A stretch of 64,000 bases of DNA from Corticibacter populi (GTDB taxonomy: Bacteria > Pseudomonadota > Gammaproteobacteria > Burkholderiales > Burkholderiaceae_C). Shown in pieces: positions 1-64,000 of the stretch. The first letter of the stretch is position 1; each line of letters opens with the position of its first letter. The notes beneath the pieces are model-generated. The model saw only the letters and a program-made list of their open reading frames with translations, made no database searches and was not told the DNA's origin. The DNA lies in NCBI RefSeq assembly GCF_004217315.1, contig NZ_SGWR01000005.1, positions 124,001 to 188,000 on the forward strand. The letters are read 5' to 3'. A program made the position numbers and the translations under genes.

Positions 1-552
1 TGGGATGACACCCAGCTGTGCTGGCTGCCCGAGTGCGACGAATGGGGCCAGCTCAGCGTGCCGGGTATCCATGTGGCCGGTGACGGCGCGGCCATCGGCG
101 GCGCACTGGTAGCGGCGTTGCAGGGCGAACTGGCGGCGTTGGGTGCCATGCGTGGCTTGGGCGCCGGCGATGCGGCGGTCATCGGGCGGCGCGCGGCCGA
201 GTTGCGCGCGCAGATTCATCACCACCTGGCGATCCGCCCGTTCCTCAACCGCCAGTACCGCCCGCGCGACTCCTACCGCATTCCGGCCGATGAAGTGATG
301 GTCTGCCGCTGCGAGGAAGTCACGGCCGGGGCCATCCGCGAGCAGGTGACCATCGGCTGCATCGGTCCGAACCAGACCAAGTCCTTCAGCCGCTGCGGCA
401 TGGGCCCGTGCCAGGGACGCCAGTGCGGGCTGACGGTCACCGAGATCATTGCGCAGGCCAGCGGCCTGCCGCCACAGGAGGTGGGCTACTACCGCATCCG
501 CCCGCCGATCAAGGCGTTAACGCTGGGCCAGCTGGCACAAGGTGACGCATGA
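1..552 (+). CDS. FAD/NAD-dependent amine or opine oxidoreductase, HcnB/OoxA-like subunit (5' end missing)
   Basis: The gene is cut by the left edge; the frame is open from base 1 and about 183 C-terminal residues are visible. A flavoprotein tail (VAGDGAAIGG, codons from about base 76) is followed by a BFD-like [2Fe-2S] cysteine cluster: CRC at 304-312, then cysteines in IGCIGPN and SRCGMGPCQGRQCG up to about base 426. This arrangement is typical of the HcnB/OoxA subunit of cyanide-synthase-like, opine, proline or hydroxyproline dehydrogenases. It overlaps the next gene by ATGA (549-552), so the two subunits should be translationally coupled. The substrate cannot be told from sequence; the RidA-like gene just downstream suggests that an imine is produced. 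Confidence 0.82.
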   Translation, partial: WDDTQLCWLPECDEWGQLSVPGIHVAGDGAAIGGALVAALQGELAALGAMRGLGAGDAAVIGRRAAELRAQIHHHLAIRPFLNRQYRPRDSYRIPADEVMVCRCEEVTAGAIREQVTIGCIGPNQTKSFSRCGMGPCQGRQCGLTVTEIIAQASGLPPQEVGYYRIRPPIKALTLGQLAQGDA

Positions 553-1685
553 GTGGCAGGACCGGTGCCACGTCCACGGGCAGCGATGTGCTGGTCATCG
601 GTGGTGGCCTGCAGGGCCTCTCCAGCGCATTGCAGCTGGCGCGGCGCGGCCTGCGGGTGCGTCTGCTGGAGGCGGAGTACTGCGGACGCCACGCCTCGGG
701 CGTCAACGCCGGTGGCGTGCGCACGCTGGGGCGGCATGTGGCCGAGATTCCGCTGGCGCTCGGAGCGCGCCGGATGTGGCACCGGCTGCGGGAACTGCTT
801 GGCGATGATGGCGGCTTCGTCGCCAGCGGGCAACTGCAGGTGGCGGAGAACGCGGCCGATCAACAGGCGGCGCAGGAGCGCATTGCCCAATTGCAGGCAC
901 GCGGTTTCACGCACGAGCAGTGGATCGATCAGCAGGAGGTGCACGAACTGGTGCCCAGCATCTCGCCACACGTGGTGGGCGGCATCTGGGCGGCGGATGA
1001 TGGCTATGCACAGCCCTACCGCGTTGTCACGGCCTTCCGGCTGGCGGCGCTGCGGGCGGGCGTGCAGATCCATGAGGGCGCCGCAGCAACCACCGTCCGG
1101 CGGCGTGACGGCGTCTGGCAGGTCGAGGCTGGCAGCGCGCGCTACGCGGCGGCGCAATTGATCAACACGGCCGGAGCATGGGGCGCCGAACTGGCCGGCC
1201 GGCTCGGCGATGCCGTGCCGCTGCAGCCGGGCGGACTGATGTTGATGGTCACCCAGCGCGTGGCACCCTTCGTGCGGCCGGTGCTGGGCGCGGTGGGCCG
1301 GCCACTGTCGTTCAAGCAGTTCGACAACGGTACGGTGGTCATTGGGGGCGGCCTGCGCTGCGAGGCCGATGCCGCCGCGCGCGTGGCGCCGGTCGATCTC
1401 GCCAGCATGACGCGCAGCGCGCAGACCGTCGTCGATCTGTTCCCGCATCTGCGGGACATGCAGATCGTGCGGGCCTGGGCCGGGGTGGAAGGCTTTCTGC
1501 CAGACCAGATTCCGGTTATCGGGTTCGGGCGCGCGAGTCCTGGCGTAGTCCATGCCTTCGGTTTTTCCGCGCACGGTTTCGAGCTCAGCCCCATCATCGG
1601 CAGTATCGTGGCCGATCTCGTCGAGCACGGATCCACCGAGTGGCCCATCGCGCCTTTTGCGGTGGACCGCTTCGGCGCCGGCTGA
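549..1685 (+). CDS. FAD-dependent oxidoreductase of the DAO family (HcnC/OoxB-like subunit)
   Basis: A 378-residue flavoprotein. A Rossmann FAD motif lies at residues 13-20 (DVLVIGGGLQGLSSALQLA), and a DAO-type C-terminus has GVEGFLPDQIPVIG and a late FGFSAHGFELSP segment. The family oxidises amino or imino acids (D-amino acids, sarcosine, opines, hydroxyproline) with FAD. The start codon overlaps the stop of the iron-sulfur subunit gene, and together they match the two-subunit OoxA/OoxB or HcnB/HcnC layout, which passes electrons to the respiratory chain. No signal peptide or membrane segment is visible. Function as a soluble dehydrogenase beta subunit is inferred from family and context; the substrate is unknown. 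Confidence 0.82.
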   Translation: MSGRTGATSTGSDVLVIGGGLQGLSSALQLARRGLRVRLLEAEYCGRHASGVNAGGVRTLGRHVAEIPLALGARRMWHRLRELLGDDGGFVASGQLQVAENAADQQAAQERIAQLQARGFTHEQWIDQQEVHELVPSISPHVVGGIWAADDGYAQPYRVVTAFRLAALRAGVQIHEGAAATTVRRRDGVWQVEAGSARYAAAQLINTAGAWGAELAGRLGDAVPLQPGGLMLMVTQRVAPFVRPVLGAVGRPLSFKQFDNGTVVIGGGLRCEADAAARVAPVDLASMTRSAQTVVDLFPHLRDMQIVRAWAGVEGFLPDQIPVIGFGRASPGVVHAFGFSAHGFELSPIIGSIVADLVEHGSTEWPIAPFAVDRFGAG

Positions 1686-1728
1686 ATCCTTGTTTTTTCT
1701 ATCTTTTTCTCACCATCAGGAGTTTTCC

Positions 1729-2094
1729 ATGAGCAACGACAGCAATGACATCCAGCGCATCGACAGCAACGAGCGCCTCAGCCGCATCGTCATCCACAAC
1801 GGCACCGTGTACGTGGCCGGCGTGACGGCCAGCGACATTCACGCCGATATCGAGGGCCAGACCCGTGACGTGCTGGGCAAGATCGACGGCTATCTCGCCC
1901 AGGCCGGCACCAGCAAATCCCGCTTGCTCACGGTGCAGATCTGGCTCAAGGACATCGAACGCGACTTCGCCGGCATGAACAAGGCCTGGGGCGAATGGGC
2001 CGACCGCAGCGCCATGCCAACGCGAGCCACCTGCGAGGCCAGGCTGGCCCGCCCCGAACTGCTGGTGGAGGTGATCGTCACCGCCGCGCTCTGA
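1729..2094 (+). CDS. RidA family enamine/imine deaminase
   Basis: A 121-residue protein of the YjgF/YER057c/RidA family, about the usual length of 125-130. The start is the ATG at 1729, preceded by an AGGAG-like site at about 1718-1722; an in-frame upstream extension lies inside the oxidoreductase gene and is unlikely to be used. The family signature is visible: VYVAGVTA, a central QTRDVLGKIDGYLAQAG and the C-terminal PTRATCEARLARPELLVEV, where the Arg before ATC matches the catalytic Arg of RidA. RidA proteins hydrolyse reactive 2-aminoacrylate or imine intermediates to keto acids plus ammonia. A position directly after a DAO-type dehydrogenase fits removal of its imine product. The stop codon abuts an inverted-repeat element. 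Confidence 0.85.
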   Translation: MSNDSNDIQRIDSNERLSRIVIHNGTVYVAGVTASDIHADIEGQTRDVLGKIDGYLAQAGTSKSRLLTVQIWLKDIERDFAGMNKAWGEWADRSAMPTRATCEARLARPELLVEVIVTAAL

Positions 2095-2280
2095 GAGCCT
2101 GTTCACGCGCTTTTCGCGGGCTTATGGTCTCGCCAAGCAGCGGCATGGCTGCGCCATGCCCTTCGGGTGACGCCTGAAAAGCCGCGGCTGCGGCGTGGTA
2201 AATCCTCGCGGCGGTTTGTGCTTGGCACCGCATCGCCTGCCTGGGCCAGGTGGCCCGCGAAAAGACCGGGCACAGGCTCT
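2094..2280 (-). repeat. Inverted-repeat-ended element, copy A (diverged, reverse orientation)
   Basis: A 187-bp element whose ends are imperfect inverted repeats of about 28 bp (AGAGCCTGT...CTTTTCGCGGGC on both ends). Read on the minus strand, its interior matches the two copies at 58581-58849 and 63247-63479: the same order of CAGGCGATGCGGTGC, ACAAACCGC, CGAGGATTT and ACCCGAAGGGC blocks, with several indels. Its first base is the last base of the RidA stop codon. No open frame of note and no transposase. It fills the gap between ridA (+) and fumC (-). Confidence 0.78.
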
Positions 2281-2336
2281 GCGTGTGTGCCACCGGCCCG
2301 CGCCTGAAGGGCGCCAGTGCCGGTGGCCGTGGCCGT

Positions 2337-3737
2337 TCAGCGGCCGATCATGTGCTCAGGCACGACCCACTGGTCGAACTGCTCGCCAGTCAGGTGCCCT
2401 GAGGCCACGGCCGCTTCGCGCAGCGTCGTGCCTTCCTTGTGCGCCTTCTTGGCGATGAAGGCAGCCTTGTCGTAGCCGATGTGCGGGTTCAGCGCGGTGA
2501 CCAGCATCAGCGAGTTGCCGACCAGTTCGCTGATGCGCGCACGGTTGGGCTCGATGCCGACGGCGCAGTTGTGGTTGAAGCTCAGCATGCCGTCGGCCAG
2601 CAGCCGCACGCTCTGCAGGAAGTTGTGCGCCACGACGGGGCGGAACACGTTCAGCTCGAAGTTGCCGGAGGCGCCGCTGATGTTGATCGCCACGTCATTG
2701 CCGAACACTTGCGCAGCCAGCATGGTGACGGCTTCGCTCTGCGTCGGGTTGACCTTGCCGGGCATGATCGATGAGCCGGGCTCGTTCTCGGGAATGCTGA
2801 TCTCGCCGATGCCGCTGCGCGGGCCGCTGGCCAGCCAGCGCACGTCGTTGGCGATCTTCGTCAGGCTGGCTGCCAGGGTCTTCAGCGCGCCATGGGCGAA
2901 CACCAGCGCATCCTGCGACGCCAGCGATTCGAACTTGTTGGGCGAGGTGATGAAGGGCAGGCCGGTGATGCTGGCGAGCTCCTTGGCCACGCCTTCGGCA
3001 TAGCCCTTGGGCGCGTTCAGGCCGGTGCCGACTGCGGTGCCGCCCAGCGCCAGTTCGTAGAGGTGGGGCAGGGTGTCCTGCACGTGCTTCTTGCCGTGTT
3101 CCAGTTGGGCGACCCAGCCGGAGATTTCCTGGCCCAGCGTCAGCGGCGTGGCGTCCTGCAGGTGGGTGCGGCCGATCTTGACGATGTCATCGAACGCCTT
3201 GGCCTTTTGCGCCAGCGTGTTCTTGAGCACGTCGATCGCGGGCAGCAGCTTGTTGGTCAGCGCATCGACGGCGGCCACGTGCGAAGCGGTGGGGAACACG
3301 TCGTTGGACGACTGGCTCTTGTTCACGTCGTCATTGGGGTGCACCAGGCGGGCCTCGCCGCGCTCGCCACCCAGCAGCTCGCTGGCGCGGTTGGCAATGA
3401 CCTCGTTGAGGTTCATGTTGGTTTGCGTGCCCGAGCCGGTCTGCCAGACCACCAGCGGGAATTCATCGGGGTGCTTGCCGTCGATGATTTCCTGGGCGGC
3501 ATCGATGATCGCCTTGGTCTTTTTTTCATCGAGCAGGCCCAGCGCATGATTGACGGCGGCCGAGGCGCGCTTGACCTGGGCCAGCGCCTTGATGATTTCC
3601 CTGGGCTGCTTCTCGCCGGAGATGTCGAAGTTCTGCAGCGAGCGCTGGGTCTGTGCGCCCCAGAGCCTGTCGGCCGGGACCTCGATGGGACCAAAGGTGT
3701 CTTTTTCGGTGCGGGTGTTGGCGTTGTGCGTGCTCAT
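2337..3737 (-). CDS. fumC: Class II fumarate hydratase (fumarase C)
   Basis: A 466-residue class II fumarase, matching the usual 460-470, catalysing fumarate to L-malate in the TCA cycle without an iron-sulfur cluster. The superfamily signature [16 protein letters not shown] is present, with [18 protein letters not shown] and the HP.DDVN.SQSSND segment near the N-terminal third. The start chosen is the ATG at 3737 ([18 protein letters not shown]); an in-frame extension upstream runs through the AT-rich promoter region and is not credible. A Fur-box-like sequence lies about 50 bp upstream, consistent with iron-controlled use of the iron-free fumarase seen in pseudomonads and enterics. Single gene, divergent from algC. 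Confidence 0.96.
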
Positions 3738-3788
3738 GTCTCGATGTCTCGGTGCGTCCGGGCGTGATGGTTGAAAGGATGAATGACA

Positions 3789-3807
3789 TGAAATCATTAT
3801 CATTCTT
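3789..3807 (-). promoter_or_regulatory. Putative Fur box upstream of fumC
   Basis: Read on the minus strand the AT-rich stretch gives AAGAATGATAATGATTTCA, about 13 of 19 positions matching the classical Fur consensus, including an exact GATAAT hexamer. It stands out from very GC-rich surroundings and lies about 50-70 bp before the fumC start, a normal operator/promoter distance. fumC is Fur-controlled in several gamma-proteobacteria. It could also act on the divergent algC, whose start is about 190 bp away, but that is less likely. Confidence 0.5.
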
Positions 3808-3997
3808 GGCGCATTCATTGTAGTGACATTCCGGTTCGGGCGTGGTTCCAGGCTGCGGCGCCTGGTTGGCTTGGGGTTGGCGTAGCAGCAGACGCAGACG
3901 GACACACTTGCATGCCGGGCCGGGGCCAGGGGAAGCCCGCGGCCTGCTGCCAGGCCCCTACAATCGGCTTTTACCAGTACACCGGAGGGCTTTCCTC

Positions 3998-5380
3998 GTG
4001 ACCATCTCAGCATCCATTTTCAAGGCCTACGACATTCGCGGCATCGTGCCGAGCACGCTCGATGCGGACATCGCCCGGGCGCTCGGACGCGCCTTCGGGA
4101 CGGTGGCCCGGCGCGCTGGCGAGCGCGAGGTGGCCGTCGGCCGTGACGGGCGCCTCAGCGGCCCGGAGCTGTCGGCCGCTCTGATCGAAGGCCTGACCGC
4201 TGCCGGCGTGGATGTGCTGGACGCCGGCATGGTGACAACGCCGATGCTGTACTTTGCCGCCAGCACGCATGCCAGGAGCGGTATCCAGGTCACCGGCAGC
4301 CACAATCCCAAGGACTACAACGGCTTCAAGATGGTGCTGGCCGGCAAGGCCATCTACGGCAAGGATATCCAGCAGCTGCGCCAGCTGATGGAGGCCGATG
4401 CCTGGGACGATGTGCCCGCCGGCCAGGTGCGCCAGCTCGAGATCCTGCCCGAATACATCCAGCGCATCGCCTCCGACATCCACCTCGCGCGCCCCATCAA
4501 GGTGGTGGTTGATGCCGGCAATGGCGTGGCCGGCGCCAGCGCGCCGCAGGTGCTGCGCGCCATTGGTTGCGAGGTGGTCGAGCTGTTCACCGAGGTCGAT
4601 GGCAACTTCCCCAACCACCACCCGGATCCGAGCAAGCCCGAGAACCTGCGCGACCTGATTGCCGCGCTGCAGTTCAGCGACGCCGAGCTGGGCCTGGCCT
4701 TCGATGGCGATGGCGACCGCCTGGGCATCATCACCAAGGATGGGCAGAACATCTTCCCGGACCGCCAGATCATGCTGTTCGCGCAGGATGTGCTCTCGCG
4801 CGTGCCCGGTGGCGAAATCATCTTCGACGTCAAGTGCACGCAGCAGCTCGCCCCCTTCATCGAGCAGGCCGGTGGCAAGCCGGTGATGTACAGCACCGGC
4901 CACTCGCTTATCAAGGCGCGCATGCGCGAGACCGGCGCCCCGCTGGGCGGCGAGATGAGCGGCCACATCTTCTTCAAGGAGCGCTGGTACGGCTTTGACG
5001 ACGGCACCTACGCCGGCTGTCGCTTGCTGGAGATCCTCAGCCGCAGCGCCGATCCGTCGGCAGTGCTCAATGCCCTGCCGCAGAGCCACTCGACGCCGGA
5101 GATGAACATCGTCTGTGCCGAAGGCGAGCCGCACCAGCTGGTGGCCGAGCTGGTGGGCAAGGCGCAGTTCGAGGCACCAGCCAAGGTCAGCACCATCGAC
5201 GGCCTGCGCGTGGACTGGCCCGACGGCTTTGGCCTCGTGCGTGCTTCCAACACCACGCCAGTACTGGTGCTGCGCTTCGAGGGGCAGACCCCCGAGGCGC
5301 TCGCGCGCATCCAGAAGCAGTTCCTGGCGCTGGTGCAAAGCGTCAAGCCCGGCGCACAGATCGCCACGGCGGCGCACTGA
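3998..5380 (+). CDS. algC: Phosphomannomutase/phosphoglucomutase (AlgC-like)
   Basis: A 460-residue enzyme of the alpha-D-phosphohexomutase family, interconverting hexose 6- and 1-phosphates for GDP-mannose, UDP-glucose and LPS sugars. Seen in sequence: the catalytic serine loop [11 protein letters not shown] (Ser about 101), the metal loop DGDGDR (residues 236-241), the sugar-binding GEMSGHIFF, and the phosphate-binding [13 protein letters not shown] at the C-terminus. The start is GTG at 3998, with GGAGGG 8 bases upstream (3984-3989); a longer in-frame reading has no supporting ribosome site. It should feed the mannose-1-phosphate guanylyltransferase of the exopolysaccharide operon about 38 kb downstream. 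waaA follows after 27 bp. Confidence 0.93.
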
Positions 5381-5407
5381 GCGCGGCCAAGCACGAGCCT
5401 CGCTGCC

Positions 5408-6748
5408 ATGCCGCCACGCCAGCCCGCGCGCGAAGGCCTTGCCAGCCGCGCCGCCTTGCGTGCCTACGGGCTGGCCGCATGGCTGGCGCAGCCCTTGCTG
5501 CGCCGCAAGCTGCGCCGCCGTGCCCAGGCCGAGGCTGGCTACGCCGAGGCCGTGCCCGAGCGGTTCGGACGCTACACCACACCGGCCCAGACGCAGGCCG
5601 AGCTGCTGTGGATCCATGCCGTTTCACTGGGCGAGACGCGCACCGCTGGACTGCTGATCGCCGCCCTGCGCGAGCGCATTCCCGATGTGCGCATCCTGCT
5701 GACCCACGGCACGGCAACCGGCCGGGCCGAAGGCCGCCAGCTGCTGCAGGGCGGTGATCTCCAGTGCTGGCTGCCGTGGGACACGCCCGGCGCGGTGCGG
5801 CGTTTCTTCGCGCATTTCCGGCCGGCCATGGGCCTGCTGATCGAAACCGAAGTCTGGCCCAACCTCATCGACCAGGCTGCACACGCAGGCGTGCCGCTGT
5901 GGCTGGTCAATGCGCGCCTCAATGCCAAGTCGCTCGCCGGCGCCCAGCGTCTGCCGGCCCTGATGCGCCCGGCCTACGCCGGGTTGGCGGCCGTATACGC
6001 ACAGACCGAGCAGGACGCCGGGCGCCTGCGCGCCGCCGGTGCCAGCGTCACGGCCGTGACGGGCAACCTCAAGTTCGATGCCCGGCCCGATGCGCGGCTG
6101 CTGGCGCAGGGGCGCGACTGGCGCACCCGGTTCCGCCAGCGCACCGGCCGGCCGATCGTGATGCTGGCCAGCTCCCGCGCGGGCGAGGAGGCGCAGTGGC
6201 TGAACGCGATCCGCACCACCGCCGGCGCGCAGGATCTGCAATGGCTGGTGGTGCCGCGCCACCCGCAGCGTTTCGACGAGGTCGCGGCACTGGCCCGGGA
6301 GCGTGGCTTGGTGGTGTCCCGGCGCAGCCAGTGGCCGGCGGATGGCGAGGCGCCGCCGGCGGCGGATCTCTGGCTCGGCGACAGCATGGGCGAGATGGCG
6401 CTGTACTACGGCCTGGCGGACCTGGCCTTGCTGGGGGCATCGTTCGAGCCGCTGGGCGGGCAGAACCTGATCGAGGCCTGCGCCTGCGGCTGCCCGGTGG
6501 TGATGGGGCCGCACACCTTCAATTTTGCCCAATCCGCGGAGGACGCACTGGCGCAAGGCGTGGCCTGGCGTGCCGGGGACATGACGCAGGCCGTGGCGCT
6601 GGCGCTGCAACAGGTGCGGGATCCGGCGCAGCTGCGGCTGTGCAGCACGCGGGCGGAAGCCTTCGCGCAGCATCATCGTGGCGCGCTCGCTCGCCTTGCC
6701 GATGCCGTGGCGCTGGCTTTGCACCGGCACGCGCTGCCCGCACGCTAG
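5408..6748 (+). CDS. waaA: 3-deoxy-D-manno-octulosonic acid (Kdo) transferase
   Basis: A 446-residue GT30-family Kdo transferase, transferring Kdo from CMP-Kdo to lipid IVA at the inner face of the inner membrane. The N-terminus holds a hydrophobic or basic anchor (AAWLAQPLLRRKLRRR), then family motifs WIHAVSLGETRTA, LLTHGTATGR, ETEVWPNL, NARLNAKS and the nucleotide-binding C-terminal domain with GASFEPLGGQNLIEACACG and GPHTFNF. Length is close to E. coli WaaA (425). It follows algC by 27 bp in the same direction and may share its transcript, which would link LPS core synthesis with sugar-phosphate supply. Confidence 0.93.
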   Translation: MPPRQPAREGLASRAALRAYGLAAWLAQPLLRRKLRRRAQAEAGYAEAVPERFGRYTTPAQTQAELLWIHAVSLGETRTAGLLIAALRERIPDVRILLTHGTATGRAEGRQLLQGGDLQCWLPWDTPGAVRRFFAHFRPAMGLLIETEVWPNLIDQAAHAGVPLWLVNARLNAKSLAGAQRLPALMRPAYAGLAAVYAQTEQDAGRLRAAGASVTAVTGNLKFDARPDARLLAQGRDWRTRFRQRTGRPIVMLASSRAGEEAQWLNAIRTTAGAQDLQWLVVPRHPQRFDEVAALARERGLVVSRRSQWPADGEAPPAADLWLGDSMGEMALYYGLADLALLGASFEPLGGQNLIEACACGCPVVMGPHTFNFAQSAEDALAQGVAWRAGDMTQAVALALQQVRDPAQLRLCSTRAEAFAQHHRGALARLADAVALALHRHALPAR

Positions 6749-6842
6749 TGTCGTGAATCGGGGGCGGCGCATGTGCGCCAGCGGGCATATGTCGCATCCG
6801 CACACCATATGATCGATCGCCATCGATGACAGTTTGATGAAT

Positions 6843-6861
6843 AGGCATCGTTCTCATTAAA
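6843..6861 (-). promoter_or_regulatory. Possible Fur box upstream of the TonB receptor
   Basis: The minus-strand reading TTTAATGAGAACGATGCCT resembles the AATGAGAAnnATT half typical of Fur sites (about 10 of 19 to the classical consensus). It lies about 90 bp before the TonB receptor start in a locally AT-richer stretch, and overlaps a small CTCATT/AATGAG inverted repeat. Weak on sequence alone but supported by the gene that follows. Confidence 0.4.
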
Positions 6862-6951
6862 ATGAGCGCTTTCAGCCAGCCACCCTTGATCCCGGCCTCT
6901 GCCGGCGGGGACAGCCAGCCAGATGTTTGATCCTTTCCGGAAATCCATCCC

Positions 6952-9306
6952 ATGGCTTCATGCTCTCCGCCGGCTGCAACTCGGCCACCCGTCTCCTGGT
7001 GTGCCCCGACAGGCGCCCATTCGTTCAATTTGACACGCCATTGGCTGCTGGCCGCCGGGCTGGCCTCGCTGGCCCTGCCGATGACGGTCATGGCGCAGGC
7101 CGCGGCCAATGCGGCCTTGCCGGCCGACAGCAAGAGCCTCGCTGAAGTGCAGGTGCTGGGCCAGCGCGAGGAAGAAACGCGCGGCAGTCTCCAGCGCCTC
7201 GATGCCGAGACGCTGGCCGGGCAGGACACCAACAACATGGCCGACGTGGTGCGCTACCAGCCGCTGGTGAGCGCGCCGGGCATTGCCAGCGGTTCCGGCA
7301 ACAATGTCTGGGATGGCTCCGGCACCACCGGCTACAACATCCGCGGCGTCGATGGCAACCGCGTCGCCATTGATGTCGATGGCATTGCATTGCCGCCGGC
7401 CGAGAGCAAGCCCGACAGCATGCAGAACAACAGTTTTGCCGGCGGACGCGACACGCTGGAGCCGGAGCTTTATCAGCTGGTCGAGATCGAATCGGGCGCT
7501 ACCGCTTCGGGGCGGCCCGGCAGCAACGGCCTGGGCGGACGCGTGCGTTTCATCACCAAGTCCCCGGAGGACTTCCTGCAAGGCGGCCAGAGCCGGTACC
7601 TGGGCTACAAGTTCGGCTACCTCTCCAGCGACAAGAGCCGCATGCACGCGCTGACCGGCGCGGCGCAGGTGGGCGGCGTGCAGGCGCTGGGCATTTACGT
7701 GCGCCGTGATGGCGAAGAGGAGAAGTCCGAAGGCGACGTGGCGCCCAATCCCAAGGACTGGAACAGCAATGCCCTGCTCACCAAGTTCGTCTGGGGCGCG
7801 GGCACGAACAGCCGCCTGGGGCTGGGCATCGAGCATGTGGCGCGCGATACCGAACTGACCAACAATAACAAGATCACGGCGGCCAGTCCCTACGCCCCGC
7901 GCCAGGACGGCACCGATCGGCGCAGCCGCATCAGCCTCGAGCACACCTGGGTGCCGCAGGGAGAACTGGCGGCCTTCGACGTGCTGGACAGCCGCATTTA
8001 CTACCAGCGCAGCGAAGCCAAGAACCATACCACTGCACAGGTGCCCACGGCGCAGCCCCGCGTGCCGCGCGGCTATGAGCGCCACATCCTGACCAACAGC
8101 GAGTACAAGACGCTGGGCGTGACTGCCGATGCCAGCAAGCGGCTCGGTCAGCACCACGTGTTCTATGGCGCGGCGCTGACGCGGACCAACAATGAACGGC
8201 CCTGGGAGGAGAGCCGAAGCTATCTGGACAATGGCGAGGTGGCGCCCGTTGCTGCCCCCGTCAGGGACCGTGCCGCTTCCGCCAGGGACACGCGCCTGAG
8301 TCTCTATCTGCGCGACGAGATCGGCTTCACGCTGGCCGGGCGGCGCGCCACCTTGACGCCCGGGCTGACCGTGCAGCACCACCGCCTCAAGCCGACCGAT
8401 GTGGATCGCTATGCCGAAGGCTCCAGTGCCTCGGCAGGCGAATTGCGCACGCGTTCGGGCACCGACTGGCTGCCCAGCCTGAACCTGACGGTGCAACTGC
8501 AGCCGGGCTTCGATGCCTTCGCGCAATACAGCCGCGGCGTGCGCCAGCCGACAGTCAGCGAGTTGACGGGATCGTTCGAGAATCCGGGCACCGGCTACGC
8601 CGTACTGGGCAATCCGGACCTGAAGAAGGAGACCAGCGACAACTTCGAGCTGGGCGTGCGTGGCGAGCCCAGCCGTGGCGTGACGCTGAGTGCCTCGGCC
8701 TTCTACAGCCGCTACAGGAACTACATCGAATACACCAACATTGGGGTCGATCCGAGCCTGCCGCAGTTCGGCCTGTTTGTCTATCGCACCGACAACATCG
8801 GCAAAGCCACCATCTGGGGCACCGAACTGGCCAGCCGCTTTGAACTGGGCGAGTGGGCGCCATCGGTGCAGGGCCTGAGCCTGTCGCTGGCGGCCGGCTG
8901 GTCCAAAGGCACGGCGCGCAACAGCGAGACGGGCGAGAAGGCCGATCTGCCTTCGGTGCTGCCGGCCAAGCTGGTGCTCGGACTCGGCTATGACGATCCG
9001 GGCAAACGCTTTGGCGGCGCGCTGCACACGACATGGACGCGCGGCAAGCAGGCGCCGGGAGCCGATGTGCTGAGGGATTCGACGGGCGAATACTTCGACG
9101 TGCCCGGCGCCACCGTGCTGGACCTGACCGCCTACTGGAACATCAGCCGCAACGTGACCTGGCGCGCGGGTATCTACAACCTTGCCGACCGCAAGTACTG
9201 GGACTATGCCTCGGTGCGCGACCTGGCGGCCAGCGCCACCGGCGACATCGAGCGCCAGGCCCGTCCGGGCCGCAGCTTCGGTACCTCGCTGGAGGTGCGG
9301 TTCTGA
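6952..9306 (+). CDS. TonB-dependent hemoglobin/heme-type outer-membrane receptor
   Basis: A 784-residue outer-membrane receptor. A signal peptide (TRHWLLAAGLASLALPMTVMA) ends near residue 49, so the N-terminal stretch before it may be mis-started: the ATG at 6952 has no clear ribosome site, and an in-frame TTG near 7030 would give a standard signal peptide. Then come a TonB-box-like SLAEVQVLG, a plug domain with YNIRGVDGNRVAIDVDGI, and a beta-barrel with VRQPTVSELTG (FRAP-like) and GNPDLKKE (NPDL) boxes, ending in an aromatic EVRF. This pattern matches the TonB-dependent hemoglobin/transferrin/lactoferrin receptor family. The histidine many heme receptors carry between the two boxes is not seen. 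The HemS-like lipoprotein gene 60 bp downstream supports heme as ligand. Confidence 0.85.
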   Translation: MASCSPPAATRPPVSWCAPTGAHSFNLTRHWLLAAGLASLALPMTVMAQAAANAALPADSKSLAEVQVLGQREEETRGSLQRLDAETLAGQDTNNMADVVRYQPLVSAPGIASGSGNNVWDGSGTTGYNIRGVDGNRVAIDVDGIALPPAESKPDSMQNNSFAGGRDTLEPELYQLVEIESGATASGRPGSNGLGGRVRFITKSPEDFLQGGQSRYLGYKFGYLSSDKSRMHALTGAAQVGGVQALGIYVRRDGEEEKSEGDVAPNPKDWNSNALLTKFVWGAGTNSRLGLGIEHVARDTELTNNNKITAASPYAPRQDGTDRRSRISLEHTWVPQGELAAFDVLDSRIYYQRSEAKNHTTAQVPTAQPRVPRGYERHILTNSEYKTLGVTADASKRLGQHHVFYGAALTRTNNERPWEESRSYLDNGEVAPVAAPVRDRAASARDTRLSLYLRDEIGFTLAGRRATLTPGLTVQHHRLKPTDVDRYAEGSSASAGELRTRSGTDWLPSLNLTVQLQPGFDAFAQYSRGVRQPTVSELTGSFENPGTGYAVLGNPDLKKETSDNFELGVRGEPSRGVTLSASAFYSRYRNYIEYTNIGVDPSLPQFGLFVYRTDNIGKATIWGTELASRFELGEWAPSVQGLSLSLAAGWSKGTARNSETGEKADLPSVLPAKLVLGLGYDDPGKRFGGALHTTWTRGKQAPGADVLRDSTGEYFDVPGATVLDLTAYWNISRNVTWRAGIYNLADRKYWDYASVRDLAASATGDIERQARPGRSFGTSLEVRF

Positions 9307-9366
9307 TGGTGCCGTCCGTCATCGGGGCACCCGGTGGCGGTGACACCGATGGAATACATTGGAATC

Positions 9367-10566
9367 ATGAACATGCCTCTCAAGAAAATCTCCGCTCACC
9401 GGCACGTTGGTTCGGGGTTGCTGGCCGCAGTCCTGGTTTTGTCCGCCTGCAGCTCGTTGCCTCCTCAGCACCGCAACGCCACGCAGGCACCGGCGACGGT
9501 GGCGACGACCGTCACGGCCGGCAGCTGGGACGCCGTGGTGGCGCAGCTGGGCCAGACCGCCACACGCCTGCGTGCGAATGGCATGGAAGCTGCGCCCGAC
9601 ATCATGACGGCGGTGCTGGACCTGGGCCAGATCCGGGTCAGCTCCTCCAATGAGAACGCCCAGATCACCCGCGTGGGCATCCCCAACCGGATGTCCGGAC
9701 GCTGGACCGAGCCGAGCGGCGATGCCGAGAAGGACCGCCAGCAACGCGAGCGCAACCGTGCCAATGCCAACGGCTATTTCGAAGGGCCGATCGATCTGCG
9801 CTTGCGCTTCACTGAATGGGCACATGCGTTTGCGGTGGTGGCGCCGGACTCCCATGGTCGCGTGCGCCGCAGCCTGCTCTTCTTCAATGCCGAAGGGCGT
9901 GAAATCCTGCGCCTGACGCTGGCCAACACCGCCCATGAGGCGGCCTTCGACCAACTGGTGATGCAGTTCCGCAGCGACGACCAGAGCGCACCACCACTGC
10001 AGCCGGCGGGCACGGCGGCCGGTGCCGCGACACCCGCGGCCGCGCCGACGCCCGATGCGGCCATCGATCTTGCCGCCTATCACGCGGCCTGGAACCAGAT
10101 CACCGACGTGCACCAATTCAATCGCATCCTGCGCGACTTCAAGCTGGGCCGCGAACAGGCATTGCGCCTGGCGCCGCCGGGCAAGACGCGCGAGTTGGCG
10201 CCCGAGTCACTGCAGGCCTTGTTCGACGGGGCAGCGGCGCGTGGTCTGCCGATCATGGTTTTCGTCAGCAATGGCGCGGTCACGCAAATCCATGGCGACC
10301 CGGTTCACGATGTGCGCCGCGTGGGTGACTGGCTGGAGGTGGAGGATCCCACCTCGCTGCTGCGCGTGCGCATCGCCAGGGTGGCTCATGGCTGGCAGAT
10401 CGAGCGCGGCGGCATCTACTCGGTCGACTACTACGATGCCGATGGTCAGTTGGTCACCTCGCTGTTCGGCGTGCGCAGCAGCGCGCATCCGGTACCCACC
10501 GAGTGGATTGACCTGGTCAAGAGCCTGCCGGGTGCCGATGACCATGCTGGTCGGCGCCTGAACTGA
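9367..10566 (+). CDS. HemS/HmuS-like heme protein with a lipoprotein signal peptide
   Basis: About 399 residues. The N-terminus is a type II signal peptide with lipobox LSAC (Cys about 28), so the mature protein should be a lipid-anchored periplasmic or outer-membrane protein. The rest resembles the two-repeat HemS/ChuS/PhuS fold: a first half (about 45-210, with RRSLLFFNAEGREILRLTL), an Ala/Pro-rich linker (about 211-235), and a second half with TDVHQFNRILRDF (His about 249, the position of the family's heme-ligand His), GLPIMVFVSNGAVTQIHGDP, and a closing VTSLFGVR...W segment. Known family members are cytoplasmic heme chaperones or heme-degrading enzymes, so the export signal is unusual. 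The ATG at 9373, 8 bases after GGAA, is an alternative start. Probably co-transcribed with the receptor. Confidence 0.75.
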   Translation: MNMPLKKISAHRHVGSGLLAAVLVLSACSSLPPQHRNATQAPATVATTVTAGSWDAVVAQLGQTATRLRANGMEAAPDIMTAVLDLGQIRVSSSNENAQITRVGIPNRMSGRWTEPSGDAEKDRQQRERNRANANGYFEGPIDLRLRFTEWAHAFAVVAPDSHGRVRRSLLFFNAEGREILRLTLANTAHEAAFDQLVMQFRSDDQSAPPLQPAGTAAGAATPAAAPTPDAAIDLAAYHAAWNQITDVHQFNRILRDFKLGREQALRLAPPGKTRELAPESLQALFDGAAARGLPIMVFVSNGAVTQIHGDPVHDVRRVGDWLEVEDPTSLLRVRIARVAHGWQIERGGIYSVDYYDADGQLVTSLFGVRSSAHPVPTEWIDLVKSLPGADDHAGRRLN

Positions 10567-10618
10567 AGGGCATGCGCTGCGCACCGCCGGTTGTCATCGG
10601 CCAGGCGCAGGAAGAAGA

Positions 10619-10643
10619 AAAGCCGGGCTTCTTGCCCGGCTTT
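10619..10643. terminator. Bidirectional rho-independent terminator
   Basis: Perfect 10-bp stem AAAGCCGGGC / GCCCGGCTTT with loop TTCTT, flanked by an A-run on the left and T-run on the right. It lies between two convergent genes (HemS-like ending at 10566, YncE-like ending at 10705) and can stop transcription from both sides. Confidence 0.9.
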
Positions 10644-10704
10644 CCCATGACAGCGGCCCATACGGTCCGGACCCATGGCCGGACGGCCCGGCCATTCGAA
10701 GGCG

Positions 10705-11874
10705 TCAGAATGCGATGCGCACCACACTTTCGGCACCGCCGCGCTCGGCCTCACGCCCGTTCTTGACGCTGACGTAGAGGACATTGCGCCGGGCATCGAA
10801 GGCCAGGCTGTTGGGATGCTTCGGCAGTTCGAAGGTCTGCAGCAGCGCATGGCTGCGGGCGTCGAACACCGTGACGGTGCCCGCACCGCGATTGGTGACG
10901 AACAGGCGCTGGCGGGCCTCGTCGAGCAGCAGCGCGATCGGGCCGGCACCGGTCGGAATGCTGGCGGTGATGGCGGCGGTGGCCGGATCGAACACCACCA
11001 CACGGTTGCCCGGGGTGGGCACGAAGCCGGGTTCGCTGGCCTGGCGCCGCGCATTGATGGCGTCGAGGCCCTGGTCGGTGGCCAGCAGACGCTGGCCCCG
11101 GGTGTCATAGGCGAGGTTGATGAGCTGGTCGGCCCCCACCGAATGGGACTGCGCGACGGTGAGGTTTTGCGTGTCCACCTCGTAGAGGTTGCCGCGCAGG
11201 TTCGAGACGAAGAGGCGCTGGCCGGCCGCATCGAGCGCAATGCCGGTGGCCACCGGGCCGAAGCCGTCCATCACCTTTTCGAGCTGCAGCGTACGCGTGT
11301 TGATCACATAAAGCGCGCTGCCTTCGCTGCTCAGCCCCGGCGCATAGAGCCGGTGGTGGGCCGCATCGAGCACCAGTTCGCGGAAATGGTGCTCGAATTT
11401 CTCCTTGCCGTCGGCACCGCGAACCTTTGCGGCCAGCGCGATGCGTCCGATGATGCGGCCGCTGGCGGTGTCGATGACGCTGATGGCACCATCAAGGCCA
11501 TGGCTGACATACAGCCGATCCTGGGCATCGTCGAGCACCACGCCGAAGCCGCGCAAGGGGAGCGTGATCTCCGCCTCGATGGCCAGCGTGTCCGGGTTGA
11601 GCCGCAGCACCTTGCTGGCCGGCGCATCATCGCCAAAGCCGCCGGCCGATGCCACGAACACCGCATTCTGGCGGGGCGAGAACGCCAGTTCGTAAAGGGC
11701 TGGCGCAATCTCTGCGCGTCGCACTTGGGCGGTGGTGGCCGCCACATCCGTCGTTGGCGCGGCGGCGGTGCCGGATGGCGGTGTCGGGGTGGTTCCGCAG
11801 GCCGCCAGCGCGCCTGCGGCGGCCAGGCACAGGGCCAGTCGCGTGAAATGGGAAAGAGGTGTGCAATGCATCAT
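10705..11874 (-). CDS. YncE-like beta-propeller lipoprotein
   Basis: A 389-residue protein with a lipoprotein signal (lipobox LAAC, Cys about 26) followed by repeated 40-45-residue blades of the YncE/YVTN type, for example LYVSHGLDGAISVIDTASG, RLFVSNLRGNLYEVDTQN and RLFVTNRGAGTVTVFDARS. E. coli YncE is a periplasmic seven-bladed propeller, derepressed in fur mutants, of debated function. Here it sits convergent to a heme-receptor operon, which fits an iron-related role, but no Fur box was found upstream. AAGGAA stands 5 bases before the ATG at 11874. Between the gene and the next (11875-12102) nothing further was recognised. Confidence 0.82.
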   Translation of the reverse strand: MMHCTPLSHFTRLALCLAAAGALAACGTTPTPPSGTAAAPTTDVAATTAQVRRAEIAPALYELAFSPRQNAVFVASAGGFGDDAPASKVLRLNPDTLAIEAEITLPLRGFGVVLDDAQDRLYVSHGLDGAISVIDTASGRIIGRIALAAKVRGADGKEKFEHHFRELVLDAAHHRLYAPGLSSEGSALYVINTRTLQLEKVMDGFGPVATGIALDAAGQRLFVSNLRGNLYEVDTQNLTVAQSHSVGADQLINLAYDTRGQRLLATDQGLDAINARRQASEPGFVPTPGNRVVVFDPATAAITASIPTGAGPIALLLDEARQRLFVTNRGAGTVTVFDARSHALLQTFELPKHPNSLAFDARRNVLYVSVKNGREAERGGAESVVRIAF

Positions 11875-12102
11875 GCCGGTTCCTTTGAACAGCGTTCAGG
11901 GTCGTGAAGGAAGTGGCTGAGCAGTGGCGCGAGCTCCATCCGTGGCCGCACGAATGGGATGGCGCTGCGATGCGGCAGGCCGGCTGCGGCGCCGGTCGCG
12001 CCCTGCTGTGGCTATGCGAGGAGAGCCTTGAATTGTCGCATCAAATGCACCGCAGCCAAGGCGCTGCATTGGGGGGCGGAAAGAGGCGTATGGCCGAGCA
12101 TT

Positions 12103-12660
12103 TCAGGCCAGCGCCGGAAAGCGCCGGGCAATCGGGTCGCCCGTGTATCGGGCGGCCCAGCCGGCCGGGTCGGTGAACAACCGGATGCAGGTGAACGCGG
12201 GTTGCGGCCCCATGTCGAACCAATGGCGCAGACCGGCGGGCACGGACAGCAGATCGTTCTGCTCGCACTGCAGCGCATGGACCCGTCCCTGCGCATGCAG
12301 CAGAAACAAGCCGCTGCCGGCGACGAAAAAACGCACTTCATCCTCCTCATGGGTGTGCTCACAGAGAAACTTGTCCCGCAGCGCCTGCAATTGCCCGGGC
12401 ATTTGCGTGCCGCTGGCAGCATCAACGCTGATGACGTCTGCACTCCGGTAACCGCGCTCGCGCTGCAGCCGCTCGACCTGCGGTGCGTAGGCCTGCAGCA
12501 CGGCCTCGGGCGGCGCGCCGGGTGGCAGTGGCTGCGTGGCCTCCCAGCGTTCGAAGCGCACGCCCAGGCGTTCCGCAAGGGTGGCAATGACCTCCGGGTC
12601 GGAGGTGTGCAGCAAGGGTGTCTGCGGGTGCTGTTCCAGGTAGATCGTCAGCGTCGTCAT
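12103..12660 (-). CDS. mtnD: Acireductone dioxygenase
   Basis: A 185-residue cupin of the ARD family (usual length about 180), which oxidises acireductone in the methionine salvage pathway; Fe2+ gives the keto acid of methionine plus formate, Ni2+ an off-pathway product. The metal ligands are intact: H102, H104 and E108 in EHTHEEDEVRFF and H146 in GLRHWFD, the spacing of the Klebsiella enzyme. The start is the ATG at 12660 with AGGA nearby; an in-frame extension runs through the terminator of the upstream helicase and is rejected. No other methionine-salvage gene is adjacent, so the gene appears isolated here. Confidence 0.93.
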   Translation of the reverse strand: MTTLTIYLEQHPQTPLLHTSDPEVIATLAERLGVRFERWEATQPLPPGAPPEAVLQAYAPQVERLQRERGYRSADVISVDAASGTQMPGQLQALRDKFLCEHTHEEDEVRFFVAGSGLFLLHAQGRVHALQCEQNDLLSVPAGLRHWFDMGPQPAFTCIRLFTDPAGWAARYTGDPIARRFPALA

Positions 12661-12763
12661 GAGATGTCCTGCGCCCGACGGGGCCTGGCTGATTCTAGGC
12701 GCCTGGTCCTGGCCCGAAAAATGGGCTTTTCTCATATGGATATGCGGGAGAACGTGCGCATGA

Positions 12764-12797
12764 AAAAAGGCAGGTCGCCCAAAGCGCCTGCCTTTTT
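12764..12797 (-). terminator. Rho-independent terminator after the DEAD-box helicase gene
   Basis: Arms AAAAAGGCAGG (12764-12774) and CCTGCCTTTTT (12787-12797) form an 11-bp stem that can extend by an inner CGC/GCG pair. It has U-tracts in both directions, so it closes the helicase transcript before mtnD. Confidence 0.88.
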
Positions 12798-12827
12798 GTA
12801 TTCCAACCGGCCGTGGGCCGGCTGACA

Positions 12828-14816
12828 TCAGCCCTTGTAGGGCGCGCTCTTGCGCGCGCGCACCGGGGCATTGCCGTCGTTGTGGCGCGGGCGGGCACGC
12901 TCGCCATCGTGCCTGCGCGGAGCGGCAGAGCGCTCGCCGGCACCGGCATCGCGGCGGCCGCGCTCACCAAAGCCGCTGGTGTTGCCGGCGTTGGCATTGC
13001 CGCGCCATTCGCCACGGGATTCACCGCGTGCGTCACGGCCATCGCGGCCATCACGTCCTTCGCGCTGCGGGCGTGCGGCATAGCCGTCACGGTTGCCGAA
13101 ACGCTGGTCCGGACGCTGCTCGAAGCGCGGCGCGGCAGGGCGGCTGTCGAAGCGCTGGTCGCGGCCACCGCGTTCGTCGCGTCGATCGAAGCCTTCACGG
13201 CGTTCGAAACCGGTCGCGGGCCGGTCGGCGCCGTTGCGATTGTCGCGGTACGGTGTGTCGCGGCGTGCGCCGCCAAAGCCCTCGCTGCGGCGACCGTCGT
13301 GGCGGTTGCCGCGGCCACCGTCACGGCTGCCCGGGCCACCGGGACGACCCTTGCCGCCACGGTCGCTGCGCCATTCGGGGATGCGCTGCTGCGGCTCCAG
13401 CCCAGGCAGCACGGCGACGCTGAATTTCTGGCGCGTGAACGCTTCGATGTCGGAGATGCGGCGGCGATCGCGGAATTCGGCAAAGGTGATGGCCAGGCCA
13501 TTGCGGCCGGCGCGACCAGTGCGGCCGATGCGGTGGGTGTAATCCTCGGCCTTCATCGGCAGGCCATAGTTGAAGACGTGGGTGATGGTGGGCACGTCGA
13601 TACCGCGGGCGGCCACGTCGGTGGCCACCAGGATCTGGATGCGGCCGTCGCGCAGCGCCGCCAGGCGCCGGCTGCGCAGGCCCTGGCCGAGCGCGCCATG
13701 CAGCGCCACGGCGGAGAAGCCAACTTGCTGCAGGTCTTCGGCCAGCGCATCGCATTCGATCTGGGTGCTGGCGAACACGATGGCCTGGTCGATTTCGGGG
13801 TTGCGCAGCCAGGTATCGAGCAGGCGGCGCTTGTGGTCGGGGCTGTCGGCCCAGAACAGTTTCTGCGTGATGTTCTCGTGCTTTTCCTGCGCGCTGGCCA
13901 CTTCGATGCGCTGCACGTGCTGGCCGCCGTCATGCATGATGCGCATGCCCAGCTGCTGGATGCGCGATGCGAAGGTGGCGCTGAACATCATGGTCTGGCG
14001 GCGCTGGGCGGTGAGCTGGTGCACGGCTTCGAGGTCTTCGGCAAAGCCCAGATCGAGCATGCGATCGGCTTCGTCGATGACGAGGAACTGCACCTCATCG
14101 AGCTTGATCTGGCCGCTGCGCTGCAGGTCCAGCAGACGGCCGGGCGTGGCCACCACCAGATTGGCGTTTTGCAGTTGGGCGATCTGCTTGGGGTAGGGCA
14201 TGCCGCCGATGATGCTGCCTACGCGCACGCCGCGGCAGTGGGTGAGCAGATCGATGGCGTCGCGCGAGACCTGCAGGGCCAGTTCGCGTGTGGGGCACAG
14301 CACCAGGGCGCCGGGCACGGCGGGCTCGAAGCGGCGGTGCATCGGGCTCTTGCGGCGCGGCTTCTTGGGGGCGGGCAGACCTTGCTCGAGGGCTTCGGCC
14401 ACCTTGCGCTCGAAGGCGGCGTGTTCGGCGGCCTTGGCGGCTTCATGGTGGCCGATCAGGGTGTCGAGCACGGGCAGCAGGAAGGCGGCGGTCTTGCCGC
14501 TGCCGGTCCGGCTGGAGACCATCAGGTCCACGTAGTGGCTGTGATCCTTGCTGTCGGCGCCTTCCACCGCGCCTTGCAGGGCCAAGGGGATGGCGCGCAG
14601 CTGGACTTCGGTAGGCTGGGTGTAGCCGAGCTCGACGACGGCCTGCACGAGAGCAGGCGCCAGACCGAGCTGGGTGAACGGCGATGCGGCCAGGGCCGCG
14701 GCCGACGTGTCGATGGTGGTGGCTTCGGGTGAAGCGGATTCGGATGTTGGCGCGGACTGGGCTTGGATGTCAGGCGCGGAGGTGTCGGCAGATTCTGCCA
14801 GGGTAGCTTGATGCAT
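12828..14816 (-). CDS. DEAD-box ATP-dependent RNA helicase with RGG-rich tail (RhlE-like)
   Basis: About 662 residues from the ATG at 14816. All core motifs are visible: Q motif (TQPTEVQLRAIPL), I (SSRTGSGKTAAF), Ia (PTRELALQ), II (DEAD in VIDEADRML), III (SAT in FSATF) and VI (HRIGRTGRAG). Two oddities: about 40 extra, charged residues (ending in LPAPKKPRRKSPMHRRF) lie between motif I and motif Ia, and the last about 190 residues are a basic, Gly/Arg/Asp-rich low-complexity tail (repeats such as GRDGRDGRD). Such tails bind RNA and promote condensates in cold-shock helicases. RhlE/DeaD-type roles in ribosome assembly and RNA decay at low temperature are likely. A long structured leader precedes it. 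An in-frame TTG at 14840 is an alternative start. Confidence 0.92.
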   Translation of the reverse strand: MHQATLAESADTSAPDIQAQSAPTSESASPEATTIDTSAAALAASPFTQLGLAPALVQAVVELGYTQPTEVQLRAIPLALQGAVEGADSKDHSHYVDLMVSSRTGSGKTAAFLLPVLDTLIGHHEAAKAAEHAAFERKVAEALEQGLPAPKKPRRKSPMHRRFEPAVPGALVLCPTRELALQVSRDAIDLLTHCRGVRVGSIIGGMPYPKQIAQLQNANLVVATPGRLLDLQRSGQIKLDEVQFLVIDEADRMLDLGFAEDLEAVHQLTAQRRQTMMFSATFASRIQQLGMRIMHDGGQHVQRIEVASAQEKHENITQKLFWADSPDHKRRLLDTWLRNPEIDQAIVFASTQIECDALAEDLQQVGFSAVALHGALGQGLRSRRLAALRDGRIQILVATDVAARGIDVPTITHVFNYGLPMKAEDYTHRIGRTGRAGRNGLAITFAEFRDRRRISDIEAFTRQKFSVAVLPGLEPQQRIPEWRSDRGGKGRPGGPGSRDGGRGNRHDGRRSEGFGGARRDTPYRDNRNGADRPATGFERREGFDRRDERGGRDQRFDSRPAAPRFEQRPDQRFGNRDGYAARPQREGRDGRDGRDARGESRGEWRGNANAGNTSGFGERGRRDAGAGERSAAPRRHDGERARPRHNDGNAPVRARKSAPYKG

Positions 14817-14970
14817 GTGAGTGGGTCGCAAAGGATTCAACGGCAGGCCGCGCCGGGCAGGGAAGCCGGGGCCTTGCAGATGGATGGAAAAACATCATCC
14901 ATCCAACGGTACCGTGGCCAGGCGGCGATTGCGTCGATGCGCCTGGCGCGGGGGTTGTCCTTGACCAATG

Positions 14971-14991
14971 CGCCAGCAGCTACTGCTGGCG
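14971..14991 (-). promoter_or_regulatory. Strong hairpin in the helicase leader
   Basis: Perfect 9-bp arms CGCCAGCAG / CTGCTGGCG with a CTA loop, about 155 bp upstream of the helicase start; no U-tract, so not a simple terminator. A second inverted repeat (ATGGATG / CATCCAT, 14880-14902) lies nearer the gene. Long structured leaders are common in cold-shock helicase mRNAs; the role here is inferred. Confidence 0.45.
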
Positions 14992-15269
14992 ATCGCTATC
15001 AACCCGGCGAGATAGAAAGATGCGTACGCGCTGCATGCTGTCGGAGCAGATCCGTGGCGCAGCGAAGTGCCGGATTATGCGCGCGGAGGCCAGGATAGGT
15101 TGCGGCAGATGTATTGACCTTCAGTCACAAAGGGTTATGGGGGAGGGGGGAACCGTCTCCATCAATTGTCTGGCGCCTGGGCCGGTTTGCCGGACGGCCC
15201 GGCGCCCTGCCATGCATGCATGCATGATTGTCCGCGGGTTAACACCTAAGAAAATGAACGTATTTTTAT

Positions 15270-15314
15270 GCACAAAAAATAGATTGATGCGTATATTTAT
15301 TTCTGTGCACAAAA
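15270..15314 (+). promoter_or_regulatory. Promoter with GCACAAAA direct repeats before the GntR gene
   Basis: GCACAAAA occurs at 15270-15277 and 15307-15314, 37 bp apart, on either side of TATATT (15292-15297), which could be the -10 box; the first repeat would then cover the -35 and the second the start point. The second copy sits inside the palindrome TGTGCACA. This arrangement fits autoregulation by the GntR protein encoded next, but no footprint data are available here. Confidence 0.4.
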
Positions 15315-15320
15315 TTGTCC

Positions 15321-16034
15321 ATGGCATCAAAGCCAGATGAAGAAAGGTCTGATGTGGTAACCAAGAAGATCGATGGCGAGGCAGAAACGCTGACTGAGCG
15401 TGCGACGCAGTTGCTGGAACACGAGATACTGCATGGCGTGCTGGAGCCGGGCACCAGGCTTGCCGTGCTCGATCTCGCAGACCGGTATGGCATCAGCAGC
15501 AGTCCGATCAGGGAAGCCTTGTCGCGTCTGGTGGCGCAGGACCTGGTCGAGGCAATTGGTCGGCGCGGGTTCCATGTGCGCGCGTTGAGTCACGAGGACT
15601 TGCGCGACATCACTCATGTTCGATTCACGATCGAGCGGGAGGCCCTGCAGTTGTCGATGCGCAACGGTGGTGATGAATGGGAAGCAGCAGTGGTTGCCGC
15701 GCTGCACCGGTTGCAACGCTATGTCGAGCGCAAGGGCGCGGAGTTTGGCTTGGGTGGCGATGAGCTCGACTCGTTGCACTACCAGTTCCACAAGGTGCTC
15801 ATCAGCGGCTCGGGTTCGCGGCGGCTGACGGTGCTGGCCCATGATTTCTACAACCAGGCCTATCGCTATCGCAACATCAACATGAGCGGCTTGAAAGAGC
15901 CGGATGCCTTCATGCAGATGCACCATGTCCTGGCCGAGGCAGCGCTCGGCGAAAACGAGGCGCTGGCGGTGGAGTTGCTGCATGAGCACCTCTATTCCAC
16001 GCTGACAAACATCTATCCCGACAAGGGCGCCTAG
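15321..16034 (+). CDS. GntR family transcriptional regulator (FCD domain)
   Basis: A 237-residue regulator. The N-terminal winged helix-turn-helix of the GntR family is at about residues 22-90 (GTRLAVLDLADRYGISSSP, then IREALSRLVAQDLVEA and RRGFHVRALS); the C-terminal FCD effector domain (about 95-230) has the usual acidic and His positions (FHKVLISGSGSRRL, MHHVLAEAALGENEALAVELLHEH). FadR/VanR-type FCD proteins bind organic acids or acyl compounds. The following 3-hydroxyacyl-CoA dehydrogenase, fatty-acid transporter and fumarylacetoacetase genes are the likely targets. The ATG at 15321 lacks an obvious ribosome site, so a short-leader or leaderless message is possible. Confidence 0.9.
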   Translation: MASKPDEERSDVVTKKIDGEAETLTERATQLLEHEILHGVLEPGTRLAVLDLADRYGISSSPIREALSRLVAQDLVEAIGRRGFHVRALSHEDLRDITHVRFTIEREALQLSMRNGGDEWEAAVVAALHRLQRYVERKGAEFGLGGDELDSLHYQFHKVLISGSGSRRLTVLAHDFYNQAYRYRNINMSGLKEPDAFMQMHHVLAEAALGENEALAVELLHEHLYSTLTNIYPDKGA

Positions 16035-16163
16035 CGCCGTTCGTTACCGAATGGCGTGCCGGACCAGTGGGCGCGGCATCTGGCCATGATGCCGGGGCAC
16101 TGCGTTCACCGGTCGACGACAGCGCCGTTCGGCTTTCCCACCGACACCTTCCATTTCCAGCTT

Positions 16164-16193
16164 CCTGGTCGCACAAGACTGTGCGCAGCCAGG
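16164..16193. promoter_or_regulatory. Inverted repeat upstream of the hydroxyacyl-CoA dehydrogenase gene
   Basis: CGCACA-agac-TGTGCG (16170-16185) with outer CCTGG/CCAGG arms, about 50 bp before the next start codon. The GCACA core is shared with the repeats in front of the GntR gene, so this may be a second operator of the same regulator. Otherwise the 202-bp gap holds nothing recognised. Confidence 0.35.
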
Positions 16194-16236
16194 CTGGCTC
16201 TGCCTGTGTGTCATTTTTTGCAAAGCAGGAGACAAT

Positions 16237-17187
16237 ATGAAAGAAATCAACAACATATCGGTCATTGGTGCCGGCACCATGGGGCATGGCATCGCTGAGG
16301 TGTTTGCCACCGGCGGCTACGCGGTACAGGTCTATGAGCCTCATGCGACGGTGAGAGAAAAGGCCGGCCGTGCCATTCAGGACGAATTGGAACTGCTGGC
16401 TGAAATGGGCCGTATCGATGCTGCAGCCATTCCTGCCATCCTCGCGCGCATTGCCTTCCACGACGATCTGGCGGTAGCGGTTGCGAACAGCGACTTCGTG
16501 ATAGAGGCGATTCCCGAGGACGTGACGCTGAAGCAGGAGCTGTTTGCCAGGCTCGATGCGCTGTGCCCGGCCGAGGCCATCCTGGCCAGCAACACCTCCA
16601 GCCTGAGCCTGCCCGACATGATCAGCACGGTGCGCCCCGAGCGTGTCTCGAACTGCCTGACTTGCCACTGGTACAACCCGGCGCACCTGATTCCGCTGGT
16701 CGAGCTGTCCGACTTCGGCAGCAGCTCCGCGCAGACGCTGGAAGCGGTCGAGGCACTGTTCCGGAAGGTCGGCAAGAAGACCATCCGCGTGCTCAAGGAC
16801 ATTCCCGGCCTGATCGCCAACCGGATTCAGCAAGCCATTGCTCGCGAAGTCTTCTCGCTGATCGAGATGAAGGCCGCCTCGCCCGAGGACATTGACAACG
16901 CGCTCAAGTACGGCCCGGCGTTCCGCTATGCCACCACGGGTCAACTGGAGATCGCCGATTTCGGCGGCATCGACATCTGGTGCACCGTTGGCGACAACCT
17001 GCTGCCGCTGATCAGCGCCGAGCAAAAGGCCAGCGAGCTGTTGCGCCAGAAGATTGCCGAGAACAAGCTGGGGCTGAAGAGCGGCGAAGGGTTCTTCGTC
17101 TACGACCAGGCGCAGCGTCAGGCGGTCACGCGTGACTTCCACACCCGCCTGATCCGCCAGCTCGCGGTCAGCGAGCAGAACCAATGA
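16237..17187 (+). CDS. 3-hydroxyacyl-CoA dehydrogenase family protein
   Basis: A 316-residue NAD-dependent dehydrogenase of the 3-hydroxyacyl-CoA/3-hydroxybutyryl-CoA dehydrogenase family, without enoyl-CoA hydratase fusion. The NAD motif GAGTMGHG is at residues 11-18; then SNTSS, the catalytic-type CHWYNPAHLIPLVEL and DIPGLIANRI start of the helical C-terminal domain. The HWYNP form differs from the common HFFNP, as in carnitine- or gulonate-dehydrogenase relatives, so the substrate may not be a CoA ester. A GGAG site precedes the ATG. Its stop overlaps the transporter start (ATGA at 17184-17187), so the two are translationally coupled and probably serve one substrate. Confidence 0.88.
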   Translation: MKEINNISVIGAGTMGHGIAEVFATGGYAVQVYEPHATVREKAGRAIQDELELLAEMGRIDAAAIPAILARIAFHDDLAVAVANSDFVIEAIPEDVTLKQELFARLDALCPAEAILASNTSSLSLPDMISTVRPERVSNCLTCHWYNPAHLIPLVELSDFGSSSAQTLEAVEALFRKVGKKTIRVLKDIPGLIANRIQQAIAREVFSLIEMKAASPEDIDNALKYGPAFRYATTGQLEIADFGGIDIWCTVGDNLLPLISAEQKASELLRQKIAENKLGLKSGEGFFVYDQAQRQAVTRDFHTRLIRQLAVSEQNQ

Positions 17188-18590
17188 GCGCAAGCGAGGA
17201 AATGCCCATGACTGCTATTGCCTCCAAGGCTCCCCAGGGTTCGTTCTTCTGGCGTTTGAGCAAGAAGTTCGACTTCGCCGCCGAGCGTGTCATCCCGGAC
17301 CCGCTGGTGTTCTGCCTGATCTTCACTGTGGTGCTGTTCTTCTGCGGCGTGCTGCTCACCGACAGCAGTGCCATCGATATGGCGCAGTACTGGTACGACG
17401 GAATCTGGTCGCAGATCGCCTTCGCGTTCCAGATGTCGTTCATGGTGGTTTGCTGCGCCGTGGCAGCGCGTTCGCCGCAGATCGCGGCCGGCCTCAACAA
17501 GCTGGCCCGTTTGGTGCGCCGGCCCGTGTCGGCGGTGCTGATGCTGATGGTGTTCGGCTATCTGGCGAGCTTCGTCAACTGGGCTTTTGCGCTGATCGTC
17601 ACGCCGGTGTTGGCGGTGGCGCTCAGCAAGCGCATTCCGGGGCTGCACTTTCCGATGCTGATCGCGGCCGGCTACTCGACCATGATTCTCGGCCAGTGCC
17701 TGAGCCCGACCGGCACGGTGTTTGCCCTGCTTGCATCGCCCGATCACTTTCTGGCCGGCAAGATCGGTGCCATCGCCCAGACCGAAACCACCTATAACCC
17801 GGCCAACATCGTGATCTGGGTGGTACTGGCGGTGATCACGGTGGCGATTGCCATCATGGCCCTGCCGCCGGCGCACGAAGTGGTGGAGTTCCGCGAAGAG
17901 ACCGAGGCGAGGCCAGAGGCCGAAGCCGGTTCTGCAGAGCAGTCCGGGCGCAGCTTCGCCGACCGTCTCAATGGCAGCCGGCTGCTGATGTGGGCGATCG
18001 GTGTGCTCGGCGTGGTGATGATCGTCAACACCGTGGCCACCAAGGGCCTGTTCTCCTCACTGACGCTGAACTTCGTGATCTTCGTCTTCCTGGTGCTGAA
18101 TTTCTTTCTCTACAGCACACCGTTGAAGTTCATCACGGCGTATCGCGACAACCTCAAGTTGGCGACCGACGTGATGATCCAGTTCCCGTTCTATGGCGGC
18201 ATCGCCGGCATGATGGCGCAGTCCGGCATGGCGGTGGCGGTGGTGGGCTTCTTCACTTCGCTGGCCACCGCCGACACGTTGCCGCTCTACACCTACTACG
18301 CGACCTCCTTCGTCAACCTTTTCATTCCGTCGCAAGGCGGTCAGTGGATCGTGCAGGGCGACATCACGGTCGATGCGGCACTGCTGCTCGGCGCGGATCT
18401 GAACCTGGTCATCAACGCGTTCGTCTACGGCGATCAGGCGACCAATCTGCTGCAGCCGCTCTACGTCATTCCTGCGTTGGCAGTGGTCGGCATGCGACTC
18501 AAGGATGTCTGGGGCTACATGGCCTTTCTGTGGTGCATCTGGTTCGTGGTGACATCTGTCGCGCTTGTGCTTGTGCCCAAGTTTTTCTAG
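17184..18590 (+). CDS. Short-chain fatty acid transporter, AtoE family
   Basis: A 468-residue inner-membrane protein with about 10-12 hydrophobic segments and no signal peptide. It matches the AtoE/short-chain fatty acid uptake family: N-terminal IPDPLVFCLIFTVVLFF, GYLASFVNWAFALI, the conserved QFPFYGGIAGMM and the late NLFIPSQGGQWIVQG motif. Family members take up acetoacetate and short fatty acids. It is coupled to the dehydrogenase gene, suggesting import and first oxidation of a short 3-hydroxy acid. An internal ATG at 17208 (MTAIASKAP) is a possible alternative start. The 297 bp after it contain no recognised feature. Confidence 0.9.
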   Translation: MSASEEMPMTAIASKAPQGSFFWRLSKKFDFAAERVIPDPLVFCLIFTVVLFFCGVLLTDSSAIDMAQYWYDGIWSQIAFAFQMSFMVVCCAVAARSPQIAAGLNKLARLVRRPVSAVLMLMVFGYLASFVNWAFALIVTPVLAVALSKRIPGLHFPMLIAAGYSTMILGQCLSPTGTVFALLASPDHFLAGKIGAIAQTETTYNPANIVIWVVLAVITVAIAIMALPPAHEVVEFREETEARPEAEAGSAEQSGRSFADRLNGSRLLMWAIGVLGVVMIVNTVATKGLFSSLTLNFVIFVFLVLNFFLYSTPLKFITAYRDNLKLATDVMIQFPFYGGIAGMMAQSGMAVAVVGFFTSLATADTLPLYTYYATSFVNLFIPSQGGQWIVQGDITVDAALLLGADLNLVINAFVYGDQATNLLQPLYVIPALAVVGMRLKDVWGYMAFLWCIWFVVTSVALVLVPKFF

Positions 18591-18887
18591 GGCTGCGTCG
18601 AACAAATGTCGGCGGTGCGGCCTGCTTTGGCTTGGGATGCCGTGCAATGCGCTAGCCGCCGCCATGGCCTCAGCTATAGCGACGCATCTGCAATGCCGAG
18701 ATGTGTCCAAAGCAGAGAGGGTGTGCCCGCGAGAGATTGGTTCCGCGTCGCCCTCGCCAGTTCCGACGGCGGCCTGCCCCTTTGTCTCTGTCAGGCAGTT
18801 CTCCGTTTTTTCCTCTGTCGCAACAGCCGAAAGCTCCGCAGGTAGCGGCGGTCGGCAGGCTGGAGCGGCATAACCAGAGCTTCAACT

Positions 18888-20213
18888 ATGCAATCATTCT
18901 TCGATATCGACCATACCCATGAGCCATCCCAGCGAAGCTGGGTGGCATCGGCCAACACCGGCACGACGGACTTCCCCATCCAGAATCTGCCGTTGGGCGT
19001 GTTCAGCACGGCTGTGACCGGTCCACGTGTTGGCGTGGCCATTGGCGACCAGGTTCTGGATCTGCCCGCGGCGCATGACCTCGGGCTGCTTGGCGACGCT
19101 GTGCCACGTGAGCTGCTGGAGCAGGACAGCCTGAACGCACTGTTCGCCGCCGGTCACGGTACCGGCCTCGCGCTGCGCCATGCCGTGTTCCGCCTGCTGC
19201 ATGCGCAGGAAGGTCTGCAGGCGCAAGCTCAGGCCGGCTCGATCCTGCATGCTGCTTCTGCAGTGCGCCTGCATCTGCCTACCCGCATCGGCAACTACAC
19301 CGACTTCTATGCGGGGATCCATCATGCGGTTCGTGCCGGCTCGCTGCTGCAGCCCGAAAATCCCTTGCCCGAGAACTACAAGTGGATGCCGATCGGCTAT
19401 CACGGGCGTGGTTCGACCGTGAAACCGTCTGGTGTCGAGGTGCGCCGGCCGAATGGTCAGCTGATGGCGGCAGGCAGTACGGGGGCACCGGGTTTCGGGC
19501 CGTGTCGCGAGCTCGACCTGGAACTGGAGATGGCGGTATGGCTGGGCAGGCCCAGTGACTGGGGTGTGCCGATTCCGATCACGCAGGCGCATGAGCACAT
19601 CGCTGGCTACGGGCTGCTCAACGACTGGTCGGCGCGCGACATTCAGCGCTGGGAAATGAAGCCGCTCGGCCCGTTCCTGGCGAAGAATTTTGGCACCACC
19701 GTCTCGCCTTGGGTGCTGACGCCGTATGCCCTGGCACCGTTTCGGGTCGCAATGGAGCCCCGTCCGGCCGGTGACCCGGCGCCGTTGCCGCATCTTCTGT
19801 CAGCACAGGATCAGCAACAGGGCACTTTCGATGTGGCGCTCGAGGTGCACCTTCGGACCCGCAAAATGCGCAGCGACGGCGCGGACTCGATTGCCATCAT
19901 CCGCTCCAACATGCGCTATCTGTACTGGACGCCGCAGCAGATGCTGACGCATCACGCCTCGGCCGGCTGCGAAATGCTCAGCGGCGATCTGATCGGCACG
20001 GGCACCATTTCCGGTCCGCGCCAGGACGAACTCGGCAGCCTGCTGGAACTGACCGAGAATGGCGCGCGCGAGGTCACGCTACCCAATGGTGAGATACGCA
20101 GCTACCTGCATGATGGCGACGAGGTCACGCTCAGGGGACGTTGCAGCCGCGCGGGCTTCGTCTCGATCGGCTTTGGCGACTGCGCGGGCACCATCGTCCC
20201 CGCGATATCGTGA
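18888..20213 (+). CDS. fahA: Fumarylacetoacetase
   Basis: A 441-residue protein that aligns along its whole length with fumarylacetoacetase (about 420-435), not with the shorter FAH-domain hydrolases. Seen: the N-terminal SH3-like domain, catalytic region NYTDFYAGIHHAVRAG (Asp and His), GYHGRGSTV, metal-binding ELDLELEMAVWLG and LLNDWSARDIQRWE, and LAKNFGTTVSPWV. The enzyme splits fumarylacetoacetate to fumarate and acetoacetate, the last step of tyrosine/homogentisate breakdown. No homogentisate dioxygenase or maleylacetoacetate isomerase gene is nearby. It follows the AtoE-type transporter by 297 bp; acetoacetate is both an AtoE substrate and a product of this enzyme, a possible link. Confidence 0.92.
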   Translation: MQSFFDIDHTHEPSQRSWVASANTGTTDFPIQNLPLGVFSTAVTGPRVGVAIGDQVLDLPAAHDLGLLGDAVPRELLEQDSLNALFAAGHGTGLALRHAVFRLLHAQEGLQAQAQAGSILHAASAVRLHLPTRIGNYTDFYAGIHHAVRAGSLLQPENPLPENYKWMPIGYHGRGSTVKPSGVEVRRPNGQLMAAGSTGAPGFGPCRELDLELEMAVWLGRPSDWGVPIPITQAHEHIAGYGLLNDWSARDIQRWEMKPLGPFLAKNFGTTVSPWVLTPYALAPFRVAMEPRPAGDPAPLPHLLSAQDQQQGTFDVALEVHLRTRKMRSDGADSIAIIRSNMRYLYWTPQQMLTHHASAGCEMLSGDLIGTGTISGPRQDELGSLLELTENGAREVTLPNGEIRSYLHDGDEVTLRGRCSRAGFVSIGFGDCAGTIVPAIS

Positions 20214-20270
20214 CTGCTGCGCAGTGGTGGTGCCCGCGCCCCGCAGGCATTGCCGACGGGCGCTTGCCGA

Positions 20271-20903
20271 TCAGATCTTCATGACCTGCTCACGGTAGTA
20301 CTGCAACTCGTCGATCGATTCCTGCACATCGGCCAGCGCGGTGTGCTGCTGGGCTTTGCGAAAGCCGTTGGCAATCTCGGGCTTCCAGCGGCGCGTGAGT
20401 TCCTTGATGGTGCTGACGTCGATGTTGCGATAGTGGAAGTAGGCTTCGAAGCGGGGCATGTACTTGACGAGGAAGCGCCGGTCCTGGCTGATGGTGTTGC
20501 CGCACATCGGCGACTTGCTGCGCGGCACGTACTGGCGGATGAAGTCCAGCAGGATATGCTGGGCCTGCTCCTCGTCGATGGTCGATGCGCGCACCTTGTC
20601 GATCAGGCCGCTGCGGCCGTGGGTGCCCTTGTTCCAGGCATCCATCTTGTCGAGCACCTCATCGCTCTGGTGGATCACCAGCACCGGGCCTTCGACGCGC
20701 GGCTGCAGTTCGGGGCCGGTGATGACGATGGCAATCTCCAGCAGGCGTTCCTTCTCGGGGTCGAGCCCGCTCATCTCGCAGTCCAGCCAGATCAGGTTGT
20801 TGTCGGATTTCTTCAGCACCGCAGGTGCTGGCGCTGCAGTGGCCGGGGTCTCGGCCAGGATTTCGGTCGGTTCGGGGGTGTTCATGCTTGAATTGTCGCG
20901 CAT
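20271..20903 (-). CDS. orn: Oligoribonuclease
   Basis: A 3'-5' exoribonuclease of the DEDDh family that degrades 2-5-nt RNA (including pGpG from c-di-GMP turnover). The catalytic set is complete: D and E in [12 protein letters not shown] in [13 protein letters not shown] and D in [17 protein letters not shown]. The core is standard (about 180 residues) with an unusual Ala/Pro-rich N-terminal extension of about 35 residues. The start at 20903 is chosen because GGAG stands about 9 bases upstream; ATGs at 20885 (weaker site) and 20918 are alternatives. Single gene; only 57 bp separate it from fahA. Confidence 0.93.
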
Positions 20904-20965
20904 GCGCAGCCACTCCATGACGAGAGCGTCACGTGTGCGGTATCGCTTGCCGCCTTTGAATAGCC

Positions 20966-22075
20966 CTATTGCAGCCCCAGAAAATGCTCCAGGCGCGCCT
21001 GTTCTTCCAGCAGCGCGGGCGCGAAGGCGTCATCGCGTGGCGCATGTCCGTGCACATAGCCGGTCTGCACCTGCAGGCGGCCGCCAAGCACCGCAACATT
21101 GGCCCAGCCGATGACCTGACCGCGCCACAGCATGGGCAGTGCGTAGTAGCCGCGCAGCCGCTGTGGCGCAGGCGTGTAGGCTTCGAAGCGATAGGCCCAG
21201 CCCCAGAAACGCTCGAAGCGCTCGCGATCCCAGACTACCGGATCGAAAGGCGCCAACAGGTGCAAGTGTTCGCCGCATACCGCGTCATTCGCAAAGCGGC
21301 GGCGGCCGGGGTTTTCATCCGCCGGCCAGTACCAATCGCAGCCGTCCACCATGGCGTGGGACAGCCGCTGCCTGGCCCGCTCAAGAGCGGCCTGGCGACG
21401 TTCGCGCCACTGCGGCGCTGCCGCAGAGCCGACATCCATGACAAGGCGTTTGAGTGTGGCTGCGGGCAGCGGCGCGTACTTCGCCACCGCCACGTCTATC
21501 AATGCGTCCAGATTGCCGTCCGGCTCCAAAGGCCGGTCACACGCATGAGTGCCATCTGCGGCATACAGACGCACGCCATTTTCGCGTCGCGCCACACGCA
21601 GCATGCCCCGGTAGTGCATGCCATCCAGCAGTTGCGTGCTGGCCCGGCTGTTGCCGCCGAACCAATTCTTGCCGGTGCCGAGCGAGAAGGCCGCATCGAC
21701 CTCGCGTGGATGCACCACCCCGCTGCCACGCACGAATTCCAGCAGTGCTTGTGCCTGCGCTTCACGCGCTTCGGTCCATGTGGTGCGCGCCGTGCGCGGA
21801 TGCATCAGGCCTCGTGTGGCGCGCGGCAGAATCCCGTAATTGACGAAAAAGTCTTCCTCGATGGGAAGGCCTGGATAGCGCGCCTCAAGGTCGCCCGCGC
21901 GGTAGTTGCTGACGCGGTGGCGCAGCGTCAAATCCTGCGCCCGTGCCGGCGCGCGGATCGGATCCAGCTGCACAAAGCCAAGTCTGGTGATGGCCCGCAG
22001 CAAGGTCGTTGGCTTGAACAGGCTGCGTGCGATGGCATAGCGGCGCAGGTGGTCCAGGGTGAGATGCGTTGACAT
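20966..22075 (-). CDS. YcaQ/AlkX-like winged-helix DNA glycosylase
   Basis: A 369-residue protein of the HTH_42 family (COG3214). The N-terminal region carries [16 protein letters not shown]: the Q-Leu-D triad corresponds to the catalytic QxD motif of E. coli YcaQ (AlkX), a glycosylase that unhooks DNA interstrand crosslinks, while actinobacterial AlkZ has QxQ. Three tandem winged-helix domains are typical, and the C-terminal part ([38 protein letters not shown]) matches the family. Function in repair of crosslinks or bulky alkylated bases is inferred. Monocistronic; upstream (22076-22272) nothing was recognised. Confidence 0.85.
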
Positions 22076-22272
22076 GCGCTGATGTTATCCGCGCAGGCCT
22101 GTGCAGGTAACCATGGAAGTGCCCGCCTCGGCAGAAGATTCCTGCCCGTCACGACGCATCGCCTTGGCATTGTTGCGATGTCCTCGAAACAAGGTGAGTG
22201 CCGCACGCGGCACTTGCACGGCCTTGCCTTAAACTGCCGGATTGCGCTTGCCCGCTTCGACTGCCTCATGCC

Positions 22273-23628
22273 ATGCCTGCTGACCTGTTCTCCAATCCTG
22301 CCCTGTTGCTGACGCTGCTGTTCGCCGCGGCGCTGGCGGTGCATTTGCTGCTCGAACTGTGGCTGGCGGCGCGCCAACTGCGCCATGTGGTGCAGCATCG
22401 CGGCGCGGTGCCGCCGGCTTTTGCCGGCCATGTCTCGCTGCGGGCACACCAGCGCGCGGCCGATTACACAGTGGATGCGGTGCGTCTGGGCATGCTGGAG
22501 AACACATTTTCGGCGGTGGTGCTCTTGGGCTGGACGCTGCTGGGCGGGCTCGATGCGCTCAACCAGGCGCTGCAGGCCTGGCTGGGGCAGGGGTTTGTGC
22601 AGCAGCTGACGCTGCTGCTGGCTTTTGGCGTCATCAGCGGCCTGCTGGGCTTGCCCTGGGGTCTTTACAAGACCTTCGTGATCGAGCAGCGCCACGGCTT
22701 CAACCGCATGACGGCGCGGCTCTGGCTGGCCGACGGGCTGCGTGCGCTGTTGGTCGCCGCGCTGCTGGGCGTGCCGCTGGCGGCGGCCGTGCTGTGGTTG
22801 ATGCAGGTGGCCGGCAACAGCTGGTGGCTGTGGGCATGGGCGCTGTGGATGGGCTTCAACCTGCTGATGATGTGGCTGTTCCCGACGGTGATCGCGCCGC
22901 TCTTCAACCAGTTCAAGCCGCTCGAGGACGAAGCGCTCAAGACCCGCATCCTGGCGCTGATGGACAAGAGTGGCTTCCGGGCGCAGGGCTTGTTCGTGAT
23001 GGACGGCAGCCGGCGCAGCGCCCATGCCAATGCCTATTTCACCGGTCTTGGCAGTGCCAAGCGCGTGGTGTTCTTCGATACGCTGCTGGCCAAGCTCAAT
23101 GCCGGCGAGATCGAGGCGGTGCTGGCGCACGAGCTGGGGCATTTCCGCAACCACCACGTCACCAAGCGGCTGCTGTCTTTCTTCGTGCTGAGCCTGGCCG
23201 GCTTTGCGCTGTTGGGCTGGCTGCTGCACCAGCCATGGTTCTTCGCCGGGTTGGGGGTGATGCCCAGCCTGCTCGATGCCGGTGGGCTGGCACCGGTGTC
23301 GGCCAACAGCGCGCTGGCACTGATTCTCTTCTCGATGCTGGTGAGCGTGTTCGGCGGCCTGCTGCAGCCGCTGTGGTCGCAGCTCTCGCGCAAGCACGAA
23401 TTCGAGGCCGACGCCTATGCGGCAACGCATGCCAGCGGAGGTGACCTGGCGGCGGCGCTGCTCAAGCTCTACGAGGACAATGCCTCGACGCTCACGCCCG
23501 ATCCGCTCTACGCACGCTTCCACTATTCGCACCCGCCGGCGGCCGAACGCCTGGCACGCCTGCCAGGGGCGCTGGGCGCGCAAGGCCATGCCGGTGGGGG
23601 CGGCGCAGCTGCGCCGGCAGGTGCATGA
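22273..23628 (+). CDS. M48 family (Ste24-like) membrane metallopeptidase
   Basis: A 451-residue integral membrane protease. The zinc motif HELGH is in VLAHELGHFRNHH, with the third ligand Glu in KHEFEADAYA; six or seven hydrophobic segments and an N-terminal cytoplasmic-side domain match Ste24/CAAX-protease homologues, which act in membrane protein quality control in bacteria. The ATG at 22273 (MPADLFSNPALLL) is preferred because it places the first membrane helix at the N-terminus; a longer reading adds a Cys/Arg-rich stretch. It overlaps rsgA by ATGA. Confidence 0.92.
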   Translation: MPADLFSNPALLLTLLFAAALAVHLLLELWLAARQLRHVVQHRGAVPPAFAGHVSLRAHQRAADYTVDAVRLGMLENTFSAVVLLGWTLLGGLDALNQALQAWLGQGFVQQLTLLLAFGVISGLLGLPWGLYKTFVIEQRHGFNRMTARLWLADGLRALLVAALLGVPLAAAVLWLMQVAGNSWWLWAWALWMGFNLLMMWLFPTVIAPLFNQFKPLEDEALKTRILALMDKSGFRAQGLFVMDGSRRSAHANAYFTGLGSAKRVVFFDTLLAKLNAGEIEAVLAHELGHFRNHHVTKRLLSFFVLSLAGFALLGWLLHQPWFFAGLGVMPSLLDAGGLAPVSANSALALILFSMLVSVFGGLLQPLWSQLSRKHEFEADAYAATHASGGDLAAALLKLYEDNASTLTPDPLYARFHYSHPPAAERLARLPGALGAQGHAGGGGAAAPAGA

Positions 23629-24605
23629 TGGAATTGCAGCCCGGCCGCATCGTCAACAGCCATGGCCGCCACTATGTGGTGGAGTCGCCCGATGGCACGC
23701 GCCGCATCTGTCATCCGCGCGGCAAGAAAAGCCAGGCGGTGGTGGGTGACGAGGTGCTGTGGCTGCCGCCCCGTCCCGGCCAGGGCGACGAGGGCAGCAT
23801 CGAGAAGATCGTGGAGCGCCGCAACCTGTTCTACCGCCAGGACGAGATCCGCACCAAGGCCTTTGCCGCCAACATCGATCAGGTGCTGGTGCTGCTGGCG
23901 GCCGAGCCGGTGTTCTCCGAAAGCCAGCTGGCGCGGGCGCTGGTGGCGGCCGAGGCGCAGGGCATCCCCGTCATCATCGGCCTCAACAAGGAGGATGTGA
24001 CGGTGCCTTTTGCGCAGGCCTGGCAGCGCCTGGCCGCCTATCGGCGTCTGCTGCCGGGCCAGGACGGCGCGGCGGCTGCGCCGCTGTATCCGGTCTTGCG
24101 CCTGCAGCTCGACGCTCCGGATGGCGGCACCGATTTCCCGCAACTGCGCCAGACGCTGGCAGGCCGTGCCACGCTGGTGCTGGGGCCGTCCGGGGTGGGC
24201 AAGAGCACGCTGATCAACCGCCTGATCCCGGATGCAGCGGTGCAGACGGCGGCAATCTCCACGGTGCTCAACAGCGGCAAGCACACCACCACCACCACCA
24301 CCTGGTACTGGCTGGCGCGCGAGCAGGGCTGCGCGGTGCTGGATTCGCCGGGTTTCCAGGAGTTCGGCCTGCGCCACATCGCGCCCACCGAACTGGTGCG
24401 CTGCATGCCCGACATTGCCCGCCACGCCACCGGTTGCCGCTTCTACAACTGCACGCACATCCACGAGCCCGGTTGCGTGGTGCGCGCCGCGGTCGAAGAG
24501 GAGGCCGGCCCGGACGGTGACGAGGCCGATGGTGTGCCGCACGATGGCATTGCGGCGAGCCGCTATGCGCTGTACCAGGCGCTGTTTGCCGAGCTGTCGG
24601 GGTGA
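23625..24605 (+). CDS. rsgA: Ribosome small-subunit-dependent GTPase RsgA
   Basis: A 326-residue circularly permuted GTPase that checks late 30S subunit maturation. An N-terminal OB fold is followed by G4 (NKED), then G1 (GPSGVGKST, residues 187-195), a G2/switch region with six consecutive threonines (GKHTTTTTT), G3 (DSPGF) and a C-terminal zinc knuckle CRFYNCTHIHEPGC. The gene starts inside the stop codon of the M48 protease gene and is translationally coupled to it, an arrangement seen in other betaproteobacteria. Confidence 0.96.
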   Translation: MMELQPGRIVNSHGRHYVVESPDGTRRICHPRGKKSQAVVGDEVLWLPPRPGQGDEGSIEKIVERRNLFYRQDEIRTKAFAANIDQVLVLLAAEPVFSESQLARALVAAEAQGIPVIIGLNKEDVTVPFAQAWQRLAAYRRLLPGQDGAAAAPLYPVLRLQLDAPDGGTDFPQLRQTLAGRATLVLGPSGVGKSTLINRLIPDAAVQTAAISTVLNSGKHTTTTTTWYWLAREQGCAVLDSPGFQEFGLRHIAPTELVRCMPDIARHATGCRFYNCTHIHEPGCVVRAAVEEEAGPDGDEADGVPHDGIAASRYALYQALFAELSG

Positions 24606-24711
24606 GTCCGCGCCAGCAGCCGCGCCCGGTCTTGCCGTGTCTGGCCTGAGGCGCGCACAATCGGCGATGCCGGCGTCGTCGGAAGAGGCCGGTACCGGAA
24701 AGGAAATTGCC

Positions 24712-25704
24712 ATGCGTGCCATGCTTCTTGAACAGGTGGGCCAGCCACTGCAATTGCGGGAGCTGCCGCTGCCCCAACCCGGCGCAGGCCAGGTCCGCGT
24801 GAAAGTGGCGGCCTGTGGGGTCTGCCGCACCGATTTGCACGTGGTCGATGGCGAACTGCCGCATGTGCCGGTGCCGGTGGTGCCCGGCCATGAGATCGTC
24901 GGCCGTGTGGATGCCATCGGCCCCGGCGTGCAGGGGCTGGCGCTTGGCGAGCGTGTGGGAGTGCCCTGGCTGGGCCATGCCTGCGGCCATTGCCGGGCTT
25001 GCCTGCATGGTGCCGAGAATCTTTGCGATGCGCCGGAATTCACCGGCTACACCCGCCCCGGCGGTTATGCCGAATACGTCGTGGCCGATGCCCATTTCTG
25101 CTTCGCACTCGGCGAGGATGGTGACGATGCCGCACTGGCACCATTGCTGTGCGCTGGCCTGATCGGCTGGCGCTCGCTGGTCAAGGCGGGTGCTGCCGAC
25201 ACCGCGCGGCGCATCGGCCTGTACGGTTTTGGTGCGGCGGCGCACATCGTGCTGCAGGTGGCGCGCTGGCAAGGCCGCGAGGTCTATGCGTTCAGCCGCC
25301 CGGGGGAGCAGACGGCGCCGGCTTTTGCCCGCTCGCTGGGGGCGGCATGGGCCGGCGGCTCGGACGAGACGCCACCCCGGCCGCTCGATGCCGCCATCAT
25401 CTTCGCGCCGGCCGGCCAACTGGTGCCGGCGGCGCTGCGCGCGGTGCGCAAGGGCGGGCGGGTGGTCTGCGCGGGCATCCACATGAGCGACATTCCCAGT
25501 TTCCCCTATGACATCCTGTGGCAGGAACGGGAACTGGTCTCGGTGGCCAACCTCACCCGCCAGGACGGGCTGGACTTTTTCCCGGTGGCCGCGCGTGCCG
25601 GCGTGCACACCACCATCCGCCGCTATGCGCTGGAACAGGCCAACCAGGCGCTGGAGGACCTGCGGCACGGGCGCTTCCTGGGCGCGGCGGTACTGCTGCC
25701 GTAG
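24712..25704 (+). CDS. Zinc-dependent alcohol dehydrogenase
   Basis: A 330-residue medium-chain dehydrogenase (AdhA/AdhP type). The catalytic zinc ligands are in CGVCRTDLHV and GHE; the structural zinc cysteines are in CGHCRACLHGAENLC, and the NAD-binding region is YGFGAAAHIVLQVARWQG. The fold GFGAAAH and short length place it with the zinc-binding alcohol dehydrogenase family proteins often found in proteobacterial genomes, acting on primary alcohols or aldehydes. The start is the ATG at 24712 with AAGGAA 7 bases upstream. Not obviously in an operon. Between it and opgG (25705-25994) nothing clear was found. Confidence 0.92.
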   Translation: MRAMLLEQVGQPLQLRELPLPQPGAGQVRVKVAACGVCRTDLHVVDGELPHVPVPVVPGHEIVGRVDAIGPGVQGLALGERVGVPWLGHACGHCRACLHGAENLCDAPEFTGYTRPGGYAEYVVADAHFCFALGEDGDDAALAPLLCAGLIGWRSLVKAGAADTARRIGLYGFGAAAHIVLQVARWQGREVYAFSRPGEQTAPAFARSLGAAWAGGSDETPPRPLDAAIIFAPAGQLVPAALRAVRKGGRVVCAGIHMSDIPSFPYDILWQERELVSVANLTRQDGLDFFPVAARAGVHTTIRRYALEQANQALEDLRHGRFLGAAVLLP

Positions 25705-25994
25705 CGCCTGGCGACGGGAATGGCGCCGCCGGGAATGTCACTGCGGCGGGTTCATTGTCTGGCAGACGTAGCAAGTGTCAAAAACTGCTTCCAGAACGGG
25801 CCTGCCGAGCCGAATTGGACCTCTGGCTTGTGCGACACTCGGCGCTCGCGCGCTATGCGCTGTTGTCCTGCAAGGCGGCCATGGGAGTTCTGGCATAAAT
25901 CTTTCTTCGCGTGGCCTGCGGGCTGTTCTTTCTGACGATGGCGCGTGTCCAGCGCAGGCCGCATGATGTCGGCTGCCCGGTGGACAGGGGCCTG

Positions 25995-27605
25995 ATGATC
26001 CGGTTCATGACAATTCAACACCTCACACCTTCTTCCATGTTCGGGGCGAACGGCCTGTCGCGATGGCTGGCGTCGGCACGCGCCGGTCTGGCCGTCTGCA
26101 CCGCTTGCCTGGTGCTGGCCCTGCAGCCTGGCCGGGCGCACGCCGAAGCGCTCTACACCAAGGATGGCGCCTTTGATGTCCACACGGTGCGGGGCCTGGC
26201 CGAGAAACTCGCCAAGCAGCCCTACAAGGCACCGGCCAAGGTGCCCGAGACCCTGGACAAACTCAGCTATGACGAGTACCGGGCCATCCGCTTCCGGCCC
26301 GACCGCGCCGTCTGGGCCAACCAGGACCTGCCGTACCGCATGCAGATGTTCCTCTCTGGCTTCTACTACAAGGAACCGGTGGAGATCGCCGTGGTGCAGG
26401 GCGGCCAGGCCCGGCACCTGCGCTACCAGCCTTCGATGTTCACCGTCGAGCCGCCGGCCCAGGTCACGCTGCCCGAGCAGGACGTGGGCTTTTCCGGACT
26501 GCGCCTGCACACCCAGCTCAACGAGCCCAACATCTGGGATGAACTGCTGGTGTTCCAGGGCGCCAGCTATTTCCGCTCGCTGGGCAAGAACCAGGGCTGG
26601 GGCCTGTCGGCGCGCGGCCTGACACTGCGCACCGGCGCGGCCGAGGGCGAGGAGTTCCCGATGTTCCGCGCCTTCTGGGTGGAGCAGCCGCGTTCGCAGA
26701 CCAACCTGATCACGGTGCACGCCTTGCTCGACAGCCCCAGCGTCACCGGCGCCTACCAGTTCATCGTGCGCCCCGGCGACGAGACGGTGATGGACGTTCG
26801 CGCCACGCTGTTCCCGCGCACCGAGCTCAAGGATGTGGGCCTGGCACCGGGTACCAGCATGTTCTACTTCGCCGCCAACGATCGCCTCGGTGTCGATGAT
26901 TTCCGCCCGCAGGTGCACGACTCCGATGGCCTGCTGATGATCAACGGCCGCAACGAGCGCCTGTGGCGCCCGCTGGCCAATCCGAGCAAGCTGCAGATCA
27001 GCGCCTTCGTCGACAGTTCGCCGATCGGCTTCGGCCTGATGCAGCGCGACCGCAACTTCGCCAATTACCAGGACCTGGAAGCCCATTACGAGCGCCGGCC
27101 GAGCCTTTGGGTCGAGCCGCAGGGCGACTGGGGCGACGGCGAGGTGGTGCTGGTGGAAATTCCCACCGAGTCCGAGGTGCACGACAACATCGTCGCGTTC
27201 TGGCGGCCCGGCCAGCCGCTGCCCGCCGGCAAGCCCTACGAGTTTTCCTACCGGCTGAGCTGGGGCGTGGGGCCGCGTACCAAGTTCGGCGAAGTGCGTG
27301 TCGATGCGACCCGCGTCGGCCGTGCCGAGGTGGCCAGCCCGACACCGCGGCGCCTGTTCGTGATCGACTATGCCGTGCCGCGCGATGGCAGTCCGCTGCC
27401 CGACGAACTGCCTAAGGCCGAGCTGAGCGCATCGGTGGGCGAGACCAGCAACGTCAACGTGCGGCGCCACCCGCTGATCGATGGCTACCGCGTTTCGTTC
27501 GAGCTCGATCCCAAGAACGAGCAACTGGTCGAGCTGCGCCTGAGCCTGGAGATGCCCGACAAGCGGGCGGCCGAGACCTGGGTGTATCGCTGGACACCGG
27601 AATAA
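25995..27605 (+). CDS. opgG: Periplasmic glucan biosynthesis protein OpgG
   Basis: A 536-residue periplasmic protein needed for osmoregulated periplasmic glucan backbones. A long signal peptide with hydrophobic core (GLAVCTACLVLALQPGRAHA) ends near residue 50; the mature part shows the MdoG signature (FLSGFYYKEPV, FPMFRAFWVEQPR, FYFAANDRLGVDDFRPQVHDSDG, SLWVEPQGDWGDGEVVLVE). The ATG at 25995 has AGGGG 5 bases upstream; ATGs at 26007 and 26038 are other options that still keep the signal peptide. The stop TAA overlaps the opgH start by one base, so both form one operon. Confidence 0.94.
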   Translation: MIRFMTIQHLTPSSMFGANGLSRWLASARAGLAVCTACLVLALQPGRAHAEALYTKDGAFDVHTVRGLAEKLAKQPYKAPAKVPETLDKLSYDEYRAIRFRPDRAVWANQDLPYRMQMFLSGFYYKEPVEIAVVQGGQARHLRYQPSMFTVEPPAQVTLPEQDVGFSGLRLHTQLNEPNIWDELLVFQGASYFRSLGKNQGWGLSARGLTLRTGAAEGEEFPMFRAFWVEQPRSQTNLITVHALLDSPSVTGAYQFIVRPGDETVMDVRATLFPRTELKDVGLAPGTSMFYFAANDRLGVDDFRPQVHDSDGLLMINGRNERLWRPLANPSKLQISAFVDSSPIGFGLMQRDRNFANYQDLEAHYERRPSLWVEPQGDWGDGEVVLVEIPTESEVHDNIVAFWRPGQPLPAGKPYEFSYRLSWGVGPRTKFGEVRVDATRVGRAEVASPTPRRLFVIDYAVPRDGSPLPDELPKAELSASVGETSNVNVRRHPLIDGYRVSFELDPKNEQLVELRLSLEMPDKRAAETWVYRWTPE

Positions 27606-29833
27606 TGGCCGCGCATGACCCTGCCGACCGCATCCGCCTTGCCGATCCGTCTTCCGCTGCCATGACCAATTCCGATGCCGCCTGCCCGCAGGGTGCGGCG
27701 CCACTGCGGGGTATGCCGCCGGTGCAGGCCAGCCCCATGCCCGCGCAGGACCTGCGCCGACGCCCGGCGCGGAGCAGCGGCCCTGCGCCCAGGCGCTCGC
27801 CAGGCGTGTTCTGGCGCCGTTGGGGCGTGTTGCTGCCGGCGCTTGCGCTGGCCATGCTCGGCGGCTACGAGATGCATGCCGTGCTGGCGCTCGACGGCAT
27901 GACGGTGCTCGAATGGTGCATGCTGGTGCTGTTCATCAGCACGTTCAGCCCGATTGCGCTGGCCGCCGTCAGCGGCCTGGCGGGCCTGCTGCGACAGTGG
28001 CTCCTGCAACGGCGCCTGCGCAGCCAGCCACTGGTCGAGCCGGGCTTTCGCCCCGAAGGCCGCACCGCCGTGCTGATGCCCTGCTACAACGAGGATTCGG
28101 CCAGCATCGCCGCCGCGCTGCACGCCATGATGGAAGACCTGCAAAGCCGCTTCGGACCCGAGGCCTTGCAGTGGTTCGACTGGTTTCTGCTCAGCGACAC
28201 CCGCATTCCCGAGCGCGCGCTGCAGGAAGAGCAGGCCGTCAGCTTGCTGCGCGAGCGCTGGCAGGAGCGTGGCGCGGGCATTTACTACCGCCGCCGTTTG
28301 CATAACACCGACAGCAAGTCCGGCAATCTCCACCAGTTCTGCGAGGCCTGGGGCGCGCGCTACGATTACCTGCTGACGCTCGACGCCGACAGCCTGATGT
28401 CCGCCGAGTCCGTGGTGGCGCTGGTGCAGCGCATCGAGCGCAATCCGCAGGCCGGCCTCGTGCAGACCGTGCCCCACCTGATCGAGGGCGTGAGCCTGAC
28501 TGCGCGCCTGCAGCAGTTCGCCAATGCCGTCTACGGCCCGGTGGTCGCCAGCGGTCTGGCGGCCTGGAGCAACCCCGAAGGCAACTATTGGGGCCATAAC
28601 GCGATCATCCGCCGCAGCGCCTTCATGGAGGCGGCGGGGCTGCCCCACTTGCCGGGCAAGCCGCCCTTTGGCGGCGCCATTCTCAGCCACGACTTCGTCG
28701 AGGCCGCGCTGCTTCGCCGAGCCGGCTGGCAGGTGCTGATGGCCGATGACATCGGTGGCTCCTACGAAGAGGCGCCGCCCTCCATCGTCGACCTGGCCAT
28801 CCGCGATCGACGCTGGTGCCAGGGCAATCTGCAGCATGCCAAGGTCATCGGCGCGCGTGGCTTTCACTGGGTCAGCCGCATGCACCTGCTCACCGGCATT
28901 CTGTCCTACTGCAGTTCGGTGCTGTGGATGCTGCTGATCAGCGTGGGTGTATTGATGGCCATGCAGGCGCAGTACATCCGGCCCGAGTACTTCAGCGCCG
29001 ACTCATTTTTGCCGGTCTGGCCGCGCCAGGATGCACCGCGTTCGTTGCGCCTCTTCGTCGTCACCATGCTGGTGCTGCTGGTGCCCAAGATGCTGGGCCT
29101 GCTGCTCTACCTGTGCAACGGGCCGTTGCGGCGCAGCGTCGGTGGCGGTCTGCGCCTTGTCAAGAACGTGCTGTTCGAGACCTTGCTGTCGGTGCTGATC
29201 GCGCCGATCATGATGTGCGTGCACACCGGCGCCGTGTTCTCGGTGTTGCTGGGCCGCAATGCCAAGTGGACCACCCAGCGCCGCGACGATGGAACGCTGC
29301 CCTGGCGCCAGCTGATCCACCGCCATCGCTGGCACATGCTGCTGGGCGTGGCACTGGCGGTGATCGCCGGGCTCAACTCCTGGGCGCTGGTGGCCTGGCT
29401 CTCGCCCATGCTGGTCGGCCTGCTGCTGGCCGTGCCGCTGTCGGCCTGGACGGCCTCCCCGGCCATCGGCCGCTGGTTCTCGCAGCGTGGCTGGCTGCAG
29501 ACCCCGGAAGAGCGCCAGCAACCCGCCGTGCTGCAGGTGCGCGAGCGCGTGGCAGGCGATTACCAGCAGCGCATCGGCTCCACCCCACCGCTGGCGGACC
29601 AACTGGCCCAGCCGGCGCTGGTGCAGCGTCACCTGGCGCTGACCTGGGCCACACCGGTGCCGCGCGGCCAGATCAGCGCCGATCAGGCTCTGGCCCGCGC
29701 CAAGCTCGCCGATGCCCGCACGCAGGCCGAGGCCCTGGGATGGTTGACCGAAAAGGAGTTGGGCCTGGTGCTTGGCGAGCCAGGGCTGTTTCGCGTGCTG
29801 GTGGCCTTGCCGGCTGCAGTTCCTGCCGCTTGA
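27605..29833 (+). CDS. opgH: Glucan biosynthesis glucosyltransferase OpgH
   Basis: A 742-residue GT2-family inner-membrane glucosyltransferase that makes beta-glucan backbones from UDP-glucose. After about 75 poorly conserved residues come membrane helices, then the catalytic domain: LMPCYNEDSASIAAAL, DADSLM (donor/metal-binding Asp pair), and the QxxRW-type RDRRWCQGNLQH, followed by further membrane helices. In E. coli OpgH also slows division in response to UDP-glucose. The gene is coupled to opgG and ends 9 bp from the convergent last gene of the exopolysaccharide operon, with no terminator in between, so read-through would make antisense RNA. Confidence 0.94.
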   Translation: MAAHDPADRIRLADPSSAAMTNSDAACPQGAAPLRGMPPVQASPMPAQDLRRRPARSSGPAPRRSPGVFWRRWGVLLPALALAMLGGYEMHAVLALDGMTVLEWCMLVLFISTFSPIALAAVSGLAGLLRQWLLQRRLRSQPLVEPGFRPEGRTAVLMPCYNEDSASIAAALHAMMEDLQSRFGPEALQWFDWFLLSDTRIPERALQEEQAVSLLRERWQERGAGIYYRRRLHNTDSKSGNLHQFCEAWGARYDYLLTLDADSLMSAESVVALVQRIERNPQAGLVQTVPHLIEGVSLTARLQQFANAVYGPVVASGLAAWSNPEGNYWGHNAIIRRSAFMEAAGLPHLPGKPPFGGAILSHDFVEAALLRRAGWQVLMADDIGGSYEEAPPSIVDLAIRDRRWCQGNLQHAKVIGARGFHWVSRMHLLTGILSYCSSVLWMLLISVGVLMAMQAQYIRPEYFSADSFLPVWPRQDAPRSLRLFVVTMLVLLVPKMLGLLLYLCNGPLRRSVGGGLRLVKNVLFETLLSVLIAPIMMCVHTGAVFSVLLGRNAKWTTQRRDDGTLPWRQLIHRHRWHMLLGVALAVIAGLNSWALVAWLSPMLVGLLLAVPLSAWTASPAIGRWFSQRGWLQTPEERQQPAVLQVRERVAGDYQQRIGSTPPLADQLAQPALVQRHLALTWATPVPRGQISADQALARAKLADARTQAEALGWLTEKELGLVLGEPGLFRVLVALPAAVPAA

Positions 29834-29842
29834 ACGGCTGCT

Positions 29843-31249
29843 TCAGCGCCAGGGCTTGAGGCGCCAGCCGCACAGCAGCAACACGGCCAGAGCCACTGCT
29901 GTGGCGAGCAGCAGGCGCGGCCAGGGTGCCAGGTCCAGAGGCTGGAGCCAGGTCAAGGAGCCAGCCAGCAAGACGGCCTGCAGCAGCCATTGATGCCCCC
30001 AGGACCAGACGGCCTGCAGCTTCAATTGCCGCACCAGCAGGACATTGGTGGCCAGTACCCCGGAGAGCGCGGCCATGGCCACGCCGGTCAGCCCGAGTGG
30101 CAGCGTCAGAGCCAGCAAGGCCAGCGCATTGACGAGGCCTCCCAGCAGTTCACAGCGCAACGGCGTGCGGGTATCGGCATTGGCGTAGGCATAACGGGCC
30201 AGCAAGGCGTTCCAGGCGCCGAACACCAGCGGCAGGCACAGCCAGGCGAGCAATGCCGGCAGCGGGCTGTCCGGCGGTATCGCTGCCAGCAGCGCGGGCA
30301 ACAGCGGACTGGCGACGATCAGGCCCAGCGCCGCCGGCAGGCACAGCAGCGTTGACAGCGCCAGGCCCTTGCGCAGGATCACCAGCCGGTTCGCTCCCTG
30401 TTGGCCACTCATCAACCCGAGCAGGACCTGGTTGAGGGCCATCAGCGCGATCAGCGGCAGATTGATGAATTTGCGTGCCAGATTCAGCCACGTCACTGCC
30501 CCTTCGCCCAGGAAACTGGCCATCAGGCGCTCGAGCAGCGACAGTGCGTGGCTCGCGCCGCTGCTCAGCAGCAGCGGCGCGAGTTGGCGCCAGAGTTCGC
30601 GCAGCAGCGGCAGCTGCACATCGGGGTGCCAGGGGCGCCAGCCATGGCGCAGCGCCGCCGGCAGCAGCGCCAGGGCCATCAGCACGCTGCCGAGCACGGC
30701 ACTTTGCGCCAGCCCGGTCGTTGTCATGCCGCCGTCGCGGTGCAGGGCCAGCGTGGCGACAATCGGCAGATTGAACAGCAACGATCCCAACCCGGCCAGC
30801 ACGAAGCGCTGGCGCGCCTGCAAGGCAATGCTCCAGAGGCTGTGCAGCAGCAGGCCGGGCACTGTCCATCCGAGCACCCGCAGGGTCGCCGTGGCGCTCT
30901 GGCGCGCCGCCTCGGTCATGCCGCCGCCAATGAGCTGGACCAGCAATGGCGCCGCCAACGTCAGCAGGGCGCCGAGGAGCAGGCCGACCAGCAGCAGTGC
31001 CCAGCTTTGTGCATGCAGCCATTGGCGCTGCTGCTGGTCATCGCGTTGCGCATAGAGCGGCAGCGCAGCGGCGGACAGGATGCCCGCCGCCAGCATCATG
31101 CGCAGCGCCTCCGGCAGGAACATGGCCACGAGGAAGGCATCGCTGCGCTCGCCGGCGCCCCAGGCGGCCACCAGCAGCCATTCGCGCGCCAGGCCCGCGG
31201 CCAGCCCCGCCAGGGTGGAGATCGTCAGGCCCAGGGTGCTGCCGAACAT
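29843..31249 (-). CDS. MurJ/MviN-family lipid-linked oligosaccharide flippase (Wzx-like role)
   Basis: A 468-residue, very hydrophobic protein with about 12-14 membrane helices, matching the MurJ/MviN branch of the MOP superfamily rather than classic Wzx: N-terminal LTISTLAGLAAGLAREWLLVAAWGAGERSD, then FLVAMFLPEALRMMLAAGILSAAALPLY. As the last gene of an exopolysaccharide operon with its own Wzy-like polymerase, it most likely flips the lipid-linked repeat unit; a role in peptidoglycan lipid II flipping is less likely. It follows the acyltransferase gene by 54 bp. Confidence 0.82.
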   Translation of the reverse strand: MFGSTLGLTISTLAGLAAGLAREWLLVAAWGAGERSDAFLVAMFLPEALRMMLAAGILSAAALPLYAQRDDQQQRQWLHAQSWALLLVGLLLGALLTLAAPLLVQLIGGGMTEAARQSATATLRVLGWTVPGLLLHSLWSIALQARQRFVLAGLGSLLFNLPIVATLALHRDGGMTTTGLAQSAVLGSVLMALALLPAALRHGWRPWHPDVQLPLLRELWRQLAPLLLSSGASHALSLLERLMASFLGEGAVTWLNLARKFINLPLIALMALNQVLLGLMSGQQGANRLVILRKGLALSTLLCLPAALGLIVASPLLPALLAAIPPDSPLPALLAWLCLPLVFGAWNALLARYAYANADTRTPLRCELLGGLVNALALLALTLPLGLTGVAMAALSGVLATNVLLVRQLKLQAVWSWGHQWLLQAVLLAGSLTWLQPLDLAPWPRLLLATAVALAVLLLCGWRLKPWR

Positions 31250-31303
31250 GTGTGGCGATTCTTTCTGTGCGGCAAGGACTGGCTCAGGTGGTGGCCGGGC
31301 ATG

Positions 31304-32113
31304 TCAGTGGAACAGCGTGAACAGACCCTTGCCGCCGACCCGGTAGCGGAGGTCTTCTGGCCGGTGACCCATCACTTTCGCGCCGGATCCGCCCACGATG
31401 GCATAGGGCGCGATGTCCTTGGATACCAGCGTGCAGGCGGTCACTACCGAGCCGCGACCGACGCGCAGTCCGAAGCCGATGGTCGCGCGGGTGGCGATCC
31501 AGGCATAGTCGTCGATGTAGATAGGCCCGGAAATCGACCAGAATTCCGGCTCCATCACGTCGTGACTGCCGGCGATGATAAGCACGTGCGAGGCAATCGC
31601 CACATGGTCGCCGATGACCAGGCCGGCGCGGGCGTCAAGCAGGCCGTGCCAGCTCACCACGCTGTCCTCGCCGATCACCAGGTTTTCGATGCCCAGCACC
31701 TCGGTGTTGCGCCACACCGAAGAGCCCTTGCCGATGCGCGCGCCGCCCAGGCGAAGCCAGGCGATGCGCACGTGGTGGCTGGGGATCTTGTTGATCAGGA
31801 TGTTGTAGGCCTGCTCCCAGGCGCGCAGCCAGCGGTCCTTCAGGGTGGCCCAGTTGCGGCCGTAGCGGGGCACCAGGTGGGTCGGCAGCTGCTGCTTGAG
31901 CAGCGCATAGAAGCGGCTGGTCAGCGGGTCGCTGATGCGATGGCCTGCCTCGACGCTGCAGAGCCAGTAGCGGCCGCCTTCATTGAAGAGAAGCTGCTGT
32001 GCCAGCATCCAGTCCACACACGAGTGCAACTGGGCCGGCTCCACCTGCAGGGTGGCGGCGAATTCTGGCAGCCGCTCCTCGAAGGCAAAAGGCAGTTTGA
32101 TGCGGTGTTTCAT
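31304..32113 (-). CDS. Hexapeptide-repeat acyltransferase with N-terminal extension
   Basis: A 269-residue protein. The C-terminal about 150 residues form a left-handed beta-helix acyltransferase (GGARIGKGSSVWRNTEVLGI, VIGEDSVVSWHGLLDARAG, GDHVAIASHVLIIAGSHD, YIDDYAWIATRATIGFGLRV) like the WcaF/NodL/CysE group, likely adding acetyl or similar groups to exopolysaccharide sugars. The first about 110 residues (MKHRIKLPFAFEERLPEF, then a helical segment with YWLCSVEAGHRISDPL) match no family I recognise. The start is the ATG at 32113, overlapping the stop of the polymerase gene (ATGA). Confidence 0.85.
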   Translation of the reverse strand: MKHRIKLPFAFEERLPEFAATLQVEPAQLHSCVDWMLAQQLLFNEGGRYWLCSVEAGHRISDPLTSRFYALLKQQLPTHLVPRYGRNWATLKDRWLRAWEQAYNILINKIPSHHVRIAWLRLGGARIGKGSSVWRNTEVLGIENLVIGEDSVVSWHGLLDARAGLVIGDHVAIASHVLIIAGSHDVMEPEFWSISGPIYIDDYAWIATRATIGFGLRVGRGSVVTACTLVSKDIAPYAIVGGSGAKVMGHRPEDLRYRVGGKGLFTLFH

Positions 32114-33501
32114 GGGCGTGGACGGAAAGTGGCTGGTGCCATGCCGGAGGACGCCTGCCGGGCCAGTTGCAGGCTCATGGAAGCCATGAGCCAGAACAGG
32201 CCGACAAGCACGAAGGTGAAGCTGTAGTAATGGTCGAAGATACCCGTCAGCAAGGCTGCCATGACACCGCAGGTGGCCCCCAACTGCACGGCGTTGCCGG
32301 CATCGACACGCGTGATCGGGCCGTGCGGGCGCACCTCGCGCCACCAGAGCAGCGTGACGACGATGAACAGCAGCATGCCTGGAATGCCGATCTTGTAGAT
32401 GTAGTTGAGCCACAGGTTGGAGATGCCCACCAGGCCGCTGCCCGGCACCGGCGGATCGACCTTGAAGCCAATACCCAGCGGATAGCGGCGCATCGCATCG
32501 GGGAACATCGCATACTCCTCCATGCGGACCTCGGTGCTGGCATTGCTCGACGAAAACATGCTGACCAGGCGCTCCTGCAGTGGTGGATAGAAGAGCACCA
32601 GCGCCAGCGCGAAGGCCACGCCCAGTCCCAGGATGCGGGTGCTGTAGGGCACGCGCTTGTAGACCAGCCACAGCAGCACCAGCGCGAGCGAGACGATGGC
32701 ACCGCGGGAGATGCTGAAGAGCAGGCCGGCGCAGCCGAGCACCGCCACCGACAGGCCCAGCAGGCGCCGCCAGCCGCGCGTGGCCCAGCCATAGAACAGC
32801 GCCAGCGGAATGAAGAGCGCCAGCGCCCCACCGGTGAGATTGGGGTGCACCCAGGGCGAGCCCATGCGCGGCGCGGTGCCCGAGAAGATGTCCTGCAAGG
32901 CCTCCGGATGGGCGTACTTCATCTTCAGCAGGATGGGCATCATGCCCATCGGGTTGCGGTCCTTGAGGAACACTGCCACCGACAGCAACAGCAGCAACAG
33001 GCAGCCCAGCAGCAGGGCTTGCACCAGCTGGTCGCGGTCATGCTCGCTGCGTACCAGCAGCGGGATGAGGAAGAAGGTCGAGAGATTGAGCAGCCAGCGC
33101 ACCCAGTTGACGGGGCCATTGCCCTCGGCGTGGATCATCACCATGCCGACCAGAAACGGCAGCGCGCTGTAGGCCATCAGCCAGATCAGTGAGCGTTCGG
33201 TGGGCTGCCAGCGCAGCCGCCCGTTCATGTTGCCGATCAGGCCCTGCCACCAGACGCCGCCCCAGGTCAATGCCAGCAGCGCCTCGGCCACGGTGGTGCG
33301 CACGCCCAGGCTGATGGAGGTGTAGGGTGCGAATGTCGCCACGACGGCGAACAGCAGCAGGCCCCACAGAGGCCGGCGCAGCACCGTGATGGCGGCGGCC
33401 GCACCGACCAGCAGCACCGCCAGCTGACCCGGCGCGAGCACTGCCGTCAAGGCGCCGAACACCAGTCCCAGCAGGACGGCGATCGTCATGCCGCCGATCA
33501 T
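32110..33501 (-). CDS. O-antigen ligase/polymerase-like (Wzy) membrane protein
   Basis: About 463 residues from the ATG at 33501, which overlaps the preceding glycosyltransferase stop by four bases. There are 10-12 hydrophobic segments, plus a large loop (about residues 190-230) with IFSGTAPRMGSPWVHPNLTG; SISRGAIVSLALVLLW is typical of the Wzy_C/O-antigen ligase family (the SRG motif). In this operon it should polymerise flipped repeat units in the periplasm. A longer reading to 33789 lies inside the glycosyltransferase gene in another frame and is rejected. Confidence 0.85.
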   Translation of the reverse strand: MIGGMTIAVLLGLVFGALTAVLAPGQLAVLLVGAAAAITVLRRPLWGLLLFAVVATFAPYTSISLGVRTTVAEALLALTWGGVWWQGLIGNMNGRLRWQPTERSLIWLMAYSALPFLVGMVMIHAEGNGPVNWVRWLLNLSTFFLIPLLVRSEHDRDQLVQALLLGCLLLLLLSVAVFLKDRNPMGMMPILLKMKYAHPEALQDIFSGTAPRMGSPWVHPNLTGGALALFIPLALFYGWATRGWRRLLGLSVAVLGCAGLLFSISRGAIVSLALVLLWLVYKRVPYSTRILGLGVAFALALVLFYPPLQERLVSMFSSSNASTEVRMEEYAMFPDAMRRYPLGIGFKVDPPVPGSGLVGISNLWLNYIYKIGIPGMLLFIVVTLLWWREVRPHGPITRVDAGNAVQLGATCGVMAALLTGIFDHYYSFTFVLVGLFWLMASMSLQLARQASSGMAPATFRPRP

Positions 33502-34610
33502 GCCGGCTCCAGCTCCTGCAGCAGCGCGGCCAGGCGGGCGCGATACGCCGGCCAGGCATAGCGCGCCGCCCAGTCCTGCAGTTCGGCCTCGCGCTTCAAT
33601 GGCTGCCTGGCGAGCGCCCGCATGCACTGGCGCAACTGTTCCGTGTCGTATGGGCTGAAACGGGGGGCAGCGGGAGGGGCCACCTCGTCCAGCGCCGAGC
33701 CGTGTGCCACGGCCACCGGCGTGCCAATGCCCAGTGCCTCGACCACCGGCAGGCCAAAACCTTCCGCGTAGGAGGGCTGCCAGAGGCATTCGGCGCGGGC
33801 ATAAAGCTGGTGCAGCTGGGCGTCATCGAGGCCCTGCATCCAGTGCAGGCCTTCGCCCTGCTGCATCGCTGTGGGCAACGGGCCTGGCGCACCCACCAGC
33901 ACCAGATCGGGCAGCTCCTGGCCCTGTTGGCGCAGCGCTTGCCAGGCACGGATGAAGAATGGAATGTTCTTGCGCGGCTCCTGCGTCCCGATCAGCAGCC
34001 AGTAGCGCGCAGGCAGCGCAGGCATGACGACCGCTGTGCCCTTCTGTGCTTGCATGGGATCGACCAGATTGGGCAGCAGGCGCAGCTTGCCTTCGGCCTG
34101 TGGGAACAGCCGCACAGCCTCCTCCATGGTGAAGCGCGACGGACACCAGATGCGGTCGGCTTGGTGCACGGACCACTGGATGCTGGCGCGGTCGATGGCA
34201 CGGTAGGCCAGGGCCTTGAGTAATGAGCGATGGTGGTTGCGTTCGGTCAGCTGGAACAGGTCATGCAGCACCAGCGCATAGCGCAGCCCGGCCGCCCTGG
34301 GGCCAATGGGCAGTCCCATGTTGACGGTGGCGATATAGAGCCCGACATGCTGCGCTGCCAGGGCGGCAGGGAGAAACCGGCGCTCGAAGCGCCAGCGCAC
34401 CTGTGGCCGCTGCAGCCCGGCCATCGGACTGGCCCAGGGAGGGCAGAGCATGCCGGCACGGCGCGGATCGTCCAGTGGCAATTCGCTCAGGCGCAACAAC
34501 TGCGAAGGACCGACCAATTCGGTGAGCGCCTGTTCGAGCGCCCGGACCTGTCGGCCAATGCCGGAGTAGGGCGCCACCGTGGCTGCCCGGTAATCAATGC
34601 CCACGCGCAT
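33498..34610 (-). CDS. Glycosyltransferase family 4 (first of three)
   Basis: A 370-residue GT-B retaining glycosyltransferase. Visible: N-terminal MRVGIDYRAATVAPYSGIGRQ acceptor-domain loop, and a C-terminal donor domain with YWLLIGTQEPRKNIPFFIRAW and the EX7E-like EGFGLPVVEALGIGTPV followed by AHGSALDEV. Family members transfer mannose, rhamnose or glucose from nucleotide sugars. The start at 34610 overlaps the end of the next upstream glycosyltransferase gene by 17 bp; an in-frame extension lies within that gene. Cytoplasmic, acting on the lipid-linked repeat unit. Confidence 0.9.
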   Translation of the reverse strand: MRVGIDYRAATVAPYSGIGRQVRALEQALTELVGPSQLLRLSELPLDDPRRAGMLCPPWASPMAGLQRPQVRWRFERRFLPAALAAQHVGLYIATVNMGLPIGPRAAGLRYALVLHDLFQLTERNHHRSLLKALAYRAIDRASIQWSVHQADRIWCPSRFTMEEAVRLFPQAEGKLRLLPNLVDPMQAQKGTAVVMPALPARYWLLIGTQEPRKNIPFFIRAWQALRQQGQELPDLVLVGAPGPLPTAMQQGEGLHWMQGLDDAQLHQLYARAECLWQPSYAEGFGLPVVEALGIGTPVAVAHGSALDEVAPPAAPRFSPYDTEQLRQCMRALARQPLKREAELQDWAARYAWPAYRARLAALLQELEPA

Positions 34611-35853
34611 GCTTGGCTCCTTGGTGTTGTGGCAGCGGCGCCGGGGCCCGGTCATGACCAGGAGGCGCGGCGTGGGGTAGCCGGGCATAGACCTCTTCGA
34701 GCTGGTCCGCGGCGATAGACCAGTCATGGTGGGTTCGCACATAGGTGCGCGCGGCCTCGCCGATGGCAAGGGCGCGTGCCGGCGCCTGCAGCAGCGCGAT
34801 GACGGCCTGGGCGAGTTCGGCCGCGCTGTCGCCGCCCAGGTATTCCCGGCCCGGCACGACGGCAAGCCCCGAGACGCCCTGTGCGGTACTCGCCAGCGGC
34901 AGGCCCGCAGCCATGGCTTCGAGCACCTTCAGCTTGGAGCCACCGCCCTGGCGCAGCGGTGCCAGAAACACGGCCGAGCGGCGCTGCAGGGCAGGAAGGT
35001 CGGCGACGAATCCGAGCCATTCGATGCGAGGGTCCCTCCAGCGCGCCGGCCAGTCGGCCGGCATGGCGTGACCGGCCACCGCCAGGCGCGCCTGGGGCTG
35101 GGCGGCCCAGATGCCGGGCATGATGTGCTCGATGGTCCAAGTGACCGCATCGACATTGGGTGGGTACTCGTAATTGCCAAGAAACAGGATGCGCAGGCTG
35201 TCCGGTGCCGGACGGGCGGCGCTGAATGCGGCGCAGTCCACGCCATTGACGACGACGTTCACGGGGGTCCGGGTGATTGTGCGCATCGCCTGCGCATCCG
35301 CCTCGGTGACGGCGACGATCTGGGCGGCGGCGGCGAAGACCCGGCGTTCCCAGCGGCGTGCCCGCCATTGGTCGAAGCGCACGAAGGGCCAGGCCCAGCC
35401 GGGAAAGCGGTCATAGGTTGCTCCACCCAGGCCCGATTCGAGGTTGTGTTCGGTGAGGATGAATTCATGCCCGCGCAAGGCACTTTCGCAAGGCTCGAAG
35501 GTATAGCTGTGCTCGATCTGGATGACATCCCAGGGCTGCGCCAGCAACTCCTTGAAGCGGCGCGTGAGTGCCGGCGCCGCACCATTGAGTGCGGTCAGCA
35601 CCGGCCAGGGTCCCGCCAGCGCCAGCGCCAGCGTCAGCGGATGGCGCAGCGGCCGGCGCGGCAGCACGATCAGTTCCTCCAGATACGGTGCGAGGGCGGC
35701 GCGATCGGCCGCACTGGGCATCTCCTTGCTCTGGGCCAACAAGGTGATGCGGTGGCCGCGCCCGGCGAGTGCGCGCAGCAACTGCCACTGGCGCGTCTTG
35801 CCGCCGCTGGTGGCGGGCCAGGGCAGGTAGGGCAGAACCCACAGCATGCGCAT
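34594..35853 (-). CDS. Glycosyltransferase family 4 (second of three)
   Basis: A 419-residue GT-B transferase: N-terminal MLWVLPYLPWPATSGGKTRQ glycine loop, IQIEHSYTFEPCE, central EHNLESGLGGATYDRF, and a C-terminal donor domain with RILFLGNYEYPPNVDAV, FLAPLRQGGGSKLKVLEAMA and GLPLASTAQGVSGL. This resembles the WcaI/PelF-neighbour group that uses sugar-nucleotide donors. AAGG stands 9 bases before the start. The C-terminal about 20 residues (His/Gln/Pro-rich) look unstructured. It sits 10 bp after the secreted hydrolase gene. Confidence 0.9.
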   Translation of the reverse strand: MRMLWVLPYLPWPATSGGKTRQWQLLRALAGRGHRITLLAQSKEMPSAADRAALAPYLEELIVLPRRPLRHPLTLALALAGPWPVLTALNGAAPALTRRFKELLAQPWDVIQIEHSYTFEPCESALRGHEFILTEHNLESGLGGATYDRFPGWAWPFVRFDQWRARRWERRVFAAAAQIVAVTEADAQAMRTITRTPVNVVVNGVDCAAFSAARPAPDSLRILFLGNYEYPPNVDAVTWTIEHIMPGIWAAQPQARLAVAGHAMPADWPARWRDPRIEWLGFVADLPALQRRSAVFLAPLRQGGGSKLKVLEAMAAGLPLASTAQGVSGLAVVPGREYLGGDSAAELAQAVIALLQAPARALAIGEAARTYVRTHHDWSIAADQLEEVYARLPHAAPPGHDRAPAPLPQHQGAKHARGH

Positions 35854-35863
35854 GGTGCGTGCC

Positions 35864-37261
35864 TTACCAGACCAGCACTTGCAGGTGCGCCGCCGCGGGC
35901 ACCGCCAGCGGTGCGCTGGCGCTGTCAGTGCCGAGCGTGGTCTGGCTGCCGGTGAGCGGGTCGTGCAGCGTCCCCTTGCTCACTCCGTTCAAGCGAACCG
36001 TGCCGCCCGAACGGCTCCAGAACATCCAGACCTTGCGCCCGTCATCCGGGCGTTGCCATGACACACTGTAGAGGTCGGCGGGGGCCTGGGCCAGTGCGGG
36101 AGGGGGCGCGGGCTGCAGCGTCGGCCCCGTCAGCTGCAGCAGCCGCTGCAGCGCCTCGTACACCGGCTTGGGTTGCCCCTGCAGGTCCAGCAGCCCATAG
36201 TGCTGGTCGCGCGCCGTGGCACGGCCATCGAGGTCCGAGAGCGCAAAGAGGAAAATGCGGTCGTAGTCGAGCGCGGCCATCAGTGCCAGCCGGCGCAGCA
36301 CATAGTCGGCCTGGCCATCCTGTCCGATGATGGACTGCGCCTCCTTGGGACCGTCATAGCTGGACCAGCCCCATTCGGTGGCCATGATGGCCGGCACGGC
36401 CTGCGCCCGCAATTGTTCGTTGATGATCTGGCTGCGCACGATGAAGTCGTTATCGGTGCGCACGTCGCCTTCAGGCTCCTGCGAGTAGGGGTGGTAGGCC
36501 GGGATGGCACCCAGCTGGCCAGCCCCCAGCTTGAAAAGTTCTTCCAGCATCAGGCCTTCGCGCCCGGACATCTGGCTGTAATAGGCCATGCCGGCCATCA
36601 GGATCGGCTTGCCGGGCGCCGCCGCGCGCAGGGAGGAGACACTGGCGGCCAGCAACTGGCCATAGCCGGCCGGGTCTGGCAGCGGTCGCCAGAATGGTGT
36701 GATGTTGGGTTCGTTCCAGACCTGCCAGGCATTCACCATCGGGTAGCGCTGCGCCAGCATCGCCATGCGCGCCGCGAACTCTCCGGGATCCTTCGGCGGG
36801 TACTGGTCGAGGTGGCTGGTCGTGCCAAGCGGGGCGCTGCTGGCAAACGGCGCGCTGCCAACCAGATAGAACACCGACTTGAGCTGTTCGCGGGCGAGGC
36901 TGTCGGTCAGTGCGTCGAGCTCTCCAAGCCGCAACTGGCCCTGTCTGGGCTCGTGGATGTCCCAGTGCAGGTCGACCCGCACCCATTCGAGCCCGAGTGC
37001 CTTCAGGCGCTGCATCTGCTGCAGATACTGCTGCGGCTCGAACCAGAGGAAATGCGCGTTGACGCCGAGAAAATCCTTCCAGACAAGGTCACGCGTGGCC
37101 TTGAGCGTCACGGGCGTGGCGCGCGCCGTCGGAGCCGGGGCCAGCAGTGCGAGCGCCAGACCGAGCAAGCCCAGGCTCAGACAGGCCATGGCATGGCGGC
37201 GCGGCATCGTCCCCGGACCATGGAGACGCCGCGGCCAGGAATGCAGAAAGGGAAACTTCAT
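35864..37261 (-). CDS. Secreted glycoside hydrolase, PslG-like (GH39-type)
   Basis: A 465-residue exported (beta/alpha)8-type hydrolase. Start ATG at 37261 with AAGGAG 7 bases upstream; the signal peptide (ACLSLGLLGLALALLAPAPTARA) ends near residue 48. The putative acid/base is E184 in QVWNEPNITPFW and the nucleophile E296 in ATEWGWSSYDG, 112 residues apart, nearly the spacing of the two catalytic glutamates of Pseudomonas PslG as I recall it. A C-terminal beta-sandwich-like region has VSWQRPDDGRKVWMFWSRSG. PslG-type enzymes trim the polymer during synthesis in the periplasm. Position between glycosyltransferase genes fits such a role. Confidence 0.85.
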   Translation of the reverse strand: MKFPFLHSWPRRLHGPGTMPRRHAMACLSLGLLGLALALLAPAPTARATPVTLKATRDLVWKDFLGVNAHFLWFEPQQYLQQMQRLKALGLEWVRVDLHWDIHEPRQGQLRLGELDALTDSLAREQLKSVFYLVGSAPFASSAPLGTTSHLDQYPPKDPGEFAARMAMLAQRYPMVNAWQVWNEPNITPFWRPLPDPAGYGQLLAASVSSLRAAAPGKPILMAGMAYYSQMSGREGLMLEELFKLGAGQLGAIPAYHPYSQEPEGDVRTDNDFIVRSQIINEQLRAQAVPAIMATEWGWSSYDGPKEAQSIIGQDGQADYVLRRLALMAALDYDRIFLFALSDLDGRATARDQHYGLLDLQGQPKPVYEALQRLLQLTGPTLQPAPPPALAQAPADLYSVSWQRPDDGRKVWMFWSRSGGTVRLNGVSKGTLHDPLTGSQTTLGTDSASAPLAVPAAAHLQVLVW

Positions 37262-37273
37262 CACCGGACTCCT

Positions 37274-38491
37274 TCAATCGTCTCGACGCATGTCATGGCG
37301 TGCCGCTTGGGCGTGGCGTGCCTGAAGGGTTTCGAACAGCTGCCGGAACTGCGCGGCAATTACCGGCCATGTGCGCTGCGCGCCAATCCGGGCGGCGTGG
37401 CCAGCCCAGCCCGCTGCCAGCGAGGGATTCGCCAGCCACTGCGTCAGTCGCTCTGCCAGTGCGGCGACGTCGCCCTGCGGATAGGTCAGGCCGTTGCCGC
37501 TGCTCACTTCCTCGGCGAAGGCGCGCGCATCGGAACTGATCACGCCACGCCCGCATGCATTGGCCCAGGACAGCGCACCACTGGTGCCCAGCATGCGTCC
37601 GAGCAGGGCCAGCTTTCTCGACTCCCGGTATGGCAAGGCCATGACGTGGTGTGTCTGGATGGCGGCGGCAATGTCGCGGGCCGGCAGATCCAGTTGCCAG
37701 TCGATGCAGTCGGTCAGGCCCAGTCGGAGAATGCGTGCACGCAGTTCGTCCAGGTAGGTGCCGTGCTGTGCGAATGCGGTCTCCGGCGCGGTGCCGCCCG
37801 CCAGCGTCAGCCGCAGATTGCCGGCATGGACATCCTGCCGTTGCCGCACCAACGCCATGGCGTCGAGCAGGTCTTCGATGCCCTTGCCGCGGTAGATGAA
37901 GCCGAAATAAAGCAGTTTCAGCGGCTCGTCCGGGCCGAACCCCGGCAGGGCCTGCGGGGTGATCGATGCGTTGCCGTGCGCGATGACCCGCACCCGTTCG
38001 GGCGGGATGCGCATGCGGGTGGCCAGGGCATGGCCTCCCATGTGCGTCAGCGTGATGCAGGCATCGAGCTGCCGGGCCAGTCGGCGTTCGGCCCGCAGCG
38101 TCCATGGATCGGCCAGCAATGTGGCCGCCTGTGGCCACGGGGCCGGCCAGCGCTGCGCCAATGACAGCGGAAACGGCAGATGCGCGGGGCGCCAGATCAG
38201 CCGTTCCGGATCATGCACCGTGGCACTGAGCGAGAGCTGCGGCTGCTGCCTGGCAAGCCAGCGCAGCGCATCGAATTCACTGTTGCGCCCGCCGCCGATC
38301 TCGGCGTGTACATGCGTGACCGTGTGCCAGGCGAAATCGCGCAGCCGCGCCGGCGCCTCGGCGGCCGGCGTGCCCTGCAGCGGCAGCGCGACCTCGGTGC
38401 CGCCGGCCCGCAGGGCGGCCACCAGTTGCGATGCGTAGTCGGCAATGCCGTTTTTCTCCGGCGGCAGCGGGGCAAGCAGGGCAATGCGCAT
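37274..38491 (-). CDS. Glycosyltransferase family 4 (third)
   Basis: A 405-residue GT-B transferase. N-terminal MRIALLAPLPPEKNGIADY loop (found in GT4 enzymes acting after the priming step), HVHAEIGGG, and donor domain LKLLYFGFIYRGKGIEDLLDAM, then MALPYRESRKLALLGRMLGT and GRGVISSDARAFAEEV. Its ATG overlaps the stop of the chain-length protein gene by one base (TGATG), so translation is coupled. The specificity is unknown. Confidence 0.88.
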   Translation of the reverse strand: MRIALLAPLPPEKNGIADYASQLVAALRAGGTEVALPLQGTPAAEAPARLRDFAWHTVTHVHAEIGGGRNSEFDALRWLARQQPQLSLSATVHDPERLIWRPAHLPFPLSLAQRWPAPWPQAATLLADPWTLRAERRLARQLDACITLTHMGGHALATRMRIPPERVRVIAHGNASITPQALPGFGPDEPLKLLYFGFIYRGKGIEDLLDAMALVRQRQDVHAGNLRLTLAGGTAPETAFAQHGTYLDELRARILRLGLTDCIDWQLDLPARDIAAAIQTHHVMALPYRESRKLALLGRMLGTSGALSWANACGRGVISSDARAFAEEVSSGNGLTYPQGDVAALAERLTQWLANPSLAAGWAGHAARIGAQRTWPVIAAQFRQLFETLQARHAQAARHDMRRDD

Positions 38492-40479
38492 CAGGCTGCA
38501 CTCCAGCGGCCGAGGATGCGCTGCACCCGTCGGGGCAGCGAGAAGGAATGCCGATTGAGGATGATGCCATCCACCCGGCCGAATGCCGTGCGCAGCAGGG
38601 ATAGCACTTGCGTGACCACTGGCAGCGTGGTTGCGCTGGCTTGCACAACCAGCACGATGACGTCGGCGCGTTGTAGCCGCGGGAAGGCCTGGTCATCGCT
38701 GAGCAGGTGGGGCACGGTCAACAGCCGCACCTGACCTGCCGCTGGCGCCTGCTGCTCGTTGAGCAGGACCTGCAGCCCGCGTGCCTCGAGGGCGCGTTTG
38801 AGAAAGTGCGCGACGAACTGCGTTCCTTCTCCCCTGGCGGCGGAGGTGAAGGCGACCGTGACGCCTTGCGTGGCGACGTTGCGCAGCGGCAGCAGGTTGT
38901 AAAGCCGCGAGAGGCTGGCAATGAAGACATTGTCCGGATGCCAGGGCGACTCGCCCAGATCTTCCAGCGTGGCCCAGACAGGCACGCCCAGACGCTGCTC
39001 CAGGCCATCGGCATCGTGGATGCGTTGGTCGAGCAGATAGCAGAGGTAAATGGCCAGGCAGCCGACGGCGATGCCGGCGGGCAGCGCCATCAGCAGGATC
39101 AGCAGGCTCTTGGGAAACACCCGGCTGCGGTTGATGGTGGCGGCCTCGATGATGGCGACATTGCTGATCTGGTTGAGGTCGAGTTCGCGGTCGATGCGGG
39201 CCTTCTCGACATTGGCGGCATAGAGCGCGTAGCTTTTCTCCGCGTTGTCCAGTTCCATGGACAGGCGCAGGATTTCCGGCTCCTGGGCTTGCACGTCGAG
39301 ACGCTGCTGCCGCAAGGACTCGATCTGTTCCTGGTAATCGGCGATCTGGCCGACCAGCCGGCTGTCCTGCAGTTCGGCATCGACGATGTCCTGCGCCAGT
39401 TTGGAAACGATGCTGTTGGGCGCGACATTGCGCGAGCGTTCCAGCCGCTCGTTGTGCTGCTCGATGAGCTGCCGCATGGCGGTGATCTGCGCGTCGATGT
39501 CCTGCACCGGTGGCGCCTCTTCGGTGTAGGTGCGCAGCAGCCGGGCTCGGCTCTGCTCCAACTCGTTGAGTTTGAGCTTGAGGTCCTGCTGTGTCGGGTT
39601 CAGGCTGATCTCGCGCTCGGTGATGACCTCGCGCGGCTGCTTGCGCAACTCCGCGCGCGCATCGACCAGCAAGCGCTGGATGCCGGCACGGTCATTGGTC
39701 TTGCTGAGCAGGTCCTCATTGAGGCGGTTGATCTGCACGGTCAGGCTCTCGAGCCGCTCGGCAGTGCTCACGGCCTTGAGCTGGCGCAGCCGCTCCAGCC
39801 GCTCGCTCTTGAGCGTGGCGATGCGTTCGGCGGCCTTGTCGGCTTCCTGCTCATAGAAACCGTGGAGGCTGTTGCGGCTGAGGGCCTCGGTCCGGTCTTG
39901 CAGGTAGGCATCGACCCAGGCCCTGACGACTTCCTGGGCGATGACGGGATCGTCCCAGCGGAAGCGGATCTCCATCACCGCGGAGCCCGGCTCATGGCTG
40001 ACCGACATGTTCTTCAGGAGCCGCTTGGCCAGGCGGTCGACCACGGGCTGGTCCTCGACCAGGCCCAACAGTATCAGCAGATCGCGCAACCGTTCGAGCA
40101 ACCAGCCCGAAGCGGCACCGATGTGGTGTTTGATGGTGCGCCAGAATCCCCGGGGCGGCGCATCCTGCATGCGTTCCAGGTAGTACTGCGCCACCGTCCG
40201 CGAGATCGGACCGCCGGTGAACATCTTCTCCTCATCCAGGATGGGGTCGCGCTGGGTGACGGGCGAAAAGATGGTCTGGCGGTCCGCTGCCTCGATCGGC
40301 AGCGTGGTGTTCTCGCGGCCCGGCTTGATCAGCAGGCGCGCCTGCGACTCGTAGCGCGAGGGCAGAAGAAAGGCGGCGAGCACGGCCATCAGCATGGTCA
40401 GTGCGCAGGCCCACAGGAATTCGCGCCGGTAGATGAAGAACAGCCGGACGAGGTCGCGCAGGGATCGGATGGTGATCAT
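38491..40479 (-). CDS. Wzc-like polysaccharide co-polymerase with degenerate kinase domain
   Basis: A 662-residue inner-membrane protein. Order: cytoplasmic start, first membrane helix (about 22-42), Wzz-type periplasmic domain with long coiled coils (about 200-440), second helix (about 453-481), then a cytoplasmic domain resembling a BY-kinase/ParA fold. In that domain the Walker A region reads FTSAARGEGTQFVAHFL (near residue 545): the Lys-Ser/Thr of the usual GEGKST is missing, and no tyrosine-rich tail exists. It probably sets chain length and contacts the Wza-like exporter but cannot phosphorylate. The start overlaps the Wza-like stop (ATGA). Confidence 0.88.
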   Translation of the reverse strand: MITIRSLRDLVRLFFIYRREFLWACALTMLMAVLAAFLLPSRYESQARLLIKPGRENTTLPIEAADRQTIFSPVTQRDPILDEEKMFTGGPISRTVAQYYLERMQDAPPRGFWRTIKHHIGAASGWLLERLRDLLILLGLVEDQPVVDRLAKRLLKNMSVSHEPGSAVMEIRFRWDDPVIAQEVVRAWVDAYLQDRTEALSRNSLHGFYEQEADKAAERIATLKSERLERLRQLKAVSTAERLESLTVQINRLNEDLLSKTNDRAGIQRLLVDARAELRKQPREVITEREISLNPTQQDLKLKLNELEQSRARLLRTYTEEAPPVQDIDAQITAMRQLIEQHNERLERSRNVAPNSIVSKLAQDIVDAELQDSRLVGQIADYQEQIESLRQQRLDVQAQEPEILRLSMELDNAEKSYALYAANVEKARIDRELDLNQISNVAIIEAATINRSRVFPKSLLILLMALPAGIAVGCLAIYLCYLLDQRIHDADGLEQRLGVPVWATLEDLGESPWHPDNVFIASLSRLYNLLPLRNVATQGVTVAFTSAARGEGTQFVAHFLKRALEARGLQVLLNEQQAPAAGQVRLLTVPHLLSDDQAFPRLQRADVIVLVVQASATTLPVVTQVLSLLRTAFGRVDGIILNRHSFSLPRRVQRILGRWSAA

Positions 40480-41276
40480 TGTTGCGGCCAGTTGATGGTG
40501 CTGTTCGACGAGCTTCGGTTCAACTCGTAGTTGAAGCCCAGGCCAATGGCCTTGGAGATCGGAATCAGCCGGGTGAAGTACATGTCGACGGCTTCGACGG
40601 CGTTGCCGATGCCGGACTTGGGCACGTAGAGCACATCACCGCGCTGCAGGGCGATGACGGGCCGGTCGGGTTCGGTGAGCAGGTTGGCCAGGCTGAAGAA
40701 GTACAGCTGGTACTTGCCATCATCGCCCTCGCGAAGCAGCGCAACGTTGCGTGTGTCGGCCGTGGGCAGCACGCCACCCGAGGCCAGGATGGCCTGCTCC
40801 ACGGAACCGGCACCGGCCAGGTCGAAGAAGGCCGGATTGGGGACCGCTCCGCCGACGAAGACCTTGTTGCCCGGGGCAATGGCGATGTTCACGGTGACCT
40901 GTGGCTGGCGGTAGATGCGGGCATAGCGTTCGGTGATGTCGCCAGCGAGCGCCTCGGGCGTCTTCCCGGCCGCCTGTACCTTGCCGACGAAGGGCATGGA
41001 AAAGGCGCCATCGGGCTGCACCACGAACAGGGTCATGTCATCACTCTCGGCGGGCTCCTGGGCATCTCGCACGATGCGCAGCGTGTCACCGGGATGGATG
41101 CGCACGACGGGTGCCGTCAGCTCGGCCAGGGTGTGCACTTGCGCATGGCGTTGCTCCAGCAACTGCGCATCCGGCAGGGCTATGGTCGCTGGCGTGCTGC
41201 AGCCCGCCATCAGTGCAGCCATGCCGGGCAGTGCCATTGCCAGTGTCAGCTTGAGCGTGCGCAGGCACGAAGGCAT
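40476..41276 (-). CDS. Wza-like polysaccharide export lipoprotein
   Basis: A 266-residue lipoprotein with lipobox LMAGC (Cys about 26 from the ATG at 41276). It has the Poly_export domain (RIHPGDTLRIVRDAQE, DDMTLFVVQPDGAFSMPFVGKV, YARIYRQPQVTVNIAI) and one SLBB-type repeat (NKVFVGGAVPNPAFFDLAG, ILASGGVLPTADTRNV). It forms or caps the outer-membrane export channel. An ATG at 41372 would leave only 5 bp to the previous gene but gives a 57-residue pre-lipobox segment, so the shorter start is preferred. No strong ribosome site is seen for either. Confidence 0.9.
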   Translation of the reverse strand: MPSCLRTLKLTLAMALPGMAALMAGCSTPATIALPDAQLLEQRHAQVHTLAELTAPVVRIHPGDTLRIVRDAQEPAESDDMTLFVVQPDGAFSMPFVGKVQAAGKTPEALAGDITERYARIYRQPQVTVNIAIAPGNKVFVGGAVPNPAFFDLAGAGSVEQAILASGGVLPTADTRNVALLREGDDGKYQLYFFSLANLLTEPDRPVIALQRGDVLYVPKSGIGNAVEAVDMYFTRLIPISKAIGLGFNYELNRSSSNSTINWPQQ

Positions 41277-41377
41277 GGACAGCAGGAACCGTCGCAGTGA
41301 TTCCGTCGAGGACGGATTCCGCGTTTGGCAGTGGGAACGTGCCGGGGCGCGATGATTGGAATGTGCGGGCATGCGGT

Positions 41378-42325
41378 TCAGCCAGTTCGTTGATCGGACC
41401 CGGCAACTGCAGGACGGCGCCAGTAGTTGCCAAACATGCTGATGTGCGGCTTGAGCGAAGCTGGCAGCCATTTCTCCATATGTCCCAGCCGGTAGCCCAC
41501 CAGTTTCAACCCGCTGCGCAGCAACGCTTCGGGAAGGCGGTGGAGCTGGTGGGAATTTTTGAGCATCTCCAGTTCGGATATCACATACCGCCGGCCTTCA
41601 CCACCGGCGGCGCCGAAGGCGTCGCGGATCCAACCTTCCCGTCCATAGAAGACGCCGATGTCGAAGTAGCGCTTGAATTCCTGCAGCAGCGTGTAGTCGT
41701 GGGAATGGTACACACAGGCCGAGGCGGCATAGCGTACGGCATAGCCGGCCATCAGCAGGCGCGCGGCCAGGTAGGCATCCTCGCTGCCGATGACGTCCGC
41801 GGGAAAACCGCCGACGGCGTCCATGGCCGCGTGCCGGTATGCACAGAAGGCATCGGAGCTGAAGCAGGTCTTGATGCCCAGCCGGGGCGCATCGGAGAGC
41901 CGCTTGGTCTGCGATTGCGCCGGGTAGTTGAAGGCGCGCGCATGGACGGCCAGCAGATCGGCACCGGCATGCGGCAGTTGCCTGCCATAGGCAGCACCAA
42001 TGTCTGGTGCGCCATCGAGTTCGGCCAGCAGATGGGCAAAGCTGTGCGGATCGGCCGGTACGGCATCCTGCGTCATGTAGATCAGCGCATCGGCATCGGT
42101 CTGCTCGCTGGCCCAGCGCCTCGTGCCGCCATGATTGAACCGACTGGCGTCGATCACGCGCACGTCCGCTCCCCAGGCGCGCAGCCTGGGCACGGTGGCA
42201 TCGCTTGAGCTGCTGTCGACCACCAGCACATGATCGGGTTGCCGGGTCTGCAGCTCAAGCGCGGCCAACAGCGCGTCGAGATAGGGCTCGGCGTTGCGGG
42301 TCGGGATGATCAGGGTCGTGCGCAT
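41378..42325 (-). CDS. Glycosyltransferase family 2 (rhamnosyltransferase-like)
   Basis: A 315-residue GT-A inverting transferase: TLIIPTRNAEPYLDALLAAL at the N-terminus, VVDSSSSDATV, then the FNHGGTRRWASEQ and YMTQDAVP (DxD-like) segments characteristic of WcaE/RfbN-type rhamnosyltransferases, and GSEDAYLAARLLMAGYAVRY. The ATG at 42325 has AGGA about 9 bases upstream; longer readings lie within the preceding gene's tail. It follows manC by 19 bp. Confidence 0.9.
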   Translation of the reverse strand: MRTTLIIPTRNAEPYLDALLAALELQTRQPDHVLVVDSSSSDATVPRLRAWGADVRVIDASRFNHGGTRRWASEQTDADALIYMTQDAVPADPHSFAHLLAELDGAPDIGAAYGRQLPHAGADLLAVHARAFNYPAQSQTKRLSDAPRLGIKTCFSSDAFCAYRHAAMDAVGGFPADVIGSEDAYLAARLLMAGYAVRYAASACVYHSHDYTLLQEFKRYFDIGVFYGREGWIRDAFGAAGGEGRRYVISELEMLKNSHQLHRLPEALLRSGLKLVGYRLGHMEKWLPASLKPHISMFGNYWRRPAVAGSDQRTG

Positions 42326-42344
42326 GTGGCGATGTCCTGCGCAA

Positions 42345-43822
42345 TTATGGCGAAGGCGCGTCGGATGATGTGGCGGGCGCCACGCGGCCGTAGACGTCAT
42401 CGAAGCGGACGATGTCGTCCTCGCCCAGGTATTCCCCGCTTTGCACCTCGATCATCACCAGGTCGATCACGCCCGGATTGCTGAGGCGGTGATGCTGGCC
42501 GGCCTTGATGAAGGTCGACTCGTTGGTGTCGAGCAGGAACTCGCGCTCGCCATTGACCACCCGTGCCATGCCGCTGACGACGATCCAGTGTTCGCTGCGG
42601 TGATGGTGCATTTGCAGCGACAGCGAGGCTCCGGGCTTGACCACGATGCGCTTGATCTTGAAGCGCGGGCCTTCCTCGATGACGCTGTAGGTGCCCCATG
42701 GCCGGTTGACGGTGCGGTGCAGCCGGTAGGCGTCGTGCTGGCGTTGCTTGAGCGTCTCGGTGATGCGCTTGACATCCTGGCTTCGGCGCGCATCGGCGAT
42801 CAGCAGCGCATCGGGCGTGTCGACGACGATCAGGTCGGTGATGCCCACTGCGCCGACGAGCCGTTCGGGCGCGTCGATGAAGCAGTCCTCGACATCGATG
42901 AGCACCGTCTCGCCCACGCTCTGGTTGCCATCCGCGTCGCGGGGATAGAGCTCGCGCATGCTGGTCCATGAGCCAATGTCGTTCCAGCCCGGGTCGCAGG
43001 GCACCACGACCACCCGCTGTGAGCGTTCCATGAGCGCGTAATCGATCGAGATGTCGGGGGCCTGGGCAAATGCCGCTGGTGCCAGTTCGACATGGCTGCT
43101 GCCGGCACCCTGCATGCAAGGTGCCTGCGCGAGGCTTTGTCCGGCTGCCTCCAGGACATCCGGGGCATGTTCGGCCAGTTCGGCGAGCACGGCGGCAGCG
43201 CGAAAGCAGAACATGCCCGCGTTCCAGAGGTGCCGGCCGTCCAGCAGGTATTGCTGTGCGGTGGCTTCATCGGGTTTTTCCGTGAACCGCACCACATGCC
43301 GCGCGGCGGCTTCGCCATCGAGCGCATCGCCGGTTTCGATGTAGCCATAGCCTATCTCGGCGTATTGCGGCTGGATGCCGAAGGTGACCAGCCAGTCTTG
43401 CTGCGCCGCCTCACAGGCTTGCTGCACAGCGGCGGCAAAGGCCGGCTGATCGTCGATCAGGTGGTCGGCCGGCAGCACCAGCAGCAGCGCCTCGTCACCA
43501 TGCAGTTGTTGCACGCGCAGGGCGGCCGCCGCAATGGCCGGCGCAGTGTTTCGGCCCTGGGGTTCGAGCAGGTAATCGAACTGCAGCCGCGCGGCGACGG
43601 GGAGTTGGCGGAACTCGTCCTGCGTGCTGAAGTACAGGTCCTTGCCGGTGACGACCAGAACCTGTTCGACGCCGGTGAGGGCGGCCGCGCGCAGCAGTGT
43701 CTTCTGCAACAGGCTTTGGCCATCGGGCAGGGTCATGAAGGGCTTGGGGCGGGCCTGGCGTGAGACCGGCCAAAGGCGCGTGCCCGAGCCTCCGGCAATG
43801 ATGCAGGGAATCAGAATCGGCA

Positions 43823-43823
<1 letters not shown>
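42345..43823 (-). CDS. manC: Mannose-1-phosphate guanylyltransferase / mannose-6-phosphate isomerase
   Basis: A 492-residue bifunctional type II PMI enzyme making GDP-mannose. N-terminal nucleotidyltransferase domain with IIAGGSGTRLWPVSR, RPKPFM and FTEKP; C-terminal cupin isomerase domain with RPWGTY, VKPGASLSLQMHHHRSEHW and YLGEDDIVRFDDVYGR. The start is GTG at 43823, preceded by GGAGG at ideal distance and overlapping the TAG stop of wcaJ by one base; a longer reading has no such support. With algC it forms the complete route from mannose-6-phosphate to GDP-mannose, showing that mannose (or a derivative) is in the polymer. Confidence 0.95.
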
Positions 43824-45256
<1,433 letters not shown>

Positions 45257-45260
45257 GGGT

Positions 45261-45292
45261 ATCGATTGGCTTTGTGGAAGTGCCAAATCGAT
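45261..45292 (-). promoter_or_regulatory. Leader inverted repeat just before the exopolysaccharide operon start
   Basis: ATCGATTGGC (45261-45270) and GCCAAATCGAT (45282-45292) pair with one bulged base around an 11-base loop, ending 4 bases before the wcaJ start codon. In the mRNA this hairpin would cover the ribosome-binding region. The adjacent ATTTTA (45295-45300) reads TAAAAT on the minus strand and could be the -10 box, in which case the repeat may be an operator at the start site. Confidence 0.45.
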
Positions 45293-45331
45293 GCATTTTA
45301 GGTGTGATGTCCAGAGTTCAGGTTGCCAAAT

Positions 45332-45346
45332 TGCTGCAATGCAGCA
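45332..45346. promoter_or_regulatory. Palindrome upstream of the exopolysaccharide operon
   Basis: TGCTGCA-A-TGCAGCA is a perfect 7-bp inverted repeat around one base, about 75 bp before wcaJ and upstream of the presumed promoter. It has the size of a regulator site; the regulator is unknown. The whole gap (45257-45443) contains no gene. Confidence 0.4.
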
Positions 45347-45443
45347 CAGGAAGTCTCTGATTGACCACATGTTTGCCTTGTTTGACATTCCCGGCCCTGT
45401 GGGTAGGCCTGACGCCAGTGCAGGCGTCCTGTTCCAGGTTGGA

Positions 45444-47471
45444 TCACGGCAATGATCCGCTTGAGTCTGATGTGGCGGATGATTTCTCCAGCAACGCCTG
45501 CACCCGTTGCTGCAAGAATGCGGGTGTGGCGGCGCTGCCAGGCACGGCTGCGCCGATGTGCAGGCCGACATGGCTGAAGATGCCGCGGCGAAACGGCCGC
45601 ACCATCGCCACGTTGCGGCCGCCGCGCATCTCGATGCGCGAGAAGAACGAGCCCCACAGATTGCTCAGAGCCATTGGCACCACGGGCACCTGTAGGCCCT
45701 CTTCGGCGGCGGTGTGCAGGATGCGGTTGAGCCCCTTGCGAAAGCGCTGCAGCTGGCCGTCGCGGGTGATCGAGCCTTCCGGGAAGATGCCCAGCAGGTC
45801 ACCGTTTCGCAGCACCTGGGCGGCTTTTTCGAACGCTGCCTCGAAGGCTGCCGGGTCGTCGCGTTGGGGCGCGATCGGGATGGCGCGTGCCATGCGGAAC
45901 ACCCAGCCGAGCACTGGCTTGCGGAAGATCCCCGCGTCCATGATGAAGCGGATCGGCCGCGGGCTCGCGGCCATCAGCAAGATGGCGTCGACGAAGCTTA
46001 CGTGGTTGCAGGCGAGCACCGCCGGGCCGCTGGCGGGAATGTGCTCGCGCCCATCGACGCGGAAGCGGTATGCCAGGTGCGTGAGCACCCAGGCGATGAA
46101 GCGCAGCAGGTATTCCGGCACCAGCAGGAAGATGTAGCCGGCCACGATGGTGTTGGCCACGGCCAGTGCCAGGAAGAGCTGCGGGATGCTCAGCCCGGCC
46201 TGCAGCAGCGCACCGGCGATGAGCGCGCTGGCTACCATGAAGAGCGCGTTCATGATGTTGTTGGCGGCGATGATGCGCGCACGGTGCGTGGGTGCCGCAC
46301 GCATCTGCACCAGCGCGTACATCGGCACGCTGTAGAGGCCGGTGCACAGGCAGAGCAGCAGCAGGTCGGTCATGACGCGCCAGTGGGCGCCCTGGCCGAG
46401 GAACTGCGCGACTGACAGCAGGCCATCGGGCCGAGGCAGGCCGCGCGTGGCGAAATACAGGTCGGCCAGGAAGAGGCTCATGCCCAATGCACCCACCGGC
46501 ACCAGGCCGATTTCGACCTGCCGGCGCGAGAGCACCTCACACAGCAGCGAGCCAATGCCAATGCCCAGCGCGAACACCGTCAGCAGCAGCGAGGCGACCG
46601 GCGGACTGCCGTGCAGCACCTCCTTGGCGATGGCCGGGAACTGACTCATCAGCACCGAGCCGATGAACCACATCCAGCTGATGCCCAGCAGCGAGCGGAA
46701 CACCACCGTGTTGCCATGGGCCAGGCGCAGATTGGCCCAGGTCACGCGCAGTGGGTTCCAGTCGATGCGCAGATCCGCATCGGTGGCGGGTGAGGTGGGA
46801 ATGCGCATGCTGCTGGCGTAGCCGAGCGCCGCGACCGCCAGGCAGGCCAGCGCCACCGGCAGGCGGCCGAAGGCGGCGGACTCGACCAGCGCGGCACCGG
46901 CCAGGCTGCCCAGCACGATGGCAACGAAAGTGCCCATCTCCACCATGCCGTTGCCGCCCGTCAGCTCGGCTGGCCTCAGTTGCTGGGGCAGGTAGGCGTA
47001 TTTGGCCGGGCCGAAGAAGGTCGACTGCACGCCCATCAGGAAGACGCATGCCAGCAGCAGCGCTACCCAGGATTGCCAGAAGGCGATGGCGGCCACCGCC
47101 ATGATGCCGATCTCCAGCAGCTTCAGGCGCTGGAACAGCAGGCTGTGCTCGTACTTGTCGGCCATTTGTCCCGCAGTGGCGGAGAACAGCAGAAAGGGCA
47201 GGATGAAGACCGCACCGATCACCAGGCCAGCCAGACCGGCCGGCAGCCAGCTCACCTGCAACTGGTAGGTCACCATCACCGTGAGGGCGAACTTGAACAG
47301 GTTGTCGTTGGCGGCGCCGGCAAACTGGGTCCAGAAGAACGGCGCGAAGCGGCGCTGACGCAGCAATTGAAACTGGTTGGCTTCCTGCGGGGAGCATTGC
47401 TGCGTCTGAAGCGTCTCGGCATCAGGCTGTTGCGACCCAGACGGGTGGGATGGTTGCAGTGGCGCGGACAT
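45444..47471 (-). CDS. LplT-like MFS transporter fused to a PlsC-type acyltransferase
   Basis: A 675-residue inner-membrane fusion. Residues about 35-440 are an LplT-type major facilitator domain (FFWTQFAGAANDNLFKFAL start, about 12 helices). Residues about 470-650 are a glycerolipid acyltransferase domain with NHVSFVD (HX4D catalytic pair) and FPEGS. In E. coli, LplT flips lysophospholipids and Aas re-acylates them; Aas also carries an acyl-ACP synthetase domain that is absent here. The likely role is import and re-acylation of lysophospholipids using acyl-ACP or acyl-CoA made elsewhere. Minus strand, 187 bp upstream of... the wcaJ leader lies downstream of it. Confidence 0.88.
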   Translation of the reverse strand: MSAPLQPSHPSGSQQPDAETLQTQQCSPQEANQFQLLRQRRFAPFFWTQFAGAANDNLFKFALTVMVTYQLQVSWLPAGLAGLVIGAVFILPFLLFSATAGQMADKYEHSLLFQRLKLLEIGIMAVAAIAFWQSWVALLLACVFLMGVQSTFFGPAKYAYLPQQLRPAELTGGNGMVEMGTFVAIVLGSLAGAALVESAAFGRLPVALACLAVAALGYASSMRIPTSPATDADLRIDWNPLRVTWANLRLAHGNTVVFRSLLGISWMWFIGSVLMSQFPAIAKEVLHGSPPVASLLLTVFALGIGIGSLLCEVLSRRQVEIGLVPVGALGMSLFLADLYFATRGLPRPDGLLSVAQFLGQGAHWRVMTDLLLLCLCTGLYSVPMYALVQMRAAPTHRARIIAANNIMNALFMVASALIAGALLQAGLSIPQLFLALAVANTIVAGYIFLLVPEYLLRFIAWVLTHLAYRFRVDGREHIPASGPAVLACNHVSFVDAILLMAASPRPIRFIMDAGIFRKPVLGWVFRMARAIPIAPQRDDPAAFEAAFEKAAQVLRNGDLLGIFPEGSITRDGQLQRFRKGLNRILHTAAEEGLQVPVVPMALSNLWGSFFSRIEMRGGRNVAMVRPFRRGIFSHVGLHIGAAVPGSAATPAFLQQRVQALLEKSSATSDSSGSLP

Positions 47472-47498
47472 GGCGGTGAAAGGGCGGGGTCGCAGAAT

Positions 47499-48347
47499 TC
47501 AGTGGCGGGCGGGTTGCGCAGGCACTGTCTTATACAGCATGGCGATGATGGGCCAAGCCGCCAGCGCGGCAAAGACGTGCTTGAGGCTGTGGCCGGAAAT
47601 CCAGTGGCCAGTGGCCTCGAACACGGTGTGATCGGCCAGTTCGCACAGCTTGGCCAGCGCATACCAGGCCAACAGGGCCAACATCGCGAGCGGTGGCCGG
47701 CCGCCCTGCGCAGCAGGCCAGCGCCATCGCCGCAGCGCCACTGCCAGCACCAGCAGCATGCCGCCGCCCTGCAGCACGCTCCATGGCGTGAAGTTACCTG
47801 TGGCACGCCACCATGCCAGGCTGATGGCGGCTGCCGCAAGCGTGGTGGCTGCTGCCGTTGCCGCGCTGCGGGTGTCGGCCACCTGCAGCACGGCCAGGCC
47901 CACCACTGCCGTGAACACCAGCGACATGGCCATCCGGTCCCACAGCACGCCAGTGTCGCCGGGTTGCAGATGGTAGATGCCGGAGGCACATGCCGTGGCG
48001 GCAAAGCCCACTGCAGCCAGACCGGCGAAGTGCCACCACAGAGGCATCGGCACTGCCCTGTGCGCACGCCGTACCCGTGCCATGGCCATGGCGATGCCCA
48101 AGGCCGCGAACAGAAAGGGCAGGTTGCTCAGCACATCCATCGAATGCGGGATGCCCAGCAGCGTCCGGGCGTCGGCAAAATCGTGGTAGCCCGCCACCTG
48201 GGGCACGGCAGGCGCCAGCATTGCAATCAGCAGCAGCGCAATCGCGTAAACGGCCAGCCAGCGACGCACATGGTTGATGGGGGCGGGCCGGGATGGTGCG
48301 GCGGGAGGAGCGGGAAGCGGCATGGTGACGGAGCAAACGATTGGCAT
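47499..48347 (-). CDS. Ceramidase-like (CREST superfamily) integral membrane protein
   Basis: About 282 residues with seven or eight hydrophobic segments. Conserved-looking polar residues inside helices recall the alkaline ceramidase/CREST superfamily metal-hydrolase pattern: PHSMDVLSNLPFLFAALG, ASGIYHLQP followed by LWDRMAM, and GHSLKHVFAALAAW near the C-terminus (Asp, Ser and His residues). Bacterial members are mostly uncharacterised and could hydrolyse amide-linked lipids. ATGs at 48347 and 48323 are both possible; neither has a good ribosome site. It lies 27 bp upstream of the LplT-PlsC gene, so a shared lipid role is plausible. Confidence 0.65.
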   Translation of the reverse strand: MPIVCSVTMPLPAPPAAPSRPAPINHVRRWLAVYAIALLLIAMLAPAVPQVAGYHDFADARTLLGIPHSMDVLSNLPFLFAALGIAMAMARVRRAHRAVPMPLWWHFAGLAAVGFAATACASGIYHLQPGDTGVLWDRMAMSLVFTAVVGLAVLQVADTRSAATAAATTLAAAAISLAWWRATGNFTPWSVLQGGGMLLVLAVALRRWRWPAAQGGRPPLAMLALLAWYALAKLCELADHTVFEATGHWISGHSLKHVFAALAAWPIIAMLYKTVPAQPARH

Positions 48348-48430
48348 GGCAAGGCGCCACAGGCAGTATCGGTGCCGGCCCGCTCTGGCGCGGTCGATGG
48401 CCAGTCACCGGTCTTCATGCCGTATCCATG

Positions 48431-48449
48431 GGTATTAGAATCCAATACC
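48431..48449. promoter_or_regulatory. Inverted repeat upstream of the HTH regulator gene
   Basis: GGTATT-agaatcc-AATACC, about 35-50 bp before the HTH gene start, in an AT-richer patch between divergent genes. It has the size expected for an autoregulatory operator of a Cro/CI-type protein. Confidence 0.35.
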
Positions 48450-48482
48450 TTTGAACGGGTTCTTGGAAGACAAGGAGCGACC

Positions 48483-49214
48483 ATGAGCAGTACCCAGGAT
48501 CTGATCGCGGTCATCAAGCGGGAGCTCAAGGCCCAGCACATGACCTATGCGGATCTGGCCGCAGCCTTGGACATGGCCGAATCGAGCGTCAAGCGCATGC
48601 TGGCCAAGGGGGACATGGCGCTCTCGCGCATCGACGCGATCTGCCGCGTGCTGGGCACCGACTTCGCCGAACTCTCGCGCCGCGTCGCCGACGAGCGCCC
48701 GATGCTGAGCCAGCTGAGCGTCGAGCAGGAGCGCGCCGTCATCGCCGACAAGAAGCTGCTGCTGGTGGCCGTCTACGCCATGAGCCAGTGGAGCGTCGAG
48801 CAGATCGTGGCGGCCTACCGCATCAGCGAGGCCGAATGCGTCAAGTACCTGATCCAGCTCGACCGTCTGGGCATCCTGGAGCTGCGTCCGCTCAACCGCT
48901 ACCGGCTCAAGCTGGCCAAGACCTTCAAGTGGCGCCCCAATGGTCCGGTGATGCAGTTCTTCCGCGAGCATGTCGCGCTCGAATATTTCGGCGGCGCCTT
49001 CGCGCACGAGGACGAGGCACTGTTCCTGGTGCATGGCAACATCAGCCGTGCGGCGGCTCCCGGCCTGCTCGATCGCATGCAGAAGATCGGCCACGATTTC
49101 TCGCAGCAACACCTGAGCGACCAGAAGGTGCCCGCTGGTGAGCGCGAGGGCTACACCATGATCCTGGCCTTGCGGCGCTGGGAATACGGCGCCTTTACCG
49201 CGCTGCGGCGCTGA
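48483..49214 (+). CDS. XRE/Cro-CI type helix-turn-helix regulator
   Basis: A 243-residue protein. Residues about 5-60 form a Cro/CI-type HTH (DLIAVIKRELKAQHMTYADL, then AAALDMAESSVKRMLAKGD). The remaining about 180 residues are an all-alpha/beta domain with a possible second winged-helix (WSVEQIVAAYRISEAECVKYL, QLDRLGILEL), and are not from a family I can name. AAGGAG lies 6 bases before the ATG at 48483. A long in-frame upstream extension is antisense to the neighbouring genes and is not used. The UDG-like gene follows after 3 bp, so both are likely co-transcribed. Confidence 0.85.
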   Translation: MSSTQDLIAVIKRELKAQHMTYADLAAALDMAESSVKRMLAKGDMALSRIDAICRVLGTDFAELSRRVADERPMLSQLSVEQERAVIADKKLLLVAVYAMSQWSVEQIVAAYRISEAECVKYLIQLDRLGILELRPLNRYRLKLAKTFKWRPNGPVMQFFREHVALEYFGGAFAHEDEALFLVHGNISRAAAPGLLDRMQKIGHDFSQQHLSDQKVPAGEREGYTMILALRRWEYGAFTALRR

Positions 49215-49217
49215 GCG

Positions 49218-49841
49218 ATGCCGAGCGGCGGGCCGCAAATGCCGGCGACCACCCCAGCGCAGCCGCTTTTGCCGCAACTGCTGCGGCAGGTGCGAGCGTG
49301 CCGCCACTGCGCGGCCAGCCTGCCGTTGCCTCCCCGGCCCATCGTGCAGGCGGGCGCGCGGGCCCGCATCCTGATCGCGGGGCAGGCGCCGGGACGCATC
49401 ACGCACGAGAGGGGCATTCCTTTCGACGATGCCAGCGGCGAGCGCCTGCGCCGTTGGCTGGGGGTGGACCGCGCCAGCTTCTACGATCCCGATTGTTTTG
49501 CCATCCTGCCGATGGGTTTTTGCTATCCCGGTCGTGGCGCCCATGGCGATCTGCCACCACGGCCCGAGTGTGCGCCGCTGTGGCGTCAGCCGCTGCTCGA
49601 TGCACTGCCCCGCATCGAGACCACGCTGCTGCTGGGCCAGTACGCGCTGGCCTGGCATCTGCCGGCGCAGCGCGGTCAGCGGCTCACTGACACCGTGCGC
49701 AACTGGCGCACGCTGTGGCCGGCCTACGTGCCGCTGCCGCACCCCAGCCCGCGCAACCAGCTCTGGCTGCGCCGCAACCCCTGGTTCGAGGCCGAGCTGC
49801 TGCCGGCACTGCGCGCACGGGTGGCCGCGCTATTGCGATGA
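49218..49841 (+). CDS. Uracil-DNA glycosylase family protein
   Basis: A 207-residue alpha/beta protein of the uracil-DNA glycosylase superfamily (COG1573-like). The water-activating motif region reads GQAPGRITHERGIPFDDASG and the C-terminal DNA-intercalation motif PLPHPSPRN, close to the family's HPSPxN. Cysteines near the N-terminus (ACRHCAAS) recall family-4 enzymes, but the full four-Cys Fe-S pattern is not evident. It may excise uracil or another deaminated base. An alternative ATG is at 49239. The 3' end overlaps the convergent deoxyribosyltransferase-like gene by 12 bp. Confidence 0.85.
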   Translation: MPSGGPQMPATTPAQPLLPQLLRQVRACRHCAASLPLPPRPIVQAGARARILIAGQAPGRITHERGIPFDDASGERLRRWLGVDRASFYDPDCFAILPMGFCYPGRGAHGDLPPRPECAPLWRQPLLDALPRIETTLLLGQYALAWHLPAQRGQRLTDTVRNWRTLWPAYVPLPHPSPRNQLWLRRNPWFEAELLPALRARVAALLR

Positions 49842-50381
49842 GCGCGGCTTTTGCTGCCAATGCCGCGCCAGTGCCTGCGCGGCCTCCTCGAAGCTGCTCG
49901 TCAAGGCGGTGCAGGAGCACGCCAGCATGAGGTTGAGCGGCAGCCCGAAATCCTCGAGAGCGGCCCCGTCGGCATCGTGCATGGCATGGCCAGGCAGTTG
50001 CAGGCGCTGGCGTGCCCAGGCCAGGTAATCGAGTCTGGCCTGCTCGCCCAGCCAGGCTGCCACCGGTTTGCCGCTGGCGATGGCATGGCCGACCTCGAAC
50101 ACCGTGCCCGCATCGGGTTCGGTGCCGCGGAACGCGCACAGGTTGGCGATGACCGCGTCGCAGCTGGCCAGCAGCGCGATGTTGGCCTGGTAGATGTGGC
50201 GGGCCTGCTCGGCCGGAGGCAGACCGGTGGGCACCTCGCCGTCGAGCGGGCTCAGGCCGCACAGGCCCAGTCGGGCGCAGATCTGCTTGTAATGCGCGTA
50301 GCGCGTGGCCTGGTCGGGCAGGAAGACGTCGGGGCCGGCCAGGTAGATGCGCGGCTGCGTGGACAAGGGTGGTGAACGCAT
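49830..50381 (-). CDS. Nucleoside 2-deoxyribosyltransferase-like protein
   Basis: A 183-residue protein of the nucleoside deoxyribosyltransferase fold. Motifs: IYLAGPDVFLPDQ near the N-terminus, CDAVIANLCAFRGTEPDAGT followed by VFEVGHAIASGKPV (catalytic Glu and nucleotide-binding residues), and DFGLPLNLMLACS. Homologues exchange bases on 2'-deoxynucleosides or hydrolyse modified nucleotides. It overlaps the UDG-like gene tail to tail by 12 bp; the pairing of two base-handling enzymes may mean a shared role in nucleotide-pool or base-damage cleaning. Confidence 0.85.
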   Translation of the reverse strand: MRSPPLSTQPRIYLAGPDVFLPDQATRYAHYKQICARLGLCGLSPLDGEVPTGLPPAEQARHIYQANIALLASCDAVIANLCAFRGTEPDAGTVFEVGHAIASGKPVAAWLGEQARLDYLAWARQRLQLPGHAMHDADGAALEDFGLPLNLMLACSCTALTSSFEEAAQALARHWQQKPRSSQ

Positions 50382-50448
50382 GGGCAGCGGTGATGTGCAG
50401 AGTGCGGCCCCACTGTACCTCGCTTATCCCCGCTGCCGGTCGCGGCGG

Positions 50449-51906
50449 TCAGGCCGCGATGACGTACAGGTCCATATACTCGTTGACCGGCATGTTTTCC
50501 AGCGTGGCCTGGTCCAGCGACGCATCCAGGATGGCCTGCTGCTGCCTGGCCGGGAACTTGCGCGCCAGGTTGGTGCGGAACTTGGCCTCCAGCAGCGGAA
50601 TGCCGTCGGCGCGGCGGCGCTTGTGGCCGATCGGGTACTCCACCACCACTTCGTCGAGCACGGTGCCGTCATTGAGCTCCACCGTCAGCGCGTTGGCGAT
50701 GCTGCGCTTGTCGGGGTCGTGGTAGTCGCGGGTGAACTGCGGGTCTTCCACGCAGTTGATCTTCTCGCGCAGCGCGTCGATGCGCGGATCGGCGGCGACC
50801 TTGTCCTCGTAGTCGGCGGCGGTGAGCCGCCCGAAGATCAGCGGCACGGCCACCATGTACTGGATGCAGTGGTCCCGGTCGGCCGGGTTGGCCAGCGGCC
50901 CCTGCTTGTCGATGATGCGGATGCAGGCTTCGTGCGTGCGGATGGTCACCTTGCGGATGTCGGCGGCGGTCTTGCCCAGCGCCTGGAGCTTGCCGTACAG
51001 CGTCATGGCCGCCTCCACGCCCGTCTGGCTGTGGAACTCGGCCGGGAAGCTGATCTTGAACAGCACGTTCTCCATCACGTACGAACCATAGGGCCGCTGG
51101 AAGCGGAACGGCTGGCCCTTGAACAGCACGTCGTAGAAGCCCCACACCGGCGCGGTGAGCACGCTGGGGTAGCCCATTTCACCGGTTTGCGCCATCAGCG
51201 CCAGGCGCACCGCGCGGCTGGTGGCGTCGCCCGCGGCCCAACTCTTGCGGCTGCCGGTGTTGGGGGCGTGGCGGTAGGTGCGCAGCGACTGGCCATCGAC
51301 CCAGGCCAGCGAGATGGCATTGAGGGTCTCGTCGCGCGAGAGGCCGAGCAACTGCGCGACGACCGCCGTCGAGGCCACCTTGACCAGCACCACATGGTCG
51401 AGACCGACCTTGTTGAAGCTGTTCTCCAGCGCGATGCAACCCTGGATCTCGTGCGCCTTGATCATGCCGGTGAGCACGTCACGCATGGTCAGCGGCTTGC
51501 GTCCGGCGGCCACATTGCGGCGGCTGAGCCAGTCTGCCACGGCGAGGATGCCGCCCAGGTTGTCGGATGGGTGACCCCATTCGGCGGCCAGCCAGGTGTC
51601 GTTGAAATCCAGCCAGCGGATCATCGCGCCGATGTTGAAGGCCGCCTGCACCGGATCGAGCTGGTGCTGCGTGCCGGGGACTTTGGCGCCATGGGGCACG
51701 ACGGTGCCGGGCACGATGGGCCCGAGCAGCTTGGTGCAGGCAGGGTATTCCAGCGCCTCCAGGCCGCAGCCGAGGGTGTCGATCAGGCAGTTGCGCGCCG
51801 TCTCATAGGCCAGCGGCGACTGGATCTGGTCGTTGAGAACGTAGTCGGCGATGTCGACGATGACCTGGTCGAAATCGGGGCGGACGTTGCTGATGGGCGA
51901 GGACAT
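50449..51906 (-). CDS. prpD: 2-Methylcitrate dehydratase PrpD
   Basis: A 485-residue enzyme (usual length about 483) of the MmgE/PrpD family, which dehydrates 2-methylcitrate to 2-methyl-cis-aconitate without an Fe-S cluster. Signatures: [53 protein letters not shown] and [22 protein letters not shown] stands 5 bases before the ATG at 51906; a longer in-frame reading upstream is low-complexity and is rejected. It is the last gene of the prp cluster, 185 bp after the PrpB-like gene, and duplicates the AcnD/PrpF step. Confidence 0.95.
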
Positions 51907-52091
51907 GGCATCTCCAGGAGTGAAAGGTTGCGGATGGCAACGCAGCGGGCGGCGCGTGCGGACGCGGCGCGTCAGCCGTGCGGGCTGCCGGTGGGCGCAA
52001 TCCCTTGGCCTGGCTGGATGTCCTGGCTGGGGGCGGGGATTCGGGTGGTCCGGCGCCACGTGCTGTCACATGCGGCGCCGGACCATGATAC

Positions 52092-52961
52092 TCAACTGTA
52101 TTTTTTCTCCAGCGCATCCCATTCGGGCTTGCCAACCAGGCGTTGGCGTTCTGCAAAGGGTGTGACGAGGCCGCTCGATTCCAGCACTTCCTTCTCGTCG
52201 CGCAGCACCGTCAGGGCCTTTTGCATGCCCATGACCGCCCCCTGCAGTGCGGCGTTGGCATAGAGCACGATGCCAAAGCCCAGCTCGCCCAGTTCGGTGG
52301 CGTTGAAGATCGGCGTCTTGCCGCCGATGACCATGTTCATCAGCTGCGGTGTGGCCAGGCGCTGGGGCAGTGCGCGCACTTCCTCCGGCTTGGTCACGGC
52401 CTCGACGAACAGGATGTCGGCGCCGGCCTCGGCAAATTGCTGGGCGCGCTCGACGGCGGCCTCGAAACCATGCACGGCGGCGGCATCGGTGCGGGCCATG
52501 ATGAGGAAATCCGGGTCACGCCGCGCATCGACGGCGGCCTTGATCTTGCTGACGGCCTCCTCGGTGCTGATGACGTCCTTGCCGCTGAAGTGGCCGCAGC
52601 GCTTGGGCGCCACCTGGTCCTCGAGCTGGATGCAGTCGGCACCGGCGCGCTCGAGCGTGCGCACGGTGTGGTAGACGTTGAGGGCATTGCCGAAGCCGGT
52701 GTCGGCATCGACCAGCAGCGGTACGTCCACCGCATCGCGGATGCGTGCGGTGTGATCGGCGATTTCGGCCAGGCCCATGAAGCCCTGGTCGGGCATGCCG
52801 AACCACATGTTGGTGACGCCGGCGCCGGTGACGTAGATGGCCTCGAAGCCGAGGTCGGCGATGACGCGGGCCGAGAGGGCGTTGAAGGCGCCGGGCACGA
52901 TCACGCCGCGTTTGGCATTGACGAGTTCCCTGAGTTTCTTGCGGGTGGTATGGATGGACAT
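52092..52961 (-). CDS. prpB: Isocitrate lyase/PEP mutase superfamily lyase, 2-methylisocitrate lyase-like
   Basis: A 289-residue TIM-barrel lyase. Catalytic residues match E. coli PrpB positions: D58 (GMPDQG), D85 and D87 (VDADTGFG) and C122 in PKRCGH. By position it should split 2-methylisocitrate to pyruvate and succinate. However, the substrate loop reads YVTGAGVTNMWFGMPD where typical PrpB has an SGGGVA segment, and the end (WDALEKKYS) resembles dimethylmalate-lyase or oxaloacetate-decarboxylase relatives. The gene is also placed after prpF rather than first. So the PrpB name is by context; a related lyase with another substrate is possible. Confidence 0.7.
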   Translation of the reverse strand: MSIHTTRKKLRELVNAKRGVIVPGAFNALSARVIADLGFEAIYVTGAGVTNMWFGMPDQGFMGLAEIADHTARIRDAVDVPLLVDADTGFGNALNVYHTVRTLERAGADCIQLEDQVAPKRCGHFSGKDVISTEEAVSKIKAAVDARRDPDFLIMARTDAAAVHGFEAAVERAQQFAEAGADILFVEAVTKPEEVRALPQRLATPQLMNMVIGGKTPIFNATELGELGFGIVLYANAALQGAVMGMQKALTVLRDEKEVLESSGLVTPFAERQRLVGKPEWDALEKKYS

Positions 52962-53015
52962 GGAAGGGGTTCCTTGAGAGAGAGTCCGACAGCCGGCAGG
53001 GCCTATCAGCGCAGT

Positions 53016-54203
53016 TTAAAAGGCATCACCGGGAACATGCACCCAGCCGCTCATCAGTATGCGGGCGCTGCGGCTCATGATGGCCTTGGTGACGCGCCAC
53101 TGGCCATGCTCCAGCCGCGCCTCGGCGCCCACGCGCAGCGTGCCCGACGGGTGGCCAAAGCGCACAGCCTGTCGTTCACCGCCGCCGGCGGCCAGGTTGA
53201 CCAGCGTGCCTGGAATGGCCGCGGCGGTGCCGATGGCCACCGCCGCAGTGCCCATCATGGCATGGTGCAGCTTGCCCATCGAGAGCGCGCGCACGCGCAG
53301 GTCGATGTCCTCGGCCCGCACTTGCCTGCCGCTGGAGGCGGTGTAGGCGGCCGGCGGCGCAACGAAGGCGACCTTGGGCGTGTGCTGGCGTGTGGCGGCT
53401 TCGGCGACATCCCGGATCAGACCCATCTGCACGGCACCCCAGGCGCGGATGGTCTCGAAGCGCGCCAGCGCGGCGGCATCGCTGTTGATGGCCTCCTGCA
53501 GTTCGCTGCCGGTGTAGCCGATGTCCGCCGCGTTGAGGAAGATGGTGGGGATGCCGGCATTGATCAGCGTGGCCTGGAAGCGGCCGATGCCGGGCACCTC
53601 AAGCTCGTCGATCAGGTTGCCGGTGGGGAACAGCGCGCCGCCGTTGTCGTCGTCTTCGGCCGGGTCGAGGAACTCCAGCACGATCTCGGCGGCCGGGAAG
53701 GTCACGCCGTCGAGCTCGAAGTCACCGGTTTCCTGCACCTGTCCGTCGGTGATGGGCACATGCGCGATGATGGTCTTGCCGATGTTGGCCTGCCAGATGC
53801 GCACGGCGACGCTGCCATTGGCGGGAATGCGCGCCGGATCGACATAGCCGGCGTGGACCGCGAAGGCGCCTGCGGCGGTCGAGAGGTTGCCGCAATTGCC
53901 CGACCAGTCGACGAAGTCGGTGTCGATCGAGACCTGCCCGTAGAGGTAGTCCACGTCGTGGTCCGGCTGCGCGCTGGGCGAGAGGATCACGCACTTGCTG
54001 GTGCTCGAGGTCGCGCCCCCCATGCCGTCGGTGTGCTTGGCATAAGGATCGGGGCTGCCGATGACGCGCTGGAACAGGCGGTCGCGGGCGTGTCCCGGCT
54101 GCCGCGCGGCGGCCGGCAGGTCTTCCAGACGGAAGAACACGCCCTTCGAGGTGCCGCCCCGCATGTAGGTGGCTGGAACTTTGACTTGCGCGGCGTTGGA
54201 CAT
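53016..54203 (-). CDS. prpF: 2-Methylaconitate isomerase PrpF
   Basis: A 395-residue diaminopimelate-epimerase-fold isomerase (usual about 395). It converts the trans-2-methylaconitate made by AcnD to the cis form. Signatures: YMRGGTSKGVFF at the N-terminus (substrate loop), DGMGGATSSTSKCVIL with the catalytic-type Ser/Cys/Lys region, DWSGNCGNLSTAAGAFA and NAGIPTIFLNAADIG. The ATG at 54203 is taken as start; an in-frame extension to 54377 overlaps acnD and is rejected. It follows acnD by 79 bp. Confidence 0.94.
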   Translation of the reverse strand: MSNAAQVKVPATYMRGGTSKGVFFRLEDLPAAARQPGHARDRLFQRVIGSPDPYAKHTDGMGGATSSTSKCVILSPSAQPDHDVDYLYGQVSIDTDFVDWSGNCGNLSTAAGAFAVHAGYVDPARIPANGSVAVRIWQANIGKTIIAHVPITDGQVQETGDFELDGVTFPAAEIVLEFLDPAEDDDNGGALFPTGNLIDELEVPGIGRFQATLINAGIPTIFLNAADIGYTGSELQEAINSDAAALARFETIRAWGAVQMGLIRDVAEAATRQHTPKVAFVAPPAAYTASSGRQVRAEDIDLRVRALSMGKLHHAMMGTAAVAIGTAAAIPGTLVNLAAGGGERQAVRFGHPSGTLRVGAEARLEHGQWRVTKAIMSRSARILMSGWVHVPGDAF

Positions 54204-54282
54204 GGGCGATGGTCTCCTGCTTGGGCTCGATGGCCGGTTGGTGGTGCGGCGAAGGGCGGGTTCCGGTGTGGATGGGTGGGCG

Positions 54283-56940
54283 TCAGTGCACCGCCTGCGT
54301 CTGCCGGGTGTTGCCGCCGGAGCCGCTGGAGGCGAGGAAATCCTGCGCAAAGCGCTGCAGCACGCCGCCAGCATCATAGATCGACACTTCTTCGTCGGAA
54401 TCCAGGCGGCAGGTCACCGGGACTTCGACGGTTTCTCCATTCCTGCGATGGATCACCAGCGTCAGCGTGCCGCGCGGCGTGCGCTCACCGATGACGTCGA
54501 AGGTCTCGGTGCCGTCGATGCCCAGCGTCTTGCGGGTGGTGCCGGGTTTGAATTCCAGCGGCAGCACGCCCATGCCGATCAGGTTGGTGCGGTGGATGCG
54601 CTCGAAACCCTCGGCGACGATGGCTTCCACGCCTGCCAGCCGCACGCCCTTGGCGGCCCAGTCTCGGCTGGAGCCCTGGCCGTAGTCGGCACCGGCGATG
54701 ATGATGAGCGGCTGCTTGCGCGCCATGTAGGTCTCGATCACCTCCCACATGCGTTGCACCTTGCCCTCGGGCTCCAGGCGCGCCAGCGAGCCCTGTTTGA
54801 CTTCGCCATCGACCACGGCCATCTCGTTGACGAGTTTGGGATTGGCAAAGGTGGCGCGCTGGGCCGTCAGGTGATCGCCGCGGTGGGTGGCGTAGGAATT
54901 GAAGTCTTCTTCCGGCAGACCCATCTTGTGCAGGTACTCGCCAGCGGCGCTGTTCATCAGAATGGCGTTCGAGGGCGAGAGGTGGTCGGTGGTGATGTTG
55001 TCGGGCAGTACCGCCAGCGGGCGCATGCCCTTCAAGGTGCGCGTGCCGGCCAGTGCGCCTTCCCAGTAGGGCGGGCGGCGGATGTAGGTGGACATCGGGC
55101 GCCAGTCATACAGCGGGCTGATGGTCTCGCCGCTCTCCACGCGGGCGGCGAACATCGGCTCGTACACCTTGCGGAACTGTTCGGGCTTGACGGCTTGCGC
55201 CACGATGGCGTCGATCTCCTCGTCGCTGGGCCAGATGTCCCTGAGGCGCACTTCGTTGCCGTCGGCGTCCATGCCGAGCACATCCTGCTCGATGTCGAAA
55301 CGGATGGTGCCGGCAATCGCATAGGCCACCACCAGTGGAGGCGAAGCCAGGAAGGCCTGTTTGGCGTAGGGGTGGATACGGCCGTCGAAGTTGCGGTTGC
55401 CCGAGAGCACGGCGGTGGCGTAGAGATCGCGGTCGATGATCTCCTGCTGGATTGCGGGGTCGAGCGCGCCGCTCATGCCGTTGCAGGTGGTGCAGGCGAA
55501 GGCGACGATGCCGAAGCCGAGCTGCTCCAGGTCTTCCAGCAGACCGGCTTCCTTCAGGTACAGCTCGACCGCCTTGGAGCCGGGCGCCAGCGAGGTCTTG
55601 ACCCAGGGCTTGCGCATCAGGCCGCGCCGGTTGGCGTTGCGCGCCATCAGCGCGGCGGCAATGACGTTGCGCGGGTTGGAAGTGTTGGTGCAGCTGGTGA
55701 TGGCGGCGATGATGACGGCGCCATCGGGCATCAGGCCCTGGGCTTCCCCGGCCTTGCCTGCAGCCAGCTTGGCCTCGTCGGCGATGCCGCGTTCGGCCAG
55801 GGCCGCCACCGGCAGGCGGCGGTGCGGGTTGGAGGGGCCGGCCATGTTGCGCACCACGCTGGAGAGATCGAACTCCAGCACGCGCTCGTACTGTGCGGTT
55901 TTCAGGCTGTCGGCCCAGAAGCCGGCGGTCCTGGCGTAGTTCTCCACCAGCTTGACCTGTTCGTCATCCCGGCCGGTCAGCCTGAGGTAATCGATGGTCT
56001 GACCATCGATGTAGAACAGCGCGGCAGTGGCGCCGTACTCCGGGCACATGTTCGAGATGGTCGCGCGGTCGCCGATGGAGAGGCTGTCGGCACCCTCGCC
56101 GAAGAACTCCACATAGGCACCCACCACACGCTCCTTGCGCAGGAACTCGGTCAGTGCCAGCACGATGTCGGTGGCGGTGATGCCTGGCTGGCGCCGGCCC
56201 GTCAGGCGCACGCCGACGATGTCGGGCAGGCGCATCCAGGAGGCGCGTCCCAGCATCACGTTCTCGGCTTCGAGTCCGCCCACGCCCACGGCGATCACCC
56301 CCAGCGCGTCGACGTGCGGCGTGTGGCTGTCGGTGCCCACGCAGGTGTCGGGGAAGGCCACGCCCCGTTCCCCGTCTTTTTGCACATAGACCACCGGCGA
56401 CATCTTCTCCAGATTGATCTGGTGCATGATGCCGTTGCCTGCCGGGATCACGTCGACGTTGTCGAAGGCATCCTTGGTCCACTCGATGAAGTGGAAACGG
56501 TCCTCGTTGCGGCGGTCCTCGATGGCGCGGTTCTTGGCAAAGGCATCCGGGACATAACCACCGCATTCCACCGCCAGCGAGTGGTCGACGATGAGCTGCA
56601 CCGGCACCACCGGGTTGATCTGCGCCGGATCGCCGCCGGCATCGGCAATGGCGTCGCGCAGCCCGGCCAGGTCCACCAGCGCGGTCTGGCCCAGGATGTC
56701 GTGGCAGACCACGCGCACCGGAAACCACGGGAAATCCAGGTCGCGGCGCCGCTCGATGAGCTGCGTGAGATAGTCGTTGAGCTTTTGCGGGTCGGCGCGG
56801 CGCACCAGATTCTCGGCATGCACGCGGGCGGTATAGGGCAACTGCTCCCAGGCGCCTGGCTGGATGGCGTTGACGGCGGCGCGGGCGTCGTAATAGTCCA
56901 GGCCGGTGCCTGGAAGGGGTTTGCGAAATGGCGTGTTCAT
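54283..56940 (-). CDS. acnD: Fe/S-dependent 2-methylisocitrate dehydratase AcnD
   Basis: An 885-residue aconitase-family enzyme (AcnD type, not AcnA or AcnB by length and context), dehydrating 2-methylcitrate. Fe-S cluster cysteines are in ITSCTNTSNP and FACTTCNGMSG; substrate residues occur in CVGTDSHTPHVDALG and GADYGQGSSRDWAAKG of the C-terminal swivel domain. The start is the ATG at 56940 (MNTPFRKPLPGTGLDYYDAR). It is followed by prpF, its obligate isomerase partner, and preceded by prpC with a GC-rich hairpin in the gap. Needs iron, unlike the PrpD also encoded here. Confidence 0.96.
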   Translation of the reverse strand: MNTPFRKPLPGTGLDYYDARAAVNAIQPGAWEQLPYTARVHAENLVRRADPQKLNDYLTQLIERRRDLDFPWFPVRVVCHDILGQTALVDLAGLRDAIADAGGDPAQINPVVPVQLIVDHSLAVECGGYVPDAFAKNRAIEDRRNEDRFHFIEWTKDAFDNVDVIPAGNGIMHQINLEKMSPVVYVQKDGERGVAFPDTCVGTDSHTPHVDALGVIAVGVGGLEAENVMLGRASWMRLPDIVGVRLTGRRQPGITATDIVLALTEFLRKERVVGAYVEFFGEGADSLSIGDRATISNMCPEYGATAALFYIDGQTIDYLRLTGRDDEQVKLVENYARTAGFWADSLKTAQYERVLEFDLSSVVRNMAGPSNPHRRLPVAALAERGIADEAKLAAGKAGEAQGLMPDGAVIIAAITSCTNTSNPRNVIAAALMARNANRRGLMRKPWVKTSLAPGSKAVELYLKEAGLLEDLEQLGFGIVAFACTTCNGMSGALDPAIQQEIIDRDLYATAVLSGNRNFDGRIHPYAKQAFLASPPLVVAYAIAGTIRFDIEQDVLGMDADGNEVRLRDIWPSDEEIDAIVAQAVKPEQFRKVYEPMFAARVESGETISPLYDWRPMSTYIRRPPYWEGALAGTRTLKGMRPLAVLPDNITTDHLSPSNAILMNSAAGEYLHKMGLPEEDFNSYATHRGDHLTAQRATFANPKLVNEMAVVDGEVKQGSLARLEPEGKVQRMWEVIETYMARKQPLIIIAGADYGQGSSRDWAAKGVRLAGVEAIVAEGFERIHRTNLIGMGVLPLEFKPGTTRKTLGIDGTETFDVIGERTPRGTLTLVIHRRNGETVEVPVTCRLDSDEEVSIYDAGGVLQRFAQDFLASSGSGGNTRQTQAVH

Positions 56941-57037
56941 GGGGCTTGTTCTCGTGGGCACAGCCGCCGCCGGTGTTCGGGGCCGCGCCGTGTGTCACTG
57001 GCGCGCAGGGGCTTGGATGGACTTGTTATGGTGAAAC

Positions 57038-57061
57038 GGCCCGGGCTGGCATGCCCGGGCC
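57038..57061 (-). other. GC-rich hairpin between prpC and acnD
   Basis: GGCCCGGGC-tggcat-GCCCGGGCC is a perfect 9-bp stem with 6-base loop, 30 bp after prpC. No U-run follows on the minus strand, so it is more likely an RNA-stability or partial-attenuation element than a full stop; a third GGCCCGGGC copy lies just inside the gap (about 57078). Confidence 0.5.
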
Positions 57062-57091
57062 ATGCTGGCATGGAGCCGGCCCGGGCAGGGC

Positions 57092-58270
57092 TCAGCGGCG
57101 CTCGGACAGCGGCACGAAGGCCTGGTTCTCCGGCCCGGTGTAGTTGGCGCTGGGGCGGATGATCTTGCCGTCGATGCGCTGCTCGATGATGTGCGCGCTC
57201 CAGCCGGCGGTGCGCGCGATCACGAAGAGCGGCGTGAACTGCGCGGTCGGCACGCCCATCATGTGATAGCTGACGGCGCTGAACCAGTCCAGGTTGGGGA
57301 ACATCTTCTTGACTTCCCACATCACCGATTCCAGGCGCTCGGCGATGTCGTACATCTTGGTCGAGCCGGCCTCGTCGGAGAGCTGCTTGGCCACCTTCTT
57401 GATCACCACATTGCGCGGGTCGCTGATGGTGTAGACCGGGTGGCCGAAGCCGATCACCACTTCCTTCTTCTCGACGCGGGCGCGGATGTCGGCCTCGGCC
57501 TCATCCGGGTTGTCGTAGCGTTGCTGGATCTCGAAGGCGACTTCGTTGGCACCGCCGTGCTTGGGGCCGCGCAGTGCGCCGATGCCGCCGGCAATGGCCG
57601 AATAGATGTCCGAGCCCGTGCCGGTGATCACGCGGCTGGTGAAGGTCGAGGCGTTGAATTCGTGCTCGGCGTAGAGGATCAGGCTGATGTGCATCGCCTT
57701 GACCCAGGATTCGGGCGGCTTCTTGCCATGCAGCAGGTGCAGGTAGTGGCCGCCAATGGAGTCGTCGTCGGTCTCCACCTCGATGCGGCGGCCGTTGTTG
57801 GCGAAGTGATACCAGTAGAGCAGCGCCGAGCCCAGCGAGGCCATCAGCTTGTCGGCGATGTCGCGCGCGCCGGGCAGGTTGTGGTCGTCCTTCTCGGGCT
57901 GCACCGTGCCCAGCATCGAGACGTAGGTGCGCATCACGTCCATCGGGTGGGCGGCGGCGGGAATGGCTTCCAGTACAGCTTTGGCCTGTGCAGGCAGGCC
58001 GCGCAAGCTTTGCAGCTTGGTCTTGTAGGCCTTGAGCTCGGCGGCGGTGGGCAGCTTGCCGTGCACCAGCAGGTGGGCGATTTCCTCGAATTCGCACTGT
58101 TCGGCCACGTCCAGGATGTCGTAGCCGCGGTAGTGCAGGTCATTGCCGGTCTTGCCGACCGTGCACAGCGCGGTATTGCCGGCGGCCACGCCCGAGAGGG
58201 CCACCGACTTCTTGGGCTTGAAGGCCGGGGTGCTGGTGTTTTCTGTTGCGCTGCTGGACGTGCTTGTCAT
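57092..58270 (-). CDS. prpC: 2-Methylcitrate synthase PrpC
   Basis: A 392-residue citrate-synthase-family enzyme condensing propionyl-CoA with oxaloacetate. The short form without N-terminal regulatory domain, and motifs [29 protein letters not shown] (catalytic His), GFGHPVY (second His) and the Asp region before [19 protein letters not shown], fit PrpC rather than GltA. AGGAG precedes the ATG at 58270. First gene of the propionate operon (prpC-acnD-prpF-prpB-like-prpD). No PrpR gene lies upstream within the window; instead the 700-bp gap holds TTGCGAA repeats and element copy B. Confidence 0.95.
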
Positions 58271-58385
58271 GGAGTCTCCTTGGAACGGTCATCAATCAAT
58301 GGGGCGGGTGCCGCCGCCTGCCGGGGCGGTGCGCAGATCCTTGGCACACTGTAGAGACATCCGGCCCCTGCAGTGAAGCACTGAA

Positions 58386-58531
58386 TGCGCAAATTCCTGT
58401 GAAGAAAAGCATGGCTATTTGCGAATATTGCGAATTATGAAGCGCTCCGTCCCCGCCGACAGAGGGAATGTGTCGCGCCGGCGCCAGTCGTGCACCCCTA
58501 TGGAACGATCTTTTTGCGAAGGGCTTCGCAA
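58386..58531 (-). promoter_or_regulatory. Cluster of TTGCGAA motifs upstream of prpC
   Basis: TTGCGAAT occurs twice in tandem (58419-58426, 58428-58435); a perfect palindrome TTGCGAAG-GG-CTTCGCAA lies at 58514-58531; and ATGCGCAAATTC (58386-58396) is a partial inverse. These sites lie 115-260 bp upstream of prpC in an AT-richer patch, and look like binding sites of one regulator. Confidence 0.5.
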
Positions 58532-58580
58532 TGTTTGTAGGTATGGCCAGGATGCCCGCAGGGCTGTTCGGCAGGTTTTC

Positions 58581-58849
58581 AGAACCTGTTCACGATCTTT
58601 TCATGGGCCACGTTGCCCCGGCAGGCGATGCGATGCAAGGCGCAAACCGCAGTCGGGTCGGTGACCCGGCGAGGATTTGTCACACCGCAGCGCGCGCCTG
58701 CCGGGACAACCCGAAGGGCGGGAGGTCAAAAATGCACCGGGCGGCGTTGCCCGCCTTGCCCAGACGGCCAGTCTGGGCGGCGACGGGCGTCTTGCCCACT
58801 GCATTTTTGACCTTCCGCGTGACCCATGAAAAGATCGTAAACAGGTTCT
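58581..58849 (+). repeat. Inverted-repeat-ended element, copy B
   Basis: A 269-bp element from AGAACCTGTT to AACAGGTTCT. The terminal inverted repeats are about 33 bp with two mismatches (agaacctgttcacgatctttt... on the left). About 95% identical to copy C over the shared 233 bp (11 differences counted by eye, all transitions); it carries 36 bp more, between two CTTGCCC repeats. No coding potential, no clear target duplication. It separates the prp promoter region from the YjiK-like gene. Confidence 0.88.
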
Positions 58850-58973
58850 TAGTCACATTGCCCGCCTAGAATCCTTGCCGCGACAGGATCGGCGTGTCCT
58901 GGAATGCCGGAGGACTGGCATTCCACAAACAGGCGCAGTCAAGGCGACACAACGGCATGGAAGAGGAATTCAC

Positions 58974-59990
58974 ATGAGTGACGGTATGGCCGCAGCCCCT
59001 GCAGGGCTGCCCGCAACTGCGCCGCAGCGTGGCTGGCGCCAGCGTTTGCTGCGGAGGGTATGGCAGACGGTCAAGCTGTTGCTCGGGCTGGTGGTGGTGA
59101 GTGCGGTGCTGTTCGTGGCGATTCGCTACTACCATGCGCACAACCGGCTGGAGCGCTGGTGGTTTGGGCATGACGAGCACATGCAGCAGGTCTGGGCATC
59201 CGGCGATGCCGGGCCGATCGACTCTTTGTCATTGCACCGCTATGCGTTCGATTTCAAGACCCGCATCGATGGCGTGCGCGACAACTTTTCCGGCCTAGCC
59301 TACATGCCCGAACATGGCCAGTTGCTGGGCATCCTCAACCGGCCTGCCGATCTGCTGCGGCTCACGCGCGAGGGGGAACTGGTCAGCCGCCACCGCATCC
59401 ATGGCATGTCGGATCTGGAGGATCTGGTGTACCTGGGCGCAGGCAAGGTCGTCGCCATTCAGGAAGGCCGCAACACCCTGGTGATGTTCGATCTGCCCGC
59501 GCCCGACCAAGCCGAGGTTCCCGAAGAGGCGGTGCGGCGCTGGAAGCTCAGCTTCCATGACCAGAACAACCGCGGCTATGAAGGGCTGGCCTATGACGCC
59601 ACCAGCGACAGCCTCTACATTGCCAAGGAAAAGAGTCCGGTGGCGCTTTACCGCATCCGCCAGTTCAGCACGCTGCCGCAGGGACAGACGCCGGCGCTCG
59701 AGGATGTCAGCCACCTGCTGGCCAAGGTGCCGTTTCTGACCGACCTCTCGGCCATTGCCTTTCGCGCGGACACCGGCAACCTGCTGCTGCTGAGCGACGA
59801 ATCGCAAAGCCTGGTCGAGATCGATGCCCAGGGCCGCCTGCTCGGGGTGCGCAGCCTCATGCCCGAGCGCTGGTGGGATGCGCTGCCCATGCCCCAGCCT
59901 GAGGGCCTGGCGCTGGATGCCGATGGACACATTTACGTGGCCAGCGAGCCCAATGCCTTTTACCGGTACCGTCCCGGCGCTCCGTTCTGA
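58974..59990 (+). CDS. YjiK-like (SdiA-regulated family) membrane-anchored beta-propeller protein
   Basis: A 338-residue protein with an N-terminal membrane anchor (about 28-50: TVKLLLGLVVVSAVLFVAIRY) and a periplasmic SdiA-regulated/YjiK-type propeller: FSGLAYMPEHGQLLGILNRP, MSDLEDLVYLGAGKVVAIQEG, GYEGLAYDATSDSLYIAKE, LSAIAFRADTGNLLLLSDES and PEGLALDADGHIYVASEPN. GAGGAA stands 5 bases before the ATG at 58974. The biochemical role of the family is unknown; calcium-binding and phytase-like relatives exist. It lies just right of element copy B and 238 bp before the roadblock operon, same strand. Confidence 0.85.
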   Translation: MSDGMAAAPAGLPATAPQRGWRQRLLRRVWQTVKLLLGLVVVSAVLFVAIRYYHAHNRLERWWFGHDEHMQQVWASGDAGPIDSLSLHRYAFDFKTRIDGVRDNFSGLAYMPEHGQLLGILNRPADLLRLTREGELVSRHRIHGMSDLEDLVYLGAGKVVAIQEGRNTLVMFDLPAPDQAEVPEEAVRRWKLSFHDQNNRGYEGLAYDATSDSLYIAKEKSPVALYRIRQFSTLPQGQTPALEDVSHLLAKVPFLTDLSAIAFRADTGNLLLLSDESQSLVEIDAQGRLLGVRSLMPERWWDALPMPQPEGLALDADGHIYVASEPNAFYRYRPGAPF

Positions 59991-60175
59991 ACCCGTCGCG
60001 CCATGTCCCATCCGGGATGCCGGACTTGACGGCGAGCCGCGCCGGGCGTCTACTCGCACGATGGCGCGCAGAGGAAGAGCACGGCAACGCACGCCTCAAT
60101 TGAATGCAATTTGTTGATTTCTGTCATTACTTGTATCTTTCATTTTGGTAGACTGGCAGTTGATTGATGAATTTT

Positions 60176-60207
60176 TGACACTTCGTTTCCGCTGCAGCGA
60201 AGTGTCA
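60176..60207 (+). promoter_or_regulatory. Inverted repeat in the leader of the roadblock/PAS operon
   Basis: Perfect 10-bp arms TGACACTTCG / CGAAGTGTCA with a 12-base loop, ending 21 bp before the roadblock start. The 59991-60175 stretch before it is AT-rich and probably carries the promoter. No U-run follows. It could be an operator or an mRNA hairpin. Confidence 0.5.
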
Positions 60208-60228
60208 TGCACACTAGAACGGGTAGCC

Positions 60229-60591
60229 ATGCGTATTGACATTCTTGAAAGCACCTTGAAGGAGCTCAACGGCTCGACGGCCGATATCGAGGCCTCCGCA
60301 CTGATCTCCATCGACGGCTTGCTGGTGGCCTCGGCCATGCCGCAGGGCATGGATGAGGACCGCATTGGCGCCATGTCGGCGGCCATCCTGTCGATGGGCG
60401 AGCGCGCGGCGCGCGAGCTCGCACGCGGCGCACTCGAGCGCGTGCTGATCCAGGGCAGCAACGGCGTCATCATCATGACCTCCGCCGGCGAAGAGGCGGT
60501 GCTGACCGTCACCGCCAAGGCCAACGCCAAGCTGGGCCTGTTGTTCCTCGACATCAAGCGGGCCGCGCAAACCCTGGCCAGCCAGATCTGA
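60229..60591 (+). CDS. Roadblock/LC7 domain protein
   Basis: A 120-residue single-domain protein of the roadblock/LC7 (MglB-like) superfamily: IEASALISIDGLLVASAMPQ, then RIGAMSAAILSMGERAARELARG and VLIQGSNGVIIMTSAGEEAVL, ANAKLGLLFLDIKRAAQTL. Such domains dimerise and act as scaffolds or regulators of small Ras-like GTPases; no GTPase gene is nearby. The ATG at 60229 lies 21 bp after a leader inverted repeat; ribosome site weak. First of five closely spaced genes (27 bp to the PAS gene). Confidence 0.88.
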   Translation: MRIDILESTLKELNGSTADIEASALISIDGLLVASAMPQGMDEDRIGAMSAAILSMGERAARELARGALERVLIQGSNGVIIMTSAGEEAVLTVTAKANAKLGLLFLDIKRAAQTLASQI

Positions 60592-60618
60592 GATCGAAAG
60601 AGCGGAGGAAGAAGCACC

Positions 60619-61113
60619 ATGGGATTGCCGGACATGCAACAGCCCGAGGGGGAGAGCCAGGGCAAGCGGCTGACCTATTTCGATGGAACGTCCCGCCAGG
60701 TCTACTGGACCGAGGTGGAGACGCCGTTTCCGGAAGGACAACTGATCGTCTCGCGCACCGATCTGCAGGGTGTCATCACCCACGCCAATGACGCCTTCGT
60801 GCTGATGAGCGGCTATGCGCGCGAGGATCTGCTGGGGGCGCCGCACTACATCCTGCGCCATCCGGACATGCCGGCCAAGGCCTTCAAGAGCCTGTGGGAC
60901 GATGCCTTTGCCAAGAAGAAATGGCATGGGTATGTGAAGAACCTGCGCAAGGATGGCGGCTTCTACTGGGTTTATGCCACGGTGGTGCCCAATGTGCGCC
61001 ATGGCGAGGTGGTCGGCTACACCTCGGTGCGGCGCAAACCCTCGCGCACCCGCATCGAGGAAGTCGTGCCGCTTTACCGTGACTGGCTGGCTGAGGAAGG
61101 GCAGGCCCAATGA
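60619..61113 (+). CDS. Stand-alone Aer-like PAS sensor domain protein
   Basis: A 164-residue protein that is essentially one PAS domain of the aerotaxis-receptor type: LIVSRTDLQGVITHANDAFV, GYAREDLLGAPHYILRHPDM, KKWHGYVKNLRKDGGFYWV and ATVVPN. In Aer this domain binds FAD and senses redox state. Here there is no HAMP, methyl-accepting, kinase or GGDEF part, so the signal must pass to partner proteins, probably those of this operon. A good site (GGAGGAAG) precedes the ATG. It overlaps the next gene by ATGA, so they are translationally coupled. Confidence 0.88.
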   Translation: MGLPDMQQPEGESQGKRLTYFDGTSRQVYWTEVETPFPEGQLIVSRTDLQGVITHANDAFVLMSGYAREDLLGAPHYILRHPDMPAKAFKSLWDDAFAKKKWHGYVKNLRKDGGFYWVYATVVPNVRHGEVVGYTSVRRKPSRTRIEEVVPLYRDWLAEEGQAQ

Positions 61114-61859
61114 CTCTCAATTTCCTGGTCGCCCCCGACTTTCCGCCGCAGAACTTCGCCGGCTGGCACCTCTTCAACACCGTGCTGCAAAGGCGTGCGG
61201 GCATGCAGCTGCATCTGGTCATGCCGCAGGATGCCGTCGAGCAGGCCGCGCTCCTGGACAAGGAGACGGTCGATGTGCTTTACGCCAACCCCTTCGACGC
61301 CGCCGAGCTGATCCGCGACAAAGGCTACATCCCGTTCGCGCGGCCGGTCAACCGTTCCAACGAGATGGTGATCGCCGTGCCGGCCAGCTCCGTCATCAAC
61401 CGGGTCGAGGACCTGCGTCCGGGCTGCCGGATCGCGCTGACGGCCAACCATGACGTCAAGTTGATCGGCCTGCGCCTGCTGGAACCCGCCGATCTGGCCG
61501 AGGCCGATGTGCAATGGGTGCTGGCCGACAGTTACCAGGCGGCCGCCAGGCAGGTCATCAAGGGGCAGGTCGATGCCGGCTTCTTCCTGGCCTCGGCCTT
61601 CCATTCGCTCTCGCGGCTGACGCTCAGCCAGCTCAGGCCGCTGGTCGAGAGTTCCCTCAAGGACATCTCGCACGTGCTGATTGCGCACCCGCGCGTGCAG
61701 GCCGACCTGCCGGTGATCCGCACCGCCATGCTGGGCATCGGCTCGCAGCCTGGCGATGCCGACGTGCTCGAGGCCATGGGGTTGGGGGAGGGCCTTGAGC
61801 CGATGGACCAGGAGGACGCCGAGTTCATGATCGACCTGATGGACACCTTGCTGGACTGA
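61110..61859 (+). CDS. PhnD-like substrate-binding protein without signal peptide
   Basis: A 249-residue protein of the phosphate/phosphonate-binding (PhnD-like, type II periplasmic binding) family: VDVLYANPFDAAELIRDKGY, PFARPVNRSNEMVIAV, VEDLRPGCRIALTANHDVK and GQVDAGFFLASAFHSL. It starts directly with the first beta strand (MTLNFLVAPDFPPQN), so no signal peptide is present and the protein should be cytoplasmic, unlike ABC-transporter binding proteins; no transporter genes follow. It probably works as a ligand sensor. Coupled to the PAS gene by a four-base overlap. Confidence 0.85.
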   Translation: MTLNFLVAPDFPPQNFAGWHLFNTVLQRRAGMQLHLVMPQDAVEQAALLDKETVDVLYANPFDAAELIRDKGYIPFARPVNRSNEMVIAVPASSVINRVEDLRPGCRIALTANHDVKLIGLRLLEPADLAEADVQWVLADSYQAAARQVIKGQVDAGFFLASAFHSLSRLTLSQLRPLVESSLKDISHVLIAHPRVQADLPVIRTAMLGIGSQPGDADVLEAMGLGEGLEPMDQEDAEFMIDLMDTLLD

Positions 61860-61931
61860 CGCCCGCGATGGACAGTCACAGCCACGACCGCACCGCCGGT
61901 GCCAGCAGGCCCGGCCCGAGAGGGGTTGACC

Positions 61932-62567
61932 ATGCCTGATGCCTTGCCATCCGAAGCCCTGGGCTGGCTGGCGCGACAGCGCATGCGTGCACTGGCGCGC
62001 CAGTTGCGCGTGCGCCCGGATGATGCGCAGCTCCACCTGGAACGTCTGCAGGCGGCCATGGACCTGCCGGGCAGCGATCCGTTGCAGGGCTGCCTGGCCG
62101 ACCTGTTCCATGCCGTCACGGCGAGCCGTGGTCAGGATTTGCGCCAGCTGGCCAGCGAGCTGGCGCAGGCGCGTTTGCCGCGGCACGTCTCCAGTGTGTT
62201 CCAGCAACTGCGCCAGAGTGGCCAGATGATCGGGCCGATCAGTCTGGTGGCCAACCGCTGGAGCGTCATGGTGCAGCCCTCGGCGGCGGCGCCGGCGCGC
62301 AGTCGCCGCGCCAGCGGCGACGACTCGCGCCGTCTGGCCGAACAGGTGGTGCGCGCAATGACCGGTGGCGATGCCGCCGATGCCAGTGCCGCCGTCGAGC
62401 TGCTGGAATACGAATTCCTGGCACACTGCAGCGCCTGCCAGGACAAGCTGGCCTTCATGCTGGCACGCCGCGAATTGCTGCGCCAGGGCCTGGAGCTCAC
62501 ACCGGCCTGGCTGGATGTGGCCGCGAAGCTCGAAGGCGATGCCGCCGGCGCGGCCAGCGCCTCCTGA
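61932..62567 (+). CDS. Unrecognised protein of the roadblock/PAS operon
   Basis: A 211-residue protein with no family I recognise. It is mostly helical and rich in Ala, Leu, Arg and Gln, with LARQRMRALARQLRVRPDDA near the N-terminus, a Ser/Ala/Arg-rich hinge near the middle (PSAAAPARSRRASGDD) and a late CxxC in AHCSACQDKLAF. No signal peptide or membrane segment. The start at 61932 (MPDALPSEALGW) is supported by GAGGGG about 8 bases upstream. It lies 72 bp after the PhnD-like gene and 26 bp before the next, so it is part of the same unit. Confidence 0.75.
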   Translation: MPDALPSEALGWLARQRMRALARQLRVRPDDAQLHLERLQAAMDLPGSDPLQGCLADLFHAVTASRGQDLRQLASELAQARLPRHVSSVFQQLRQSGQMIGPISLVANRWSVMVQPSAAAPARSRRASGDDSRRLAEQVVRAMTGGDAADASAAVELLEYEFLAHCSACQDKLAFMLARRELLRQGLELTPAWLDVAAKLEGDAAGAASAS

Positions 62568-62593
62568 CCCGTACATCCCAAGCCCCTTCTCCT

Positions 62594-63247
62594 ATGTCAT
62601 CGATCCCACCTTCATCGTCACGAGCCCGGCCGTCGAACGGCCTGTTCGACAGCTGGCTGACCCTCACGCCCCAAGGTGTCCTGCAGGCCTTCGGCTCGGC
62701 CGAGCCAAATGAGCTGCAGCTGGCCCTGCAATCGCTGTTGCGCAAGGAACTGGCCGTGAGCAAGAGCGAGTGGAGCATTTCGACGCGCCACAATGCCTAC
62801 CTCGAACAGGCGCGCGATCAGCAATGGGTGCAGGTGCTGTCGGCGCCGGTCAACGGCCCGGATACGCGCCTGTCGGACTTCATCCGCCACGTCATCGCGC
62901 CGCTCTCGGGCGAGCGCCGCGCGGTGCTCGCTTCCGAGAGCGGTTTCTGCCTTGATCGCGTGGGCGTTGAGCAGGACGAGGCCGAGGCGCTCAGTGCCGC
63001 CGCTGCCGACTTCTCCGAATATGCGCGGCGTCAGGCGCGTCGTGGCTGGCAGGGCGCGAGCCGCTATGTGTCCTTCTTCGACGATCCGCAGCTGCTGCTG
63101 CCGAGCTGGTCGTTCGTGCCGATCTGGGTCGATGGCGCCGGCTACTGGATCATCATCGGTGACGAGCCCCTGCTCAACAACCTGGCACTGGTCGAGTTGG
63201 TCTGGGGCATCTGCCTGGCCGGCAAGCGCTTCCTGCCGGATTTCTGA
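62594..63247 (+). CDS. Possible second roadblock-like protein, function unknown
   Basis: A 217-residue cytoplasmic protein without signal or membrane segments. The stretch RAVLASESGFCLDRVGVEQD followed by an Ala-rich helix (SAAAADFSEYARRQARRG) and a strand-rich end (SFVPIWVDGAGYWIIIGDEP, LNNLALVELVWGI) resembles a roadblock/LC7 fold, but similarity is weak and the call is a guess from pattern. Its TGA stop shares its last base with element copy C, so the element sits immediately after the operon. Confidence 0.65.
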   Translation: MSSIPPSSSRARPSNGLFDSWLTLTPQGVLQAFGSAEPNELQLALQSLLRKELAVSKSEWSISTRHNAYLEQARDQQWVQVLSAPVNGPDTRLSDFIRHVIAPLSGERRAVLASESGFCLDRVGVEQDEAEALSAAAADFSEYARRQARRGWQGASRYVSFFDDPQLLLPSWSFVPIWVDGAGYWIIIGDEPLLNNLALVELVWGICLAGKRFLPDF

Positions 63248-63479
63248 GAACCTGTTTACGATCTTTTCATGGGTCACGTTGTCCCGACAGGCGATGCGAT
63301 GCAAGGCGCAAACCGCAGTCGGGCCGGTGGCCCGGCGAGGATTTGTCACGTCGCAGCGCGCGCCTGCCGGGACAACCCGAAGGGCGGGAGGTCAAAAACG
63401 CACCGAGCGGCGTTGCCCGCCTTGCCCACTGCATTTTTGACCTTCCGCGTGACCCATGAAAAGATCGCAAACAGGTTCT
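63247..63479 (+). repeat. Inverted-repeat-ended element, copy C
   Basis: A 233-bp element, same orientation as copy B, with AGAACCTGTT and AACAGGTTCT ends and about 33-bp terminal inverted repeats. It lacks the 36 bp present in copy B between CTTGCCC repeats. The first base is the last base of the stop codon of the preceding gene, as in copy A. A short fragment resembling the end (GTGAACAGGTCCTGA) recurs at about 63540. Confidence 0.88.
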
Positions 63480-63499
63480 GAGCACATCGATGCGCATGG

Positions 63500-63525
63500 A
63501 AAAGGCCGCTTTCCAGCGGCCTTTT
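63500..63525. terminator. Bidirectional rho-independent terminator
   Basis: Perfect 11-bp stem AAAAGGCCGCT / AGCGGCCTTTT with loop TTCC and U-tracts in both directions. It lies between the roadblock/PAS operon (+) and the nitroreductase gene (-), after element copy C. Confidence 0.92.
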
Positions 63526-63571
63526 CTTCGGAGATCGGCGTGAACAGGTCCTGAGGGACTGGGTGTCCGGC

Positions 63572-64000
63572 TCAATCGCGGAAGGTGCGGAAGCGGATCG
63601 CGTCGTCGATGTAGGTCTTCTCGCCAAACGGCTTCTCGTTCGAGCCGAACGGCATCTGCGCACGCAGCTTCCAGGCTGGCGGAAGATTCCAGGTGCGCGT
63701 GACTTCGGCGTCGATCAGCGGGTTGTAATGCTGCAGGCTGGCACCGATGCCGGCCTCGGCCAGCGCCGTCCACACCGCCAGTTGGGCCATGCCGGCCGAA
63801 TGCTCGGAGAACACCGGAAAGTGCTCTGCGTAGAGCGCATATTTTTCCTGCAGGTCACGGATGGTCTCGCCATCCTCGAAGAACAGCACGGTGCCGGCTC
63901 CGGCGGCAAAGCCGTCGAGCTTCTTGTCGGTCGAGCCGAACTGGTCGGCCGGCACCAGCGGGCGCAGCGTCTCGCGCACGATGTTCCACAGCTTCACGCT
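63572..64000 (-). CDS. Nitroreductase family protein (5' end outside window)
   Basis: About 143 C-terminal residues of an FMN-dependent nitroreductase of the HBN1/Frm2-like group, usual length about 200. Seen: LWNIVRETLRPLVPADQF, VLFFEDGETIRDLQEKYALYA, EHSAGMAQLAVWTALAEAGI and GASLQHYNPLID. The frame stays open to base 64000, so the N-terminal about 60 residues, including the first FMN-binding segment, lie to the right of the window; a Met at 63997 is internal, not the start. Relatives are linked to lipid or oxidative stress responses; here monocistronic as far as visible, facing a strong terminator. Confidence 0.88.
   Translation of the reverse strand, partial: SVKLWNIVRETLRPLVPADQFGSTDKKLDGFAAGAGTVLFFEDGETIRDLQEKYALYAEHFPVFSEHSAGMAQLAVWTALAEAGIGASLQHYNPLIDAEVTRTWNLPPAWKLRAQMPFGSNEKPFGEKTYIDDAIRFRTFRD

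Follow-up and report, generated by a model that had tools for sequence, protein, structure and literature searches.

A roadblock operon in the window, the 64,000-nucleotide stretch of the Corticibacter populi genome analysed here, raises the question of what roadblock proteins and their putative sensors do where no GTPase is encoded beside them. Five co-directional genes occupy positions 60229 to 63247, all on the plus strand and separated by short gaps, and the ATGA overlap between pas (ending at 61113) and phnD-like (starting at 61110) is real. The open reading frames and neighbouring features are as follows.

60229–60591, plus strand: rb, roadblock/LC7 protein (MglB1-like) of 120 aa, from Pfam and PDB matches
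60619–61113, plus strand: pas, free-standing Aer-type PAS protein of 164 aa, from PF08447 and PF00989 and a PDB match to Aer
61110–61859, plus strand: phnD-like, predicted cytosolic binding protein of the PhnD/PtxB fold, 249 aa, from PF12974 and a PDB profile match
61932–62567, plus strand: p4, protein of 211 aa, helical throughout in an AlphaFold model, fold unknown
62594–63247, plus strand: p5, N-terminal helical part followed by a second roadblock domain (MglB2-like) by predicted fold, 217 aa
62568–62593, plus strand: P4–P5 junction of 26 bases, where relatives carry a receiver-like/winged-helix-like protein and an MglA-type GTPase
63244–63482, no strand assigned: short repeat element bounded by terminal inverted repeats of 35 bases, beginning at the P5 stop codon; context, outside the system

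The original prediction had described this layout correctly, including what it lacks. There is no Ras-like GTPase between 60229 and 63247, the list of open reading frames and Pfam searches showed none of the five genes to encode a kinase, an ABC permease or a transport ATPase, and the receiver-like/winged-helix-like protein of relatives is also absent from the window operon. A promoter scan, blind to other promoter types, returned no site, and a terminator scan returned one, below the shuffled mean of 1.8. An SdiA-regulated gene upstream (58974–59990) was considered as a further member and rejected, as the relatives compared for it do not have it next to the operon.

The assignments originally made for the individual proteins were borne out. 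The first, rb, matches Pfam Robl_LC7 (PF03259) at 61.4 bits (cut-off 23) and, in the PDB, 7f8m at E = 4e-25, with MglB structures lower in the list. The lone PAS protein matches PAS_3 (PF08447) at 56.6 bits (cut-off 25.6) as well as PF00989, and its best PDB match is the PAS domain of Escherichia coli Aer (8dik, E = 5.4e-35; a further Aer entry, 31cj, gave E = 1e-34). An RHPDMP stretch is identical in the window PAS and the Aer PAS, and its R-H-P-D part has a role in FAD binding by Aer. At the level of sequence, the PAS protein is confirmed as Aer type, with FAD binding putative. The third protein belongs to the Phosphonate-bd family (PF12974, 138 bits, cut-off 27), and its profile matches PtxB (5o2j, E = 1e-4) and ArrX (E = 1.5e-3) in the PDB. 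Because its frame opens only 5 codons before the ATG (stop-to-stop frame 61095–61859), there is no room for a signal peptide; judged from the reading frame, the protein is cytosolic, as had been proposed, rather than exported.

Structure prediction separated the two remaining proteins, both of which had been expected to relate to signalling. P5, called possibly roadblock-like at the outset, has only a sub-threshold Pfam match to Robl_LC7 (E = 0.088), and Foldseek comparison of its AlphaFold model (pLDDT 88.8) with the PDB ranked roadblock/MglB structures best (3kye at E = 4e-4, with 3t12 and 6hjm weaker), just three of these matches reaching E ≤ 0.001. By predicted fold, the second half of P5 is a second roadblock domain. 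P4 is all-helical in its AlphaFold model (pLDDT 92.7), as anticipated, and showed no known relation: no Pfam or NCBIfam family scored above cut-off, and the fold gave nothing convincing in the PDB (best E = 1.2). Fourteen of its positions, including H35, R38, D57, R109, D130, H165, C166 and D171, are invariant in all 63 aligned homologues. Remote P4 relatives occur in 20 of 369 genomes of a class sample (own genome included) and match the profile partially, mostly over its first half, so the C-terminal part with H165 and C166 is known from operons that begin with rb.

The wider distribution of the operon places it in a family. All five genes were found in the same order at 74 of 80 related loci; contig ends interrupt five others (L081, L083, L092, L093 and L102), and the last, a second copy in Lampropedia hyalina (L108), retains the first three genes only. 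Outside the 80, one genome (G059, locus L022) carries P4, the receiver-like protein and P5, with the first three genes absent from the 17 kb examined. At 25 of the 80 loci an MglA-family GTPase lies inside the operon, downstream of P4 and, at loci whose P5 is not truncated, upstream of P5, adjoining the receiver-like/winged-helix-like protein; L025–L029 likewise carry the GTPase and receiver-like protein at the P4–P5 junction. Other genomes of the class, including some of the same order as the window genome, have a permuted arrangement of these genes. A seven-gene form thus exists in two gene orders, comprising P4, the receiver-like/winged-helix-like protein, the MglA GTPase, P5 (MglB2), rb (MglB1), the Aer-type PAS and the cytosolic PhnD. 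In the class sample (own genome excluded), a GTPase gene immediately precedes P5 at 29 of 41 P5 places. Most of the 25 largest clusters of flanking genes listed did not extend beyond a single genus or a handful of close relatives; outside Psychrobacter, the most widespread proved to be the receiver-like protein of permuted operons, itself part of the system.

The presence of an MglA-type GTPase in the same operon at 25 of 80 loci groups the window operon with Group 3 MglA systems, small-GTPase switches of bacteria that are known but have received little study; the operon looks like their sensing half. By ancestry, this argues against the original view of an undescribed system of its own. Group 3 systems of beta- and gamma-proteobacteria were described bioinformatically by Wuichet and Sogaard-Andersen (2014, PMC4316618), whose available text assigns them to genera that include Neisseria, Stenotrophomonas and Xanthomonas; the Group 3-type systems seen here are in Comamonadaceae and Moraxellaceae records. 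One component given in that text is a conserved protein with a receiver-like N terminus, a variable linker and a winged-helix-like C terminus, and the DAR (G5) motif is said there to mark MglA Groups 2 and 3. Our relatives likewise have such a protein, a DAR-type MglA and two roadblock proteins encoded next to each other or within a single operon, where one or two MglB proteins are expected (rb by Pfam, P5 by predicted fold). All 12 aligned GTPases from rb-first operons carry a P-loop and the DAR motif; one at L031, beside P5, rb and PhnD, has DGR instead, which counts against this assignment. The window operon itself differs from the systems as the available text of PMC4316618 describes them, in that MglA and the receiver protein are missing and the Aer-type PAS, the cytosolic PhnD and P4, which that text does not mention, are present.

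The receiver-like/winged-helix-like protein of our relatives, in which Pfam finds no domain, was equated with that of PMC4316618 by position and architecture, and its two folds are themselves predictions in the available part of that paper. It is long and has an amphipathic tail at 21 of 25 loci with a GTPase, whereas all 20 GTPase-less loci that show where it ends have a short, tailless version. As these rows are related in the operon tree, the loss of the tail amounts to one to three events, and L079 combines a GTPase with a short, tailless protein.

How the GTPase-less state arose can be read in part from the operon tree, on which GTPase presence changes at least six times, counting only changes forced by its starred branches. 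The 16 Psychrobacter operons form one clade, all GTPase-less. That the direction was loss rather than gain is our inference, since the root is uncertain. Of 47 genomes that carry a GTPase-less operon (22 of them metagenome-assembled or uncultured and possibly incomplete), 37 yielded nothing with an MglA-type GTPase profile, a search that leaves room for other kinds of Ras-like GTPase in those genomes. Nine more encode a GTPase away from the operon, and the remaining one (L106) has a 24-residue fragment with a stop. Five further genomes with a complete GTPase-less operon (the window's own and those of L052, L053, L054 and L056) hold an MglA-type GTPase elsewhere, which brings the tally to 37 of 52 without a profile match. 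Pfam ATP_bind_1 gave no match in the 7 profile-negative genomes searched with it; the model does detect the GTPase of the window genome, at 30.2 bits only.

We favour, with a probability of about 60%, the view that the window operon represents the sensor and roadblock half of a Group 3 MglA system from which the GTPase has been shed. Many bacteria keep this half after the apparent loss of the GTPase gene, which suggests an independent role for the sensing part. A different account, which we consider unlikely, is that rb and P5 of the window genome regulate a GTPase in trans. The search for an MglA-like GTPase in that genome, suggested with the original prediction, did find one by profile and Pfam (contig C2, about 590.8–591.3 kb), with a roadblock gene of its own roughly 2 kb away, and the same-genus genomes that lack an operon GTPase (G001, G002, G003 and G006) each have at least one GTPase elsewhere. 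The roadblock protein also looks much alike in both settings: 69 of 118 rb columns are at least 90% conserved in both the 22 GTPase-carrying and the 53 GTPase-less operons, and the few site shifts between the two sets of rows are mostly conservative, with no lost interface visible. Against regulation in trans, the C2 GTPase sits within another gene set and is 42–48% identical to an operon GTPase, and the 37 profile-negative genomes keep the operon with no such GTPase detected.

It is far less probable that the five genes are decaying bystanders of a lost GTPase. The GTPase and receiver genes are gone, L108 has the first three genes only, and P4 is just 51% identical to its nearest relative; yet 52 of the 80 loci hold a complete operon with open frames and no GTPase, the Psychrobacter operons share that state as a clade, and the genes are under purifying selection, which largely refutes this idea. 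In four GTPase-less pairs with unsaturated dS, dN/dS was 0 to 0.28 across all five genes, compared with 0 to 0.34 in GTPase-carrying pairs, so selection does not separate the two operon forms. The original proposal of a stand-alone system unrelated to GTPases seems improbable to us. The five-gene form is found in Comamonadaceae, Lysobacteraceae and Moraxellaceae, often with no GTPase profile match in the genome, but the same genes surround an MglA-type GTPase in many genomes and in two gene orders. As to ancestry the proposal is refuted, unless the GTPase was inserted later; for present function it survives. The soluble, roadblock-centred sensing complex that it included is a fair reading of the conserved operon, the cytosolic PhnD-like protein, the Aer-like PAS and the predicted roadblock fold of P5, although not as a system separate by ancestry.

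In the shed-GTPase reading that we prefer, rb and P5 would form a roadblock complex into which the Aer-type PAS would feed redox state through FAD and the PhnD-like protein a small, perhaps anionic, cytosolic ligand, with P4 as a possible additional input or as a coupling component. Where the system is complete, the complex would set the MglA GTPase cycle, and the output of MglA would pass through the receiver/winged-helix protein to cell polarity or type IV pili. The window lineage has no GTPase in cis; there the complex would most likely act directly on a cellular target, and less likely on the C2 GTPase. More tentatively, rb and P5 may constitute a GTPase-independent receptor complex that takes redox input from a soluble Aer-type PAS and a ligand from a cytosolic periplasmic-binding-protein fold, that shed its GTPase several times and whose direct target would be, for example, the machinery of the type IV pilus. 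A genomic link to type IV pili was tried and set aside as weak evidence: PilM_2 is almost saturated in the class sample (343 of 369 genomes at E ≤ 1e-3), and the association at E < 1e-50 (35 of 37 genomes with P5 versus 236 of the 332 without it; Fisher p = 0.001) was tallied by eye and ignores kinship.

Several known systems share parts of this arrangement. In the Myxococcus xanthus MglA/MglB/RomR/RomX/RomY polarity module, as covered in the available text of PMC9481161 and PMC4316618, a Ras-like GTPase is controlled by a roadblock protein and a response regulator serves as partner, as proposed here for full systems; the window operon differs in having no GTPase in cis and in having soluble PAS and PhnD folds as candidate sensors rather than the Frz chemosensory system. 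Actinobacterial conservons (CvnA–D) also combine a sensor, an MglB-like roadblock protein and a small GTPase in one operon, according to the available part of PMC4316618, and CvnB5 is a weak match of the P5 profile (E = 0.022, ranked below a Bartonella effector at E = 0.016 that we took for chance), but the window operon has no CvnA-type histidine kinase and comes from a different phylum. Like Aer, the window PAS has flanking segments around its PAS domain; unlike Aer, it makes up the whole protein, with no membrane, HAMP or signalling domain. The PhnD-like protein similarly departs from the PhnD/PtxB binding proteins of ABC transporters in having no export signal and no neighbouring permease or ATPase. 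Orphan MglB genes left after MglA loss are reported in the available text of PMC4316618. In Snodgrassella, which has a Group 3 genome and whose roadblock gene mglB-3 likewise lies apart from mglA, mglB-3 mutants form motile flares on soft agar, from which the authors infer altered type IV pili-dependent motility (available text of PMC11112851). In the open-licence literature, we found no paper on the combination of roadblock, PAS, PhnD and GTPase or on near variants.

Bacterial MglB-type roadblock proteins have been understood mainly through their GTPase. The repeated absence of that GTPase from operons whose roadblock pair and putative sensors are under selection makes GTPase-independent roadblock signalling directly testable, and the operon offers candidate inputs, redox state and a small ligand, for the Group 3 MglA systems.

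Five adjacent genes of the window encode a roadblock/LC7 protein (rb), an Aer-type PAS protein (PAS), a PhnD-like protein (PhnD), a protein of helices only (P4) and a protein with a helical part and a putative second roadblock domain (P5):

60229-63247, + strand: five-gene operon rb-PAS-PhnD-P4-P5, with gaps of 27, -4, 72 and 26 bases between genes
58576-58852 and 63242-63482: short MITE-like repeat element, present twice, each copy roughly 235-270 bases long and bounded by terminal inverted repeats of 31-35 bases

The roadblock/LC7, Aer-type PAS and PhnD-fold identities in the original prediction were borne out by Pfam and PDB sequence searches, with E. coli Aer matched across the PAS domain and its flanks (8dik, E 5e-35). 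The absence of a signal peptide from the PhnD-like protein also held, as the frame opens only five codons before the ATG and therefore leaves no room for one. P5 had been called possibly roadblock-like; it matched no Pfam family above cut-off, and its AlphaFold model (pLDDT 88.8) retrieved roadblock and MglB structures first among PDB entries. This predicted fold is well but not overwhelmingly supported, because only three PDB matches had E ≤ 0.001. P4 is confidently predicted to be all-helical (AlphaFold, pLDDT 92.7); a fold search of the model against the PDB gave no convincing match, and 14 positions are identical across all 63 aligned homologues. The repeat copies flank the operon together with an upstream gene on the same strand (58974-59990) for an SdiA-regulated family protein (PF06977, 211 bits), which was not found beside the operon in the relatives searched. 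The second copy begins at the P5 stop codon, and at least 19 places in the C. populi genome cover at least 232 of the element's 235 bases (40 of 152 candidates scored).

The operon is real and conserved. A search across genus, family and order found P5 in 15 of 100 relatives (10/10 in the genus, C. populi included, 4/50 other family members and 1/40 others of the order), and larger samples, again including C. populi, found it in 24 of 349 order-level and 37 of 369 class-level genomes. A PhnD-family scan of named genomes gave 154 relatives, the best 80 of which were used as loci (L numbers below denote loci of this and of the other samples); counts out of 80 refer to this set alone, in which several contigs are identical to loci from the earlier samples. 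The 80 come mainly from Comamonadaceae/Burkholderiaceae, Lysobacteraceae (Xanthomonadaceae) and Moraxellaceae, according to record titles and tree labels. The order rb-PAS-PhnD-P4-P5 was conserved in 74 of these best 80 loci, with five interrupted by contig ends (L081, L083, L092, L093 and L102) and one, L108, without P4 and P5. Lampropedia hyalina has both a complete operon (L107) and a second rb-PAS-PhnD triad (L108 5996-7747), where the 4 kb that remain before the contig ends contain neither P4 nor P5. The operons nearest to that of the window in the operon tree are from Lampropedia puyangensis, L. aestuarii and L. cohaerens.

Of the 80 loci, 25 encode a Ras-like GTPase of the MglA family between P4 and P5, or after P4 if a contig end removes P5. 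A receiver-like/winged-helix-like protein alone occupies the P4-P5 position in 21 further loci, 20 of them complete, and 32 complete loci have neither gene, like the window; the remaining two are L102, cut after P4, and L108. All 12 aligned GTPases of rb-first operons have a P-loop and a DAR motif; the GTPase of L031, which adjoins P5, rb and PhnD, has DGR instead. In the class sample, GTPase profile matches occurred in 68 of 369 genomes, and 29 of the 41 P5 places outside C. populi directly follow a GTPase gene (6/41 are in genomes with a GTPase elsewhere and 6/41 in genomes without a match). Class members also show a permuted order, P4, winged helix, GTPase, P5, rb, PAS, PhnD (L171 and L172; also L174, L175, L179 and L183, where profiles did not call the receiver/winged-helix gene), which occurs without PAS and PhnD (L173, L177 and L178) or without the GTPase (L184, L176 and L182). 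Shorter GTPase-less sets comprise rb, P4 and P5 (L165-L167) or P4 and P5 (L168-L170). Within the taxonomic order of C. populi, five genomes of one family (L231-L235) have winged helix, GTPase, P5 and rb, the winged-helix matches being weak (E 5e-3 to 2e-6), and PAS, PhnD or P4 are additionally present in L236, L237, L240, L241, L243 and L244.

We mapped GTPase presence on a tree of 82 operons (the window, 74 complete loci and 7 permuted) built from four concatenated proteins by a quick method with SH-aLRT support only. At least six changes are needed, and the starred branches alone force six. Presence of the GTPase in both gene orders suggests that it is ancestral; if so, it was lost in a Lampropedia/xanthomonad/Rhodoferax-Polaromonas group, two Lysobacteraceae, Psychrobacter, L106 and L184, and L079, within the first group, kept or regained it. 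Seven Lysobacteraceae (Xanthomonadaceae) operons adjoin five Lampropedia-type operons amid otherwise Comamonadaceae/Burkholderiales rows (starred), suggesting horizontal transfer of the GTPase-less form. The L106 operon nests among Moraxella operons, and its record, titled Streptomyces cinereus JCM 3040 (genome 2.8 Mb), is probably mislabelled or contaminated.

All five genes showed dN/dS of 0 to 0.28 in four GTPase-less pairs and 0 to 0.34 in two GTPase-carrying pairs. Between the window and L052, dS was saturated in three of five genes. Conservation of at least 90% is seen at 69 of 118 rb columns in GTPase-carrying and GTPase-less groups alike, with few shifts, so the conserved rb surface is not tied to GTPase presence in the operon. 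The receiver/winged-helix protein does differ: with the GTPase its median length is 477 aa and an amphipathic terminal stretch was called in 21 of 25 loci (exceptions L079, L105 and L128, the latter two with different ends, and L113, whose similar tail the search pattern missed), versus 291 aa and 0 of 21 without it (among the 21, L083 is truncated by the end of its contig). This suggests that the GTPase acts on the C-terminal part. Because the GTPase-less rows are closely related, tail loss amounts to one to three events.

We infer that rb and P5 would form a roadblock complex, with PAS providing redox input, PhnD ligand input and P4 possibly a further input or a coupling part. Where the system is complete, this complex would tune the MglA cycle; in the window, which has no GTPase in cis, it would most likely act directly on a target. 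Alternatively, a GTPase may act in trans. The lack of a Ras-like GTPase that had been noted holds for the operon, but the C. populi genome (4.2 Mb; window on contig C5) encodes an MglA-like GTPase on contig C2 (ATP_bind_1, 30.2 bits), which may be the operon's partner in this strain. A profile search covered 50 genomes: two carry the GTPase within the operon, one has a cut operon (L102) and a GTPase at another site, and 47 have complete GTPase-less operons. At E ≤ 1e-3, 37 of the 47 gave no match (17 of the 25 that are isolates by record title); nine encode a GTPase elsewhere and L106 has no more than a stop-containing fragment of 24 residues. Five further genomes with GTPase-less operons, searched separately (C. 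populi, L052, L053, L054 and L056), all have one elsewhere, so that 37 of 52 lack a match overall. Re-searching 7 of the 37 with Pfam ATP_bind_1 gave 0/7 matches; these searches cover MglA-type rather than all Ras-like GTPases, and ATP_bind_1 is no strong detector, as the C2 GTPase itself scores close to the cut-off of 27 bits. The C2 locus (L032 10395-13862; about 588.4-591.9 kb of C2) encodes a roadblock protein, another small protein with no Pfam match, an ABC ATPase/dual-specificity-phosphatase-like fusion, the GTPase and a further small protein, also with no Pfam match; such a fusion beside an MglA-type GTPase looks unusual.

A link to type IV pili is suggested by what MglA/MglB do in Myxococcus (PMC9481161) and by the motile flares that Snodgrassella orphan mglB-3 mutants form on soft agar (PMC11112851). 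Co-occurrence with PilM, which the C. populi genome encodes, is a further, weak indication. In Group 3 MglA systems, described as almost exclusive to beta- and gamma-Proteobacteria, MglA is accompanied by one or two MglB and by a protein whose receiver-like and winged-helix-like ends are joined by a variable linker, and the DAR motif is found in Groups 2 and 3 (Wuichet & Sogaard-Andersen 2014, PMC4316618). Unlike the operon here, the parts of that description consulted mention no PAS, PhnD or P4 partners; they do report mglA loss beside orphan mglB genes in conservons, a precedent for the GTPase-less operons. The window thus holds a sensor-roadblock operon that is related to Group 3 MglA systems, an already known kind, and persists without the GTPase, the GTPase-less sensor-roadblock form being what is new.
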